Positions 1 to 64,000 of a stretch of DNA of 64,000 nucleotides are shown piece by piece. Below the pieces are notes generated by a model. That model did no database searches and had not been told where the DNA came from. It was given only the letters and a program-made list of their open reading frames with translations. Within the stretch, counting starts at the first letter, position 1, and each line of letters starts with the position of its first letter. Origin of the DNA: Pholiota molesta (taxonomy: Eukaryota > Basidiomycota > Agaricomycetes > Agaricales > Strophariaceae). A program made the translations under genes and the position numbers. The stretch spans positions 124,001 through 188,000 of the forward strand of contig JACGCK010000045.1 of assembly GCA_014925825.1 (NCBI GenBank), written 5' to 3'.

Positions 1-855
1 CCTCGTCGCCGACGTCGTTCCGCACTTATAAGTCAGTCGTTCTCCTCCACGAACGCGATCATCGCGTTGCTGACCCGCGTCTAGATTCCTCCACGCTGCC
101 GTGTGTCGCAGCGGCTTGTCTTAATTCCTAGGACTCGGGAGGTATCGTCTTCAACGTCTTCCAGGCTATAGTTAGCAACGAGCCAACGTCGCTGGGATAT
201 GGGATGGGCGACTCACGCGTGGCTTGTACGACTACGGCTCAACTCGCGAGGGGAGACGACAAGGAAGGAGATCTGCGACGGTCGTGGGCACAGTCTCGGC
301 GTCAGCGGTCCGGCCGCGCCGGCTCTGAATTGGGTCACAGATCAAAGTCACCACCTCGACCACCTTGCTCTGTCCCAAAAACATTACACCGACTACCTCT
401 TGGATCGGCAGTGTACAGATTAAATAGCCGTTTGAGATTTTCTTTGTTCTATTTTCCCTTCAAGTTTGTGAAAAGCTTGCCAAGTAAAGTTCAGCTGCCT
501 GTGTATCGCAGTAGCGACCATACCCGCCGGGCATCTATAAGGTATCACATCTGCAAATATTCTATCAAAAACAAGACCTGGTGATATACCTTAGATAGCC
601 TAGTACCCGAACGAGTTGACGATCTCTCTTGACTTCGCGGATCATTCAAATCAACCCCTTGTACATCGTCGAGACAAGGATGCCCTCCGCGACCTCATCT
701 CACCAGCAACGACATCATGAACATCAGCCTTCGCAGGTGATGCAGCCGATCGATTAATCTTCTTAATGATGGGAGCACATTCTCAACAAGAAAACTGATA
801 GGCACTCGACCATACGAGGGTTAACGGTGCACCCACAAATCCAGATCGTAGGAAT
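1..855. other. no confident gene
   Basis: I see no protein with recognisable features in this stretch. Overlapping open frames at 199-584 lack a domain or a supported start. An ATG at 680 opens a short His/Gln-rich frame that stops being open just after a possible donor at about 737; it could be a 5' exon of the coiled-coil gene that follows, but I could not join it in frame. Confidence 0.3.
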
Positions 856-1233
856 ATGCCCACTGAACCGGTAAGCTATTTTCTGCTTTGAAGGGGCTTA
901 CTGCCACTCCATAATACTGAGACCATAACTGCCCTTAGGTAATTATACAGATACCGGATTTCATTGACCACAGGAATTATATGATGCAAATATTGCAGGT
1001 GGCTCTGCAAACTTTCATCTCGGTGGCAGTTAATGAAAGGCATCTGACATTATGAGCAGGAGACCCGCCTTGCACAGCTTGCAACTATCGAGCAGCAGCG
1101 AGAATTGATCCAATATGTACAGGGCCTACATGAATGGCTTGAACGGGACGCTGAAGAACGTAAATCAGAGAGGGAAGATTTGGTTTCACGGATAGACAGA
1201 TTGAACAGCGATGTTCTACATAGCCTTCGATAA
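856..1233 (+). CDS. small coiled-coil protein, 3 exons
   Basis: I read three exons, 856-870, 939-998 and 1060-1233, with GT-AG introns of 69 and 61 nt. All joins are in phase 0 and give about 82 residues. The second half is rich in E, R, K, Q and L with heptad-like spacing (ERDAEERKSEREDLVSRIDR), so a coiled coil is likely. No family is recognised and function is unknown. The start is the first ATG compatible with the spliced frame; an upstream exon from 680 is possible. The call rests on the clean splice signals and on the frame staying open across both joins. Confidence 0.45.
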
Positions 1234-1998
1234 TCCAATACTGGATGTGGATTTTCCAGTACATTGTATCATAATTAATCGTGAGGGTACGTCAATTTAT
1301 TGGCAGCCTTCTTCGTATCAAAAATTTGCCTCAAGGTGTACAAAAATACTGTCGCCGTGAGTCAACAGCTGTCTTGCAGCATGGCCATGGTATCTTTCGC
1401 CTGACAGAGATCAATGCGTCGTTGATATGTTTTGACGGATGAATCAATCAAGATGTACCCGCATCGTAGCCCATCCCGGCTTCCTTCCTATATCACACCG
1501 CGGCAATAACAACTCAAGTAATTATCCCCGGGCTACAAAACAGATTAGAATAAAAGCTCAGGTATTGTTTGGGAAGGCGGTACATACGAGCGCCTTGAAT
1601 CGCTGCACTTATTCCACCGATTTGTAAGAGTCCTAAGCATCATATCATATAGAAGTTGACTGTAACCGCCGACTAACCTGGATCTGCATCACCTTCACAC
1701 AGGCCGCAGGCGTACAAGAGAAGAAATCAGTGTATCCCCCGGTTATCTGGTATGTTAATAGAATATCTAACATTGTGAATGGAGATTGTATTTATATACC
1801 GGCCGTTCAAATTCCCGTGCAAGCTCAAATTAGACGCCGTTGTAATGTATGTGGGTACAGCTTCAGATAAGTATAATGAATAAATGATCAAGCTATCACT
1901 GCGAACGATGACGGCGTCGCATAGTACCAGTCAAACGCTGATCATCAAGCTTCGACGCAGCTATGAATTAAGCTTCGATTGTCGACTTCCCTGTGGCT
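1234..1998. other. intergenic, possible minus-strand mini-gene
   Basis: This is mostly AT-rich sequence without a supported gene. On the minus strand an ATG at 1773 opens a 32-codon exon (1678-1773) ending at a GTTAGT donor, followed by an acceptor at 1633 and seven more codons before a stop. The roughly 39-aa product has no recognised family and may be chance. Confidence 0.2.
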
Positions 1999-2005
1999 TA
2001 TAAAG
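1999..2005 (+). promoter_or_regulatory. TATA box candidate for the 2106 gene
   Basis: The motif TATAAAG lies about 100 bp upstream of the ATG at 2106, with no other gene between. The position suits a Pol II TATA element with a long leader. Confidence 0.35.
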
Positions 2006-2105
2006 TTGCCCAATCCCACCTACATATCCCAGTCCTGCCGCTCCTTACGCCGATCCTATAGTCCAGGCTAGCCCTAGGGGAAGATATTTCGACGCTCCTG
2101 CCGCC

Positions 2106-2942
2106 ATGCATACCAACAGAACTGCCTATATTTATCACCAATTCGGCAGTTCAATGAACGAATCTTCCGACGAGGTCGTTTTACTGCCACAATCCCCCAT
2201 AGAAGATCTACGCCGCCTTTCACCTCTATCCCTCTCATCACACAACTTTTTCTTCGAATCGACATGCGCCTCCCCGATGCCGTATGAAGAGAAAGAATTC
2301 CCCAATTCACGCTATGTTCCCCCCGACGTAGATTTTTTCTCGACACAGGAGATGCAGAGTAAATTCCGTAGCTCCTTCGATACGTTGCAAACGGACGATT
2401 GTCACCGCGATTGGCAATTGACAGACGCCTTGGATCGCTACAACGACCTCGAGAACTCATCCAACTCAGAGGATTCCGAATTCGAGATGGACGAAGACAT
2501 ACGAAGCGCGAGCCCATCCATTTGCGCGACCGCTCGCATAGTCAAAATAACCCCATTGCGCGTAGTTAGGCGCTCGGTTAGGCGCTCATCCTTACCCGAG
2601 ACCAAATCACATGGGACTCATCCGTCCTCAGCCGAGGGCGCCTTCAACACGCACGCAATTCCGCTTCGTTCGCTCTCACAGAAGTTATCCGTTGATAACC
2701 TCAAGAGACTGATCTTGCCATGGAGAACAAGCGACTTGATTGGCCCGATTGATGCCCAAGCAACCTCGTCGTCGCGTTCCAGTTCAGATATGGGGCATAC
2801 CGGCGGCGCCGCGGTGGGGGACATCACCATAATAGAGCTCCACGACGTCACTCAGGAAGCCGTCCGACTAGCAGAAATGATGAGTTACAAGTGGAAGTTT
2901 GAACCCGCTGTAATACATGGGTTCGTCCAGCCGTCAGACTGA
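2106..2942 (+). CDS. hypothetical 278-aa protein
   Basis: A single open frame of 278 codons with no intron needed. The N-terminal half is Ser/Pro-rich and acidic (SNSEDSEFEMDED near residue 120-130). A basic stretch RVVRRSVRRSS follows, and the C-terminus contains a more ordered segment (DITIIELHDVTQEAVRLAEM). There is no signal peptide, membrane segment or recognised domain. The mix of acidic and basic low-complexity parts suggests a partly disordered, possibly nuclear protein, which is inference. A TATA-like motif lies upstream. The length of the frame and the lack of stops support a real gene. Confidence 0.6.
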   Translation: MHTNRTAYIYHQFGSSMNESSDEVVLLPQSPIEDLRRLSPLSLSSHNFFFESTCASPMPYEEKEFPNSRYVPPDVDFFSTQEMQSKFRSSFDTLQTDDCHRDWQLTDALDRYNDLENSSNSEDSEFEMDEDIRSASPSICATARIVKITPLRVVRRSVRRSSLPETKSHGTHPSSAEGAFNTHAIPLRSLSQKLSVDNLKRLILPWRTSDLIGPIDAQATSSSRSSSDMGHTGGAAVGDITIIELHDVTQEAVRLAEMMSYKWKFEPAVIHGFVQPSD

Positions 2943-3148
2943 ATTTCGGGTGCAGAAGTTTTCTGGATTCTTCCGAAGGTGTTCATGCTAGACGCATATT
3001 TATTTCTGGTAGGAATCATGGGATGTCGTTTTCAGAGCGGTCTTTGCGGGACTATTCCATCTTGTAATTATATACAGCGGTATATTCTGTAATATTGTAT
3101 TTTTAGTATCAGTGTAAATCAAGTCCGTCAAAACGATTCAGATCCAAC

Positions 3149-3153
3149 AAAAA
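3149..3153 (-). terminator. Pol III terminator for tRNA-Gly
   Basis: Read on the minus strand this is a run of five T, about 22 nt beyond the 3' end of the tRNA gene, as expected for RNA polymerase III termination. Confidence 0.55.
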
Positions 3154-3174
3154 TCTTCAGAATAGGTTCATGCA

Positions 3175-3278
3175 TGCATTAAGAGAGAATCGAACTCCCG
3201 GCGGGTCGAGTTACTTGTTTGTACACAGAGGTCACTGGGAAATGGCAACGACCCAGGTTACCACTACCCCATTAATGC
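3175..3278 (-). tRNA. tRNA-Gly: tRNA-Gly(GCC) with a 33-nt intron
   Basis: The minus strand folds into a full cloverleaf. The seven-pair acceptor stem (GCATTAA with TTAATGC) is perfect and the discriminator base is A. The D loop is AGTGGTA. The anticodon stem GGTCG pairs perfectly with CGACC. The T arm is GGGAG-TTCGATT-CTCTC. The anticodon GCC (complement of 3244-3246) follows TT and precedes A. The two halves of the anticodon stem are separated by a 33-nt intron (complement of 3210-3242) one base after the anticodon, the canonical nuclear tRNA intron site. The mature length without CCA is 71 nt, usual for tRNA-Gly. The T arm serves as B box; the A box is slightly off consensus. Confidence 0.93.
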
Positions 3279-4810
3279 GATACATTGCGCTCGAACCCAG
3301 TTTGACCCAATCTCTCCGTGCATGAGAAAACCGGGCTTTGCGCAGCTAATAATATGAAATAGCAAGCCTTTTTTCCAATACTAAGAGCCTTACATAGACT
3401 GTTCAGTGAAACGGCCCGGTATTCTAGCTACCAAACTCTGCTGGCTGCAAGCCATATTCGTCCACATTGTCCCGAGTCTATTCTAGCTATGCACATGCGT
3501 GCTTTTGAACACGGCCCTCCGGTCTGAACATACATTGAACACACTATACCAGCCTAAATTTTCCTCCATGGTAAATACTAAACGATTTACTGGTAATTTA
3601 TGTCTTTGGGTATTTGGACCTAGGAATGTCAATTACATAGATGATAGATTCCTATTCTATCTAATCGGCCCCTATTTTCTTTACTTTTATTATACATAGG
3701 CTTCTGTCAATGAGCGGTCGGTGGGACATTTGTGACTTCTGTTCATCCTCTCGCTCGGAAGGCAGGCCGATACGATAAAACACATGTACCCTCAGCCAAG
3801 CATTTAGCCAAGATATTTTGGGTATCCAACGCGTTCGTTGTGCTTCCATCATAATGTTTCGACCAAGTATGGAATCATATTCCTAGTCCTCGAGGCTATC
3901 TATTCGAAATTCAATCCGATAATTCATTGTGCTGCGCGTTTCCCTTTTTGCATCCCCCGCGCTCCCCCGCGTTGCTTGCTGCTAGTAGCGGGTTCGACGA
4001 GGTGTAGCCACATGATAGAATATATTAATATCTTGTGAGTAATCGCATATTTGAAGGCTGCCTTGGTGGACAGGCTAGGCCAACACACCTGTAGGCTAAT
4101 GAAGCACATCACTCTGAAATGTGTATCTCGCAGGCTCTTATTCAACGTATCCCTGAAGAAATCTCATAACCTCATTATCAATAATAACGTTGGCGCTCGA
4201 CGTTCATCCAACCGATGGATCATCCTTTTTCCACATAATGTGAACACCACGTTATTTCTACGTTATTTCAGGCCTCTTGAAATATTCGATGCGCCGCGTT
4301 GTTATTTTTAATGTGGTTTCAGCACCATGTTATCTACGGAAAAACCGCAGGATGGTAGCACATGTTTCGTCTTCTGACTCCTCCAAGCACAAAGTTGTAG
4401 GCAAACGGCTAACCGGCTAACGTATGCACTTTATCATTGGCGCAGGCATAGAAATCGAATACACCAATATAGATTCAACGCACACACTATAAATAGACGT
4501 CTCTCAGGAGTCCATGCGTTGTTCCGCCTTTCTTGTCGACGAGTAACCACGATTCCTCGATGCAATGTTGCCGGAATTCTCGATAAAATGCTTTCTCGGA
4601 GCCTTAAAAATAGAAATGCCTGTAGCTCACAAGACACCCAACAAGTTCTAGCAGAGGCGTATGGTCATGATGTGAACTAGAAGCATACTACTCATGACGG
4701 TCGCATGTATCAGAATAGTTCATGTTTATGACCGCATGTGCGAGCGCCTCACTCTATCAACCGCAATCAGAATGATAACGGCCCATGCGTCCTTGAGCTC
4801 TCCAAACCGC
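3279..4810. other. intergenic, no gene seen
   Basis: About 1.5 kb without a frame that I can support on either strand. Short open frames overlap on opposite strands, have AT-rich composition and no domain or splice pattern. The right end is the promoter of the sedolisin gene. Confidence 0.4.
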
Positions 4811-4817
4811 TATAAAA
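4811..4817 (+). promoter_or_regulatory. TATA box of the sedolisin gene
   Basis: TATAAAA lies 62 bp upstream of the sedolisin start codon, a typical TATA-to-ATG distance for a fungal gene with a short leader. Confidence 0.6.
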
Positions 4818-4878
4818 ATGGCCTTGACATCTCGAATAATATTTGTAACCCACTCAGGTTTTACACTTCCAAGCAAAC

Positions 4879-6831
4879 ATGCGAACTGGATTCTACCTGC
4901 TCGCCGCATTCGTCACCGCGGTCGTTGGAAGCCCCGCTTTCCGCAACCTGGTGGTCCACGAGCAGCGCAGCGACATTCCTGATGGCTTCGTCAAGTCCTC
5001 ACCGGCGCTTGGTACCAATATGCTCAACCTCCGTATCGCGCTCACGCAGAGTGACATGGCTGGTCTCGAGAAAGCTTTATTCGATGTTAGCACACCAGGA
5101 AGCGCGTTATATGGCCAACATTTGACCAAGGAGGAGGTCAGCATCTATTTAAATTTTTCGTTTCTTTCTTAGTCGCTGACAGAATTTCGTGACACACATG
5201 TACAGGTTGAAGCTTTCGTCGCGCCCTCCCCCGAATCTGTTTCTCTAGTTCAGCAATGGCTAGCGGCGAACAATATCACCGCTCACACTATCTCTCCTGC
5301 CGGCGATTGGCTGCAATTTTCTATGCCTATTAGCCAGGCCAACACATTGCTCGACGCAGACTTCACTGTCTTCACACATCCTGAAACCGGTACCACATTG
5401 ACTCGTACGCTGTCGTATTCCATCCCTTCTGCGCTTGTAGGTCATGTAGACCTTGTTCATCCTACCATCACGTTAGTAACTTTCTCGATATATCTACTGG
5501 CGTGAAACAAGACTAATAACCTTGATAACTCCAGCTTCGATAACCCGCATGCCAATCTTCCGGTCGTGGTCAGTCCTAACTTTAGGGTCATAGAGCCATC
5601 AAGCGAGGAGACCGCAGACCTCGAATCCCGCGCCGTTCCTAGTTCATGCAACACCGCTGTGACCCCCGCTTGTCTGCAGGCGCTATATGGCATCCCCACT
5701 ACCCTTGCTACGCAATCGAGCAATAAACTTGCCGTGTCCGGTTTCATACAACAATTCGCGAATCAAGCAGATTTGAAGACTTTCCTCACAGCCTTCCGTC
5801 CCGACCTTTCTTCCTCCACCACGTTCGCTCTCCAGACCCTTGACGGCGGAAGCAACCCACAGAGCTCTAGCCAAGCTGGTATCGAGGCCAACTTGGATAT
5901 CCAATATACCGTTGGTATCGCTTCGGGTGTCCCAACCACTTTTATCTCGGTTGGAGACAACTTCCAAGATGGTAACCTCGAAGGATTCCTTGACATCATT
6001 AACTCGCTTCTCGCCGAAACGAGCCCCCCTCAGGTCCTTACTACGTCTTACGGACAGAATGAAAACACTATCTCCGCTGCTCTTGCTAAGTAAGTCCACT
6101 TACAAATGTTCGATGGACCATGCTTAATTTTCTTTAGCCAACTTTGCAATGCGTATATGCAACTTGGTGCCCGTGGAACTTCTATCCTATTCGCATCCGG
6201 TGATGGAGGCGTTGCCGGATCTCAATCAGGTCGTTGCACAACCTTTTTACCCACATTCCCCTCCGGCTGTCCGTTCATGACCTCCGTCGGAGCCACCACC
6301 GGCATCACCGAAACCGCGGCAACATTCTCCTCCGGAGGATTCTCCAACGTCTTCGCCCGTCCTTCGTACCAATCAACTGCTGTATCTACCTACCTCACTG
6401 CTCTCGGCAACACCAACTCTGGCAAGTTCAACACTACGGGACGAGCCTTCCCCGATGTTTCAGCACAGGGTGAAAACGTCCAGATCGTCCAGTCCGGACA
6501 GACCGGCGGTGTCGATGGAACGAGTTGCTCCAGCCCAATCTTTGCCAGCGTGATCGCGCTCTTGAACGACAAGCTCGCCGCTGCTGGCAAGCCACCTCTG
6601 GGCTTCTTGAACCCATTCCTTTACTCCGCTACAGGTGCAGCCGCACTCAACGATGTCACCACTGGTGAGTTTTGACGATTGAACGACTAAGAAGATTATA
6701 TGAACAAATTATTTCTAGGTGATAACCCAGGATGCAGCACCAACGGCTTCCCCGCGAAAGCAGGATGGGATCCTGTTACCGGCCTTGGAACGCCCAACTT
6801 CGCCAAGCTTTTGACGGCTGTGGGATTGTAG
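4879..6831 (+). CDS. secreted sedolisin, S53 tripeptidyl-peptidase-like
   Basis: Five exons (4879-5136, 5206-5471, 5535-6089, 6138-6664, 6719-6831) with GT-AG introns of 48-69 nt give a 572-aa preproprotein. Residues 1-18 form a signal peptide. An activation prodomain runs to about residue 200 and contains the family pattern LTKEEVEAFVAPSPE. The catalytic domain has the S53 triad: Glu about 292 and Asp about 296 in GIEANLDIQY, and Ser about 489 in DGTSCSSP. FASGDGG (residue about 382) supplies the oxyanion Asp. The C-terminal WDPVTGLGTPNF belongs to the calcium-binding end. The enzyme is expected to act outside the cell at acidic pH, releasing peptides from protein substrates. Nothing in the frame is broken. 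Exon ends were chosen because each join keeps a conserved motif in frame; the first donor (GTCAGC) is the weakest. Confidence 0.95.
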
Positions 6832-7249
6832 ACATAGCACAAATTCAGAATGTAAATTATCTAGGGAATAGATTGATACCCTTCCAACATCGTATTCCAT
6901 GTTCAACAAGATCCAAAGCGACTGCAGCTAGGGTTCGGTGGAACACTAAGTGCTAGACGTTCACTAATATGTCATGAGATATTTACCGTCTGACTCCGAA
7001 TTGACTGAGCCCAGCAAATACCACTCAGATGATGATTGTGTGAAGTACACTTATTCTGTCTGTGGCCAACGGTTCAGTGTCAATGAGGCTTAGGACACTC
7101 AAACAAGAGAAAAATATGGTTCAAACACTTGTGAACATAGACCTCTGTTACAGCAGCTGGAACTCAAAGCCAAAACCTGCGCTATTGTCTACTAAACGGA
7201 TGCGTTATTCCTGATTTAGATGCCCAAAAACGCTGCGGATTTGTAGCCT
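6832..7249. other. 3' intergenic space between convergent genes
   Basis: Sedolisin and the cysteine-rich gene converge here. I see no further gene, only AT-rich 3' flanks. Confidence 0.4.
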
Positions 7250-7735
7250 TCAGTAAGAGCATGGGTTTGGTGTAAGGACGCATCTAAGCGATTGTTAATA
7301 TCAGAACCCTGTATTTGTGTACATATAAATAATGACTTACAATCCAAGTGGCGCGGTTATACTCGATGGAGGGCAGCAATGGAACGCATCTGGGCCTAAT
7401 TATCACGAAATTTTATATGAATACATGATTGTCTGAAGACAGAAAGTACGAGTACAGGCGCAACTTACATGTGATGTGCTAATTAGTTGAGACACATGAT
7501 AAAGTCAGTCCTTGAATATTGTATTGGGCCAATATACATGGGGCGACTACTTACGTCGGGTCCACCACCTAGTGATATTAAGAGGAATATGTGAGCAACC
7601 TTTGGATCGTGTTAATATTCAGAGCAATTGCGACTTACATTCGAAGATTGGCAATCCCCCTTGAGGACTTGGCGCAGCGCGAACTTGCAAAGCAAAGGCG
7701 ACGCTGGCGGCGAGAGAAAGGATTGAAAGCTTCAT
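7250..7735 (-). CDS. small secreted six-cysteine (knottin-like) protein
   Basis: Five exons on the minus strand, 7639-7735, 7555-7568, 7469-7478, 7341-7395 and 7250-7283, encode only 69 residues. Two exons are micro-exons of 14 and 10 nt. All four introns have GTAAGT donors and TAG acceptors (57-76 nt), and the joined frame is exactly 210 nt with stop. Residues 1-20 are a signal peptide (MKLSILSLAASVAFALQVRA). The mature part has six cysteines in the order C-C-CC-C-C, the spacing seen in inhibitor-cystine-knot mini-proteins and small fungal secreted proteins. The role is unknown; it could be an effector-like or antimicrobial peptide. A TATA element (complement of 7808-7814) lies 73 bp upstream of the ATG. 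Any tool that misses the micro-exons would lose this gene. Confidence 0.85.
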
Positions 7736-7807
7736 AGCAGAATGTGGAAGTGAAATAAGTTGCTGAAATTTGTTCGACTTGAGAGCAATCAGCTCAACCA
7801 TGCCTCT

Positions 7808-7814
7808 ACTTATA
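7808..7814 (-). promoter_or_regulatory. TATA box of the cysteine-rich gene
   Basis: Read on the minus strand this is TATAAGT, 73 bp upstream of the start codon at 7735. Confidence 0.5.
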
Positions 7815-7821
7815 CCTTCCA

Positions 7822-9112
7822 AGTCGGTACGAAACTATGAATAAATTTCACTGCCGTTGACTGGAATACGTCCTACGGAGAAGAAGTGCCCCACTTTAGA
7901 TCCATATTCAACGGACCTGGACATGGGCGTTGATTTGTATCAAGGCCATTCTCATAAACCCTAACATATTTCGGCGACTGCTTTCTGTTTCTCTTTAGTA
8001 ATTCTGGCTGAACAACGTCCCTGCAATGTCGGACCCGGCAGGTAGATTGTTGTGCATACAAAGGTGAACAAGCTACATTTATCTAATAACTACTGTTGAG
8101 GTTAAAAACAAATATCGAAGTGTCGTTCGTTCCGGTTTTACTGCAAAAGGCTACTCAAGCAGAGTGTAATACGATTCATCAGTGAAAATATCAAAATCAA
8201 AAGAAGGTGCCTTAGACTGTGCCCACTGGAAGACGCTGATCACGTATATTACCACCTGATGCTTATTAAAGCTTAAAGCCCCATACAAACTAACGAGTAC
8301 GTAGGCAGCCGATTCAGATGTATCTCGCAGGTCATCTATTGTACCACCGTGCATTATTATCTGGTAGATATCTTGCACACAGAAGAATGAAGACACTAAA
8401 AATAGCATATGTCTCAATGGTTATTTGGAGGTCGCGCTCCAGGGTAATCTAGCGCCGATGTGCGTTCAAACCTTCAAACATTCGAGGATGTGTAATACGG
8501 AGAATTACACCTGCGGCACCTGCCGGATCTCTGCTTGTTGAGCAACGTCACCTGGATTTCAACTTCCCAGATTGTCAAAAAGGTACGCACATTGACCCCG
8601 CAAATTTTGTCAGAATCTGTTCAAAATCGGGGAAAGGACCCCACCAGACTAGCCCAGACTTTTCGGAGCGCACCGTCCAAATAGAATTGAAGTCAAAACA
8701 ATAAATTTCGACAGAAGATCACAAGAAAATCAATTTTAGCCCACCCCGAGCGTCGAAAAGTAGTGGCAGACTGTTTTCTGTGTGCAACCAATGGTTCCGT
8801 GTCAATCCGATGCGTGATAAGAGTGTTCATAATTCCCTCCAGAGTCCAGGACGCCCGTGCGTGCGTGTGCGTGGCGTGCGCGTTCGGTTCTGATGATATA
8901 TGTACTAGCGGAGATCAGCGGACCGGTTGGACGTGACTAGTCTTCTGTTCGACCTCAACGTCCGAGTCCAAGGAACCAATCAGCACCCTACTAGCACCTC
9001 TACATCGACACCAGCAGCTAGTTAGGGGGATAGGGAACTCAGAATCTGCACCTAATCAATCATTCAAAACATCTCGAAGCTTCTGAAGCTTTGACGAAGA
9101 GGGTCGCACACA
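7822..9112. other. intergenic with weak ORF and GTGCGTG patch
   Basis: A minus-strand open frame at 8151-8417 (88 codons) has no recognised domain and no clear start context. Around 8856-8890 there is a dense run of GTGCGTG-like heptamers resembling the ends of the hAT-like element at 54.97 kb, possibly a relic of that family. The last 100 bp lead into the cyclophilin relic. Confidence 0.3.
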
Positions 9113-10668
9113 ATGGCACTTCCAACGAATGGCAAAGTCATTCTTGACACCACAGTGGGCGAGATTGAGATCGACCTATGGCCGAAGGTGCGCGGAATTC
9201 CCATCATGCTTTCAGGAATTCTTTGACACGAACTAGGAAGCACCAAAAGCAACCCGCAACTTCCTCGCGCTTTCCATGGAGGGTTTGTGAGTTTCTCTTG
9301 AGCCTCTGCAGACCATTATCTGATTCATACCTGCAGAACACTATGACGGGGTCATCTTTCATCGGTATGCAGCCTCATTCTCCTATAGTAGGGGAAACAT
9401 GGCTCACAGCCTCTTCAATACAGCGTTGTGCCTGGTTTCCTCGTACAAACTGGAGACAGAACGGGACTAGGAGGAGGGGGAGAGTCGTTTTATGGTGGTG
9501 CGTGGTTCAATAACTTATATATACATGGAAATAACGCTGCGTTTCCGAAGAACCCTTCGAAGACGCCCACGGCTGCGGTTCCCTCATCGAAGTATCGTGG
9601 CCATGGCGAACGACGGCACGAAGAATTCGAATGACTCGCAGTTCTTTTATTACCCTCGGTACGGACTATCTGCTGTCTTCTAAAAAAGAATTGACTTAGC
9701 TGTTTGTGACAGACAGAGCAGATGAGCTGCATGGCAACCACACTGTATTCGGGCGCTGCATAATAGGAGATACAGTGTACAGTACGTGTCCGAGCTCTCT
9801 CTCAAACACGCGAAGCTCAAACCGTGTCTAGATGTAATGAAAAGCCGGATCTGATATATAACGCACCCCAGAACTCGACGCCGATGGTCAAATGGTATGG
9901 TAAATTACCCTATCACCATGCCGCAGGCACCAGCTGATTTTTTATTCGCAGCTCACCGAAAATCAAGTCGGTCCGCATTGTGGATAATCCGTCCGACGAT
10001 ATCGTGCCGCGTATCACCGCAGCGGAGAAGCGAGCCCAACAGCGAGCGAGATAGCAAGCACAGCGGGAACGAGAAGAAGAGCAACGGAAGCAGGGTGCGA
10101 AGAAGTAGGGGCTCCATGTTTTTGTCATTCGACCCACCACTGACAAGCACATAGGAATGTGAAGCTGTTGAGCTTTGGAGCAGACGAAGATGCGGGTGAG
10201 GGTGAAGGAATCACGTACAAGAAGCCTATCTATCGACCGGAATGTGCGTCGCAAGAACAATGTTGTGTCTTTCCAGACTGACGTGGCTGTATTTCAGCGG
10301 TCGACCCCACAACAAGTGGAAGACGTCCCAGATTTTGTCTCACAGCAAGTTCCAGCTCTCGCCCTAAACCTCCCGTGGCCTCTTGAGGACCGACCAAAGC
10401 ATTCAAGGTATCCCAGGGAATGCTCCTTCCAGACGAAAAAATCAGCAAAGAAGAAAAAGAGGACATTACCAAGATTCGCGAGCAGCATGCGCGTGAGCAA
10501 TTCGCATCCGAGTATGTTCCTCGCTCCTAATCTTATGCTAATGTCCGTACCTCTTCCCTGGCTATAGACATTCTCGTAAAGCCGAGATTGGGGAAAGCGC
10601 GTGAGGAAGAGCGTGAGGAAGAGGGTGATCGGAAGAAGGCGGTGATCAAGGCGAAGGGGGCACCGTGA
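9113..10668 (+). pseudogene. CWC27: broken CWC27-like cyclophilin
   Basis: The reading matches the spliceosome-associated peptidyl-prolyl isomerase CWC27, including the N-terminal TNGKVIL start, LSMEEHYDGVIFHR, VVPGFLVQTGDRTG, GGGESFYG, RLRF..VAMAN.GTKNSNDSQFF, and later KIKSVRIVDNP and KLLSFGADE segments. About eight short introns fit this alignment (first exon 9113-9187). Against the family pattern, roughly 7 nt are missing between FED and HPRLRF near 9562. An extra T after DSQFF near 9650 shifts the frame, and an in-frame TAG interrupts the basic helix near 10052. The C-terminal half fades out after 10668. The breaks could be real decay or consensus errors, but three in one gene plus a lost C-terminus favour a pseudogene. 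A functional copy would be expected elsewhere. Confidence 0.75.
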
Positions 10669-10901
10669 GTGGTAGTCGGTATCGACTCAACTTTGGCTTT
10701 GATTGATCTTCAATAATCGAATGCTAACACTGTAAAAGGACGCCCAATGGTTTATTGCGCGCGACGACCAATTTAACTGTTAATTCAAATATATCTGCGT
10801 AATTTCAGGGTGCTCATATATATAAAGTTTACAATCATAACAACCAAGTGTCGGTGCTGCCTCCCAGGACATTTGTCAACGGAGTTGGTTGTTCATCGCC
10901 T

Positions 10902-12386
10902 TTACGCAATTAAGGGAATTTGATAAACTTTGAACGTCACTAATTCCAGGTCTGTCGAAAGCTTGGCTACTGTTTCTTCAAGGAGATTCTTTCGAAGAAT
11001 TAATCAGGAAATGTCGATGCGAAACAATGTGTACCATAAATACTCACCTGAGTATGAATGTTGTGGTCGTGGAATAAATCGATGATGCTCACCGCGAGCT
11101 TTTTCAGTCTTATGCACTTCCCGATTGCTCCGGCATTATCCCGACCAAAGCACCACTTATTCATCTGCGTTGTCTGGATGGACAAAACCTCGAGATGGTC
11201 AGCGAGCTGTGGAAGAGTTTGGCCGTAAAAAATTGTCGCTGGATTCTCGCCCTGTACAGGCTCTGGTCCGTCATAATCATCTTCGCAGAGGAGAAGGTCT
11301 GTCAAGGTCTCGTTGCAATATTCTAGATACTTCAGCAATTCTGCTGTCACTCCATTAATGTCAGTCTCCACTCTTCGTAGCTTGATTTGTTCCCGACGCA
11401 GCGTTTTCCACAATTCATCTAACTCGGCACGTATTTTGGAGTCAGGAGAATTGAATTCGTATCGAATAGTTAAAGAATCCAATGAACGAAAGTGAGGCGT
11501 TGTTATGTCGTCCATGGTTATTCGGAGGGAGCGAAGATCCAATGTTTTGAGTTTCAGAATCGTGTTACCGGTCAAAAATTGGTGAAATGTTGGCATTGGA
11601 AAGTCCCAGCATCCAGAGTGGATACTCAGCCGCGTGAGGCCCGGGCTATGTTCGATGATCTTTGAAATTGACCCAATCAAGTCGTTTGTCTGCTGCCGGT
11701 CCAATGTGCGAGAGATTTTGGTGAGAGTTAGTTCCTGAAGATGGCCGATACCATCCAATACCGAAAATGTTGTCGAGAATCCTCCGTGGAAATCAAGCGA
11801 TAAATTGTGGACAGGGTGGCATGTTAGATGTCGAGAAAAAAGCTCAAAGGCCCAATAAGGATCTCCTAAGTGTGTGGTCCACCTAAAAGTATATAACAAT
11901 GATAAGCTGTGTCAACTGATAAATGGATTAATGACTGTGTTGGATACACCTACCGAAAGGTATGTAGATCCAACCGAGCTAATGCTGCAGACAGATCTTC
12001 TCTCAGCTCATGCTCTTTCCGAAAGCGGACTGCAGAGCAAACAAGACCCGATATTTCCAGTGTTCGCGCCCACACAATGCCTGCCGTTCCTCCTTGGGCA
12101 TATGCCTTCAGCTTCGCCCTGGTCGCCAAGTAATTCCGCGAGTCCAATCTAATGACAAGATTCGAAAGCGCGAAACGCGCTACAAGCTTGCTTAAGGTAC
12201 GGCAGACGAGTCGGAGGCACATGTTATCAGATGTGTGGAGCTGCGACGAAGCAGATCAGCATAGAATAGTATAATGAGCCGTGTCGACTCTGAATAGAGG
12301 TTGGTAGGGTTGTGGAGGGCTTGAGTGAATACCTTGGAAGTGATATCCCAGATGATATCGTCCGGAAGTGCGTCAAGAGCTGTCAT
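10902..12386 (-). CDS. F-box protein with LRR-like C-terminus
   Basis: Four exons on the minus strand (12333-12386, 11954-12240, 11048-11882, 10902-10988) give 420 residues, with every join in phase. The N-terminus holds an F-box, LDALPDDIIWDITSK, continuing across intron 1 into MCLRLVCRTLSKLVARFAL. The rest contains irregular leucine-rich segments (LQELTLTKISRTLD, LKTLDLRSLRITMDD, LEVLSIQTTQM) as in basidiomycete F-box/LRR-like proteins. Such proteins recruit substrates to SCF ubiquitin ligases through Skp1; the substrate is unknown. Exon 4 was chosen because the frame otherwise reads through a good GTGAGT donor into sequence unlike the protein. No breaks seen. Confidence 0.85.
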
Positions 12387-13151
12387 CTCTCCTCAAAGTC
12401 TAAGAGGTATGAATATTGTTATGAATGAACTGGATGATGTATTGCTTCAGCGGTGGACAGGTTTGGACAGGAAAATAGTGATTCTGAGCAAAGTTGACCT
12501 GATGATGGAGGTCCTGAATCGGACAAGGAAACAAATGTGACGATTCGTGTTCTGTGTCTATTGGGCCCGGGTAGCCGGTGAAAGATCTAATCAGATCTAA
12601 TCTACTAATTGTAATGAGTCGATGTTGCATTCATCTTCCAGATTCCTCCTAGCATCTTCCTTCTAATTAAGCATTTAAAGTCGACCATATACCTACAAGC
12701 AGTTTTCATATTAATTTCATCACCAAGGCAATCCCAGTGCAAAAGCCCAATAATACCAGTGTACTCACCACTATCTAATGATGGATGTCCCACGCGGGGT
12801 CAGTTCAGTATCTCGGCCATAGCACAAAGTTGGCAGAAAGATGGAGGGAAGACTGGTGTCCGATGTAGCTGTATAATGAACTATAACCTGTTACAAAATA
12901 TCCATTTATTCCCAATCTAATCGACACTTCACTGCCACCGACGCGCACATTCAGCAAGGTGTTAAGCCACGTCGGCGCCTTCATAGTAAGGCTCCCACAA
13001 AGCAAAGACGAACATTCAAACAAGAATCTGTCCTTTGAATCGATCTGAATCGCATGCAGGCAGCGAGTCCATGAAAACCCAAGAATCATACATTGTCATT
13101 GATTGTTTACGCGAGCTAAGCATTTGCTACATATTTATTTACAAATCACTG
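12387..13151. other. intergenic, no gene seen
   Basis: No supported frame. Short minus-strand frames at 12400-13089 lack homology or splice structure and lie downstream of the large HEAT gene. Confidence 0.35.
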
Positions 13152-16100
13152 TCAAGCGCTGGCCGGCTGAACGAGTGCCCATAGCTTCGACTTGACCACG
13201 TCGTTGCCATCAAGAACTATGCCCAAGAAGCTGTAATCTGACGAATGACAAATATGTCTACGCGCTTCGTCGAGCAGCGCCGCTATCTTTAATTTGCAGA
13301 CTTGAACATCTAAAGTGTCGGAGACAGAAGACGCTATGCGCAGTGATGATGCAAGCGCAATGTAATCATTCATAGTGAGCCTTCCTGGAAGAGTGTTAAC
13401 ACTCCACTTCGTAGAATTTAAAAAGAGCGGTACCGAAGGAGATAAGAGTTTGAACTAGGCGAAGGAGATCTTCGGTAAGGGAAGCATCCATGTTTGCAAG
13501 CACGCAAGTAAGCTGTGGGATAATGTCTCTTCCCACTGGAGGAAAGGAACCAGAAGATATGACAACAAGTGAAACAAAAAATGGATAGAGGAATACTTAC
13601 CGGCTACTATCTCGCACAGGTCCGAAATGAGTTTGCAGGTCGCTCTATAGAAAGCTACCTCGTTATCCTTGTGCTGAGGGACAACTAAAAAATATATCAG
13701 AGATGTACAACGGTATCCGTGATCATGCAAACCTTTGGGATTATGCGGCAGTTGGTCCATAAGCATGGGAACAATCGATTTGAGCTTGGCTGGGAATTCC
13801 TCTTGTTGGACCAAGACATCAGGATGAACGGCGAAAGTGAAACAACGGAAGCTTACTGAATAACACAAGAGCCGACATCGTTTCAACGAGATTCAGAGGA
13901 TACTCTTCCGAATCCTCTTCCCTCCATACACTCAGTTGCTGTATAAGCTTCTGAATGGCAGGAATGAGATCCGGGCGAAATTCGTCTATTGAACGATATA
14001 TGTCACGTCACCAACACTTACAGCCGTTTGCAGTGTCGATGACACTCGATCAAAATTTGATGTATTCCATATTTGTAATTACTTGGCCAATTTTTGGATT
14101 TTGACGGTCAATTGCACACTCTTTCATCGTATTTTATCCCCAACTGCCATGGTCTTCCGCATCATCAGCCGGGATGTCAAAATTGCTGCTATCCGACTGT
14201 ATGAACGCGAACTACTTGATACGGATAACATTCTTGACTGCTGTGGCTTCTCTCGGAGCACCTGGTTTCGGATACTGAAGCTCTGGCGCGAAACTGGCGA
14301 CGTTGTACCTGAGGCTCAGAGCATCCGAGGACGTGTACGTCATCTAGATCAAGAAGACATCAGTTATCTCTTGAAGCTTATCGCTGACAATCCGGACTAC
14401 TTCTTGGACAAGCTTCTACACCTCCTGGAAACCAATCGCTTCATTTCTGTTCACTTCACAACCATTTTCCGTGAACTTGAGCGTCTCAATGTCAGCCGGA
14501 AGAAGCTCAAGAAGATTGCCTTAGAGCGGAATGATGAACGCAGGGCTGACTTCATTGCACGGATGGCTCAATATTCTCCAGAAGAGATAGGCTTTTTGGA
14601 CGAGATGTCGAAGGATGCCCGTTCAGTTGGACGGCGCTATGGCAGGTCTCGGAAGAACACACGCGCTCCGAAGGAACAGGCCTTTGTTCGAGGACGACGT
14701 ACATCAACTGAAGCTCTTCTCACACTGGATGGAATGGTTGCTGGAACTGTAGTTGAGGGGTCTATGACAAGGGACCTCTTCCTTGAGTTCCTTGAGTTCA
14801 ATGTGGTGAGTACTTCGGAAGCCTTCAGGCTAATGTCCTAAAGGCTCTATCCATAGCTGCCAAAATGCACAGCATATCCCGGTCCTCTAAGTGTGCTCAT
14901 CATGGATAACGCTCGAATTCACCATGGTGATGAGATTCTTGAGCTTGTTGATCGCTTCGGTATGTATCTCATAATACATTGCAAGTAATAACACTGATAC
15001 ACATTGTTCAGGTGTCCGAGTTGAATATTTACCGCCCTATTCACCTGATCTGAACCCAATCGAAGAAGCTTTTTCAAAAATAAAGCATTATCTTCGACGC
15101 CATCAAGACTATTACCTTGCAACAACTGATGATGGAATACTCTTTGATATGTACGAGGTTATGGATATCATCACTTCCGAGGATGCTGCAGGATATTATG
15201 GACATGCAGGATATTTCTGAACACCATTATGTATCATTTGACGTAGCCACAATACAATTACAACACGTTTTCAAACAGAGTCCGTAAAATTACATACGCG
15301 TAGCGGAATTTGATATTTGCAAAGCAGAAGACAAATCAGAGAGTGTGCGGAACTGACCAACGCTCAACAGCATCCTGCAAAGCGGCCTTTTGACCGAGTT
15401 TGAAGCCCATCTCGGTAAGATTCTCAAGCGTGATGAAACGGAGATTACGTGCGAAATCATAAGCATTCTCCTCGAGTTTCTCCAGCACAGCAGGTTGCAA
15501 GCCAAAGGAATTACAGAACTGAGCAATGGGCATATCAGGTCCAATGTCACGGCCTGGGTTGAGTAGCATGGTGCTTGGTTGAGACGAGCGAGCAAGTGGT
15601 TGATGCGCAGAAGGTTCAGCATGACCAATGCCATTACGGAACAGATTGGCAAATTGATCACCAAAAAGAACAACAGGAGGCTGCGAAGCAGGAGGCTGTG
15701 ATGCAACTAGTCCCTTCTGAGCATTTTGAGCATCAATCCGACGTTGAACCACAGGAGATTGGCGGATTGGTCCTTCTGGATCAAAGAGGCGATGATTTGG
15801 GGGTTTTTCAACAGTCGAAGACCCATCGTCTTTGAGCTAGATAAACATGAATATATCAGTAGTGAACAAATCAAATAGAACGAAGGATACCATTGCTGAC
15901 GACCAGCATTCCAAGCGTTCATGGTTGAGCGGGAGGTGGACACTAGTGTCTGGGAAAACATAACAATATGCGCCGATGCATGTACCTGGCTGTCGAATGG
16001 TACATTTCCAGCGCTCTTGAAGCCTTTGGACATTCAGAGCCCTATTTACATTACCTGGAAGGACGGCGGGCTCTTTTTTCTATTGAATTGTATGAATAAG

Positions 16101-19100
16101 TTGTATATATGCGGTTCAAATGGCAACGACACACCTTTTTGGCAGCTTTCCCCCCCTCGATCGCCTCAGGAGCAGCCGGAACTACAGGCACATTCTCCTT
16201 TTCCTTATCCACGGCTGGCTTGACCCCGTGTTTTTGCTGGATAGTGATGTTGATTGTTGGAGTCTTGCTGGCGAGGTTAGCGGCACGCACAAGAAGCGCT
16301 GCATAGTTCTCTTCTATGGACAGAGCCATGCCAGGCTTGGGAAGGACGCGTGGTATGTAGAACATGACTGTAAAATCATCGAAGTTGAGGATTGCGGGGT
16401 TGAGGGCAGTGTCGATTTTGACGAGAAGTTGTGCTTTGACAGTGTCCCAAGGCTCTTGGTTCCCAAGCTCGATGGAATCACTGACTGGCTGGCGCTTTGA
16501 GACAGGCTTGCTGGCCTCCTGTGCAGAGAGTATAGTGAGGATATATGTAAGCTTTGTTGGAGGTGCATCGGGCTCTGTAGATTTACGAGCATTGAGCACT
16601 ATTGCCAATGAGAGATATAATCACAACGCACCAGAATCATCCTCTACTGTCTTCGCCTTTCTGCCTCGTTTTCTCTTGGGAACCGTTGGAGGTGGGCTCG
16701 GGGGAGCACTTGGAATGACCCTTTCATCGAAGCTAGATGGTTCCGGCTCTTCCGCTGCATGGATGGGAGCTGGTTCAAAGTCATTGGATTCGTCGCTGGA
16801 AGATTCAACCACATGATCTCTCTCTGCAATAGGCCCCAAAGGGTGCTCGTCAGCGATCCTAGCAGCTGATTTGATCCTCTTGGATGTTCGAAGAGGCATT
16901 GGGATGTAGGAATTGATGTTGAGATTGAGCACTGAGCGATGGCAGGAGCAATGCTGAGTGAGGAGACACGGCGCACGGCGCGGAGTTGAAATTCTGACGA
17001 AATCTGACCAAGTCATTTATTTTTGGAATACAACAAAAAAACGACGAGTGTCATCAATTATGCAAATAGCTGTAAGATAGATAATAAAGATATTTCGGGC
17101 GCACCTTGTTTCGAAAGGGCTGATACTGCATCAATGGCAGTGTTTCTAACAATCCGATCACCACTGCTGACAGCTTCAGTAAGTCCAGGGATTGCTGATT
17201 TCATAGAACCATAGAAAACATCTAGAATCATGTTAGTCGCATTACTGAAAGCGGACCGGAGGTGAAATTTACAAACCGTGTTTCGCGAGGTGTGCAAGAG
17301 CCGAAACCACATTTCGATCAGGTGAATTCTTGTCGTAGACTAATTTCAACTGGACGACATTATCCACTGCATCGCGAGCTGATTCTAGCCACAGAGTTAG
17401 CCGCCAAAATTTGGCTGAAGAAGTGATCTACTTACTGTTGGCAGGGGTAGGCACTTTAAGATCCTCGCCTCTGAGATCTTTAATTGTGCAATGTCATTAG
17501 AAGAGAAATCAAGGCGTCATCGACAATTTTACCTTCATCCGCCGTCTCCGACAAGATAGCAATCGTTCTGAGCATAAAAGGTAAATCTTTCATTGTCATC
17601 CGGGTTAGGAGTTCACAGATAGTCGTGTCGATCTGCTTCTGGACAGTATCCGTCGTGTCAATGCCTTTTAAGGCGTGTAATAGTTTGTACACTTCCATGC
17701 GTGCCGGCTTGTCGATGATGTCCAGCGTGGATATGACTGCTCTCAAAAATCCCCACACGTCCTCTTGAGGTTCATAATCTATATTTCAGTGAACATCAAG
17801 ACAAGGAAATATCAATTTGACCGACCTTGTTGGCTTAAATCCATCAAAGCGTTGTAAACGGCAGAACGAACTCCTTTGTTTTCGTCCCCGAACTTGCCGA
17901 CGAGTTTAGAAACAACTCTCTCGGACTTCATTCTATCCTGGAACGGGCCTGTACGAAAAATATGAATTTTCGCAGGCAAATAGCTTCGCGCTTATATGAC
18001 GAACCTTTGGTACCCAACATCGACAAGGCTTTTACTGCAGCAGCACGGACATGTTCATCTTTGTCGTCCAATTTACCAGCCAATCTAGCAACAGACATCT
18101 CGGTCTTCATTGTCTCCTGGAATATGGCTATGCGGAGATTTAAGAATCATAAGCTTTTATTTTTGGCCAAGAAGACAGAACTAACGGCGTTCAGACAGCT
18201 GCTCCAGAATCTGGATGGCTTGGTGCCGAGTTACCCAACTTTCATCTTCCAGCTGTTTCACGATTGTAGGAATTGTACATTTGATGTCATTCTGATAAAT
18301 AGCTATATTTAACAATTAATTGCGTCGATTATAAAGAGATTTGATATTCCAACCTTTTTCGCTCAGAACTAACATGGTTGATCGAGCTGCGCTGCGGCTG
18401 CGGAAACTACCGAAAGGGTCTGACTGAGAAACAGCCAGTTTGAGGATGACCTTTTCTGATTTTAACGACCTCTGGAATACGTCTGGACAGAGACGTGAGA
18501 AAAATAATTTACAATAGATATAATGACGAACCTTGGGCACCAAATACAGAGAGCGCCTGCGCTGCTGTAGCACGCACATCCTCATCGCGGTCATTTACAA
18601 ACATATTAGCAAGAATGGAGACAATCTTCTCAGCATTTATGGCCGCTTGGAAGTCAGCTAAGTAAGAACATAAGAACATAAGCATAAGATTCATCTTTAG
18701 ATGGAACAAACCATTGGTAGCCAACTGTGTGAGAACTTGGATTGCTTGTTGCCGGGTACTCCAGCTCTCGTCACTGAGTTGTTGTACAAAACTGGAAATA
18801 GAAAGCAGTGATTTAATATCTTTACTGTAGATCTCTGAAACAAATCAGATACAACAACTCCAGAAATATGACATTTACCGACCATGCGAACTCAATATCG
18901 ACATAGCTTGGACTGCTGCAAAGCGAACATTGATATGACTGTCTGTCAGTTTGCCAAAGAGAATGGAAACGGTGTTTGCAGAATTTAGAGTTTCCTTGAA
19001 GTAGTCTAATAGAATAAATGAGATAAAGAAAAGAGATTGCATATACCAAAAAACGAACTTTGCGTGCCCAATGCTACCAAAGCCTTGATGGCTTCCACAC

Positions 19101-22100
19101 GAATATCTTCATCGTCATCCTCGAGCTTGGCAATAAATTTCTCAACAGCATCCATCTTTATCGCTTCTTGAAACAGGGCTAACGAAATATATGAGAAAGT
19201 GGACATGTGGTCGGTCGAAGGGACTACTACCTTGTTCAGAGAGCATTGTCAATATGCGAATGGCTTCTCGTCGAGTAGCCCATTTATTGTCTAGTTGCGC
19301 AATGATGATAGGTATTGATAAGTTGATTTTGGCATGATACAAACCTGGAAAAAATGTTAGAGATAGACATACTAGGCCATCGGATTCAAGGAGATTTGAG
19401 TGACCAACCATAAGCGCTGGTGCTGAATGCTCGAAGGGCCGCCACGGCTGCAGTGCGAACATCTGAGTCGTCATCTTCGAGCTTATCCACAAGTTTAGGA
19501 ACAATTCCTTCGATATTGAGCGTCTCACGGAACACTTCTGAGCAGAGAATGAGTTAAGGCGGTTTTCGATAAAATGGAACGCACCAGATTCAGCGAATTT
19601 TACCAATACTTGGATCGTTTTTTCACGAATACTCCAGTTCATATTGTCCATCTGATTGATCATCATAGAAATAGATGATTTGATACTGTTCTGATATGGT
19701 TCTGCATAGGATGTCAAATATAGGACGTGAATAAGTTTGAATGACTAACCATGGGCGCTTAATGCCAGCAGGGCTGTGATGGTTGCAGCTCGAACATCTG
19801 AATCATCGTCTTCGAGCGTAGCGACCAGTTTGGGGATCATCCCTTTGCTATCCAACGTCTCCTGGAGCGCGTCTAAACAAGATATATATTGAGACAAAGA
19901 AGATCGATTGACGCAAGGACACACCAAATTCGGAGAGACTCTTCAGGATTTGAATGGTTTGTTCCCGCATTCTCCAGTCATCCGAATTGTCCAACATCTT
20001 GATGATCTCAGGGATAGACGATTTTATGTCAGGCAGATAAGATTCTGGGAAGGAAAAGTCAAATTCAGGATCTATATAGGATTGAATCGGAATGACAAAC
20101 CGTGTTTGCTGAATTCTAGCAAAGCATCGGCTGCTGCAGCTTGGACGTCGGAGTCGGCGTCTGCGAATGTAGTGATGAGTTTCGTGATTCCTCTTTCTAT
20201 TACCATCAACCTGGTGAAAATTTCTGAGATGAAATCTTAGAGAACTAGAGAATAATTATTGGTGAATTATTTGAAACCGACCTGAATCGCACAGCTCGCT
20301 AAATTTTAACAAGGCCCTGACGGCTGCAGTGCGAACATCTTCATCCATGTCTTGGAGCATACCAATGACCTTTCTAATGGCTTCGCTAGTCTCTCCTTTG
20401 GCCAGGAATATTTCTGCAAATATATGTGAATAGGACAGTGTGAATACTAGGTAAGGCATAGGTAAGACTGACTCTGTTCTGCTAGCTTTATCATCACTTG
20501 GACCGCTTGCTTGCGGATAATCCAACTTTCGCTCTCCAGCTGATTGAGGATCATCACAGAGATTGTTCGGATGTCGCTCTGGTACAATTCTGAAATTACA
20601 ATCAGTACCTGAAATAGAGCTTGTCAGATCTTCTTGCTCAACCCACCGTGATCTAGAAGCTTTCCAAGATTTTCCTCATACAGCTGACTGCGTGTTTGGC
20701 ATACTAGTTGGAGAACTTCATTCTTCCACATCTTAGCTGTAATTCCCTTCAGTGTATCCCCATACCATTTGCCATCAGAAACTCACCTAGCTCATCCCAG
20801 AGTCTTTCAATAATTACTTTGCTCATATCGTCCACTGGGCCGAAAAAATTCGGTTCCGGTGAGGCCGTAGCCGTGGTAGCTTCCAAAGTCTCAATAAGCA
20901 TCATATCGAAATGCACGTAATGGATTGACGTACATTCAATTTCAATGATCATCGCTAGACCATAGGCACATATGCGTTTCACATTTTTTTCGCCGTGAAG
21001 AAGACCTCTACATACACTGGCGCCCAATATAGAACGCAGACCTAAGTCAGAAAAGTGTCCACGGAGTATTTTTTCCCAATCAATCTCTATGATGTCATCT
21101 CTATCGTAGTCAGCCCTCTTAGCGACTAGTCTGTTGATGTGAATACTCAGTAACAATAGACGACAAGCCTCTGGAACGAGTTTTGATAACCTCCATTGAC
21201 TGTCAATATCTCGGGTGATCCACGAAGACTTGTCGTCATCTGATAAAATACTAGGTTCCGCCATTTTCGAAAGGAGACGTATACATGTAATTCCTTGTCC
21301 AACGATAGAATGGAGAGTACCGGCAAAAGCATCTTCACTGTGTGTATCGGAACCAGCCGTATGTTTTAGAACCGATAATGTGGGTCCCACTGTTATTGTC
21401 TGCACTCGGTGAGCGAAGCTTTGTAGCCTCACAGAAAGTGCATCAGCAATTTCAGAAGCCTGCCTTTCTACACCCCTGTACCACTTTGTTGAGTCAGGGC
21501 TTTCTAGCTTGTCATCCAGTATAGATGCGGCGGCGCAGAAAATTTCGTCATCGGAGGAACGGTTGAGCTTTGATCTCAAAATTTGGATCTTGGGGTCGGT
21601 GTCCGTATCATCAAGGGTAGTATTGGCGGAGAAGAGTTTAGTAAGGGGAGTTTGGTAAGGGCACTCAGGCCAAATCCACGGAAGCACAGTGAGCGCAGCA
21701 TAAGCGGAAGCGCCCAAGCTAACCAGGACTAAAACACCGATGCCGATGCCGCGATTATCGTCAAAGGACTGGACCACGAATCCAGACAGGAACATCGCGA
21801 GGCCGGCTTGCGTCAGAAGGGGAACTCCGGTGATAACATTATCCATGTACCAATGCTTGGTAGCTCTGTCGCGTTTCCAGCGATTCAATGCGCGCTCAGC
21901 AGGATTATGGGGAATTTCTCGCAGAATTTCGCCGAGCCATCCCTTCGCGAGCACGCCCAGAGAGCGCCGATCAGGGTAACTACAAGGCTGCCATACCAGA
22001 GGGAGCCGGCGGTGAGGACAGCCCGCGATGGGTGTTCCAATTCTCCGGGTGCTGTATCATTACGAAGAATAGACACGATCTCCTTCAGCGCGATGAGTTG

Positions 22101-22443
22101 AGGATCCGGGCGAAGGTGGAATCGAAGGTCGACCAAAAAAGCTGAGATTACCGCAGCAAAAAGACCAGCCTGCGTGGTGTTTTCAAGTTAATGACTCAGT
22201 CAAACCGTCGAGATCACTCACGAAAACGAGGAGAGAGTCCAACTCTGTTTTCCAGATGCCCACTTTCCATTTCGCTTCGGCGGCAGCTTCTTCCAGGAAT
22301 AACTTCCAGAACTTATCGTTGTTGTCTGACTCGTCACTTTGATCTGTTGATTTTTCTTCTCCCGCATGGAGTTCTTCAGCAATTGGCTCTTCTGCTCGCG
22401 GGGTACCGTTCTCCAAATCAGGCGGCAAACGCTGTTGTTGCAT
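13152..22443 (-). CDS. DUF6535-HEAT repeat membrane protein, copy A (possible frameshift)
   Basis: A large multi-exon minus-strand gene. The N-terminal exon (about 22222-22443) carries KFWKLFLEEAAAEAKWKVGIWKTELD followed across an intron by AGLFAAVISAFL, the start of a DUF6535-like domain with four predicted membrane helices in two hairpins. The domain runs to about 20750. After a linker, 16 HEAT-like repeats follow (about 20590 to 17825), each about 42 aa and on its own exon. C-terminal helical exons end at the stop 13152-13154. Compared with copy B, one G is missing near 21957 in the second membrane helix, which breaks the frame; this may be a sequencing error or real inactivation. One intron (13986-17104) is swollen to 3,119 nt by a Tc1-type element. 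The start is uncertain: the frame is open to 22515, and related sequence further upstream may be a 5' exon. Function unknown; a membrane-anchored scaffold is inferred. Confidence 0.75.
14021..14069 (+). repeat. left terminal inverted repeat of the Tc1-type element
   Basis: 49 bp that match the complement of 17024-17072 without gaps at 35 of 49 positions. Conserved blocks are CAGC, TTTGCA, GATGACACTCG and TGTATTCCA, probable transposase-binding sites. Confidence 0.85.
14149..15220 (+). CDS. Tc1/mariner/IS630-type DDE transposase
   Basis: Three exons (14149-14805, 14857-14959, 15012-15220) encode 322 residues. The N-terminal part is a helix-turn-helix DNA-binding region (KIAAIRLYERELLDTDNILD, then GFSRSTWFRILKLW). 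The catalytic DDE_3 domain has its first Asp in the FLDEMSKD region, the second in LIMDNARIHHGDE and the final Glu in YSPDLNPIEEAFSKIK, the standard Tc1 spacing of the last two being about 34-35 residues. The start at 14149 has a good context and leaves the terminal repeat outside the gene. All introns are in frame and no stop or shift is seen, so the enzyme could be active. It should act in the nucleus, cutting the terminal repeats and inserting at TA. Confidence 0.92.
15336..16899 (-). CDS. accessory protein of the Tc1-type element, SAM-like C-terminus
   Basis: Convergent with the transposase inside the same terminal repeats. Clear exons are 16632-16899, 16135-16598, 16055-16079 and 15986-16023, followed by one or two exons up to the stop at 15336. 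The join around 15840-15970 is uncertain, because no donor/acceptor choice that I found keeps both sides in frame. The N-terminus is acidic and Ser-rich, with a basic nuclear-localisation-like patch VPKRKRGRKAK. The middle domain (YILTILSAQEASKPVSKRQP through FTVMFYIPRVLPKPGM) is not recognised. The C-terminus (PIAQFCNSFGLQPAVLEKL, then ITLENLTEMGFKLGQKAALQ) resembles a SAM domain, a protein-protein or nucleic-acid interaction fold. A role as transposition cofactor or regulator is inference. Confidence 0.7.
17024..17072 (-). repeat. right terminal inverted repeat of the Tc1-type element
   Basis: Inverted partner of 14021-14069, ending GCTG next to the duplicated TA at 17073-17074. Confidence 0.85.
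17825..20590 (-). repeat. 16-exon HEAT-repeat array of copy A
   Basis: Sixteen consecutive exons of about 120-133 nt, separated by introns of about 45-60 nt. Those that I checked begin and end in phase 1 and encode one HEAT-like repeat each. Two repeat types are seen. Type I has the pattern Y..-IK-SI---I-QL---W--R--AI--L--L-E-G. Type II has F-E----------KL--KL-DDD-DVR-AA--AL---S--G. Their order from the N-terminus is I-II-II, I-II, I-II, I-II-II, I-II-II, I-II-II. Confidence 0.8.
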
Positions 22444-22515
22444 TGAATTCAGGAAAAGTCCCACTGTATAGGAGATTACACCTACCCGCTGAAATTGATT
22501 TTTCTTGAAGCTCAT

Positions 22516-25075
22516 AACAGTAGTGAATGAAGTAGAGCTGGTTGACGACGTACGGGGTATCGTTTGAATTGTGCAGAATATATGTGAGAAAGAAATAGAA
22601 GATCATATCCCATCGGATACAGAATCCCTGCGGAAGGCTGAGAAATGAACAGCTTCGACATCCAGCATGGAAGTATTTGAATAGAACTGTGGAAGAAGAT
22701 GTCGGATTAGACGCCTGGCTGCTGGCATGAGCGCTTGATAAGAGTAAGACGAAAATAGCTGAACGACGATTCTGAATGTACCCTCAATATGGAGAACCTC
22801 CAGCACAGGTGTTGACGTTGATCAAGCGTCAGATTAGATGGCCCTGTGTCTCCGCCCTCGAGGTTCTTGACACTGACAGGTATCTGCAGGAGTACGCAGC
22901 AGAAAGCAGCCAACATTCGACATACAGAATGTATATTTCCGACACACTTGACACACGAGGTTTCGAGCTGTGAGAGACTCCCAATTTGGATCTGAAATTC
23001 TCATGAGCCGCTGTGTCGAATGATCTATGGGTCGGACCAAGGTCGGACATATGATTCCACCATCTACCAACCTCGTCAGCTAAGAAGCTGAAGAACAATA
23101 CTGGTCGAAGACGAACTCAAGACCCACAAACACTGGGTGACTATCCATAACAATAACTTGAATTATTTATAGAACTTGAAAACAGCGAGGAGATTCCAGT
23201 GATCAGACGTCTAATCCAGGCGACCGCCCGCCTTTACTCGATGACGATTTCAACTGGCTGGAATGTCTAGCATTTCTAGTGGTCTTGCCCGCCAAACCAT
23301 CGAATTTCGACCACATTCATTCCCACATACAGACATTCTTTTATGCACACGTACCCGAGATCTTATTTCCGACAACGCTGATTATTGATTCAAAATTCCT
23401 CTACATATATTCATCCGCGTCTGACTCGGTGACATGCCATACGTATGCAGCTAGCATACAACACAGATCGCTGAATATTATACGCGCGTTCTTCGTCAAC
23501 GGCAACGCAGTCAGACCAGTGGACCATTCCACGAGCAGGATGAACTGATGGGCGTCAGATTAGCTATGGAGCATATGCTATGACGATCAGGCAGTCGGGG
23601 TATGGTGCACGCATAAAGGGCGTCGTTGTGAAGTCCAGCGACAGTAAGATGTCGTTGCCCACAACTATCTGCGCGCATCATTGACGCCACTGATATTATA
23701 CTGATGTGGTTGTATTTCAGCATACCATATTAGATGAAGTATTATCGGAAAGGAACAAGTTCGAATGGGCGGGGAAAGGGAGGAAACGACATTGGGATCT
23801 AGGGCCTGAGGGTGCTAGTCAAAGGCTGTGGTCCCGTTAGCGTCTTGGTGCGAAGTGAAACTTCTACAGAGTGCACCTCAGACAGACGGTTGATGCATGC
23901 TATCGATGCCTGAGCATTATTATTAACTTCAGGAAAGAGCCCATTGGAAAGATCGAGCTCACCCTCTGAGACAGTTTTCTCTTGAGATAGTAGGTCCTCC
24001 TTGCGACTCGTCAAACCCGCACAGGAATTCAGAAATCCTGTTCGCGAAGGTTGAAAATAGACGAGTTTCGACGTCCAGCATGGAAGTAATTTGCAAGAGC
24101 CGCAGATGGAAGTGTGCGGTTTGACACTTGGCATGCTGGGTTACGCGCTCGGCGGTCTGGTACAATAAAGCAGCGAGGGAGCGAGGCGTTGTGTATTTTT
24201 GAAAAAGCAGTCAGCCACATGAAGGAACGTAGGACGTTAAAACAAGCGACGAGCCCTGGCAAGAGCTCAAGTCGCCTGCACGGAAGAGCTCACCTTTGGT
24301 TGTAGCAGTGCGCATTCATTAACCACGCACTTGAGCATGGCCCCGCAGGCATTCGCAGCACCACGAAGCGTTCGAAGAATAGCTACGCGAGAGTGCACTC
24401 GACCTCGGAAAGTGGCAGCTACCGTGTTATGGCATTTTGTAACGAGCCGAGTTAACGATGTTTTCTCGGCGGCTTAGAGGAAGACAAATTCACATTAGTT
24501 TCTGGATGAGAGAAGAATGTCAGAGGAACACAGCGCACCTATGGATCGCCCACTCGATGGGTCCTCCGGATTTCACATGGATGTCCTGATCCATGTCCGC
24601 CCGACATCGATTCATCTACCATCGTGTTTCCGTCATCGTCCATACTAATCGTCGACTATGGCGCCTTCACCAAATCATCCAACCAACAGACATTTAATTT
24701 GCCAGGTAGCCGTCCCTCTTGCCGCAATTGCCCCACCGTATGTGAGAAGCAAAACCACACTGGTTTCGCTTGTGCCAGCATGGATGTGGAAGAATAATCC
24801 TCTGATAGACGCCTGCTGTTTGCGGTGGCTGCTGGCATGACTGCGATGCTCAGTGTGCCTGCGAGAGAGAGCGTATTGTTCGTGGAAGTGGTGGAAGACT
24901 TTTGCGCGCCATGAGCAGGGACGGACATTTACAACATTCAGACTCCGATTGAATTCTCTCTTGCGATTCTGATCAACGTTCAACGTTTTCAACATTTTCT
25001 GTCAACTCCTCTTGCCAACATACCTCTGAGCTCTATCATATTTATCCCTCTGTCCACAGCACCAACAGTTACCTC
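22516..25075. other. relic-rich spacer with solo 5' regions of the HEAT gene family
   Basis: No intact gene. A short minus-strand stretch around 22640-22800 contains SMLDVEAVHFSAF. Related sequence (SMLDVETRLFSTF) occurs at about 24040-24090, and related DNA lies near 24790-24840 and upstream of copy B at about 33910-34030. These look like duplicated promoter or 5'-exon regions without the downstream gene, marking lost copies. Confidence 0.4.
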
Positions 25076-26233
25076 ATGAATAACACGAACGAATCTAGTC
25101 CAACTCAACCCCCAATAAGCAAACTTCCTTATGACATTCTCAATGAAATATTTGCTCACTGGATCTTCTCTTTGAATTCCTATCCTTGGCGCAATACCTT
25201 GATGTTGGACAGCTTTATCGATATCTCGTTAAATGGAAAACGGACTTGGAAGTAGAGTCCGAGGCTCAAATACACACCAGTTCCCATACCATGGTGATCT
25301 CATGGATGCGATGGGACGACGGCAAAGACATCTCCCATAATCGCTTTCTGGTCTCTATTCTTGCCCAGGCCCCATCTAAGCTTCGCCGTCTTCTTATCGA
25401 AGACACTGACCGACTCCGACCCCATGATTACAACAACCTTCTGCACCACTGGTCCTCATTAACCCATCTTTCGATGGCCTACATTTGAAACCCTGGTTTT
25501 TCTTCGTCCGTTCGCTACAGTGTTTGCAATCAGGCTCTTTTTAACTCGTGCTAGCTACCCCTGCACACGAAACCACCACACACCCAGATATCATCACCCT
25601 TCCCTATCTCTCATTGCTGTGCGTAAGCACTCGGCTGGACAAGCCAAGCGGCCGTTTGAAGTACCCGCTCAGCATGGTCTTCCAAAATCTCCACTTGCCC
25701 GCCCTGCGCTCTCCATCGCTTGACTTCGCGCCGGGTGCAGCGAAGGTCATGCTAGGAGAGTAGTTATTGGTGGCCAAGCATTAAATGCCACGAATGCGTG
25801 CCCACTGCCTCGCCGGACTGAGGCCGATCAGGAGAGACATCGGTTCGTTGTCTATGCATGCTCTTCAACTAGAGCACCTTTGCTTCCGCGTCTGCAGCCC
25901 TCTTCGCCGTCATGGCGCGTTTCCGTTCGTCGAGCGGGTTTTTGCCAAATTTTTGCCTCGACCCGTTGGTTGAATCTCAAGAGCCAAACGAATACCATCC
26001 GAAAAGTAACTCTTGTTGCATCTTACGTCTCGCGACCGGAAGATATGGTCACTGAAAATGCAGATAGAAGCGCGCTCATAACGGAAGTTCGGCAACATGT
26101 TCGGCGAAAGGTGGTCGTGGTATTCCTGGAACCCGAGGAGGTTGAGAGGACAATGGAGAGCATAGAGTATGGAGTTGGTAGAACCTTGTCTATGTTGTTA
26201 CATCTCGAGTTTGATGGTCTTGCCACAATGTAA
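25076..26233 (+). pseudogene. F-box gene remnant
   Basis: The start MNNTNESSPTQPPISKLPYD continues as a recognisable F-box (ILNEIFAHW), but the frame ends within about 60 codons. Later pieces in other frames resemble the body and C-terminus of the intact F-box protein at 36984 (for example LLHHWSSLTHLSM against KHWSTLTHISLS, and a final VVVVFLEPEEVER segment). Large internal parts are missing. Decayed member of the local F-box family. Confidence 0.6.
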
Positions 26234-26472
26234 TCACATTTCGAATCTCATCATGATATGACAGGCTCCTAATGAATGTGTCCAGCATATATAGAGATGC
26301 TATATCTTGCCGCAGTTCTGAGAGATTTTTCTGTTCCGTGAACACGCTAGCCCTGTGTCAAAGACCCTAACAAATTGGTTGACGGAGGAAACCTAGAACC
26401 AGTATCATGGTAACTGGTCGGTTATTAAAATGCGTGCACGTTGAGTGTGCATGTCCGAGTGAACCCTTGACG

Positions 26473-27089
26473 ATGCCCCCGAACTCCAAGCTTTCAGTTA
26501 AATGCCCCATGAGCAGGGTTCCTTCCGACGTTCTGCAGGAAATCTTCGTCCATTGTCTCCCGCAACATCCCCTCAATGAGCGTCAACCAAACACAACGAT
26601 TGCACCGATGCTCCTTTGCCAGGTTTGCTCAGCATGGCGAACGGTTGCACTCGCATCTGCTACCCTCTGGTGCACCTGTTCTATCGCTTCACCATCGACA
26701 CAGACGACTTGGTTCCCGCCTCTGAAACCTGGGAAATGGAAATCTTCGAGGACGAATGGGAATTTTTGCAGTAGTGGAAAGAGAATCAAGGCTCGATAGC
26801 TCCATTCCTCCGACTCGAAATCGAATCACCATTCTCCATACCTCATCTTCAAATGAACGAAGATGATACATCATTCCTTTTGGAATATCTAATGTCAACG
26901 CAGTATCTCAATCTCGAAGCCTTCTATTGGGGCCAAATTCAATACTGGATTCAGCTCGGGTACCTAGCTGATATTCCAAACCTACATACCCTGGTGAAAT
27001 TTGGAGATCAGTTCAATCGGGGGAACTGTTTCCCAATCCTTATGGACTTTGCGTCAAATCTGCGATGGTTGTCCAAAAAAGCATCCTGA
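26473..27089 (+). pseudogene. F-box gene remnant, second copy
   Basis: MSRVPSDVLQEIFVHCLPQ followed by RQPNTTIAPMLLCQVCSAWR matches the F-box start of the intact gene at 36984 almost residue for residue. A frameshift then occurs, a Trp codon of the conserved QWW motif is TAG near 26775, and the frame resumes with FLLEYLMSTQYLNLEAFYW before ending at 27089. The C-terminal half is absent. Confidence 0.8.
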
Positions 27090-27234
27090 TTCTCACGATG
27101 TTGGACATATTTCATGATTCACAATAGCTTGTATTCATCGATCAATAGGCAATTTGAATTCTATGGTAGAATTTTGTCAGGAACATATCCATATCAAAAC
27201 TGTAACTAAGATTCTCCCGGGCTACAATAATCCG

Positions 27235-30200
27235 CTATGTATCTATGTCTGATTTACTTTCTATTGCTACGGGCGGCATCAGCATAGATAACTTGGATTT
27301 CACAATATCGTTTCCATGTCCAAGAACGGCACTAAAGAACAGACTGTAATCCGAGAAAGGATGCTCGATCTTATGTGCTTCGTCAAGCAACGCAGCGATA
27401 TTCAGTTTGCAGACCCGAATGCTTAGGGTGTCTTGTCCTGGAGATGACAAGCGCAGCGACGATGCAAGCGCGATGCGATCATTCATAGTAAGACGGCCTA
27501 AAATACCATAAGCATTCCATTCATTTGGATTGGAAAGAGGATAGTACCATAGTAGGTAAGGTTTGTAACAAGGTGCAAAAGATCCTCGGTAAGAGAGACA
27601 TCCATGTTCGCAAGTACACGAGTAAGCGGTAAAATGAGCTCTCTTCCGACTAAAGAAATAAAAATCATATCAGAAGGTATACAAGGAAAACGTACAGAAG
27701 AACAATACCTGCTTCGATCTCACAAAGCTCAGATATAAGTTTGCAGGTTGCCTTATAGAAAGGTATCTTATTAGTTTTATCGTCTTGATCCACTGTATTA
27801 TTGCGGGCATCTGAGGGGGAAAAAAGTTAAATGTTTACAAATTTGTCCACGATCATGCGAACCTTTTGGACTATGTGGTAGCAAGTTCATAAGTATAGGG
27901 ACAGCATATTTGATCTTGGCCTTGAATTCTTCTGTTGGACGGAGATGTTAATACCACCGGCGAGGATAATGGGAGAATCTCACTGTATTCTATAAGAGAA
28001 GACATTGCTTGTACGAGATTGAGGGGATATGCCTCATCTTCATTCCATATACTCAGCTGCTGTATAAGCTTCTGGATTGCAGGAACGAGATCTGCACGGA
28101 AGTCATCTATTCAATGACGTTATATCATTGTTTTTCTTAATTTTTATAAAAGATACTTTTGACGCACCCTGGCCGGCGAGAGCTGATATTGCCATAATAG
28201 CAGCATTCCAAACGTTCCGGTCATTACTGCTGACAGCTTCGGTAAGCCCTGGAATGGCATTTTTCATACAACCGACAAAAACAGCTGGGTTCGAGTGAGT
28301 AACAGTAAGCAAAACTCACCAGTAGACACATCACCGACCGTGTTTTGCAAGACTTGCAAGCGCCAAAACAACATCAGCACGACCGGGCGAATTCTTGTCG
28401 TAAACCAACTTTGAGCGGACTACGGATTCAACCACATTTCGAGCTAATTCTGGGGGAAAAGTCAGTCACAAAACTTTAGAGCAATAATGATTAACTCGCT
28501 GTTGTCAGCACTAGGCTCTTTGAGATCATCGCCTACAAGGTCTTCCATAATGACATCAAAAAACAGATCGAGGAAGACAGTAGCAAATAAATGATACAAC
28601 CTACCCTCGCCTGTGGTCTCTGTCAATATAGCAATTGTTTGACAAACAAAAGACACATCTTTCTGCATCATTTGGTTTAAGGATTTGCAGATGATGGTGT
28701 CGATCTCTTCGAGGAATGTATTTTTCAAAAAAGCATCCTTCAACTCAGTAAGTATTTTGTACACCTCCATGCGTATCGTTTGATCTTCGACAGTTTGCAG
28801 CGTTGATATGACGGTTTGCAAAAAGCCTTTCATGTCCTCTAAGAAATTTGATTGAATACACCAGTTACAGAGGCAATACGGAATGTTACTTTGACTGACT
28901 TTGCTTCCCTAATGTCGCCAATGTCTCGTGAACGGCAGAACGAACTCCTTCATCATCGTCCATAAGTTTACCGATAAGTTTCGAAATGGCCTTCTCGGTC
29001 TTCATCCTCTCCTGGAACGGATCTGGAAAGAAGATACGAAACATGAGGGAAGGGAAGACCTAATGAAACTACACAACAAACCCTTTGTACCCAATGCTGC
29101 TAAGGCCTGGGCAGCAGCAGCACGTACATCTTCATCCCTATCTTTGTCAAGTTTATCAACCAATTTGGCAATACACATCTCTGTCTTCATGATCTCGTGG
29201 AATGCAGCTGTGTAGAAACATAAGAAATAGAACGTTCATCAGCTGTGGAAAAGCTAAGACGAACAATGCTCAGATAACTTCGCCACCATCTGAATAACCA
29301 ACAGCCGAGTGGCCCAGTTTTGGTCTTCCAGCTGTTTCATGATGCCGGGAATGGCAGATTTAATATCGTCCTGATAAATTGCTAGATTACCCATTAACTA
29401 TGAAAATGACAGTCAGATGTTGGGCTGGCCAACCTTTTTCGCTAAGGGCCAACAAAGTTGTTTGAGCTGCATCTCGAACACTAGCGTAAGGGTCTGACAG
29501 TCTGGTGGTCAATTTCTCGATAACTTCCTCGGATTTTACCGTTTTCTGGAATAACTCTGAAGAGAATAAGAAAAAAAATTTCAACTGAACAAATGATTGT
29601 GACAACAAACCTTGAGCTCCAAATACAGACAGAGCCGTCGCCGCCGCTGCGCGAACATCTTCGTCACAGTCATCCACCAGCATTTTAGCAAGTAAAGAAA
29701 CAGTTTTCTCAGTGTTCATAGCTGCCTGAAAGTCGACTAAACGTGTACAAGTGTGAGGTACATCTTGATAACTTTAGGTGGAACGAACCATTGATAGCGA
29801 ACTGTTCGAGATTTCGGATTGCTCGTTGCCGAGTGCTCCAGCTATCGTCTTCTAGGTGTTTAATGAAATTAGAGATAGAGATCGAAGATTGAATGGCTTT
29901 TCTGTAGGTATCTGTAATATAATTAGACATAGATACTGGATATGGATGTGGTGTACCGACCATGCATGCTCAACATAGATATTGCTTGAGCTGCTGCAAA
30001 GCGAACACTTCCGGAACTATCAGATAGTCTTTCGAAGAGATTCGGAACAACATTTTCAGAATTCATTGCCTCCTTGAAGTAGTCTAAAAATGGGTTATTT
30101 AACAATTGGAACTTTATAAGACGTGATACGAACTTTGCATAGCAAAAGCTACCAAAGCCTTGATAGCTTCAGCACGAACATCTTTGTCAGGATCCTCTAA

Positions 30201-33200
30201 TTTGGCGATCAACTTCGCAATGGCTCCGTTTATCTCTATCGTTTCTTGGAAAAGGGCTAAAGAAATAATGAGAAAGTAAACGTATATTGAGCGGACGGAA
30301 GATATTACCATTTTCAGAGAAAATTGTCAATAGACGGATAGCTTCTCGTCGAGTAGTCCACGCCTCCTCGTCAAGTTTCTTAGTGATGGTAAGGAGCGAA
30401 GATTTGATATGAGAATGATATAGATCTATAATCCAGTCAGGATGGGACGCAGATACGGGTTCGAGCGGCCTACCATAATCGCTGACAGTGAATGTCCGCA
30501 AAGCCTCAACAGCTGTAGCGCGAACATCGGAGTCACTGTCGTCGAGTCTGGCAACCAAATTAGGAATAATGCCTTCAATATTCATATCCTTCTGTAGCGC
30601 GTCTAAGGAGTGAAATGTTTGTAAAAATGGATTTCAGCCAATGGCCGGGACGCACCAATGCTGGAGAGCTTTACTAATAGCTGGACAGTCTTTTCACGAA
30701 CACTCCAGTTATCGTTGTCGAGCTGCTTCATCAGGGTAGGGATGCATAGTTTGATATTGTTCTGATAAAAAGCTATACGAAAGGTCAAAGTAGTAATTAG
30801 ATAGGTTCGAATTACTAACCTCTTGAGCTTAATTCTAGCACGGCTGCGTTGGCTACATCTCGAACGTCTGAGTCGCTGTCTTTGAGCTTTGCAACCAATT
30901 TAGGAATTATGCCCTCGGCGTTCAACATCTCCTGAAAGACATCTGAAAAGAATGTAAAGGAGCAGAAGGAAGACCATTAAATCAAAAAGCGTACCCTGTT
31001 CTGCTAGCTTCTTCAATGTTTGCACAGATTGTTCGCGGATTCTCCAGCTGTCTTCACGATCTAGTTGACCGATGACGACGGGGATAGACGATTTGATGTC
31101 AGACTGATATGATCCTGCGAAAAAAAGTTAAATGTAAGTTCTAGCATGTGTGGAGTGACCGACCATCCCGACTAAATGTAAGCAGAGCATCAACGGCAGC
31201 TGCTCGTACATCGGAGTCGTCGTCTGTGAGCGTAGTGATGAGTCTATTAATTCCTCTCTCCGTCTCCATTGTCTTTGCGAACGCGTCTGAGAAAAGAATT
31301 GAGAGACAAACAGTAAATATTAGTACAGCAATGCACACCTGAATACTGTTCGCTAAGTGTTGACATTGCCCGAACAGCTGCAGCACGAACGTCTTCGTCC
31401 GTATCATCGAGTTTACAAATAATCTTGGAAATCACCCCACTGGTTTCCACCGCTTCCTGAAATGCATCTAATCGTATGTAAACACTAAAAATAGAGAATT
31501 CGAATTCAACCAAATGCCAAGCAACGGACCATGTTCTGCGAGCTTTGTCAACATTTGAACCGCTTGCTTGCGCGTTATCCAATTGCTACTTTCGAGCTGG
31601 GATATTATCGTCTCCGAGATCGACACTTTGATGTTGCCCTGATACAATTCTGAGATAAAATCAGTGACTGAAATACAATATGTTTGAGACATACCGTGAC
31701 TCAGCAGGTCTACGAAGGTATTTTCGTATTCCCCTTCGCTGCGTGTTTGGCAAAACAGTTGCACTACTTCATTCTTCCATATCTTTACTAATGATTTCCT
31801 CAGCTCGATTTGCTCGTACCGTTGGCCAGAAAATGCTCACCCAGTTCACTCCAGAGTTTCTCAGTAATGACCTTGCCAGCGTCAAGTGCTGGGTCCGAGT
31901 CCTCTTCGATGAAGAGTTGCTTCGGCGAGTCGGGATCCATTGGCGTCGTGGCTTCCGAATCGCTAGTAAGCACGAAATTTTTAAATGAGTGTGTTTACTA
32001 TCGTACCTTCAACTTCGATGAACATTGCCAAACCAAGAGCACATAACCTTTGCAAATTTTCTTTGCCGTGAAGAAGCCCCCTGCAAGCGCTGGCGCCCGA
32101 AATTGCACGGAGAGTTAAATCGGAATAGGTCGCGCGAATCATGCTCTCCCAGCCATTATCAACGCTGTCGTCCGTATCATAGTCATCGCCCTTCGCAACC
32201 AGCTTGGTAATGTGGATGCTCAACGACAGAAGACGCCACGTTTCGGGAAATATTTTCGATGATCTCCATTGTCGGTCGATGTCTTGTTTGATCCACGGAG
32301 ATTCTTTCCCTTTGGAAGGCATGCTAGCTTCCATAGATTTCAAAAGAACCCGTAAACAAGCGACGCCCTGTTCAATTGGTGAATAAAGATTCCCCATAAG
32401 TGCTTGCCCATTGATGCCGGCGCTAGCAGTGTCCTTCAGAATCGACAGCGACGGCGCCTCTGTTATCTGTTGAACTCGGTGGGCAAAGCTCTTCAACCTC
32501 ACCGAAAGCGCCTCAGAGATTTCGGTAGCTTGTTTCTCTACACCGCTGTACCATTTACTTGAGTCGTGGCTTTCCAACTTAACATCGAGCATAGCCGCCG
32601 CAGAACAGAATATTTCGTCATTGGAAGACCGATTGAGTCTTGACATGAGGATCTTTATCTTGGATGCAGTATTCGCATCGTGGGTGTTCTTGCTCTGAGG
32701 GATGGGAGGTACGAGATGAAAGATTCTGGTAAGAGGGGTTCGGTAGGGACACTCGGGTCGGAAATACGGCAGGAACGTGAACACCGCATAGGCGAGGGCC
32801 CCTAAGATGACGTAAACCAAAACTTGAAGACCAATACCATCGTCGTCGCTAAAAGACTGAACTACGAACCCGGACAAGAACATCGCAAGGCCAATTTGAG
32901 TCAAAAGCGGAACTGCTGTGATGACCGAGTCCATGTGCCAATCTTTCGCGGCTCTGTCGCGCCTCCAGCGCTCCAGCGCTCGATCCGCGGGATTGTTGGG
33001 AGGTTCGCGTAGGATTTCCCCGAGCCATCCCTTTGCAAGTACACCCCAGAGAGCGCCGATGAGGGTAACGACAAGGCTGCCGTACCAAAGGTATCCGACT
33101 GCGCGTACAACTGGTGCTGGTTTCTCGAACTCCATAGGACCCGTGTCATTGGTAAGAATCAATGCGATTTTGTTGAGCGCGATGAGCTGTGGATCAGGAC

Positions 33201-33624
33201 GAAGGTGAAATCGAAGATCGATCAAAAATGCTGAAACAACCGCGGCGAAAAGACCAGCCTGTATAATTCTGATTTACTAACAGTTCAAATAGCCGAAATG
33301 CATGGTATCACTCACGAACACAAGGAGAGAATCCAATTCCGTCTTCCAAATGCCCACTTTCCATTTCGCTTCGGCGGCGGCTTCATCCTGGAATAGTTTC
33401 CAGAATTTATCGTTATTGTCTGAGTCGTCATCGGCATTCTGTTCTCCTCCTGGGCGAGGGCCTCTGTCGGTAGACTGGTTGGCTCCTGCATATGGATCTT
33501 CATTGCTTGGCTCGTCTTGCTGATCTTGCGCCGCAAACTTCGAAGGACCCTTCTCCAAATCTGGCGCAGCGGGCTGGCATATCCAGAATTTGAGCGACTT
33601 AGCATTTGGTTGAACGTATTGCAC
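27235..33624 (-). CDS. DUF6535-HEAT repeat membrane protein, copy B
   Basis: The most intact paralogue. Exon 33316 to about 33624 ends with KFWKLFQDEAAAEAKWKVGI and a GTGAGT donor. The long exon 32007-33258 holds the DUF6535-like domain. Its four hydrophobic segments start at AGLFAAVVSAFLI, YLWYGSLVVTLIGALWGVL, VPLLTQIGLAMFLSGFVV and VLVYVILGALAYAVFTFL. A further soluble region of about 230 residues follows. Exons near 31841-31951 and 31690-31800 form a linker. Sixteen HEAT repeats follow, one per phase 1-1 exon (about 31650 to 28900), then C-terminal helical exons ending at 27235. I found no frameshift against copies A and C. The N-terminal start is not certain. Topology suggests two membrane hairpins anchoring a long curved HEAT solenoid; function is unknown. 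Confidence 0.82.
28900..31650 (-). repeat. 16-exon HEAT-repeat array of copy B
   Basis: Same number and the same I/II order of repeats as copy A, so the array existed before the gene duplicated. An example exon (about 31545-31650) starts with the last two bases of a Glu codon and ends with the first base of a Gly codon, showing the phase 1-1 symmetry. Confidence 0.8.
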
Positions 33625-34740
33625 ATACCGTCGATTCAGGCCGGTTTCTTTTGAAACACATGCGTGCAGCTAGATGGGTGAAATTTCGTGTACCGTTTGG
33701 TTTGCTCGACAGGGAGAGCCTGTACTGGAGCTGGAGGGAAAGAAATGTCAAAGAAGCCCTCCGTTTCCGACTTATTGAAACTCGTGTGACGACCCGAATA
33801 CATTTAGACCATGGCATAGTTCAACGGCGGTCAAATTTGACAGCTACATATGTTGTGATCAAGTACTGTGACCTGTATCCGAGCGAATAGAGGTGGGAAT
33901 TGTCATCGAAAGTCGAACATAGAATGTCCTCGACAGCCAGTATGGAAGGAATTTGGAAGAACTGCGGAGAGAAATGTCTCTTTAGACGCCCGGCATCAGC
34001 CCGACCTACCGGCACGAGCGCTTCATAAGAGATGATGGGAGAATTATGACAAAAGTAGTCAAAACGCAGGTATTCAGATACCGTAGTTCGTACCCTCGAT
34101 CTGTAAATATATACACTGGCGTCCGTCAAGCATAAGATGAAAGGGAATACCGGGATCGGAGTCTAGAAGGACTAAACATGCGGTATGAGGAAAACAGAAA
34201 TAAACAGTATGTCGACACAAGACATACTCTTCTAACGAGACCCTGTGCCGAGGTAAGGATAACTTTCAGGCTTGGAAAGGAAGTGATCTGCGAATAATAA
34301 GTAAGAGAAGACCACCAACTCATGAGGCAAAGTGGTACGCACTCCATGTCCACTGACAATTGTCCGAGTCATGGTGTTCAGCTGTGCTCCATCGTCCTCA
34401 ATCATCCTCCACCTCAGCATCGTCTGGGTCGTCTCCTGCCCGCACATTCGAGTTGTTGCCCCATGAAGCTTTGTAGAGAGTGAGCGACCAAAGACCAACG
34501 GAGTTGACCGTGAAGGCAAGAAAAATGCACCTATTGAGTCCACTCAACATGGTTCATCTCGTCTCTGCTGGGCCTGTCCTTCCTTATAATGTTATTCGTA
34601 GTCCTTCTCCTACTGCACGTGCGATGGGATCACAACAAAGCGCGGCAGACTAACCAGCGGAGGGCGTCATGCAGCAGGGCATTGGCCAATATTCACGCTG
34701 ACAGCTGTCATCACTTGCACACATCACATTGCGGCGTAGG
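33625..34740. other. upstream region of copy B and spacer
   Basis: 33840-34060 contains the 5' region shared with copy A and with the relics at 22.6-24.8 kb. The rest is AT-rich spacer with one possible small gene at 34398-34550. Confidence 0.4.
34398..34550 (-). CDS. possible 50-aa membrane mini-protein
   Basis: A short frame starting MLSGLNRCIFLAFTVNSVGL has one hydrophobic segment near the N-terminus and an acidic tail. No family is recognised. It could be the first exon of a longer gene, since splice-like signals follow near 34265-34320. Weak support. Confidence 0.25.
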   Translation of the reverse strand: MLSGLNRCIFLAFTVNSVGLWSLTLYKASWGNNSNVRAGDDPDDAEVEDD

Positions 34741-34758
34741 ATGAATCGACAGCATGGG

Positions 34759-36216
34759 GCGAGGGTTAGGGTGCCGTCAAGCGCTTTGATCTAATGGATA
34801 ATTAGTGAGCAGGAATCAGTTACGGCGAAGATGAACTCACAAGCACAAACACGCGATGTCGTCCTATAGTAAGTAGCCTCCTCTAGCAGACGGCGCGACG
34901 GCTGCTTGAGAGCCGACAAACGCTCGACTGACAACGTCCGCAGTGCCGTAGTATGTACTGAGATGTTTGAAGAACGATGGTATACTAGAATGGGCGGAAG
35001 GATTCTGCAAAAAGGTTACGAGGAATGTGAGCAAGGATGAAGACGGACTCGGAAGTGTGATAAGCGGAGAAAATGCCTCACGGATAACCTTGAGTTTTGA
35101 AGCAGAATTTGTAAGAGGAAGCCAGCGGGGTCAAGACAGACTTCAAAGGGCTTATAAATAAGCTAACGCTGAGCCAGCAGCGTCTACCATGCCAGACGAG
35201 AGTTGCAAACTTGAATGCAAGGTACACGCGAGGGGCGAGGGTTAGGAAGCCGTCAAGCGCTTCGATCTAAAGGTAAATCAGTAAAAAGAAATCAGTTACG
35301 GGGGAGGTAAACTCACAAGCACCAATACGCCATTTCCTCCTCTAAGTAGCCTCCTCTGACAGACGACGCGACAGCTGCTTGAGAGCCAACAAAAGCTCGC
35401 CGACAACGTCCGCAATGCCGTAGAGTGTACTGAGATGTTCGAAGAACGATGGTAGACTAGGATGGGCGGAAGGATTCTGCAAAAAGATTACGAGGAATGT
35501 AAGCAAGGATGAAGACGGACTCGGGAGCGTGATAAGCGGAGAAAAAGCTTACCTTGCCTACAAATTCTGCCTCACGGATAACCTTGAGTTTTGGAGTAGG
35601 ATTTGTAAGAGGAAGCCAGCGGGCTCAAGACAGACTTCAAAGAGCTTATAAATAAGCTGACGCTGAGCCAGCAGCGTCTACCATGCCAGACGAGAGTTGT
35701 AAACTTGAATGCAAGGTACATGCGAGGGGCGAGGGTTAGGAAGCCGTCAAGTACTTTGATCTAAAGGTAAATCAGTAAACAGAAATCAGTTACGGCAGAG
35801 GTAAATTCACAAGCACCCAGACGCCATTTCCTCCTCTAAGTAGCCGCCTCTGGCAGACGGCGCGACAGCTGCTTGAGCCTGAGAACCAACAAACGCTCGA
35901 CCGACAACGTCCGCATTGCCGTAGTGTGTACTGAGATGTTTGAAGAGCGATGGTATCCGAAGGATTCTGCAAAAAGATCACGAGGAAAGTAAGCAAGAAC
36001 GAAGACGGAGGAAGGTGTGCCAAGCAAAGAAAAAACTCACCTTGCCTGCAAATTCTGCCTCACAGATGACCTTGAGTTATGAGATCGGATTTTCCTTTAC
36101 GAACGAAGCCACCGGGCTCAAGACAGACTTCGCAGAGCTCCTAAATAGTCCAAGGTCGAGCGCTGAGCCAGCAACGTCTACTACGCTGCACGAGAGTTGG
36201 TATGCAACTTGCAAGG
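34759..36216. repeat. three tandem units of about 490 bp
   Basis: The anchor GCGAGGGTTAGG recurs at 34759, 35235 and 35729, giving periods of 476 and 494 bp. The units are similar along their whole length. On the minus strand each keeps splice-like signals (GTGAG or GTAAG donors, TTTTTGCAG and TTTAG acceptors) and a coding-like exon reading SFFKHLSTYYGTADVV in unit 1 and SFFEHLSTLYGIADVV in unit 2. Unit 3 lost about 10 bp and unit 2 about 1 bp in this exon, so frames are broken. Each unit also has a TATAAATA motif except unit 3. Best read as a tandemly copied, decaying small gene of unknown family. Confidence 0.7.
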
Positions 36217-36983
36217 TAACGCGATGTAACATGCCATGGGAGAGGCCATGGTACAAAAATTAGGGCGCGAACCACATTGAATCCGAGGAAATTGCGATGG
36301 GGGAGGGCAGGCGCGTCGGATGGCAGGCGCGTCGGATTGTAAGGTACCAGGAAATGGGGGCGGAGGAGAGCTGGACGTCGGACCGCCGCGGGGCCGGCGC
36401 CCAGCGCCCAAGATTCAACGTGACAGTGTGAGAAAATATGAGTTACGGGTTGCTCTCCACCAAAAGCACTCTAGCCTGCCATCCACACTTTCACATCGAC
36501 ATTGCTGCACACGAACGCCCACGTTCTTCTGCATATATCTTCGTCTAGTCTGGAATCGAAACAGCGCAAATTCTAACTCGAATCGACTTTCGTTCTCAGT
36601 GGGTACGCGGGATATGATACTGATTTTCTATGTAGATCTCTGGAAAGCATGACCCGTAGGTTGAGCGTCGCAAGACGAGGTGAAGCTTAGTGGTAGAGTG
36701 GTGGAGTGCCCGGAAAATGGGTGCAAGCGTATTCACGATCTTATCTTTTTGTCGCAATGGAATAATCTTTGACAGTCTACGATGAATGTCTAGTCTTAAA
36801 AAGACCTTGAAAATACTGCCTTCGATTACGATGCCACCGCTTCATAAGTACTTGGTGAATTTTATTTTGTTGATAGTGATCGAAGGAGCTCCCGGGGAAC
36901 TCCGATTGTTGACAAGCAACGCTGAGATGTTCATTGCCCTTATCTTCCGCTAGCATTCTTTCAGACTTTCACTACATACGACA
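36217..36983. other. intergenic, includes GC-rich patch
   Basis: 36290-36410 is unusually GC-rich. The overlapping open frames there occur on both strands and carry no domain, so I call no gene. The right part is the promoter side of the F-box gene. Confidence 0.35.
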
Positions 36984-38432
36984 ATGACATCGACTCTCGA
37001 CCCTTCAACTAGGAGCCCCATAAGCAGGCTTTCTTACGATGTCTTACTGGAAATCTTCACCCATTGTCCTCCACGAAATCATGCTCACCGGCGACAGCCA
37101 AACACTTGGATCGCACCTATGCTACTATGTCACGTCTGTTCATTCTGGCGCACCGTCGCACTGACTGCCGCCACGCTTTGGACTGATTTATTCTGTAGTT
37201 TTACCATCGCAGCGGACTACGACGCTACCACCGCGTCTTGGACGTACGAATTCGTCGATAGCGAGATCGAATTTGTTCAGTGGTGGAAAAAGAACCAAGG
37301 CTCGATTGCACCGTCTATTGTCCTCGAGGTGTACAAGCGCACGCGCGATGAGATAACCGAAAAGTTGGCGGGAGACAGGATGGAGTTCCTCATCGAATAT
37401 CTAGCCTCAGCACAATTTCTCAGCCTTGATCCATTTTACTGGGATCCGATTCACGACAGGATCAAAGCTGGATATCCAGTTACCTTTCCGAATTTACAGC
37501 ATCTGGCAGTGAATTTTGGATGGCGGGAAGACAAGCATCACGCATTTTATCACGTCCAAACCCTCCTACCAGCTCACAGCCTGTCACCTCTAAAGCGCCT
37601 ATCAATAAGCGATGACATGGAAGCGCTCCCGCATGATTTTGTCATTCCAAAACATTGGTCTACTTTAACTCACATATCCCTGTCCAAAGTTCGGATTTCA
37701 CTTCGATTCTGGTTCTCCTTCATCCGCGCAGTGCCAAACTTACAATGGGGGTACTTCGATATGACCATCCTAAACAGTAACTACCCCACCCCGTCTCCGT
37801 GTACTCTTTCCCAACTGACCACGCTGCACGTCGCTATCAATCGCGTCAAGCCCGCACTCAGCTTTGCATACCAGCTTCGCCGGCTCTTCAACAAGCTTCA
37901 CATGCCCGGGCTACGCACGCTATCGCTCTCCTCGCTGCCGGGCCCGTCGTGGGCATACCACCGCGGATACGCCAATCTCTACGGCGTGCTCAGTGCCACA
38001 CCCTCCATCACGACGCTCGCGCTGGGAGGTAATTTTCTGGCATTGCATACGGGCGACACTGCGGCCGTCCTGTCGGAGATCCACGATGTCGAGCCGGTCT
38101 GGCACCGTGCCCCGCAGCTGGCGCATCTGCAGCTCGACCGCCCTGCCACGGATGCCATGAGCAAAGAGGAGGCGAAAGACACCATGGATCGGTTTGTGCG
38201 GAATGTATGTGGCGCCAGTAGCGGATGGCTGGATCTGCAGAACCCGGCATGCCCCATTCGATCCATCACGATATGCGACACGGCGAAGGCTCGTGGTGGG
38301 CCTGACCCTCCCCGGAGGGACTTCACACTATCGACCATGCCAGAGCAAGACACCAAAAGAGTGCCCGAGATTGTCATCCATATTTCTGCAGAGTTAGAGG
38401 AACAGTTTGGGAAAGCAATGCGGAGTGAATGA
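36984..38432 (+). CDS. F-box-like protein, intact, 482 aa
   Basis: A single-exon frame of 482 residues. An F-box-like motif sits at residues 11-60 (SPISRLSYDVLLEIFTHCPP, then WIAPMLLCHVCSFWRTVALT and ATLW), the pattern of basidiomycete F-box-like proteins. The remainder has irregular leucine-rich segments ending in VPEIVIHISAELEEQF. It probably binds Skp1 and recruits an unknown substrate to an SCF ligase. Three broken relatives lie at 25.1, 26.5 and 59.0 kb, making this the only intact member of its subfamily in the window. Lack of introns differs from most neighbours. Confidence 0.88.
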   Translation: MTSTLDPSTRSPISRLSYDVLLEIFTHCPPRNHAHRRQPNTWIAPMLLCHVCSFWRTVALTAATLWTDLFCSFTIAADYDATTASWTYEFVDSEIEFVQWWKKNQGSIAPSIVLEVYKRTRDEITEKLAGDRMEFLIEYLASAQFLSLDPFYWDPIHDRIKAGYPVTFPNLQHLAVNFGWREDKHHAFYHVQTLLPAHSLSPLKRLSISDDMEALPHDFVIPKHWSTLTHISLSKVRISLRFWFSFIRAVPNLQWGYFDMTILNSNYPTPSPCTLSQLTTLHVAINRVKPALSFAYQLRRLFNKLHMPGLRTLSLSSLPGPSWAYHRGYANLYGVLSATPSITTLALGGNFLALHTGDTAAVLSEIHDVEPVWHRAPQLAHLQLDRPATDAMSKEEAKDTMDRFVRNVCGASSGWLDLQNPACPIRSITICDTAKARGGPDPPRRDFTLSTMPEQDTKRVPEIVIHISAELEEQFGKAMRSE

Positions 38433-38573
38433 GATTCGAGAATTTAGCTTTTTAGCAATGATCAAGCAATGATTCATTCTGTAAGTCGGTTCAATAAGAA
38501 ACATTAGGCGGGCAAGGTTCTGTGGTCACGGATGTTTCTACCCTCTCACCACGCTCTTCAAGTCCAAGCGCTA

Positions 38574-38850
38574 TCAGCGAGGACTCTTGCACTGGCAGGA
38601 TGCGATGCAGAAACTTATTTGCTCAATCAATGTACGCCCCGTACAGTAAGTATATCGGTGGCAAGAGGCCGCCGCGCTCCACACCCTCCTGTCGACAATC
38701 GGACGCCTATCCACTTGACATGCTGGTTCAAGCGTTCCGCCGCCCGCGCCAGCAACGATCTTCATTGCGCGCTTGTTGCCGCGCGCGCTAAGGCGGCTGT
38801 CTGGGAACCCTGCTGGCGCTACCGCCATTGGACCCGTGCAATCCGTTAAC
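38574..38850 (-). pseudogene. DJ-1/PfpI gene fragment 1
   Basis: The minus strand resembles the part of the neighbouring DJ-1 gene from the nucleophile loop onward (CTGSMAIAPTG region, then NKYALKMAV and GRVWSSAG), with indels and no start. Only about 250 bp are present. Confidence 0.6.
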
Positions 38851-39043
38851 TAGACCTTAAATTCTTCAATTCAAGGCACGGTCCAATGTAAGTCGCAAAT
38901 CCTTCAATGTCCCATTAAAACTGAGTATTAACAAACTCCCCCGTTATCTAAGATCGTCCGACTTTAAATAACATAAAAAGTAGATAATCAAAAGCTTTTT
39001 AGGTACCATAAACGGGAACTATCTGTGTTCTGCAGTAACACCC

Positions 39044-39730
39044 TCAGTTCAAATCGACTCCGTCCAGAATATAAGCGAATGGATCTGGCGTCGCTGGGTT
39101 GGGCGTGTATTCCGCGGCAATCTTCGCCCACTCCACCACCACAGGATCAAAGTGCACCCTCGCAAACTCCGCCGCGAGGTCGAGCCCCGCTGTGATGCCC
39201 GCCGAGCTCCACACCCGCCCATCGACGTGCCAGCGCTCATCCCCGACCCACGTGACGTTCTTGTACAGCGTCCCTGCCTCGACCGCCATCTTCAGCGCGT
39301 ACTTGTTGCTGCACACCTGCAGGCCGTCGAGGACCCCGGTCGGCGCGATCGCCATGGAGCCCGTGCACACCGTGAGCAGCGCCTTGAAGCCGTCGGTCGC
39401 GAGGGTCTTGGTGAGGAACTCGGCGGTCCCGTCGGGGAGCGGGCCAGTGAGGTTGGTGCCCGGGACGAGGAGGTAGTCCAGCGGGGGCGCGTCGGCGTAG
39501 GTGTTTGTGGGGATACCGGCGGGGCCGGACGTGGCCTGGACGGGCGTGAGGTCGTGCGAGATGTAGTGCCAATCGATGATCGGCGCCTTGGCGATGGTGG
39601 CGTTGTCGAGGTTCATGACTCTCATGGCGGTCTGGGTGTGGGTGGTCAAAAAGTCCACTGGGCCAGCGGCGTCGAGAAACTGGTAGGTGGGCAGGAGAAG
39701 GACGCCGAAATGGATTGCGCTTGGCCACAT
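39044..39730 (-). CDS. DJ-1/PfpI family protein, 228 aa
   Basis: One exon, intact. The frame is open to 39844, but the ATG at 39730 gives MWPSAIHFGVLLLPTYQFLD, the usual N-terminal strand of the family, and is preferred. The nucleophile-elbow Cys is at residue 122 in LLTVCTGSMA, followed by the family's alpha-helix (APTGVLDG) and the GRVWSSAGITAGLD motif. These class I glutamine-amidotransferase-like proteins include isonitrile hydratases, glyoxalase-III-like enzymes and proteases; the exact activity is not determinable here. The gene is GC-rich compared with its surroundings, so a long antisense frame is a composition artefact. Two broken fragments flank it. Confidence 0.9.
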   Translation of the reverse strand: MWPSAIHFGVLLLPTYQFLDAAGPVDFLTTHTQTAMRVMNLDNATIAKAPIIDWHYISHDLTPVQATSGPAGIPTNTYADAPPLDYLLVPGTNLTGPLPDGTAEFLTKTLATDGFKALLTVCTGSMAIAPTGVLDGLQVCSNKYALKMAVEAGTLYKNVTWVGDERWHVDGRVWSSAGITAGLDLAAEFARVHFDPVVVEWAKIAAEYTPNPATPDPFAYILDGVDLN

Positions 39731-40077
39731 GTCTGCGATGGCTGATGATTCGATGAATGTGGTGTGTATGTTGATGGTTTTCCAGTCGTGCTTGCTCTGG
39801 GTTTTTATGCATTGGATGGATGGGTTTCGTTGTTGCTTGGTCAACAGATGGCCATCGACTCGGCCGTGTATTCGTCAGCGCTGCCCAGCAGCAATTTGCC
39901 AGCAACAACAACACTGGATCACTAATCCTGCAACTTCAAGGGCTTCTGGATCAGCGTCGGCTAGGTTAGTTGATTCCTACCAAGCTGACTATTGAAAAAC
40001 GATTAATAACCTGCTAGATAATCTACTTTGCGATGCCAAGTCATCTTCCTGTTCCCCCCGACAATGCTCTGCGGCGC

Positions 40078-40340
40078 GCTCCAGGCTCAGACACGGGACC
40101 CCTTTGTTCTGTCTTTGCAGGCTCAACACCTTCTCGTGGACACTCCAGCGCCTATGCACCATACACTGGACGTGCTTGTTCAAGCGCCCCGCGCTAGTAG
40201 CGACCTTCATCGCGTACTTCTTGATGCACGCGCCTGCTGGCGCTGCCGTCATTGGCCCCGTGCACACCGTCAGCGAGGCCTTGAATCTCGCGTGCACGAC
40301 GAGCTTCTGGGGAACACGACGCACGCGTCTGACCCCCACA
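40078..40340 (-). pseudogene. DJ-1/PfpI gene fragment 2
   Basis: The minus strand reads SLTVCTGPMTAAPAG, then KKYAMKVATSAG, matching the nucleophile-loop region of the intact gene, without start or end. Its right end continues into the duplicated block, and a shorter derivative recurs near 58355-58400. Confidence 0.65.
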
Positions 40341-43338
40341 GTCGCTGGCTAGCAGACAAGGTGGATGCAACATTTGATTCCGGGGCCGTCATATGCTAAT
40401 TGCGGCTATTATTACCGTTTTAAGCCTTGCAAATCTGGCCCCGTGTACCAAGGCAATCGTCTCCCGCGCTACGATCAATTCGGACCCCACCCCACCCTCA
40501 TTGTCCTTCCAGTCGCCTTTTTTGCCAAACCCTCCTCGCCGTTACTGGCTGCATAGACACATATCTACGCCATAGACCTTGGACCAAAATACATCAACAG
40601 CCCACCAGGATTTACGCTCCACTAAGCGAATGAACTAACTCTTTGCTTAATGCTCAACGTACTTCCCATCCGTCAGACTGCAAGTATAACACTATCCCTC
40701 GAGGCTCGAAGCACGTCATTCTTTCCGCCGTCTCGTTGCTCGGTTTTTTTTTTTTGGTGAGTTCGACTCCCTCAAGGGCTGTTTCAATTTAATCTATGCT
40801 CACATATGCGTCGATCATCCTTGGCTCGGAAGCCTCGTCATCAATCCAAGAAGCCCTTTTATGTCCTCCCCCAGCCTTCCGATCGTCGCTGTGTGGACGT
40901 CGGCTCCATTATTGATAGCACCGTTCTCTGCCTTGATGGTGGTTTTGTTTTCCGCATCCTTCGCAGGGCGCAGCAGCACGTGTCCCCCTACACCGTCTTC
41001 GCGTGCAACGACCGCAGTACGTAATGCAGCATCGGCGGCGTTCGAGGTGGCGGGCACCGCTCGGACGATGTTGCGTATCCTGTTGGCTGGTTGTTCGTCT
41101 ATGACGCTTCCTCGCGGAGGGTGCACCCAGGCTTGGGTGTGAGCGCGACCGAAGGAAAGGAGGACTCCTTGGTCATATATAGCATTTAGCGATCCGCATT
41201 AAATGCTATACCTACATACATATGGTAAGCTGTCCTACGTAATTTTGATGGACCTATATACTAATTTACACGATAGGCAAACGAAACTTTGTCCGTATAT
41301 CGAGTTTCCTCCTGAACTCCGGTTGAGGCCTCCTTTGATGGCGATTTGAGGTCGGGGACAGGATGGTTATTAAGCAGAAAAAAACAAGGAAGATATTCTA
41401 TGGTAATATGCGTTTAACGTGGCGCGCATCTTCAATACAAGACGGTCCATGATGGATATCTTGGGACTTTCAAGGACTGTTCGAGATTCCGGCATTTCAG
41501 GAGCGTCGTGGTAGGAGCCCCAGTCACAAATAACGCATCTATTGGTATCGGCGGGGTGCGTGTGTTCCTTATAGGGTATCCCACACCTCTGGACGGAGCT
41601 CGACAGTAAGCACCCACGTAATCGCTCGTTAAAATTGTATATGTTCAAAGATGCTTACCTCTATGTAGATCAAGCTGGATTCAGCGACTGTAAGAAGTTC
41701 TTCGCCAAACTCCCCGTCGTCATATTGGAGCGTACGCTCGCGTAGGAGCACCGCGAATTCCGAGTCTTCCGAAGCTTTGCTCATCGTCCACCAAAACCAA
41801 AAGCTAGCCAGCTGATCTAGCGATATACGTATTGTGGGATGAGCCTGATCTGAATCCACACCACCGAATACATCGGTTTGCGTATCACCACGAAATAATT
41901 TGACTCTATCGTTGCCTCTTCGAGGCCTACCAAAAGGGATCAGTAACCACTTCACTATACCGATGATATTGATGTAACGTACATCATGGGGTAAATGATT
42001 TGGATTATCTGCTTCGCCAGTGCCAGATAGCTTCTGCCATCAACATAAAACTGTCCAGCCCGGCAACGGTCACTAAACAATGTCATAAAAACGTGACCAT
42101 ATCCCGGTTTCCGGTCGCATGGGCCTGAATGGCATATGTCCAACAATGTCGGGTCGAGTCCATGGCTTTGGTCATGCTGTGCTTTCGATGGTAACATATC
42201 ATACAGAGAGATATGGAAGATACATTCTTTGGCAAGTGACCAAGGTGACCGAGTCATGATGGCGGGGATGACAGCCTGCAGGGCTTGAGGATATTGTGAA
42301 AGGCGTTCAAAAACAAAGGCATCAAATTCGTTGCGTAGTCGGGGAAATACATCAGATCGAGTACCCGCCTATTAAGAACGTCAGCCTAAAATAAATGCCT
42401 GAGAAAACTTGTAAATGACTAACGTTTTTCTCGATACAGTCGAGGAAGTCGTGCCAGGCTGTGCGATGCAGATCCTCGTAGCCACGAATCTTGTCTAAAA
42501 TCTTCTTTAGGCTGAAAGAGACAAGATGACCTTCATTCTCGCTGCTTCTGGCCGATAGTGCATTGTGATGGCGAACAAAACCCTTCACACAATCATCGAG
42601 TGAGAGAGGTGCAGGAATATGCGGATAGTTAGCCATGACCTTCAGCCAGCGTAGACTGAGAGTAATATGCGCAAGCCTTGCATCAATATAGTAGTCTCCC
42701 GATCGGGATCGGTCCGTGAAGAAGTCGTATAGCGAGGCGTGATAGCTTCGTATTGCAAATGCATAATCGGTAGGCGGTGGGACAAACACCAGGGCATGCA
42801 TATCCAATAGCACTGTGCCAATTGTGAAGCCCAGCCAGGCCTCAATTTTGTTGATGGGGGTCGACCCCAAGCCACCAAAGAAAATAACCATGAAGATCTC
42901 GCGAATCATTTGAATATCGGCTGCTGAAGACAGAACGGAGAGATACAGAGCATCGAGTGGCGCAAAGGGTTTCTCATTTCCTGGCGCCAACAAACCCAGT
43001 ATAATGTCCAATCGAGCTGGAGGATGATGTCGAGGCGAGTTAACGAATCTCTCCACTGTAGCAGCGAAAATAAACTGGCCCGACGCTTTCGATACGAGGA
43101 AGTCGACATCGTATTTTGTGGGCCACGCGGATGAGAGAGGGTTGCCCAGTCGCGAATGTTGGGTGTGGATTTCTTTGAATGCGTCGTCAAGATACAGCTT
43201 TATATCTTTATCTGGTTTGAAGTCGTCGTCTAGTATGAGCGATCTGACTAAAGGCCTGAGAAGGTCCCCATTGAATGCCTCGCGGATCTCGAATTCCGGG
43301 CGACTGGCGATGAGGAATAAGAGCGGTATGTGACGAAG

Positions 43339-43446
43339 CAGGCGTACCGGACATCTCGATATATCAACCCTTGCTATAGCAAGAGCGGGTTGATATATCA
43401 GAACCTGTGCTAGAGGAGGGTGATCGTTGATATATCACCCTCCTCT
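43339..43446 (+). repeat. left 108-bp inverted repeat of the 4.1-kb element
   Basis: Contains two nested hairpins. GATATATCAACCC pairs with GGGTTGATATATC around a TTGCTATAGCAA core, and AGAGGAGGGTGAT pairs with ATCACCCTCCTCT. Each repeat can therefore form a double cruciform. Confidence 0.88.
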
Positions 43447-43646
43447 CGCGGGCCGTGGTTATCCCTTGCCCATGTGTTATCCCTACGGAATTATCCGCGC
43501 GGCAGCGCGGGAAATTTTTTGGTGAAAGCGCCTCTGTGGCGCGCGATCCTTAGTCATCCCGCCATCATCTGTAGTAGCCCGACCATCCATTTCGGCGCTA
43601 CGATCGATCAATCTCACGGAACCTATTTTGCGTTCCTGATCATCGT

Positions 43647-43835
43647 TTAGCGTGCGCCTCCACCCTCACCACGGCTGTTGCCGCCACCACCGCTCCCTCG
43701 CGTGTTAGCGTGCGTGCGCCTCCACCCTCGCCACCGCCGTTGCCGCCCCCGCCGCTCCCTCGGGCCTCGCGCGTTAGCGTGCGCCTCCACCCTCGCCATC
43801 GCCATTGCCGCCACCGCCGCTCCTTCGTGCGCAAT
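43647..43835 (+). repeat. three tandem units of 58-69 bp
   Basis: Each unit starts TTAGCGTGCG and continues with CCTCCACCCTC and a C/G-rich tract. This is minisatellite-like sequence inside the element and causes long artificial open frames on both strands. Confidence 0.7.
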
Positions 43836-45493
43836 TCGCGCGTTTACAGCCACGCTTCCAGCGCTCTATTCTTTTCAGGCTGTCAGCGCTCCAGCCAAGC
43901 TTCAGTGCCCGTCCACTGACACTCCCTTGCTGCCCCTGCTCCCTCGCACTCTCCAGCCCCATTTCCCGCCTTCCAGCCCTGCTTCCCGCCCTCCAGTACT
44001 CGTCCATTCTTTGTCTCGGGTAGGGCTGTCCGCCCTCATTCCTTTAGAAATCCCATCATTCGCCGACGCCGAGGCCGATAGATGCCGAGACAATTAGCGC
44101 CCATGGCATCCATCCACCTCCGGCGCTTGACATATTTGAATTTACTTGCGACTGTGGGCCGCTGCTTTGCACCGCAATACGAATCCTTTTCTACTTTTTT
44201 TTTGTGTCTTTCTATGTATGTTTCAAGTAATTAGCAAAATAGTAAGTAAATACACAAATTTTATCTACTTTTAATATCCTAATTTAAGTACTCTAAATGA
44301 TCAGCCTGCGTGCGGGCGAGCGAGCAAGGAGAGGGCAAGTGGGCGGTGTGCGGCTTGGCTGAGTTACGGCGGCAAGCACTGGTGTCACTGCGCAGTGCGG
44401 CGGCGTCGGGCTGGGCCTTCGCACGCCACGGGTGCGTGCCGACGTCACATCGGGCTGGGCCTGCGTGCACGGTGGCGGCGCGGGGGGCCTTTCCCGCCTG
44501 ACAGGGCGTACGCTGCGCGGACGATGACGTAGCGCTGTGGGGGTGTGCTAACGTGATTGGCAGGCCAATGCACCTGGGGCGCCGTGCTTGGCGGCATCGG
44601 GCTGGGCCTTCGTGCGCCACAGGAGCATCCCGACGCTGGGCCTGCGTGCACCGCGGGTACGGCTGGACGGACGGTGAAGTGTCGCTGTGGAGGTGGGTTA
44701 GCGCGATTGGAGGGGAGCGGCGGCGCGCGTACCTGGGGCGCCATGTCGAGCATGGCGCCTCTGTGTCCTACTGCGGCTCTCGTGGGTGCAGTCCTTGCCC
44801 TCCGCGGCCCTCCCTCGCCGTCCTTGCCTTCCACGGCCTTCCCTCTTCTGCGGCGCTCACTCGCCCGCTCGCACAGGCGGTGTCTTGTGGTGCGCAGTTG
44901 GGCGCCGGGCCTTGTAGCGTTTCGCTGTCGCGGGTGCTCCGTTAGTTGCTGGGTGGGGTGGTCTGCGCGTTTGCGCTCGTCGTCGGTCAGTGGTGACGTG
45001 GCCCGCACGGTTTGGCAGCTGGCGGCGGTGCGCGTCCTAGGCGGTTCTCGGCGGGTGCTGGCTGGTGTGCCCAACGGCCACCGTGGTCGGTGGATGCAGA
45101 TGGCAGGTACTGATGAAGAAATGGCGGAGGGTAATGTGTTTGATCATTTTGATGCCAAGATGGCATCATTAGCGCTGAAGTTTGAGATATGTTTGCGATT
45201 GTCAGTTCATTGTGGCAGAACTACATTGGTGTCCACTCAGAGAAGCACATATTCTGAAACTAGAAGATGATCTCTTTTCAATAAGATACATTCATTTTTT
45301 TTGATCAGGACAAGTTCCAGGATCCTCGGTAGGGTTTCTATATGATACCTCAATGATATGAATTAAATACTGGTGCATTCACTCTTCCCTAACTTCTATA
45401 AATCAGATGATTTCAGATCTGTATCATCTACTGAACATGTATATATTTTTTGGGCCCTAATAGCGCAAGTATTACAGCATAGAAAGGCAGAGT

Positions 45494-45546
45494 ATCACAA
45501 ACTTATCGCAAACATGTGTCATTGATGTTTGCGATAGGTTTGTGAT
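45494..45546. repeat. hairpin with 22-bp arms
   Basis: Arms 45494-45515 and 45525-45546 are reverse complements with one T/C difference, separated by 9 nt. It may be a small-RNA-like stem-loop or a nested tiny inverted-repeat element. Confidence 0.7.
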
Positions 45547-47341
45547 CGAGGTAATATAGCCTTGTGAGTACAACGCTTCATGCTCGGAGAACTTGAGCTT
45601 AAATAGTAGACATGTTTTGGTTCTATACTGGTCTATTTTCTCAATATATAAGATAATTTTTACTGACAGGGGCCGCTGCTTCGCGCGGCATAAGGAGAGT
45701 CCTCTTTTCTTTTTGGAACCCTTTTGCTGAAGAACTTGTGGACAATATTTTAGAGACATTGAGCAACAATTTATATTAAAATATCATATCTACACTAGAT
45801 ACATATAATCTATCCTATCTATGAAAATCCAATCTGTATGGCTAAGCGCGCATGCTGAAATGGGATAATGCGTGCGGCTCGCTCCTCACCAATTCCTTGG
45901 GGGCGCTCGCGTTCACCTGTGCCACCCAACGCCCGCTGAGGCTTGCCTGGTCTCTGCTTCTCGCCTCCCACCAATCACAGCTGTTCCAATCTGCCACGGC
46001 GGGCAGTGCCCGTAATAATGCACATGCCTGCCTACCCATACCCTGCAGCAGCGGGTGAAGAGGTGACAATGAGCGATGGCGACCTTCGCGTCGCCGTTGC
46101 TCGTTGTCTCCCCGTGCAGCCCCTGCGCTAACTCAGCACCACCGCATGCGGTGATGCAGCAACAGCCAGCCCCGCCATCAGCCGGCGGACTCGCCCGTTG
46201 TATGTACGAGGGCCATCGCTGGCTGGGCGAGCCTCAGAGGCATGGGCACGGACGGGCGTCCGGTGGGCTCGGGAAACGGCAGGGTAGGGAGAGGGGAGCG
46301 GGTGGGAGGCGAGCGGCGGCACTGGGGTCGCTGGGTGCGTGCATGCCGCCTCCTCGCGACGACCTGGCAGCGCGCACAGACCAGGCGGGCTGCAGCGAGG
46401 CAGGCGTGGGGTGCGGTGGCTGTGGCCATGCAATAGCATGAAGAAAAGAGGACGGGGGCGGTGGCCGCGTCCCTCGTCGCCGCGAGCGGATACTGTGGGG
46501 ACGTGGATGTGTGTGAGCGGGTGGGCAAGGTGGGCGGCGCGACGGGCGCACCTGCTGGGTCTCCCGCTCTCAAGTCTCCCTGTGTTCCTTCTCCCTTTCG
46601 TCCGTCGGCATTTCCCAAAGCGGGAGCCCACATCCCTGTCGCAGGGGAGGGGCTTGAGCGGGGGGTGGTGGTGGTACGAAGAAGAAGTCAACCGTGGTTT
46701 AACACAGTTGATGGGCATTTCGGCAAACGCCGAAACGCGAACATGACGCGCTCAGCACTTTTGGCTCATTCTTCTGGCCGAATTTTTACAAAGGTCGATG
46801 GGACAGTACGGCCCTGGAGAGGGCAGCGCACGACGGCGCATGGAATTAGGAGAGGCGGCGAGGCACGATTTGTCGTATGCTCGGGAGGGGTAGATTTTAT
46901 CGATTGAAATCATTTTGTTTTGCTACAAATAGCTCCAAAAAAAATCAAATCACACGCAATACATGGCGTACACTACAAGAACTATCGGTAAGTGTAACGT
47001 GGACAGGAGGGACGGAAGAGCGTAGCGGTGAGGGCGCGCGGGAGGATGGGACAAGGGGCGCGCGCGCAGCTGCTGCCAGCCGCTAGCGCAGGCGTTCGCC
47101 CGATCCGATATAGGCAAGCGATTGCGATCGCGTGCAGGGAGCGTGCCTGAATTATTGCGCCCGAGCCCCATTTTGGACGGGGGCGCGCCGCCAAGCGATA
47201 GTACCCTAGGGCCGCTGTCTTTCAAATCGGATTGGGCGGAGGGAGCGCCGCCAGGCAAAGGCGGCGCCCAGACCAGAGGAGAATGATATATCAGATATAT
47301 CAGAGGCTACCCAGAGGGTACCCTCCTCTATATACAAGCTC

Positions 47342-47449
47342 AGAGGAGGGTGATATATCAACGATCACCCTCCTCTAGTACAGGTTCTGATATATCGACC
47401 TGCTCTTGCTATAGCAAGGGTTGATATATCAACATGTCCGGTACAGGTG
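47342..47449 (-). repeat. right 108-bp inverted repeat of the 4.1-kb element
   Basis: Inverted partner of 43339-43446 with about 93 percent identity. A further AT-rich palindrome lies just inside it at about 47283-47345. Confidence 0.88.
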
Positions 47450-48345
47450 GACGAAGCTCTGAAATTGCTGTCCCAAGGGCCTTTAGAAGGCTGGTATGCG
47501 ATTCACGATTGGGCCCACATTCATCGACACCATCCGTGATCACGAAAATCGGCCTTGACGAGGGAGGCAGTGACTTGAGAGGATCGATTATGAGCGCTTG
47601 CATCTGAGTGGTGATGTCGAGTGAAAAGATATCTTGCTTCTTTTCAATTGCTGTAAGGATGTGGTCCGATAGCTCGGGAACGGACAGTGAGAGCTGATAG
47701 GCAATGGTGGCCACAAATCGACTGGTATCGTTGCGGCCAGCTGCTGTGCGGCCAAAGAAGAACGATGCGGCAAGTAGGCCCTGCCTTTCGCACTCCTCGG
47801 CAATGCTCTGCGCGATGGCGGTCTTTCCGGCGCCAGCAGGACCATACATCCAGAGGATTAGCTTGCGCATAGCAGCGGGGGCTTGGATCCATTCCATGAT
47901 TTGCGCTCGAATTGCTGTTCGGGTTTGTGGATGGCAGCGAGGTGGATCACCTCGCTCTGCAGCGTTGTGGGAGGCGCCTTTGGAGATGTTCTTTAGCAGG
48001 AGTTTTAAGCCTAGTAGACATGCGGTCGCGGATTAAAATACGGTCCTCTGTACACATGAGGGAAACAATTACCGTAGCGCTTCGGGCTGCTGCCATTGTA
48101 TTTGTATACGTTGCCATTGACGTGCGTAATCGTTGGGTTGATCACGACGGAGTTCGAGATGTTGGAAAGGAAGTGTGGGCCATTTTCGGTGGCCATCGCA
48201 GGAATTCTGAAAGCAAAATCGAGAGCCCTGGGGAGGAATGAACGGAGGGCAGACAAGTTTCTTCGTGGGGCACGCTATGCACAGTTCCTGCACTGCATTA
48301 TGCTGTGTATCTTTGTCGACGGTCAGTGCGTTGGACACGAGAGGC

Positions 48346-50589
48346 GGTGCCTCTCGTGGGCCTTCCGCGGAATGATGCGATTAACGTACTGCCTTGGAAG
48401 TCGAAATGCAGTGCATGTACATACTCATACTTCTGTGAGCGTGTAGATAATTAGGCTATGTGAATAGCCACACCCTTTTTTTGTATACATATGTTGTAAA
48501 TGTACCTTATCGTCTTGTTGCTGTATGAGGTGGGCACTATTCCTTGGCCTTTCACTTCTATTCGACGCACCTCTTGCACAGCATCTGCCTACTCGCCGTA
48601 GTGATGGCTCTCTTGCATGCGTATTTAATTTCTAATGCATCGCCTATTAGGACAGCCTGCTGTAATCATAAATTCCACGCTACGTCGACGGCGACAGGAT
48701 GTAGGCAGCAGCGGCATGGATATACCGGAACCCGTCAATCGAGTTCTAAACAAGCGCGGGCCATTGATGGGGCATGGAAAAGAGAGACGCAGCGACGCGA
48801 ACCTACTCTTCCCAGAATCCCGCTCCCCTGATTCCAGAAAAAGAGAAAGTATATTATAGACGCAACGGAGGCACAAGGAGTGTGCCCAGAGAGGGGATGG
48901 AGGTCGTCGATGGGGTTACACCGCAAAAAATCGATCCCATATCTGAGCAAGCCTCCAAGGTACGGAATAGGGCACGTATTCAGGTGCAGCGACTACAACG
49001 GGGAGGGATATATACGTGCATGGACGCATAGCCAGGTCGATCAAGGGTGCGAGAGCAAGGCTCATTTAGGAGCGACTGAGGAGGGGATGAGTGATATGAA
49101 TAAAAGCACAAGTAAACCTCTTTGGAATGTTCAGGGAGTATCGTGGAAGGCAGTAGGTAGAAATCTCCCTTAAGACGTCGTAGGGGATCTTGGCTATCAA
49201 ACCGCCGGCCAGAATCTTTCGCCGTCCATCGTTCGCCGTTCGCGGTCATTCGTGGTCATTTGTCGTTCGTGGTCGTCCGTTTTTCGTCATCCGTCATGAA
49301 ACATTCGTCGTCCACCATTTGTCGTCGTTGTCCGTCGTTTCTTTAGCACCAGACAGACGAACGAACAAGCAAAGCTCGTCCGTCTTTGGACAGGGCGGTG
49401 CCGGCAGCGGGTTAAGATGAGCATCAGGGCCGAGTGAAGCAGGGCCGCTCCCGCGGCGGCGGTGAGAAGGGCGGCGGTGCGTGTTATGGGGTCGCCGTCG
49501 TAGCAGGTGGGATGCGTTAGCCAGGAGATGCAAACGCCGACGAACGAGCCCAATGCTCGTTCATCAATGCATCATGGATCACCTGTCAACGTTGTCAACC
49601 GTCGATGGCGGAGGTGGCAGTCGCAGTCCATGGTGTAGGAGGGTGCCAGCGGCGTCGAGGGCGCTGGTAGCTGGACTAAGACTTAGATTATGATAGGGTG
49701 GCGAACGTTGGGCGAATCGTGAACGTCGAACAAGTCGCCGCCGCTGGGAAGGGGCCGGCACACGTGCACCGTGAGATCGGACGGCGGCGATGTTGAAGGC
49801 GGCAGCGGATGCTCGTTCATCGACATCCTCGTTCGTCGTTGAAGAGGGCAGGGGCGGCGCAGCCATGCATCCTTATCCTGTCAGTAGGTCAGATGCATGT
49901 GACGGAAGTAAAGGTGAGTGAATGATATCTATTATGTATGTAAAAGTCGATGAAATCAGTTGCAGCGACATTTATGCCTCTCTCATGGCTATGACTTGGC
50001 TATGACTATCATCGTTGCTGTCGAACATACCTGAACATATGTATAGGTTGAGCCATGGAACACGGCGAGGGATAGCATTTCTGGGCACTGGATTTGGGCC
50101 AGTTGGGGCCGGACGGCAGACCGCGCGGAAATTGAAGATATTGGGATATTGGGAGCGAGGTAACACGCTATGAGGCCGGTGAGTCGTTCATAGTATCGGC
50201 GCTGGGCCCTGTTTGTGCCCTTTTTGTGACCTTGTCCTTCTTCAGGATTACTAGTATCGACATTCTTTCCGAGGACTTATTTGCTTCATGTGTCCAGCCT
50301 ATCCAGATACCCAACCTATTCATGCTTATATAAGGGCAGCGCAGGTGAGTGCATCCCACGGATTAGCAGTACCTGTCCAACTGATACTTGATTCAGGGCC
50401 CACTGTCCTGACTCTCCTACTTACCACGGTACCGTATCACCAGAGTCCTCCATAAGCTCAAGCGCCAATCAGTGTACGCTGTATGTAGTACATTGGTCAT
50501 GTAATGTGCGGAGAGGATCTGCGCTTAGATGGGGGCCAGGCAATATGATACCTTGCAAGGTGTGTGAGCATCTCATCGGTGTTTACCAG
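48346..50589. other. spacer with low-complexity and GC-rich parts
   Basis: No confident gene. 49200-49340 is a degenerate TTCGTCGTC-like repeat. A minus-strand frame at 49287-49553 has a hydrophobic stretch (LLTAAAGAALLHSALMLILT) but no start or domain that I trust. 50040-50160 resembles 58260-58350, extending the duplicated module seen at 50590 and 58410. Confidence 0.35.
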
Positions 50590-53500
50590 ACTGTCCTATG
50601 CTAACTACGCCTGTCATCACCGTATTCAGCCTTGAAAATTTGTCCCCATGTTTGGCTGCAAGCCATATTCGTCACAACGTCTGGAGTCGAGACTACCATG
50701 ATCTCACCTCAGCGTGTATGGACCATCACGCTCGCTCGTCTTTGCTTCTCTGCTGACTGCTCAGAACAGGTCCCTCACCCTAGGGTTTTTCTGCTCGTCT
50801 TTATTCTCATTCGAAGACCACTGTTTTTTTTTCAGGGGCTATTTACACCCTTTCCATCGCTTTCGCCGTTACTGGCTGCATGGATATGTTTCTACGCCAT
50901 AGTCTGTTGCATAAGGTACGTCAAGTCCCCACTCGCATCCCTGTTTAGCTATGTAGATGAAAGGACCTACAGTGGCTGAACGTGCGTCATTCTGCGTAAA
51001 TCAAACAACTTTGCTTTACGATTAATTAATTAATTCAACGTTGCGTCAGGCTCCAAGGAGACCACTATCCATCGAAGCACAAGATTTTGACCGTCTCGTG
51101 CTCAGCTTTTTTTTTTTCTTTTTTGTTTTTTTTGTGAGTTTGACGCTTTCAAGGTATCTGTACTCACACATGCATCGATCATCCTTAGCTCCGAAACCTC
51201 GAGTCATCGCTCTCAGGAGCCTTAATTCCATGCTCTCCCAGCCTCCCCATCGCCTGTGTATGATGGACATACGCTCGACTATCCATAGTGCCATTACCCG
51301 TCTGCGATGATCTCGGTTTCCGCGTCCTTCGCAGGGCGCAGCAAGCACGTGTCCCCCCTACACCGTCTTCGCGTGCAACGAGCGCAGCACGTAATGCAGC
51401 GTCGGCGGCGCGAAGACGCTCGAGGTGGTGGGCACTGCGCTCGGAGGATGTTGCGTATCCTGGTGGCTGGTTGTTCTTCTATGGCGCTTCCTCGCGGAGG
51501 GTGCACCCAGGCTCGGGTGTGAGCGTGACTGAAGGAGAGGAGGGCTAGTTGGTCGGGGAATGTATAGTGTTTAGCGACCCGCGTTAAGTTAAATACTACA
51601 GCTATGTACATATGGTAAGCTGTCCTATGTAATTTCGATGATTCCTATATACTACTCTGTGATAGGGAAAAGACACTGTCCGTATATCGAGTTTCGTCCT
51701 GAACTCTGTGGCCTCCTTTCGTGGCGATTCAATGTCGCGGACAAGATGGCTATTCAAGTAGAAGAAATTGAGGGAAAGGTTCTATGTTAACATGCGTTTA
51801 ACGCGTCGCCACAAAAGGAATCCAAGACGATCCTGGATAGATATTATGGGGCTTCCAAGGGCGTTTCGAGACTCCGGCATCGCAGCAGACATCTCGGTGA
51901 CGACGTCGGCCCCTTCCCACCCACAAATAATGCATTCATTGGTATGCACGGGGTGGATGTGTTTCTTATATGGTATCCCACACCTCTGAACGGAGCTCGA
52001 CAGTAAGCACCCGTATAACCGCTCGTTAAATATATGTTAAAAGATGCTTACATTTATGTAGTCCAAGCTGGATTTAGCGACTGTACGAAGTGCATTGTCA
52101 AACTCCCTTTCGTCATATTGGAGCGCACGCTCGCGCAGGAACACCGCAAATTCCAAGTCTTCCGAAGCGTTTGTGATCGTCCACCAAAACCAAAACTTAG
52201 CCAGCTGATCTATTGATATGCGTATTGTGGGATGAGCCTGATCTGAATCCACACCACCGAATACATCGGTTTGCCTATCACCACGAAAGAATTTGACTCC
52301 ATATTTGCCTCTTCGACGCCTACCAAAAGGGATCAGTAACCGCTTCATTATACCATTGATAGCGATGTAACGTACATGGGGTAAATGATTTGGATTATTT
52401 GCTTCGCCAGTGCCAGATAGCTTCCGCCATCAACATAAAATTGCCCAGCCCGGGAACGATCGCGGAACAATTTGCGAAAAACGGAACCATACCCCTGATA
52501 ATCCATCCGGTCGCACGAGCCTGAATGGCATATGTCCAACAATATCGGGTGAAGTTCACGGCTCTGGTCATGCTCCGCTTTCGATGACATATCATAGAAA
52601 GAGATATGGAAGACACAGTACGGATAATGTATAGTCATGATGGCGGGGATGACAGCCTGCAAGGTTCGAGGATATCGTTCAAGGCGTTCAAAAACAAAGG
52701 CATCAAACTCGTTGCGTAGCCGGGGGAATATGTCAGCCCGAGTGCCCTCCTAATAATATTAAAGAACGTCAGCCTAAAATTAACAGCTACATAAGGTAAG
52801 AAAACTTGAAAATGACTGACGTTTTTCTTGATACACTTGAGGAAGTCATACCAGGCTGTACGATGCAGGTCCTCGTAGCTATGAATCTCGTCTAAAATCT
52901 TCTTCAGGCTGAAAAAGGCAAGATCACCTTCAATCTCGCTGCTTCTGGCCGATAATGCGTTGTAATGGTGAACAAAACCCTTCACACAATCATTGAGTGA
53001 GAGAGGTGCAGGAATGTGGGGATAGGTAGCCATGACATTCAGCCAGCATCGACTGAGAGTGATATGTGCGCGCTTTGCATCAATGCAATAGTTCCTCGAC
53101 CGGGATCGGTCCGTAAAGAAGTCGTACAGCGAGGCGTGATGGATTCGTAGCGCAGATTCACGATCGGTAGGCGGTGGGACAAATACAAGGGCGTGCATAT
53201 CCAATAGCACTGTGCCAATTGTAAAGCCTAGCAGGGCCTCAATGTTTTTGACAGTAAAACTTTGTAGTGAAGCCCCGCCAAACATAAGGACAGCGAAGAT
53301 TTCGATAAGTTTTGGGAGATCAGCTACTGAAGAGAGGATAAGAAGATACAGCGCATCGAGTGGCGCAAACGGCATTTCATTTCCTGGCGCCAACAAACCC
53401 AATATAATGTCCAATCGCGCTAAAGGATGATGTCGAGGCGATTCAACGAATCGCATCACTGTAGCAGCGAAAATAAACTGGCCGGACGCTTTCGATACGA

Positions 53501-54610
53501 GGAAGTCGATATTATGTTTCGCGGGCCATGCGGCTGGGAGAGGGTTGCCTTGTCGCAGATGTCGGGCGTGGATTTCTTTAAATGTGTCGTTAAGATACAG
53601 CTTGATATCTTTATCTGGTTTGAAGTTGTCGTCTAGCATGAGCGATTTGACTAGTGGATTGAGAAGGTCCCCATTGAATGCCTCGCGGATTTCGAATTCC
53701 GGGCGACTGGCGATGAGGAATAAGAGCGGAATGTGGCGTAGCTCTGAAATAGCTGTCCCAAGGGCGTTTAGAAGGGCGGTATGCGAGCGGTTGGGGGCAC
53801 ACTCATCGACACCATCCGTGATCACGAAAATCGGTCTTGGCGAGGTTGGTAGCATTTTAAGGGGATCGATTATGAGCACCTGTATCTGAGTGGCGATGCT
53901 GAGCGCAAATACAGTCTGCTTCTTTTCGATTGCTGTAAGGATGTGGTCGGATAATTCGGGAACGGACAGTGAGAGTTGATAGGCAATGGTGGCTACAAAT
54001 CGACTCGCGTCATTACGGCCAGCTACTGTGCGGCCGAAGAAGAACGATGCAGCAAGTAGCCCCTGCCTTTCGCACTCCTCAGCAATGCTCTGCGCGATGG
54101 CTGTCTTTCCAGCGCCAGCAGGACCATACATCCAGAGGATCAGCTTGCGCTTGGCGGCGGGGGCCTTGAGCCATTTCATGATTTCTGCCCGAATTGCTGT
54201 TCTGGTTTGTGGATGGCAGCGAGGCGGGTCGCCTCGCTCAGCCGCGTCGTGAGAGGCACCTTTGGAGATGTTCTCCAGAAGGAGCTTTAAGCCTAGTAGC
54301 CATGCGTTGTGGATTAAAATACGGGCCTCTGGGCGCATGAGGGAAACGATTACCGTAGCGCTCCGGGCTGCTGCCATTGTATACATTGGCATTAACGTGC
54401 GTAATTGTTGGGTTGATCACAACGGAGTTCGAGACGTCGGAAAGGTATCGTTGGCCATTTTCGGTGGCCATTGCAGGAACTGGAATCTGAGGTCGAGGGG
54501 ACTGGGTTGGGCAAATGACTTTACTTCGAATCGAAGGGAGACAAGTTTGCAGCCTCTCGTGCTGTGTATATTTGTTGACAGTCAGTTCCAGTGCGTTGCA
54601 GCCATGAGGC
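50590..54610. repeat. duplicated block, copy 2
   Basis: Direct duplicate of 40380-48345 without the 4.1-kb element. It carries the left module (50590-51540, with poly-T near 51110), the spacer and NACHT copy 2. Confidence 0.75.
51966..54471 (-). CDS. NACHT P-loop NTPase (NLR-like), copy 2
   Basis: Exons 54354-54471, 52821-54292 and 52376-52749 join in phase; one or two C-terminal exons (52037-52348 and on to about 51966) follow with uncertain joins. The N-terminus is short (VVINPTITHVNANVYNG), then a linker with DPPRCHPQTR. The NACHT module has P-loop GPAGAGKT (residues about 96-103), FFFGR, Walker B IFVITDGVDEC (about 194-204) and the arginine-sensor region LIASRPEFEIREAF. The C-terminal half is helical (LPKLIEIFAVLMF, ALLGFTIGTVLLDM, DYFFTDRS-like segments). 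Such STAND ATPases sense ligands and oligomerise in fungal non-self recognition and cell death; the specific role here is unknown. No WD40, ankyrin or TPR repeats are seen at the end. Confidence 0.88.
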
Positions 54611-54959
54611 AGGCCGCAGTTCCTCCGACATTGTCGTTTGAAATATTGCGCCGAGTTACTTCGCTATTAATAAAGTGATCATGAATTGAATAGAGATCCA
54701 CGATGTATACTTAGTGCTAATAACCAGATCATGATACGTCCTTTACAGCTATTTCTCCGTGTCAATGTGAAGGTCCTGGAGATGAATGTAGTCGGGCCTT
54801 GAGGCTGTTGTGTAAACGGGCATGAGGCACTCATATTTGAACATGGCAGAATTACGCACCAAAGTGGAATGACAGCTGTTGTGTTATAATAGTTCAGTTG
54901 AAGATGATACCTATGAGCGATGCCTCGAGACCGCACCCGCCAGCGCTACCGTATCCAGC
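54611..54959. other. short spacer, no gene seen
   Basis: AT-rich flank between NACHT copy 2 and the hAT-like element; no supported frame. Confidence 0.35.
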
Positions 54960-54967
54960 CTTTGTAG

Positions 54968-56409
54968 AGGGGACAGGGTAAATGTGCGTACCCGTGCGTG
55001 CCTGTGCGTGGTGTGCGTGGTTGTGCGGGATTGAGATCGGGCGTTTGTGCGGGTTCGGTCAAGGGTCGGTTATGATTTATGTGAGAGTGACATATTGGTC
55101 ACATACACCAAAAATATAATTCTGGCTAACTCTACTCATACACCTTTCTACTACCGCTCAGCTCCTTCTATTACAGTACTCTAACGCCTCTATTACTATA
55201 TTACATTTATTTGCGTCAAAAAGTTTTGCGGCCCAACTGTTATTATTGAGAAATGTGCAAAGGAGGAAGATCTTAGATGACTGACGGGTGACATATCTGT
55301 CACACATAATAACACGCACCGGCAAAGAGCGGCACGAAGGTGTACCCGTCGCGCAGTCTTTTGTGCGGGTTGGGTTGGCGCCCGCGCGACCACGCACACT
55401 ACCCGCGCACTCCCGCGCAACCACGCATACACCCCGCACACACCCCGCACGCGGCGCACATAAGTACCCCGCACATCCTCGCACACGCCACGCACATCCT
55501 CGCACACGATTCGCACACATCGTGCACACTCTCGCATACCAAGAATTATTATGCCATATGTCCGTGAGTTTATTACCTATATTTCTATGAAACCTTTCAT
55601 ACGAACATTTAGCGCTTTAGCACGGGCCAAATTATGTCGAGAATCCATCCGTGACCGCGCCCACTTCCATTTCCAAGCGTGAAAGAAGTAGCGGAGCTGG
55701 AAGGGAATTTTAGGTTCCAGATTGCCCAAAACCGCGCACAAGGTCCATGTATTTGATATTCTTAGTCTACGTACAGGTTCACTACACTCACAACGTGATT
55801 TTACCTTGTAGATCTTCACTATATGTCAAGTCACAAAATATGTTTTAACCAGCTCATGTATTAGGGATATATCTGTTATATACAAAATTTTTATGCTGAA
55901 GTCCATTATGAATTTGGGACCGACATGGCAAATTCTCACGCAGATGGACTTGTTCGGTGCACGAAAACTGCGCCAAGTAATACAGACTTATGGCACTCAT
56001 CTTAATCAATTCTTACATATACTAGCTACTTCGGAAAATTGTAAATGTAAGTCTAGGAACACAATTATCAGCCTATAGACGAAGAAGCAAGGATCGCCGA
56101 CCTGGATGTCAAATACCCATGGCCACGATACACTAAGTCTTGACTTAGTCCGACAACTCGATATGATGTCTACACCACAAGCAAATCCTCTATATATTGT
56201 TCCTAGGCGCACCGGGACGTTCGCTGGCCTGCCCGCACACACCATGCGCAATCCCGCACATCACGCACTCGCACGCGCACACCACGCACAAAGGACTGTG
56301 CGTGACGGGCGTGACCACGCACACCACGCACACCACGCACAGTGACAAACGCTTGTGCGTGGCACGGTCACGCCACCACGCGCAGTTTCCCGTACATTTC
56401 CTGATGCCC
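54968..56409. mobile_element. hAT-like non-autonomous element, 1,442 bp
   Basis: Flanked by a perfect 8-bp duplication CTTTGTAG (54960-54967 and 56410-56417), the size typical of hAT transposons. The ends form a short imperfect inverted repeat (AGGGGACAGGGTAAATGTGCG against GGGCATCAGGAAATGTACGG). Both ends are followed by dense GTGCGTG-type subterminal repeats in opposite orientation, at 54977-55060 and 56210-56395, with another block at 55360-55530. No transposase domain is recognisable inside, so it would depend on an enzyme supplied elsewhere. Confidence 0.6.
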
Positions 56410-56417
56410 CTTTGTAG

Positions 56418-58249
56418 GTGCGAAGACGAGCTTCAATCTGACAGCTCGCATCCGATAATGAACGGAGAAAAGAATAAGCGACGTACGACACCGAAAGCCC
56501 AGGTAGGAGCGCTGTGAACCACTAGTCGTTTTCCAAGTGAGGAGCTGTTACTTCAACTAGAATGGCGTGCCACGAGGATGACACGCCTGCCTGCCACCTC
56601 CTTGCGAGGCCGTAGGGCGACAGAAGAGGCGTATGCGGAGGCCTAGAACCGCTTGTCCAGATAAACAGATATCCATCGAACTTCGAGCCTGCAATAGGCG
56701 TAGGCAGCAAAGGAGCGCACCAGATTGCAAGGAACCAAGCAATTTACTTAAGCGTAGAATGTCGGTTAGGAGGCACGATATATCGGACACCAAGGTTGGG
56801 GGGACTGAAAAGCAGGGCTACTAAGTAGCATCACGGACACTGGGTATTGCTGATATGACTAGCGGATGTCGGATTGAATATAGTCCGTGTACTATGAACA
56901 GGTTGCTATCCATGAATGCGGGAACAGAGCGCTGCCTTCTCCAGACTCCAGCAGTGGCCGACAGCAACTGAAAGCAGCGAATGCATATTAATCGCGAGAG
57001 GAATGCGGTCGCCGAGACAGAACAAGGATCACGTCGATGTCCTAATTTTAATGTAAGAGCCGATGCGCTCCCTCAAAGACGCACACAAAACAACAATTAC
57101 CATACATCTAGAGAATACGAGTCTACCAGGGCGGTGCCATGCGTTGAGATGGAGTTTGGCGCCGCAATGCGGTCCCACACGACCTAGATACGTGCCAGTA
57201 TTCTGCGTCATCCGCAGCGACCAAGAGGTGAACGCGAACGAGAGTGCGTGTAGATCGATGGCCGGGAGGTTCAAACGATGAGAGAAAAGCCGTTGCCGTC
57301 AATATGTGCCCAACATGGTCAGACAGATGCGGCGTCGTTGGTCGAGTTGGAAGAGGGTAGTTGACTTGCTGGTGGTTCTTGTGGCAGAGAGCCGAATTTT
57401 AGCGCAGGGCGGAGTCCGGACGACGTCATTCTATGCAGGTGGTTGGGTCAAAGAAGAGAGAGAAATGACCGTCAATGAAAGGAGGCGGAAGTAGTACCGA
57501 CGTCTAAATCTGGAGCGTGTAAGTTTCTCGGCGTGAAGGGACAAATAGAGACTTTCGTGCACCTAGAGGCTGGCATTCGTTCATCATCCCAGCAGCGCCA
57601 TTTAGACTACTCTCCTTGTAAGGCTTTTACACCGTCATGTCACAAGTATGGCCATGTGAGGCGCCATCTCCTCAGGACGCTGAGAGAATCACCGGGTTGG
57701 ACAGGACGGTGATGGGCCAGGAGATCTTGGTTATTGGACCGCTGGCCAAAGTCTCTGAGCTTGGTTGTATTATGTTAGAAGAAAGATACAAGGCTTTGGA
57801 GGATGAAGAAACGCACACATACGTTTGCGTGAGCACAAAATGAGCGCAAGGCTCCCACACAATAAAGGCAAACAAGCAATCATTTTGCTCCTCGTCTTTG
57901 AGTCTGACGCGCCTCTCTGGCCCTCCCAGGCCTTTCATTTGCCTTTGACCTATATTCGCATCCCTCCTCCACCGTTTTTCAGTCTGTCCTGAATGTCCTC
58001 GCTCTCCTCTCTCGTGAACCCCCTATTGGACTGTCTATGCCTCTCTTGCACCGTCATCGTCACTGTCTACTAAAACGCACCCTCTTACATTGCTCTTACA
58101 CGTCTTGGTCAGAAATGGGGTCGAAATGACTCCGATAGCACGGCCCAACCCCATCGACGACTCGTATTCCCTCTTCAACCGCGATGCTTGTCTCGCTCAG
58201 GTGTATGGTGGCCTGGGGAAACATAGATGACACGGCCCGCGGGACATAT
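56418..58249. other. spacer, no gene seen
   Basis: About 1.8 kb with only short overlapping frames (for example 57637-57843) without domain or splice structure. Confidence 0.35.
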
Positions 58250-59000
58250 CCGACATGGTTATGGGTTGAATCGTGGAACAGGAGGAGGGGTAGGATTTCT
58301 GGGCACTAAATCTGAGCTGGACGGCAGCCCAGGCAGAGATTGGGGTTATCGGGAAAGGCCTTGAATCTCGCGGACCCCCACAGTCGCTAGCAGACTAGGT
58401 ATGTACTATGTTTGATTCAGAGCCGTCATATGCTAATTGCACTTATTATCCCCGATTCAAGCCTCGAAATTTTGTCTGCATGTCCCGATTCAGATCCCAC
58501 TGTCTCCCGCCTCACCTACAATTCGGATCGATCTCACGTTGCGGTCATCGTCCTCCAGTCGTCTTCTTTGCCAAACACCCAGGCGTCGGCCTCACATCGG
58601 TGCCCGATTTCACCGCAATAATCCTATGTAACGCATAGAGAAAAATATCGCTTCCATATCACTCCGGTATGTATGAACTCTCACCTCGCTTATTTTCGGT
58701 TCTCTGCTGACTGCTCACTACAGTCTTCGAACATCCATCGCCAATTGTCACGCGCTCCAACCATACTGTTCGAAGGCCCCAGTTTTCTGCGCAAAGGCTG
58801 TTTACACTCCTATGTATCACCTTCGTCGTTACTGGCTGCGTAGACACGTGCCTACGCCATAGTACGTGGACCAAGATACATCACCCTTCCCACCCGCATC
58901 CCGCTCGGCCAAGCAAATCAAGCACATACGGTAGAACGTACGTACAACTTCTTTCTGCCGAAGTCAACAGCTCTGATTTATGGTTAACGTTGCTTGTCAT
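58250..59000. repeat. partial third copy of the duplicated left module
   Basis: 58260-58350 matches 50050-50160, 58355-58400 matches the DJ-1-fragment edge at 40270-40360, and 58410-58990 matches the modules starting at 40380 and 50590. It has no NACHT gene. Confidence 0.6.
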
Positions 59001-59548
59001 TCGTCAGGGTGCACCATCTATCCATTGCGAAAGAGACAGTACTAAAAGAAAACATGGTTCTTCCCGTCTATTGGCCAACGTTGACCCGTATCGCGCGCAA
59101 CGAGGTTGACCTGTCGCCCGATATCTGGTTTTTCTTCATCCGTGCCGTCCCCAACCTACAACAAGCCCACATTGATGCCGACCATCTGATCCGTATAGAC
59201 TCGAACGACCACACGACACCTCCCACATATACCCACCCTTGGGAAAAACCCGAATTCCGCAGGAGAGTAGAACTGGGTCTCTTAATCGAGGCCGGCTTCT
59301 TCTGCAACAACGGCTGGTTGGATCTCAAGTACCCCGCATATCCCGCTCCAAAATTTACACTCATCGTCAAGACATGGGCATCGCGCGCATCGCATGGTAA
59401 TGCCGAACTGGGCCTCATGGTATCGAATATCCGTGAACGTGCCGATATAGCGCCAAAGGTCGTCGTACAGATCGCGTTGGAATCAGAAGGCGAGTCCAGA
59501 GAGGAAGAGCGGGGTAGATGGTATTCGAGAATCGAGGACTGGAACTAA
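59001..59548 (+). pseudogene. F-box gene C-terminal fragment
   Basis: The frame (open from 58994) reads LPVYWPTLTRIARNEVDLSP, then FFIRAVPNLQQAH, matching IPKHWSTLTHISLSKVRIS and FIRAVPNLQWGYF of the intact gene at 36984. It then jumps to NNGWLDLKYPAYP and PKVVVQIALESEG, matching the C-terminus. The F-box and an internal stretch of over 100 residues are missing. Confidence 0.75.
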
Positions 59549-60346
59549 GGCCTGTAAGTTGTTTTTCTGCATAGCATCTAGAAACGTTCGACTAATAAAC
59601 AGATTAATAATTTAGGCAGTTATTCCAATTTCTCAGCCCCTATTGTGAGGAGTTTCGCTCGACCTTTACAAAGCATTGAAGCTAACCCCAGAGATAGAAA
59701 TTTATTATAGATCGTTCAGTGCTGGTAGTAATGCGCGAATACATTAGTAGTACCTGTGTTATACGGCAGAAGAGCAAAAAATAGGACCCGCATTCTTCTG
59801 GACGCGTACTCGTCATAATGCTCTTTTCATCTTCCTATACTCCTTTTCAGTCTGTTCAGCGCCGGATGTCTCAGCAGTGGGGGCGCCTGTCTCGCGACGC
59901 GGAAGGCTTAATATACTGTCCACGAGCCATCGGTGTTGATACTAAGTAGAACGAGGTGGTCGATATAACAATCCAGCTAGGGCCTGGATATCTTACTGGA
60001 GGCAAGGCGGTCAGCTGTATTTTAAAACGGCTGGGCGGAAAAGTCGCAGATCGCGGCGATAAGTGGCAGAGGAGGGGTCCGAAGGTGGCGAAAAGATGAG
60101 CTGGATGCGTGGCGTGACCTCAATTAAGGAATCAACTCTACATCCGATTCATCACATCCACAATTCAAGATCCCACATCCAAATGACTTAATGAACTGGA
60201 CGCTCCTTTAAAGAAAGAACGTGCATTTCTCCGAATATCATGACTTGACAACGAATCCATGAACAACAATGATCAACTACTCGAGAACATACATTTACAG
60301 AGGCTGCGAGTTTGCTACATATTTATTTCCAAATTACTATCTCGCG
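59549..60346. other. spacer, no gene seen
   Basis: AT-rich DNA between an F-box relic and the end of HEAT gene copy C; no supported frame. Confidence 0.35.
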
Positions 60347-63300
60347 CTACTGGCTGAACGAGCGTCGATAGCTTCGTTTTGACCGTATCATTGCCACTTC
60401 CGAGGACTGCGCCAAGAAGAAGCTGTATTCCGACATGGGATGCTCGGGTTTATGCGCTTCATCGAGCAGCGCGGCGATGTTCAATTTACAGACTTGAACA
60501 TCTAAAGTGTCTGGGACTAGCGATGCTATGCGCAGGGATGATGCGAGCGCAATGCGATCATTCATAGTGAGGTGCCCTGAAAGAGTGTTAAGATTTCTTT
60601 CTATTAGATGGAAAAAATGACGGTACCGAATTCGATAAGCACCGTAACTAGGTGAAGGAGATCCTCTGTAAGGGAGACATCCATGTTGGCAAGTACACAA
60701 GTAAGCTTTGGGACAAGGTCTTTTCCGACTTCAGGATAGGGAAAAGGATGATATAAGAATGATAAAGAGAGAGGAATAGAGTAATACTTACCAACTTTTA
60801 TCGCGCAAAGGTCCGAGATGAGTTTGCAGGTCGCTTTATAAAAAGCTACTTCGTTCTTATCATTGTCCTGAGTGACTCCGTCGATGCGAACAGCTAGAAA
60901 ATACATCAGGACACTAAGGTATCAGTGATCATGCAAACCTTTGGCATCATGTGGCAGTTGGTCCATAAGTATGGGAACAATAGATTTGAGTTGGCTTGGA
61001 ATTCCTCTTGTTGGACCAAGACGTCAGGATGAAGGGAAAGTGAAACAACAAAACTCACTGAATAACACAAGAGCCGACATCGTTTCAACGAGATTCAGAG
61101 GATACTCTTCCGAATCATCTTCCCTCCATACACTCAGTTGCTGTATAAGCTTCTGAATGGCAGGAATGAGATCCGGGCGGAATTCGTCTATTGAACGATA
61201 GATGTCACGTCACCAACACTTAAGATAGATAATAAAGATATTTCGGGCGCACCTTGTTTCGAAAGGGCTGATACTGCATCAATGGCAGTGTTTCTAACAT
61301 TCCGATCGCTACTGCTGACAGCTTCAGTAAGTCCAGGAATTGCTGATTTCATACAACCATAGAAAACATCTAGAATCGTGTGATTCGTGTCAGTCGCATT
61401 GCTGAAAGCGGGCCGGAGGTAGAATCTACAAACCGTGTTTCGCAAGTTGCGCAAGAGCCGAAACCACGTTTCGATCGGTGAATTCTTGTCGTAGACTAAT
61501 TTCAACCGGACGACATTATCAACTGCATCGCGAGCTGATTCTAGTTAAAAGTTAGCCGCCAAATTTGGCTGAAGAAGTGATCTACTTACTGTTGGCAGGG
61601 GTAGGCACTTTAAGATCCTCGCCTCTGAGATCGAGATCTTTAATTGTGCAATGTCATTAGAGGAGAAATCAAGGAGTCATCGACATATATACCTTCATCC
61701 GCTGTCTCCGACAAGATAGCAATCGTTCTGAGCATAAAAGGTAAGTCTTTCATTGTCATCTGGGTTAGGAGTTTGCAGATAGACGTGTCGATCTGTTTCT
61801 GGACAGTATCCGTTGTGTCAATGCCTTTTAGGCGTGTAATAGTTTGTACACTTCCATGCGTGCCGGCTTGTCGACGATGTCTAGCGTGGACATGACTGCT
61901 TTCAAAATCCCGCCACGTCCTCTTGAGGTTCATAATTTATATGTCAGTGAACATCAAACGAGGAAATATCAATTTGACCGACCTTGTTGTCTTAAATCCA
62001 GCAAAGCGTTGTAAACGGCAGAACGAACTCCTTCGCTTTCGTCCACGAACTTGGCGACGAGTTTAGAAACAACTCTCTCGGACTTCATTCTGTCCTGGAA
62101 CGGGCCTGTACGGAAAATATGAATTATTGCAGGGAAATAGCTTTGAACTTATATGACGAACCTTTGGTACCCAACGTCGACAAGGCTTTTACTGCAGCAG
62201 CACGGACACGTTCATCTTTGTCGCCCAATTTACCAACTAATTTAGCAACAGACATTTCGGTCTTCATTGTCTCCTGGAATACGGCTATGTGGAGATTTGA
62301 GAATTGTAAGCTTTTATTTTTGGCCAAGAAGTCAGGAAGTTAGAACTAACGGCGTTCAGACAGCTTCTCCAGAATCTGGATGGCTTGTTGCCGAGTTACC
62401 CAATTTTCGTCTTCAAGCCGCTTCGTAATGGTAGGGATTGTAGCTTTGATGTCACTCTGATAGACCGCTACATTGGACAGTCAATTGCATCAATTTGAAG
62501 AAGTACTGATATCCCAACCTTTTGCGCTCAGATCTAACATGGTTGATCGAGCTGCATTGCGACTGCGAGAACTCCCAAAAGGGTCCGACAATTTCTCAGC
62601 CAGTTTGAAGATGACCTTTTCTGATTTTAACGACCTCTGGAAAACGTCTGAACATAGACATGAGGGAAGAAGTGAGATAGATATAATGACGAACCTTGGG
62701 CACCAAATACAGAGAGTGCCTGCGCTGCTGTAGCACACACATCCTCATCGCGGTCATTTACAAATATATTGCAAGAATGGAAACAGTCTTCTCAGCATTC
62801 ATGGACGCTTGGAAGTCAGCTGAATAAGAACATAATGAACGTAACCGTAAGATTCATCCAGGTGACATTAGATGGAACAAACCATTGGTAGCCAACTCTG
62901 TGAGAACTTGGATTGCTTGTTGCCGGGTACTCCAGCTCTCGTCGCTGAGCTGTTGTACAAAACTGGAAATAGAAAGCAGCGATTTGATATCTTTACTGTA
63001 GATCTCTGAAACAAGTCAGATACAACAACTCCAGAAACATGACGTTTACCGACCGTGCGAACTCAATGTTGACATAGCTTGGACTGCTGCAAAGCGAACT
63101 TGATATAACTATCTGTCAGTCTGCCAAAGAGATTGGAAACGGCGTTTGCGGCATTTAGAGTCTCCTTGAAATAGCCTGATAAAATAAATGAGATAAATAA
63201 GGAAAAGAGATTGCGTATACTGAAAACCAACTTTGCGTGCCCAACGCTAACAAAGCCTTGATGGCTTCCGCACGAACATCTTCATCGTCATCCTCGAGCT

Positions 63301-64000
63301 TCGCAACAAATTTCTCGACAGCTCCATCCATCTTTATCGTTTCTTGAAACAGGGCTAACAAAATATGTGAGAAAGTGGACATGTGGTCGGTCAAAGGACT
63401 ACCTTGTTCAGAGAGCATTGCCAGTATGCGAATGGCTTCTCGTCGAGTAGCCCACTTTCACTGTCCAGTTGCGCAATATGATAGGGATTGATAAGTTGAT
63501 TTTGGCATGATACAAACCTGGAAAAAATGTTAGAGATAGACATACTAGGTCATCAGATTCAAGCGGATTCAAGCGACCAACCATAAGCGCTGGTGCTGAA
63601 TGCTCGAAGGGCTGCTGCGGCTGCAGTGCGAACATCCGAGTCGTCATCTTCTAGCTTATCCACAAGTTTAGGAATGATTCCTTCGATATTGAGCGTCTCA
63701 CGGAACACTTCTGAGCAGAAAATGAGTTAAGGTGGTTTTCGATAAAATGGAACGCACCAGACTCAGCAAGCTTTACCAATACTTGGACCGTTTTTTCACG
63801 AATACTCCAGTTCGTATTGTCCATCTGGTTGATCATCATAGAAATAGACGATTTAATACCATTCTGATACGGTTCTGCATAGAATGTTAAAAATAGTACG
63901 TAAATAATTCCGAATGACCAACCACGAGCGCTTAATGCCAGCACAGCTGCGACGGTTGCAGCTCGAACATCTGAATCGTCGTCCTCGAGTTTAGCGATCA
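60347..64000 (-). pseudogene. DUF6535-HEAT gene, copy C, partial at window edge and degenerate
   Basis: Exon for exon this matches the 3' part of copy A: HEAT repeats 5-16 (64000 to about 61985), the long helical exon at about 61690-61930, and the C-terminal exons to about 60347. The N-terminal domain lies outside the window. It is closer to copy A than to copy B. Against copy A I count at least six one-base indels that break exon frames (near 60395, 60995, 61828, 62770, 63100 and 63465-63477). Either the copy is decaying or the consensus is poor here. The intron holding the Tc1-type element in copy A is empty here, with its single TA at 61221-61222. Confidence 0.78.

Follow-up and report, generated by a model that had tools for sequence, protein, structure and literature searches.

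The 64,000-nucleotide stretch of Pholiota molesta DNA analysed here (the window) carries a Tc1/mariner-type transposon of 3,052 bp (14021..17072, unstranded) with two convergent genes, recognized by its paired ends, its TA flanks and a related second element on contig C23 of the same genome. We see a roughly even chance that it represents a two-gene Tc1/mariner family whose partner gene (gene 2) has descended together with the transposase and encodes a nuclear, self-associating transposition cofactor.

The element is a two-gene unit bounded by terminal repeats. End pairing and a motif scan placed the left terminal inverted repeat at 14021..14048 (plus strand) and the right one at 17045..17072 (minus strand); positions 14017-14048 are complementary to 17045-17076 over 32 nt including the TA, with 81% paired. 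A TA target-site duplication is present, with one copy just outside each terminus in the sequence (14019..14020 and 17073..17074, both unstranded). A genome scan that allowed the end motif up to three mismatches gave four sites: both window ends, one end of the C23 element and one on C180, the last having three mismatches and standing at background level (a backwards control also yielded one site).

On the plus strand, the element encodes a DD34E transposase of 322 aa (14149..15220; exons 14149-14805, 14857-14959 and 15012-15220, stop included) that matches Pfam DDE_3 at E 1.1e-22. Its last two acidic residues have 34 residues between them by hand count on the translation, which is the D-34-E spacing. 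HTH_23 was matched below its cut-off (21.9 versus 24.6 bits), and the transposase of a relative, C59, attains HTH_29 right at the cut-off. On the minus strand, gene 2 (15336..16899) is predicted to encode 465 aa and reads open across four exons (16899-16632, 16574-16135, 16079-15891 and 15836-15336, stop included); its three introns, 57, 55 and 54 nt long, all run from GT to AG. Its predicted start at 16899 was chosen from the N-terminus of the C23 homologue, while an unguided gene model used an in-frame ATG upstream, at 17016. The exon join at 15840-15970, which the initial annotation had called uncertain, is backed by the C23 homologue and by a predicted intron at that place in all 14 copies of gene 2. 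The stop codons of the two genes lie 115 bp apart, and coding sequence fills about 77% of the element. The description of complete terminal repeats enclosing an unbroken transposase and a multi-exon minus-strand gene thus held up, with paired ends, TA flanks and two open gene models.

Within the same genome (65.6 Mb, 625 contigs), relatives of the transposase were found at E ≤ 0.01 at no fewer than 16 loci, a lower bound reflecting that the best candidates were scored. Among the matches listed, 14 of 16 loci, window and C23 included, have a convergent gene 2 between the transposase and the far end of the element. The nearest relative is the C23 element (2.98 kb, same convergent order, one end with the window element's motif), whose transposase is 66–72% and whose gene 2 is 44–51% identical to the window's, exon by exon; transposases of the other relatives are about 28–42% identical to the window's over the longest stretches. 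Terminal repeats were identified at 10 of the 14 two-gene loci, those of C23 through visual inspection and a BLAST match with the window element's end; the end search covered every two-gene locus except C192b and identified none for C181, C608 or C440. Two-gene elements with both ends identified range from 2.98 to 3.97 kb. The terminal repeat of C113 lacks the usual CAG start. Unguided gene models failed for several gene 2 copies, and anchor-guided models still vary at their ends.

Two further loci depart from this layout. C2 is a decayed copy that retains the tail of gene 2, which is split over about 21 kb. C135 measures 1,510 bp, has perfect ends of 76 bp and carries a transposase and no gene 2; its transposase clusters (support 99/97) with the C113/C608 type, whose elements have two genes. 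Since this transposase falls among those of two-gene elements, loss of gene 2 is the simplest reading, and C135 has probably lost it secondarily, judging from this placement.

Gene 2 similarity between groups is weak in direct comparison, and small profiles can mislead: one built from just two sequences picked up an antisense frame at the C181 transposase (E 0.002). Two-sequence E-values being too optimistic, we relied on held-out ranks instead. Eleven of the 14 gene 2 copies were placed in eight groups, leaving out the near-copies C144, C608 and C440, and profiles of conserved blocks from seven groups were used to seek the eighth in 5,201 six-frame segments (window plus 20 loci). For a block with conserved C/H and W residues, the true segment ranked first in five groups and second in three, of 5,174–5,180 candidates; block limits were set by eye in every group, and a non-true frame ranked higher in three of the eight. 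The window exon itself ranked third, while C23 of the same group ranked first. The C-terminal block reached the top five in five of eight groups and failed in C168, C192a and C192b. In all 14 copies, a predicted phase-0 GT donor lies at the same place after a W-A/S-x-x-M/I motif, and an acceptor, predicted to give an intron of 50–64 nt, continues the frame with a peptide that contains PP. The C168 protein, used directly as query, also matched the C192b block at E 0.004. By these sequence comparisons, the gene 2 copies of all eight divergent groups are homologues of one another.

The two genes also move together. The C85 and C144 elements are 99.6% identical (12 differences over 3,267 aligned bases plus six gap columns) and have unrelated flanks, from which it follows that a whole two-gene unit was mobilized recently; the gene 2 models of this pair disagree at both ends. 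The same pair bears on the idea that gene 2 is a repressor limiting its own element's transposition as a form of copy-number control. Such a role would suit the low copy numbers, with two related elements of the window type, C85/C144 as the only near-identical pair seen, and C113, C608 and C440 close to one another. We consider it quite improbable: the C85/C144 type has been mobile recently with gene 2 aboard, and a self-limiting gene would rarely be retained by within-genome selection across eight divergent groups.

Gene 2 is under constraint in the C59/C322 pair, with dN/dS of 0.08–0.22 over four stretches compared with 0.065 for the transposase. In this pair, dS is similar for both genes (0.95–1.35) and dN is 0.10–0.26 for gene 2 versus 0.06 for the transposase. 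Values of 0.21 and 0.36 for gene 2 of the window and C23 point in the same direction and are near saturation. Scores of gene 2 and transposase similarity were correlated at rho 0.67 in a first pass over 12 loci, some with truncated models. With better models and 13 loci (C440, C2 and C135 left out), rho was 0.40, a value reached by 6 of 5,000 shuffles; excluding near-identical copies it was 0.30, reached by 145 of 5,000. Nearest partners by gene 2 and by transposase coincide in 7 of 11 rows, exactly so for three clear sister pairs. Across all loci, we regard the match between gene 2 and transposase similarity as moderate.

Gene 2 proteins from all eight groups were searched against their own genome, and no full copy was found away from a transposase. 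What emerged was partial: C599 is an internally deleted remnant in which the first parts of a C85-type gene 2 and of its transposase lie no more than about 0.9 kb apart in all, and C615 retains about 127 residues from the N-terminus of a C168-type gene 2, the next 500 bp being without similarity. An ordinary host gene elsewhere, which the initial annotation had named as a sign of a one-off capture, was not seen in these searches. A one-time chance capture of a host gene by the window element, with no role in its life cycle, might be suggested by the observation that at close range the gene 2 copies of the window and C23 match only each other. We hold it to be highly improbable, as gene 2 lies at 14 loci in eight divergent groups in the same place and orientation, is constrained in C59/C322 and has no host copy that we could find, and homology across groups was recovered in the held-out searches. 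The family may nevertheless descend from one ancient capture event, which would be compatible with a cofactor role. The proposal that the two genes travel jointly and were not brought together by chance gains support from linkage at 14 of the 16 listed loci (another being decayed), the C59/C322 constraint and the C85/C144 movement. Linkage, whose constancy the initial annotation had proposed to check, holds at those 14 loci, with C2 decayed; C135 lacks gene 2, which reads as a later loss.

The same parts can be picked out by eye in the second genes: an N-terminus that is both acidic and basic, a middle domain, a C/H..W-A-x-x-M block, a PP motif and a C-terminus of helical character. A Pfam search with the whole window protein gave no family up to E 1, and Pfam searches of the gene 2 proteins gave no enzymatic or chromatin-reader domain. 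The basic patch reads PKRKRGRKAK. The C/H-W block lies, by profiles and intron scan, on the exon at 15891..16079 (minus strand), followed by the phase-0 intron common to all 14 copies, and its standing as a conserved block with a zinc-knuckle look is supported. For the middle domain, the modelled stretch (16201..16557, minus strand) has a strand-helix-strand-helix-strand order at low confidence (pLDDT 56 in the window protein), and a PDB profile search found no relative. A ubiquitin-like/PB1 fold was considered; the OTU1_UBXL model was passed by the C192a piece alone (E 8.4e-5) and fell below cut-off on the longer C192a protein (E 0.0011).

For the C-terminus, a PDB profile search with an alignment profile built from 7 of the 14 copies ranked the SAM domain of tankyrase-1 first (E 0.0011) and SAMSN-1 third (E 0.094), and in a fold comparison of the low-confidence model of 15339..15593 (minus strand) the best 22 rows were all SAM-domain bearing. 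Pfam SAM models matched gene 2 below cut-off only. The C-terminus is thus likely a SAM domain, at modest confidence, and the SAM-like C-terminus of the initial annotation stands at that level, on the profile match and a SAM-led fold comparison.

From these parts we infer that gene 2 most likely encodes a self-associating nuclear transposition cofactor. The basic patch would carry the protein into the nucleus, where its C/H-W block and its middle domain may touch either the ends of the same element or the transposase encoded there. Self-association through the SAM domain would then collect several gene 2 proteins on both ends, and the clustered protein could aid the transposase in end pairing or target entry. 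Element-specific contacts are proposed as the reason why each element has its own, faster-changing gene 2, and action on the element's own ends or transposase is favoured because each element retains its own version. Judging from C135, such help would not be absolute. Two-gene PIF/Harbinger, MuDR and CACTA elements, cut-and-paste transposons whose second protein promotes transposition by binding to DNA or to the transposase, are the closest functional model, although they belong to different superfamilies and have unrelated second proteins.

The main rival to the cofactor reading, and one that we consider rather unlikely, is a silencing antagonist, in which SAM-driven assembly would hold the element's chromatin open or block a host silencing complex, comparable to fungal TET/JBP. 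Genes of the TET/JBP type occur on fungal transposons of several superfamilies, where they are thought to remove methylation and escape from silencing has been proposed (PMC12730594, in the portion consulted). Those are likewise cut-and-paste elements with a recurring accessory gene, but the superfamilies are others (the word Mariner is absent from that text) and the enzyme is unrelated to gene 2. The faster evolution of gene 2 than of the transposase (see the dN values above) is what an arms race would lead one to expect, and C135 indicates that movement is possible without gene 2. Against this, the Pfam searches gave no enzymatic or chromatin-reader domain in gene 2, and every element has its own version beside its own transposase, whereas one antagonist working in trans could serve several elements.

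Compared with one-gene Tc1/mariner (DD34E) elements, which usually measure 1.3–2.4 kb and hold a single frame (PMC4188875, part of the text), the elements described here share TA flanks, terminal inverted repeats, a DDE_3 transposase and the 34-residue spacing, and differ in their length of 3.0–4.0 kb (3,052 bp in the window) and in the second convergent gene. Multi-gene Tc1/mariner elements as such are already known, going by the sections of the sources at hand. Ciliate TBE elements have three frames, one of them reversed, with purifying selection reported, and their extra proteins are a 22-kD protein of unknown function and a 57-kD zinc-finger/kinase protein (PMC4724952); the Tec elements are likewise Tc1/mariner-related with extra frames, including a recombinase (PMC7325037). 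The descriptions of TBE and Tec in these sections include no SAM domain. TA-flanked Mariner elements that additionally carry genes for Fanzor1, a methyltransferase or an endonuclease have also been described (PMC3627910, in part); those are captured enzymes, whereas gene 2 matches none of them in Pfam. The parts of the literature searched yielded no Tc1/mariner element described as having a SAM-domain partner; a Pleurotus survey made no mention of a SAM domain, accessory, additional ORF or two ORFs, and the terms sought were likewise absent from a Laccaria survey. Such two-gene elements may possibly already sit in curated repeat libraries without comment.

That eight divergent groups within one genome have all retained a second protein implies an assisted step in transposition, targeting or silencing escape, and a transposition complex that includes a self-associating SAM protein would be new in design. 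Tc1/mariner elements are valued as tools, their transposase being thought to act alone. Slightly short of an even chance, in our estimate, is the broader possibility that these elements form an ancient, undescribed two-component Tc1/mariner class with a polymerizing partner bearing a SAM domain and a zinc-knuckle-like block, diversified in fungi, which would overturn the picture of one gene acting unaided. The natural set of two-gene elements together with C135, in which the gene was probably lost, makes these ideas directly testable.

The host gene whose intron contains the window element matches HEAT repeats weakly (E 0.018–0.031, below cut-off). When the flanks of the element are rejoined minus one TA, a 65-nt GT..AG intron results and the frame is kept.

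The two-gene element in the window, a DD34E transposase gene with a convergent second gene, is bounded by TA copies at 14019-14020 and 17073-17074. Across loci L042, L046, L045, L047, L048, L050, L052 and L040 and the window, both ends were read for ten elements. In nine of these the TA at either end comes directly after a T, which would make the empty site TTAA, with the TA alone duplicated. The sole exception is C135, the 1,510-bp relative that carries only a transposase. The insertion sites of C144 and C85 are perfect palindromes of 16 and 12 bp, respectively.

Surrounding the window element is a minus-strand gene with weak matches to HEAT repeats (13819-17339). When the flanks of the element are joined, the reading frame runs on across the junction, and the insertion would thus fall within an intron of 65 nt in this gene.

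Terminal repeats in the family range from about 30 nt up to 375 nt and include those of the elements at L052 (346-720 and 3945-4319), L050 (1063-1242 and 4534-4713) and L047 (3371-3495 and 7072-7196).

C192a (L050, 1063-4713) and C192b (L056), which belong to different groups, are neighbours on contig C192, separated by only about 4 kb. On contig C2 a decayed two-gene element (561651-584383, part of it in L053) is apparently interrupted by other DNA, about 21 kb long. L059 contains two long, nearly identical DDE_3-like frames in the same orientation, spaced about 5 kb (2524-4323, 600 residues; 7713-9896, 728 residues). At L062, a C85-type remnant, an internally deleted copy, adjoins a frame (1202-2082) that resembles a Harbinger-type transposase.
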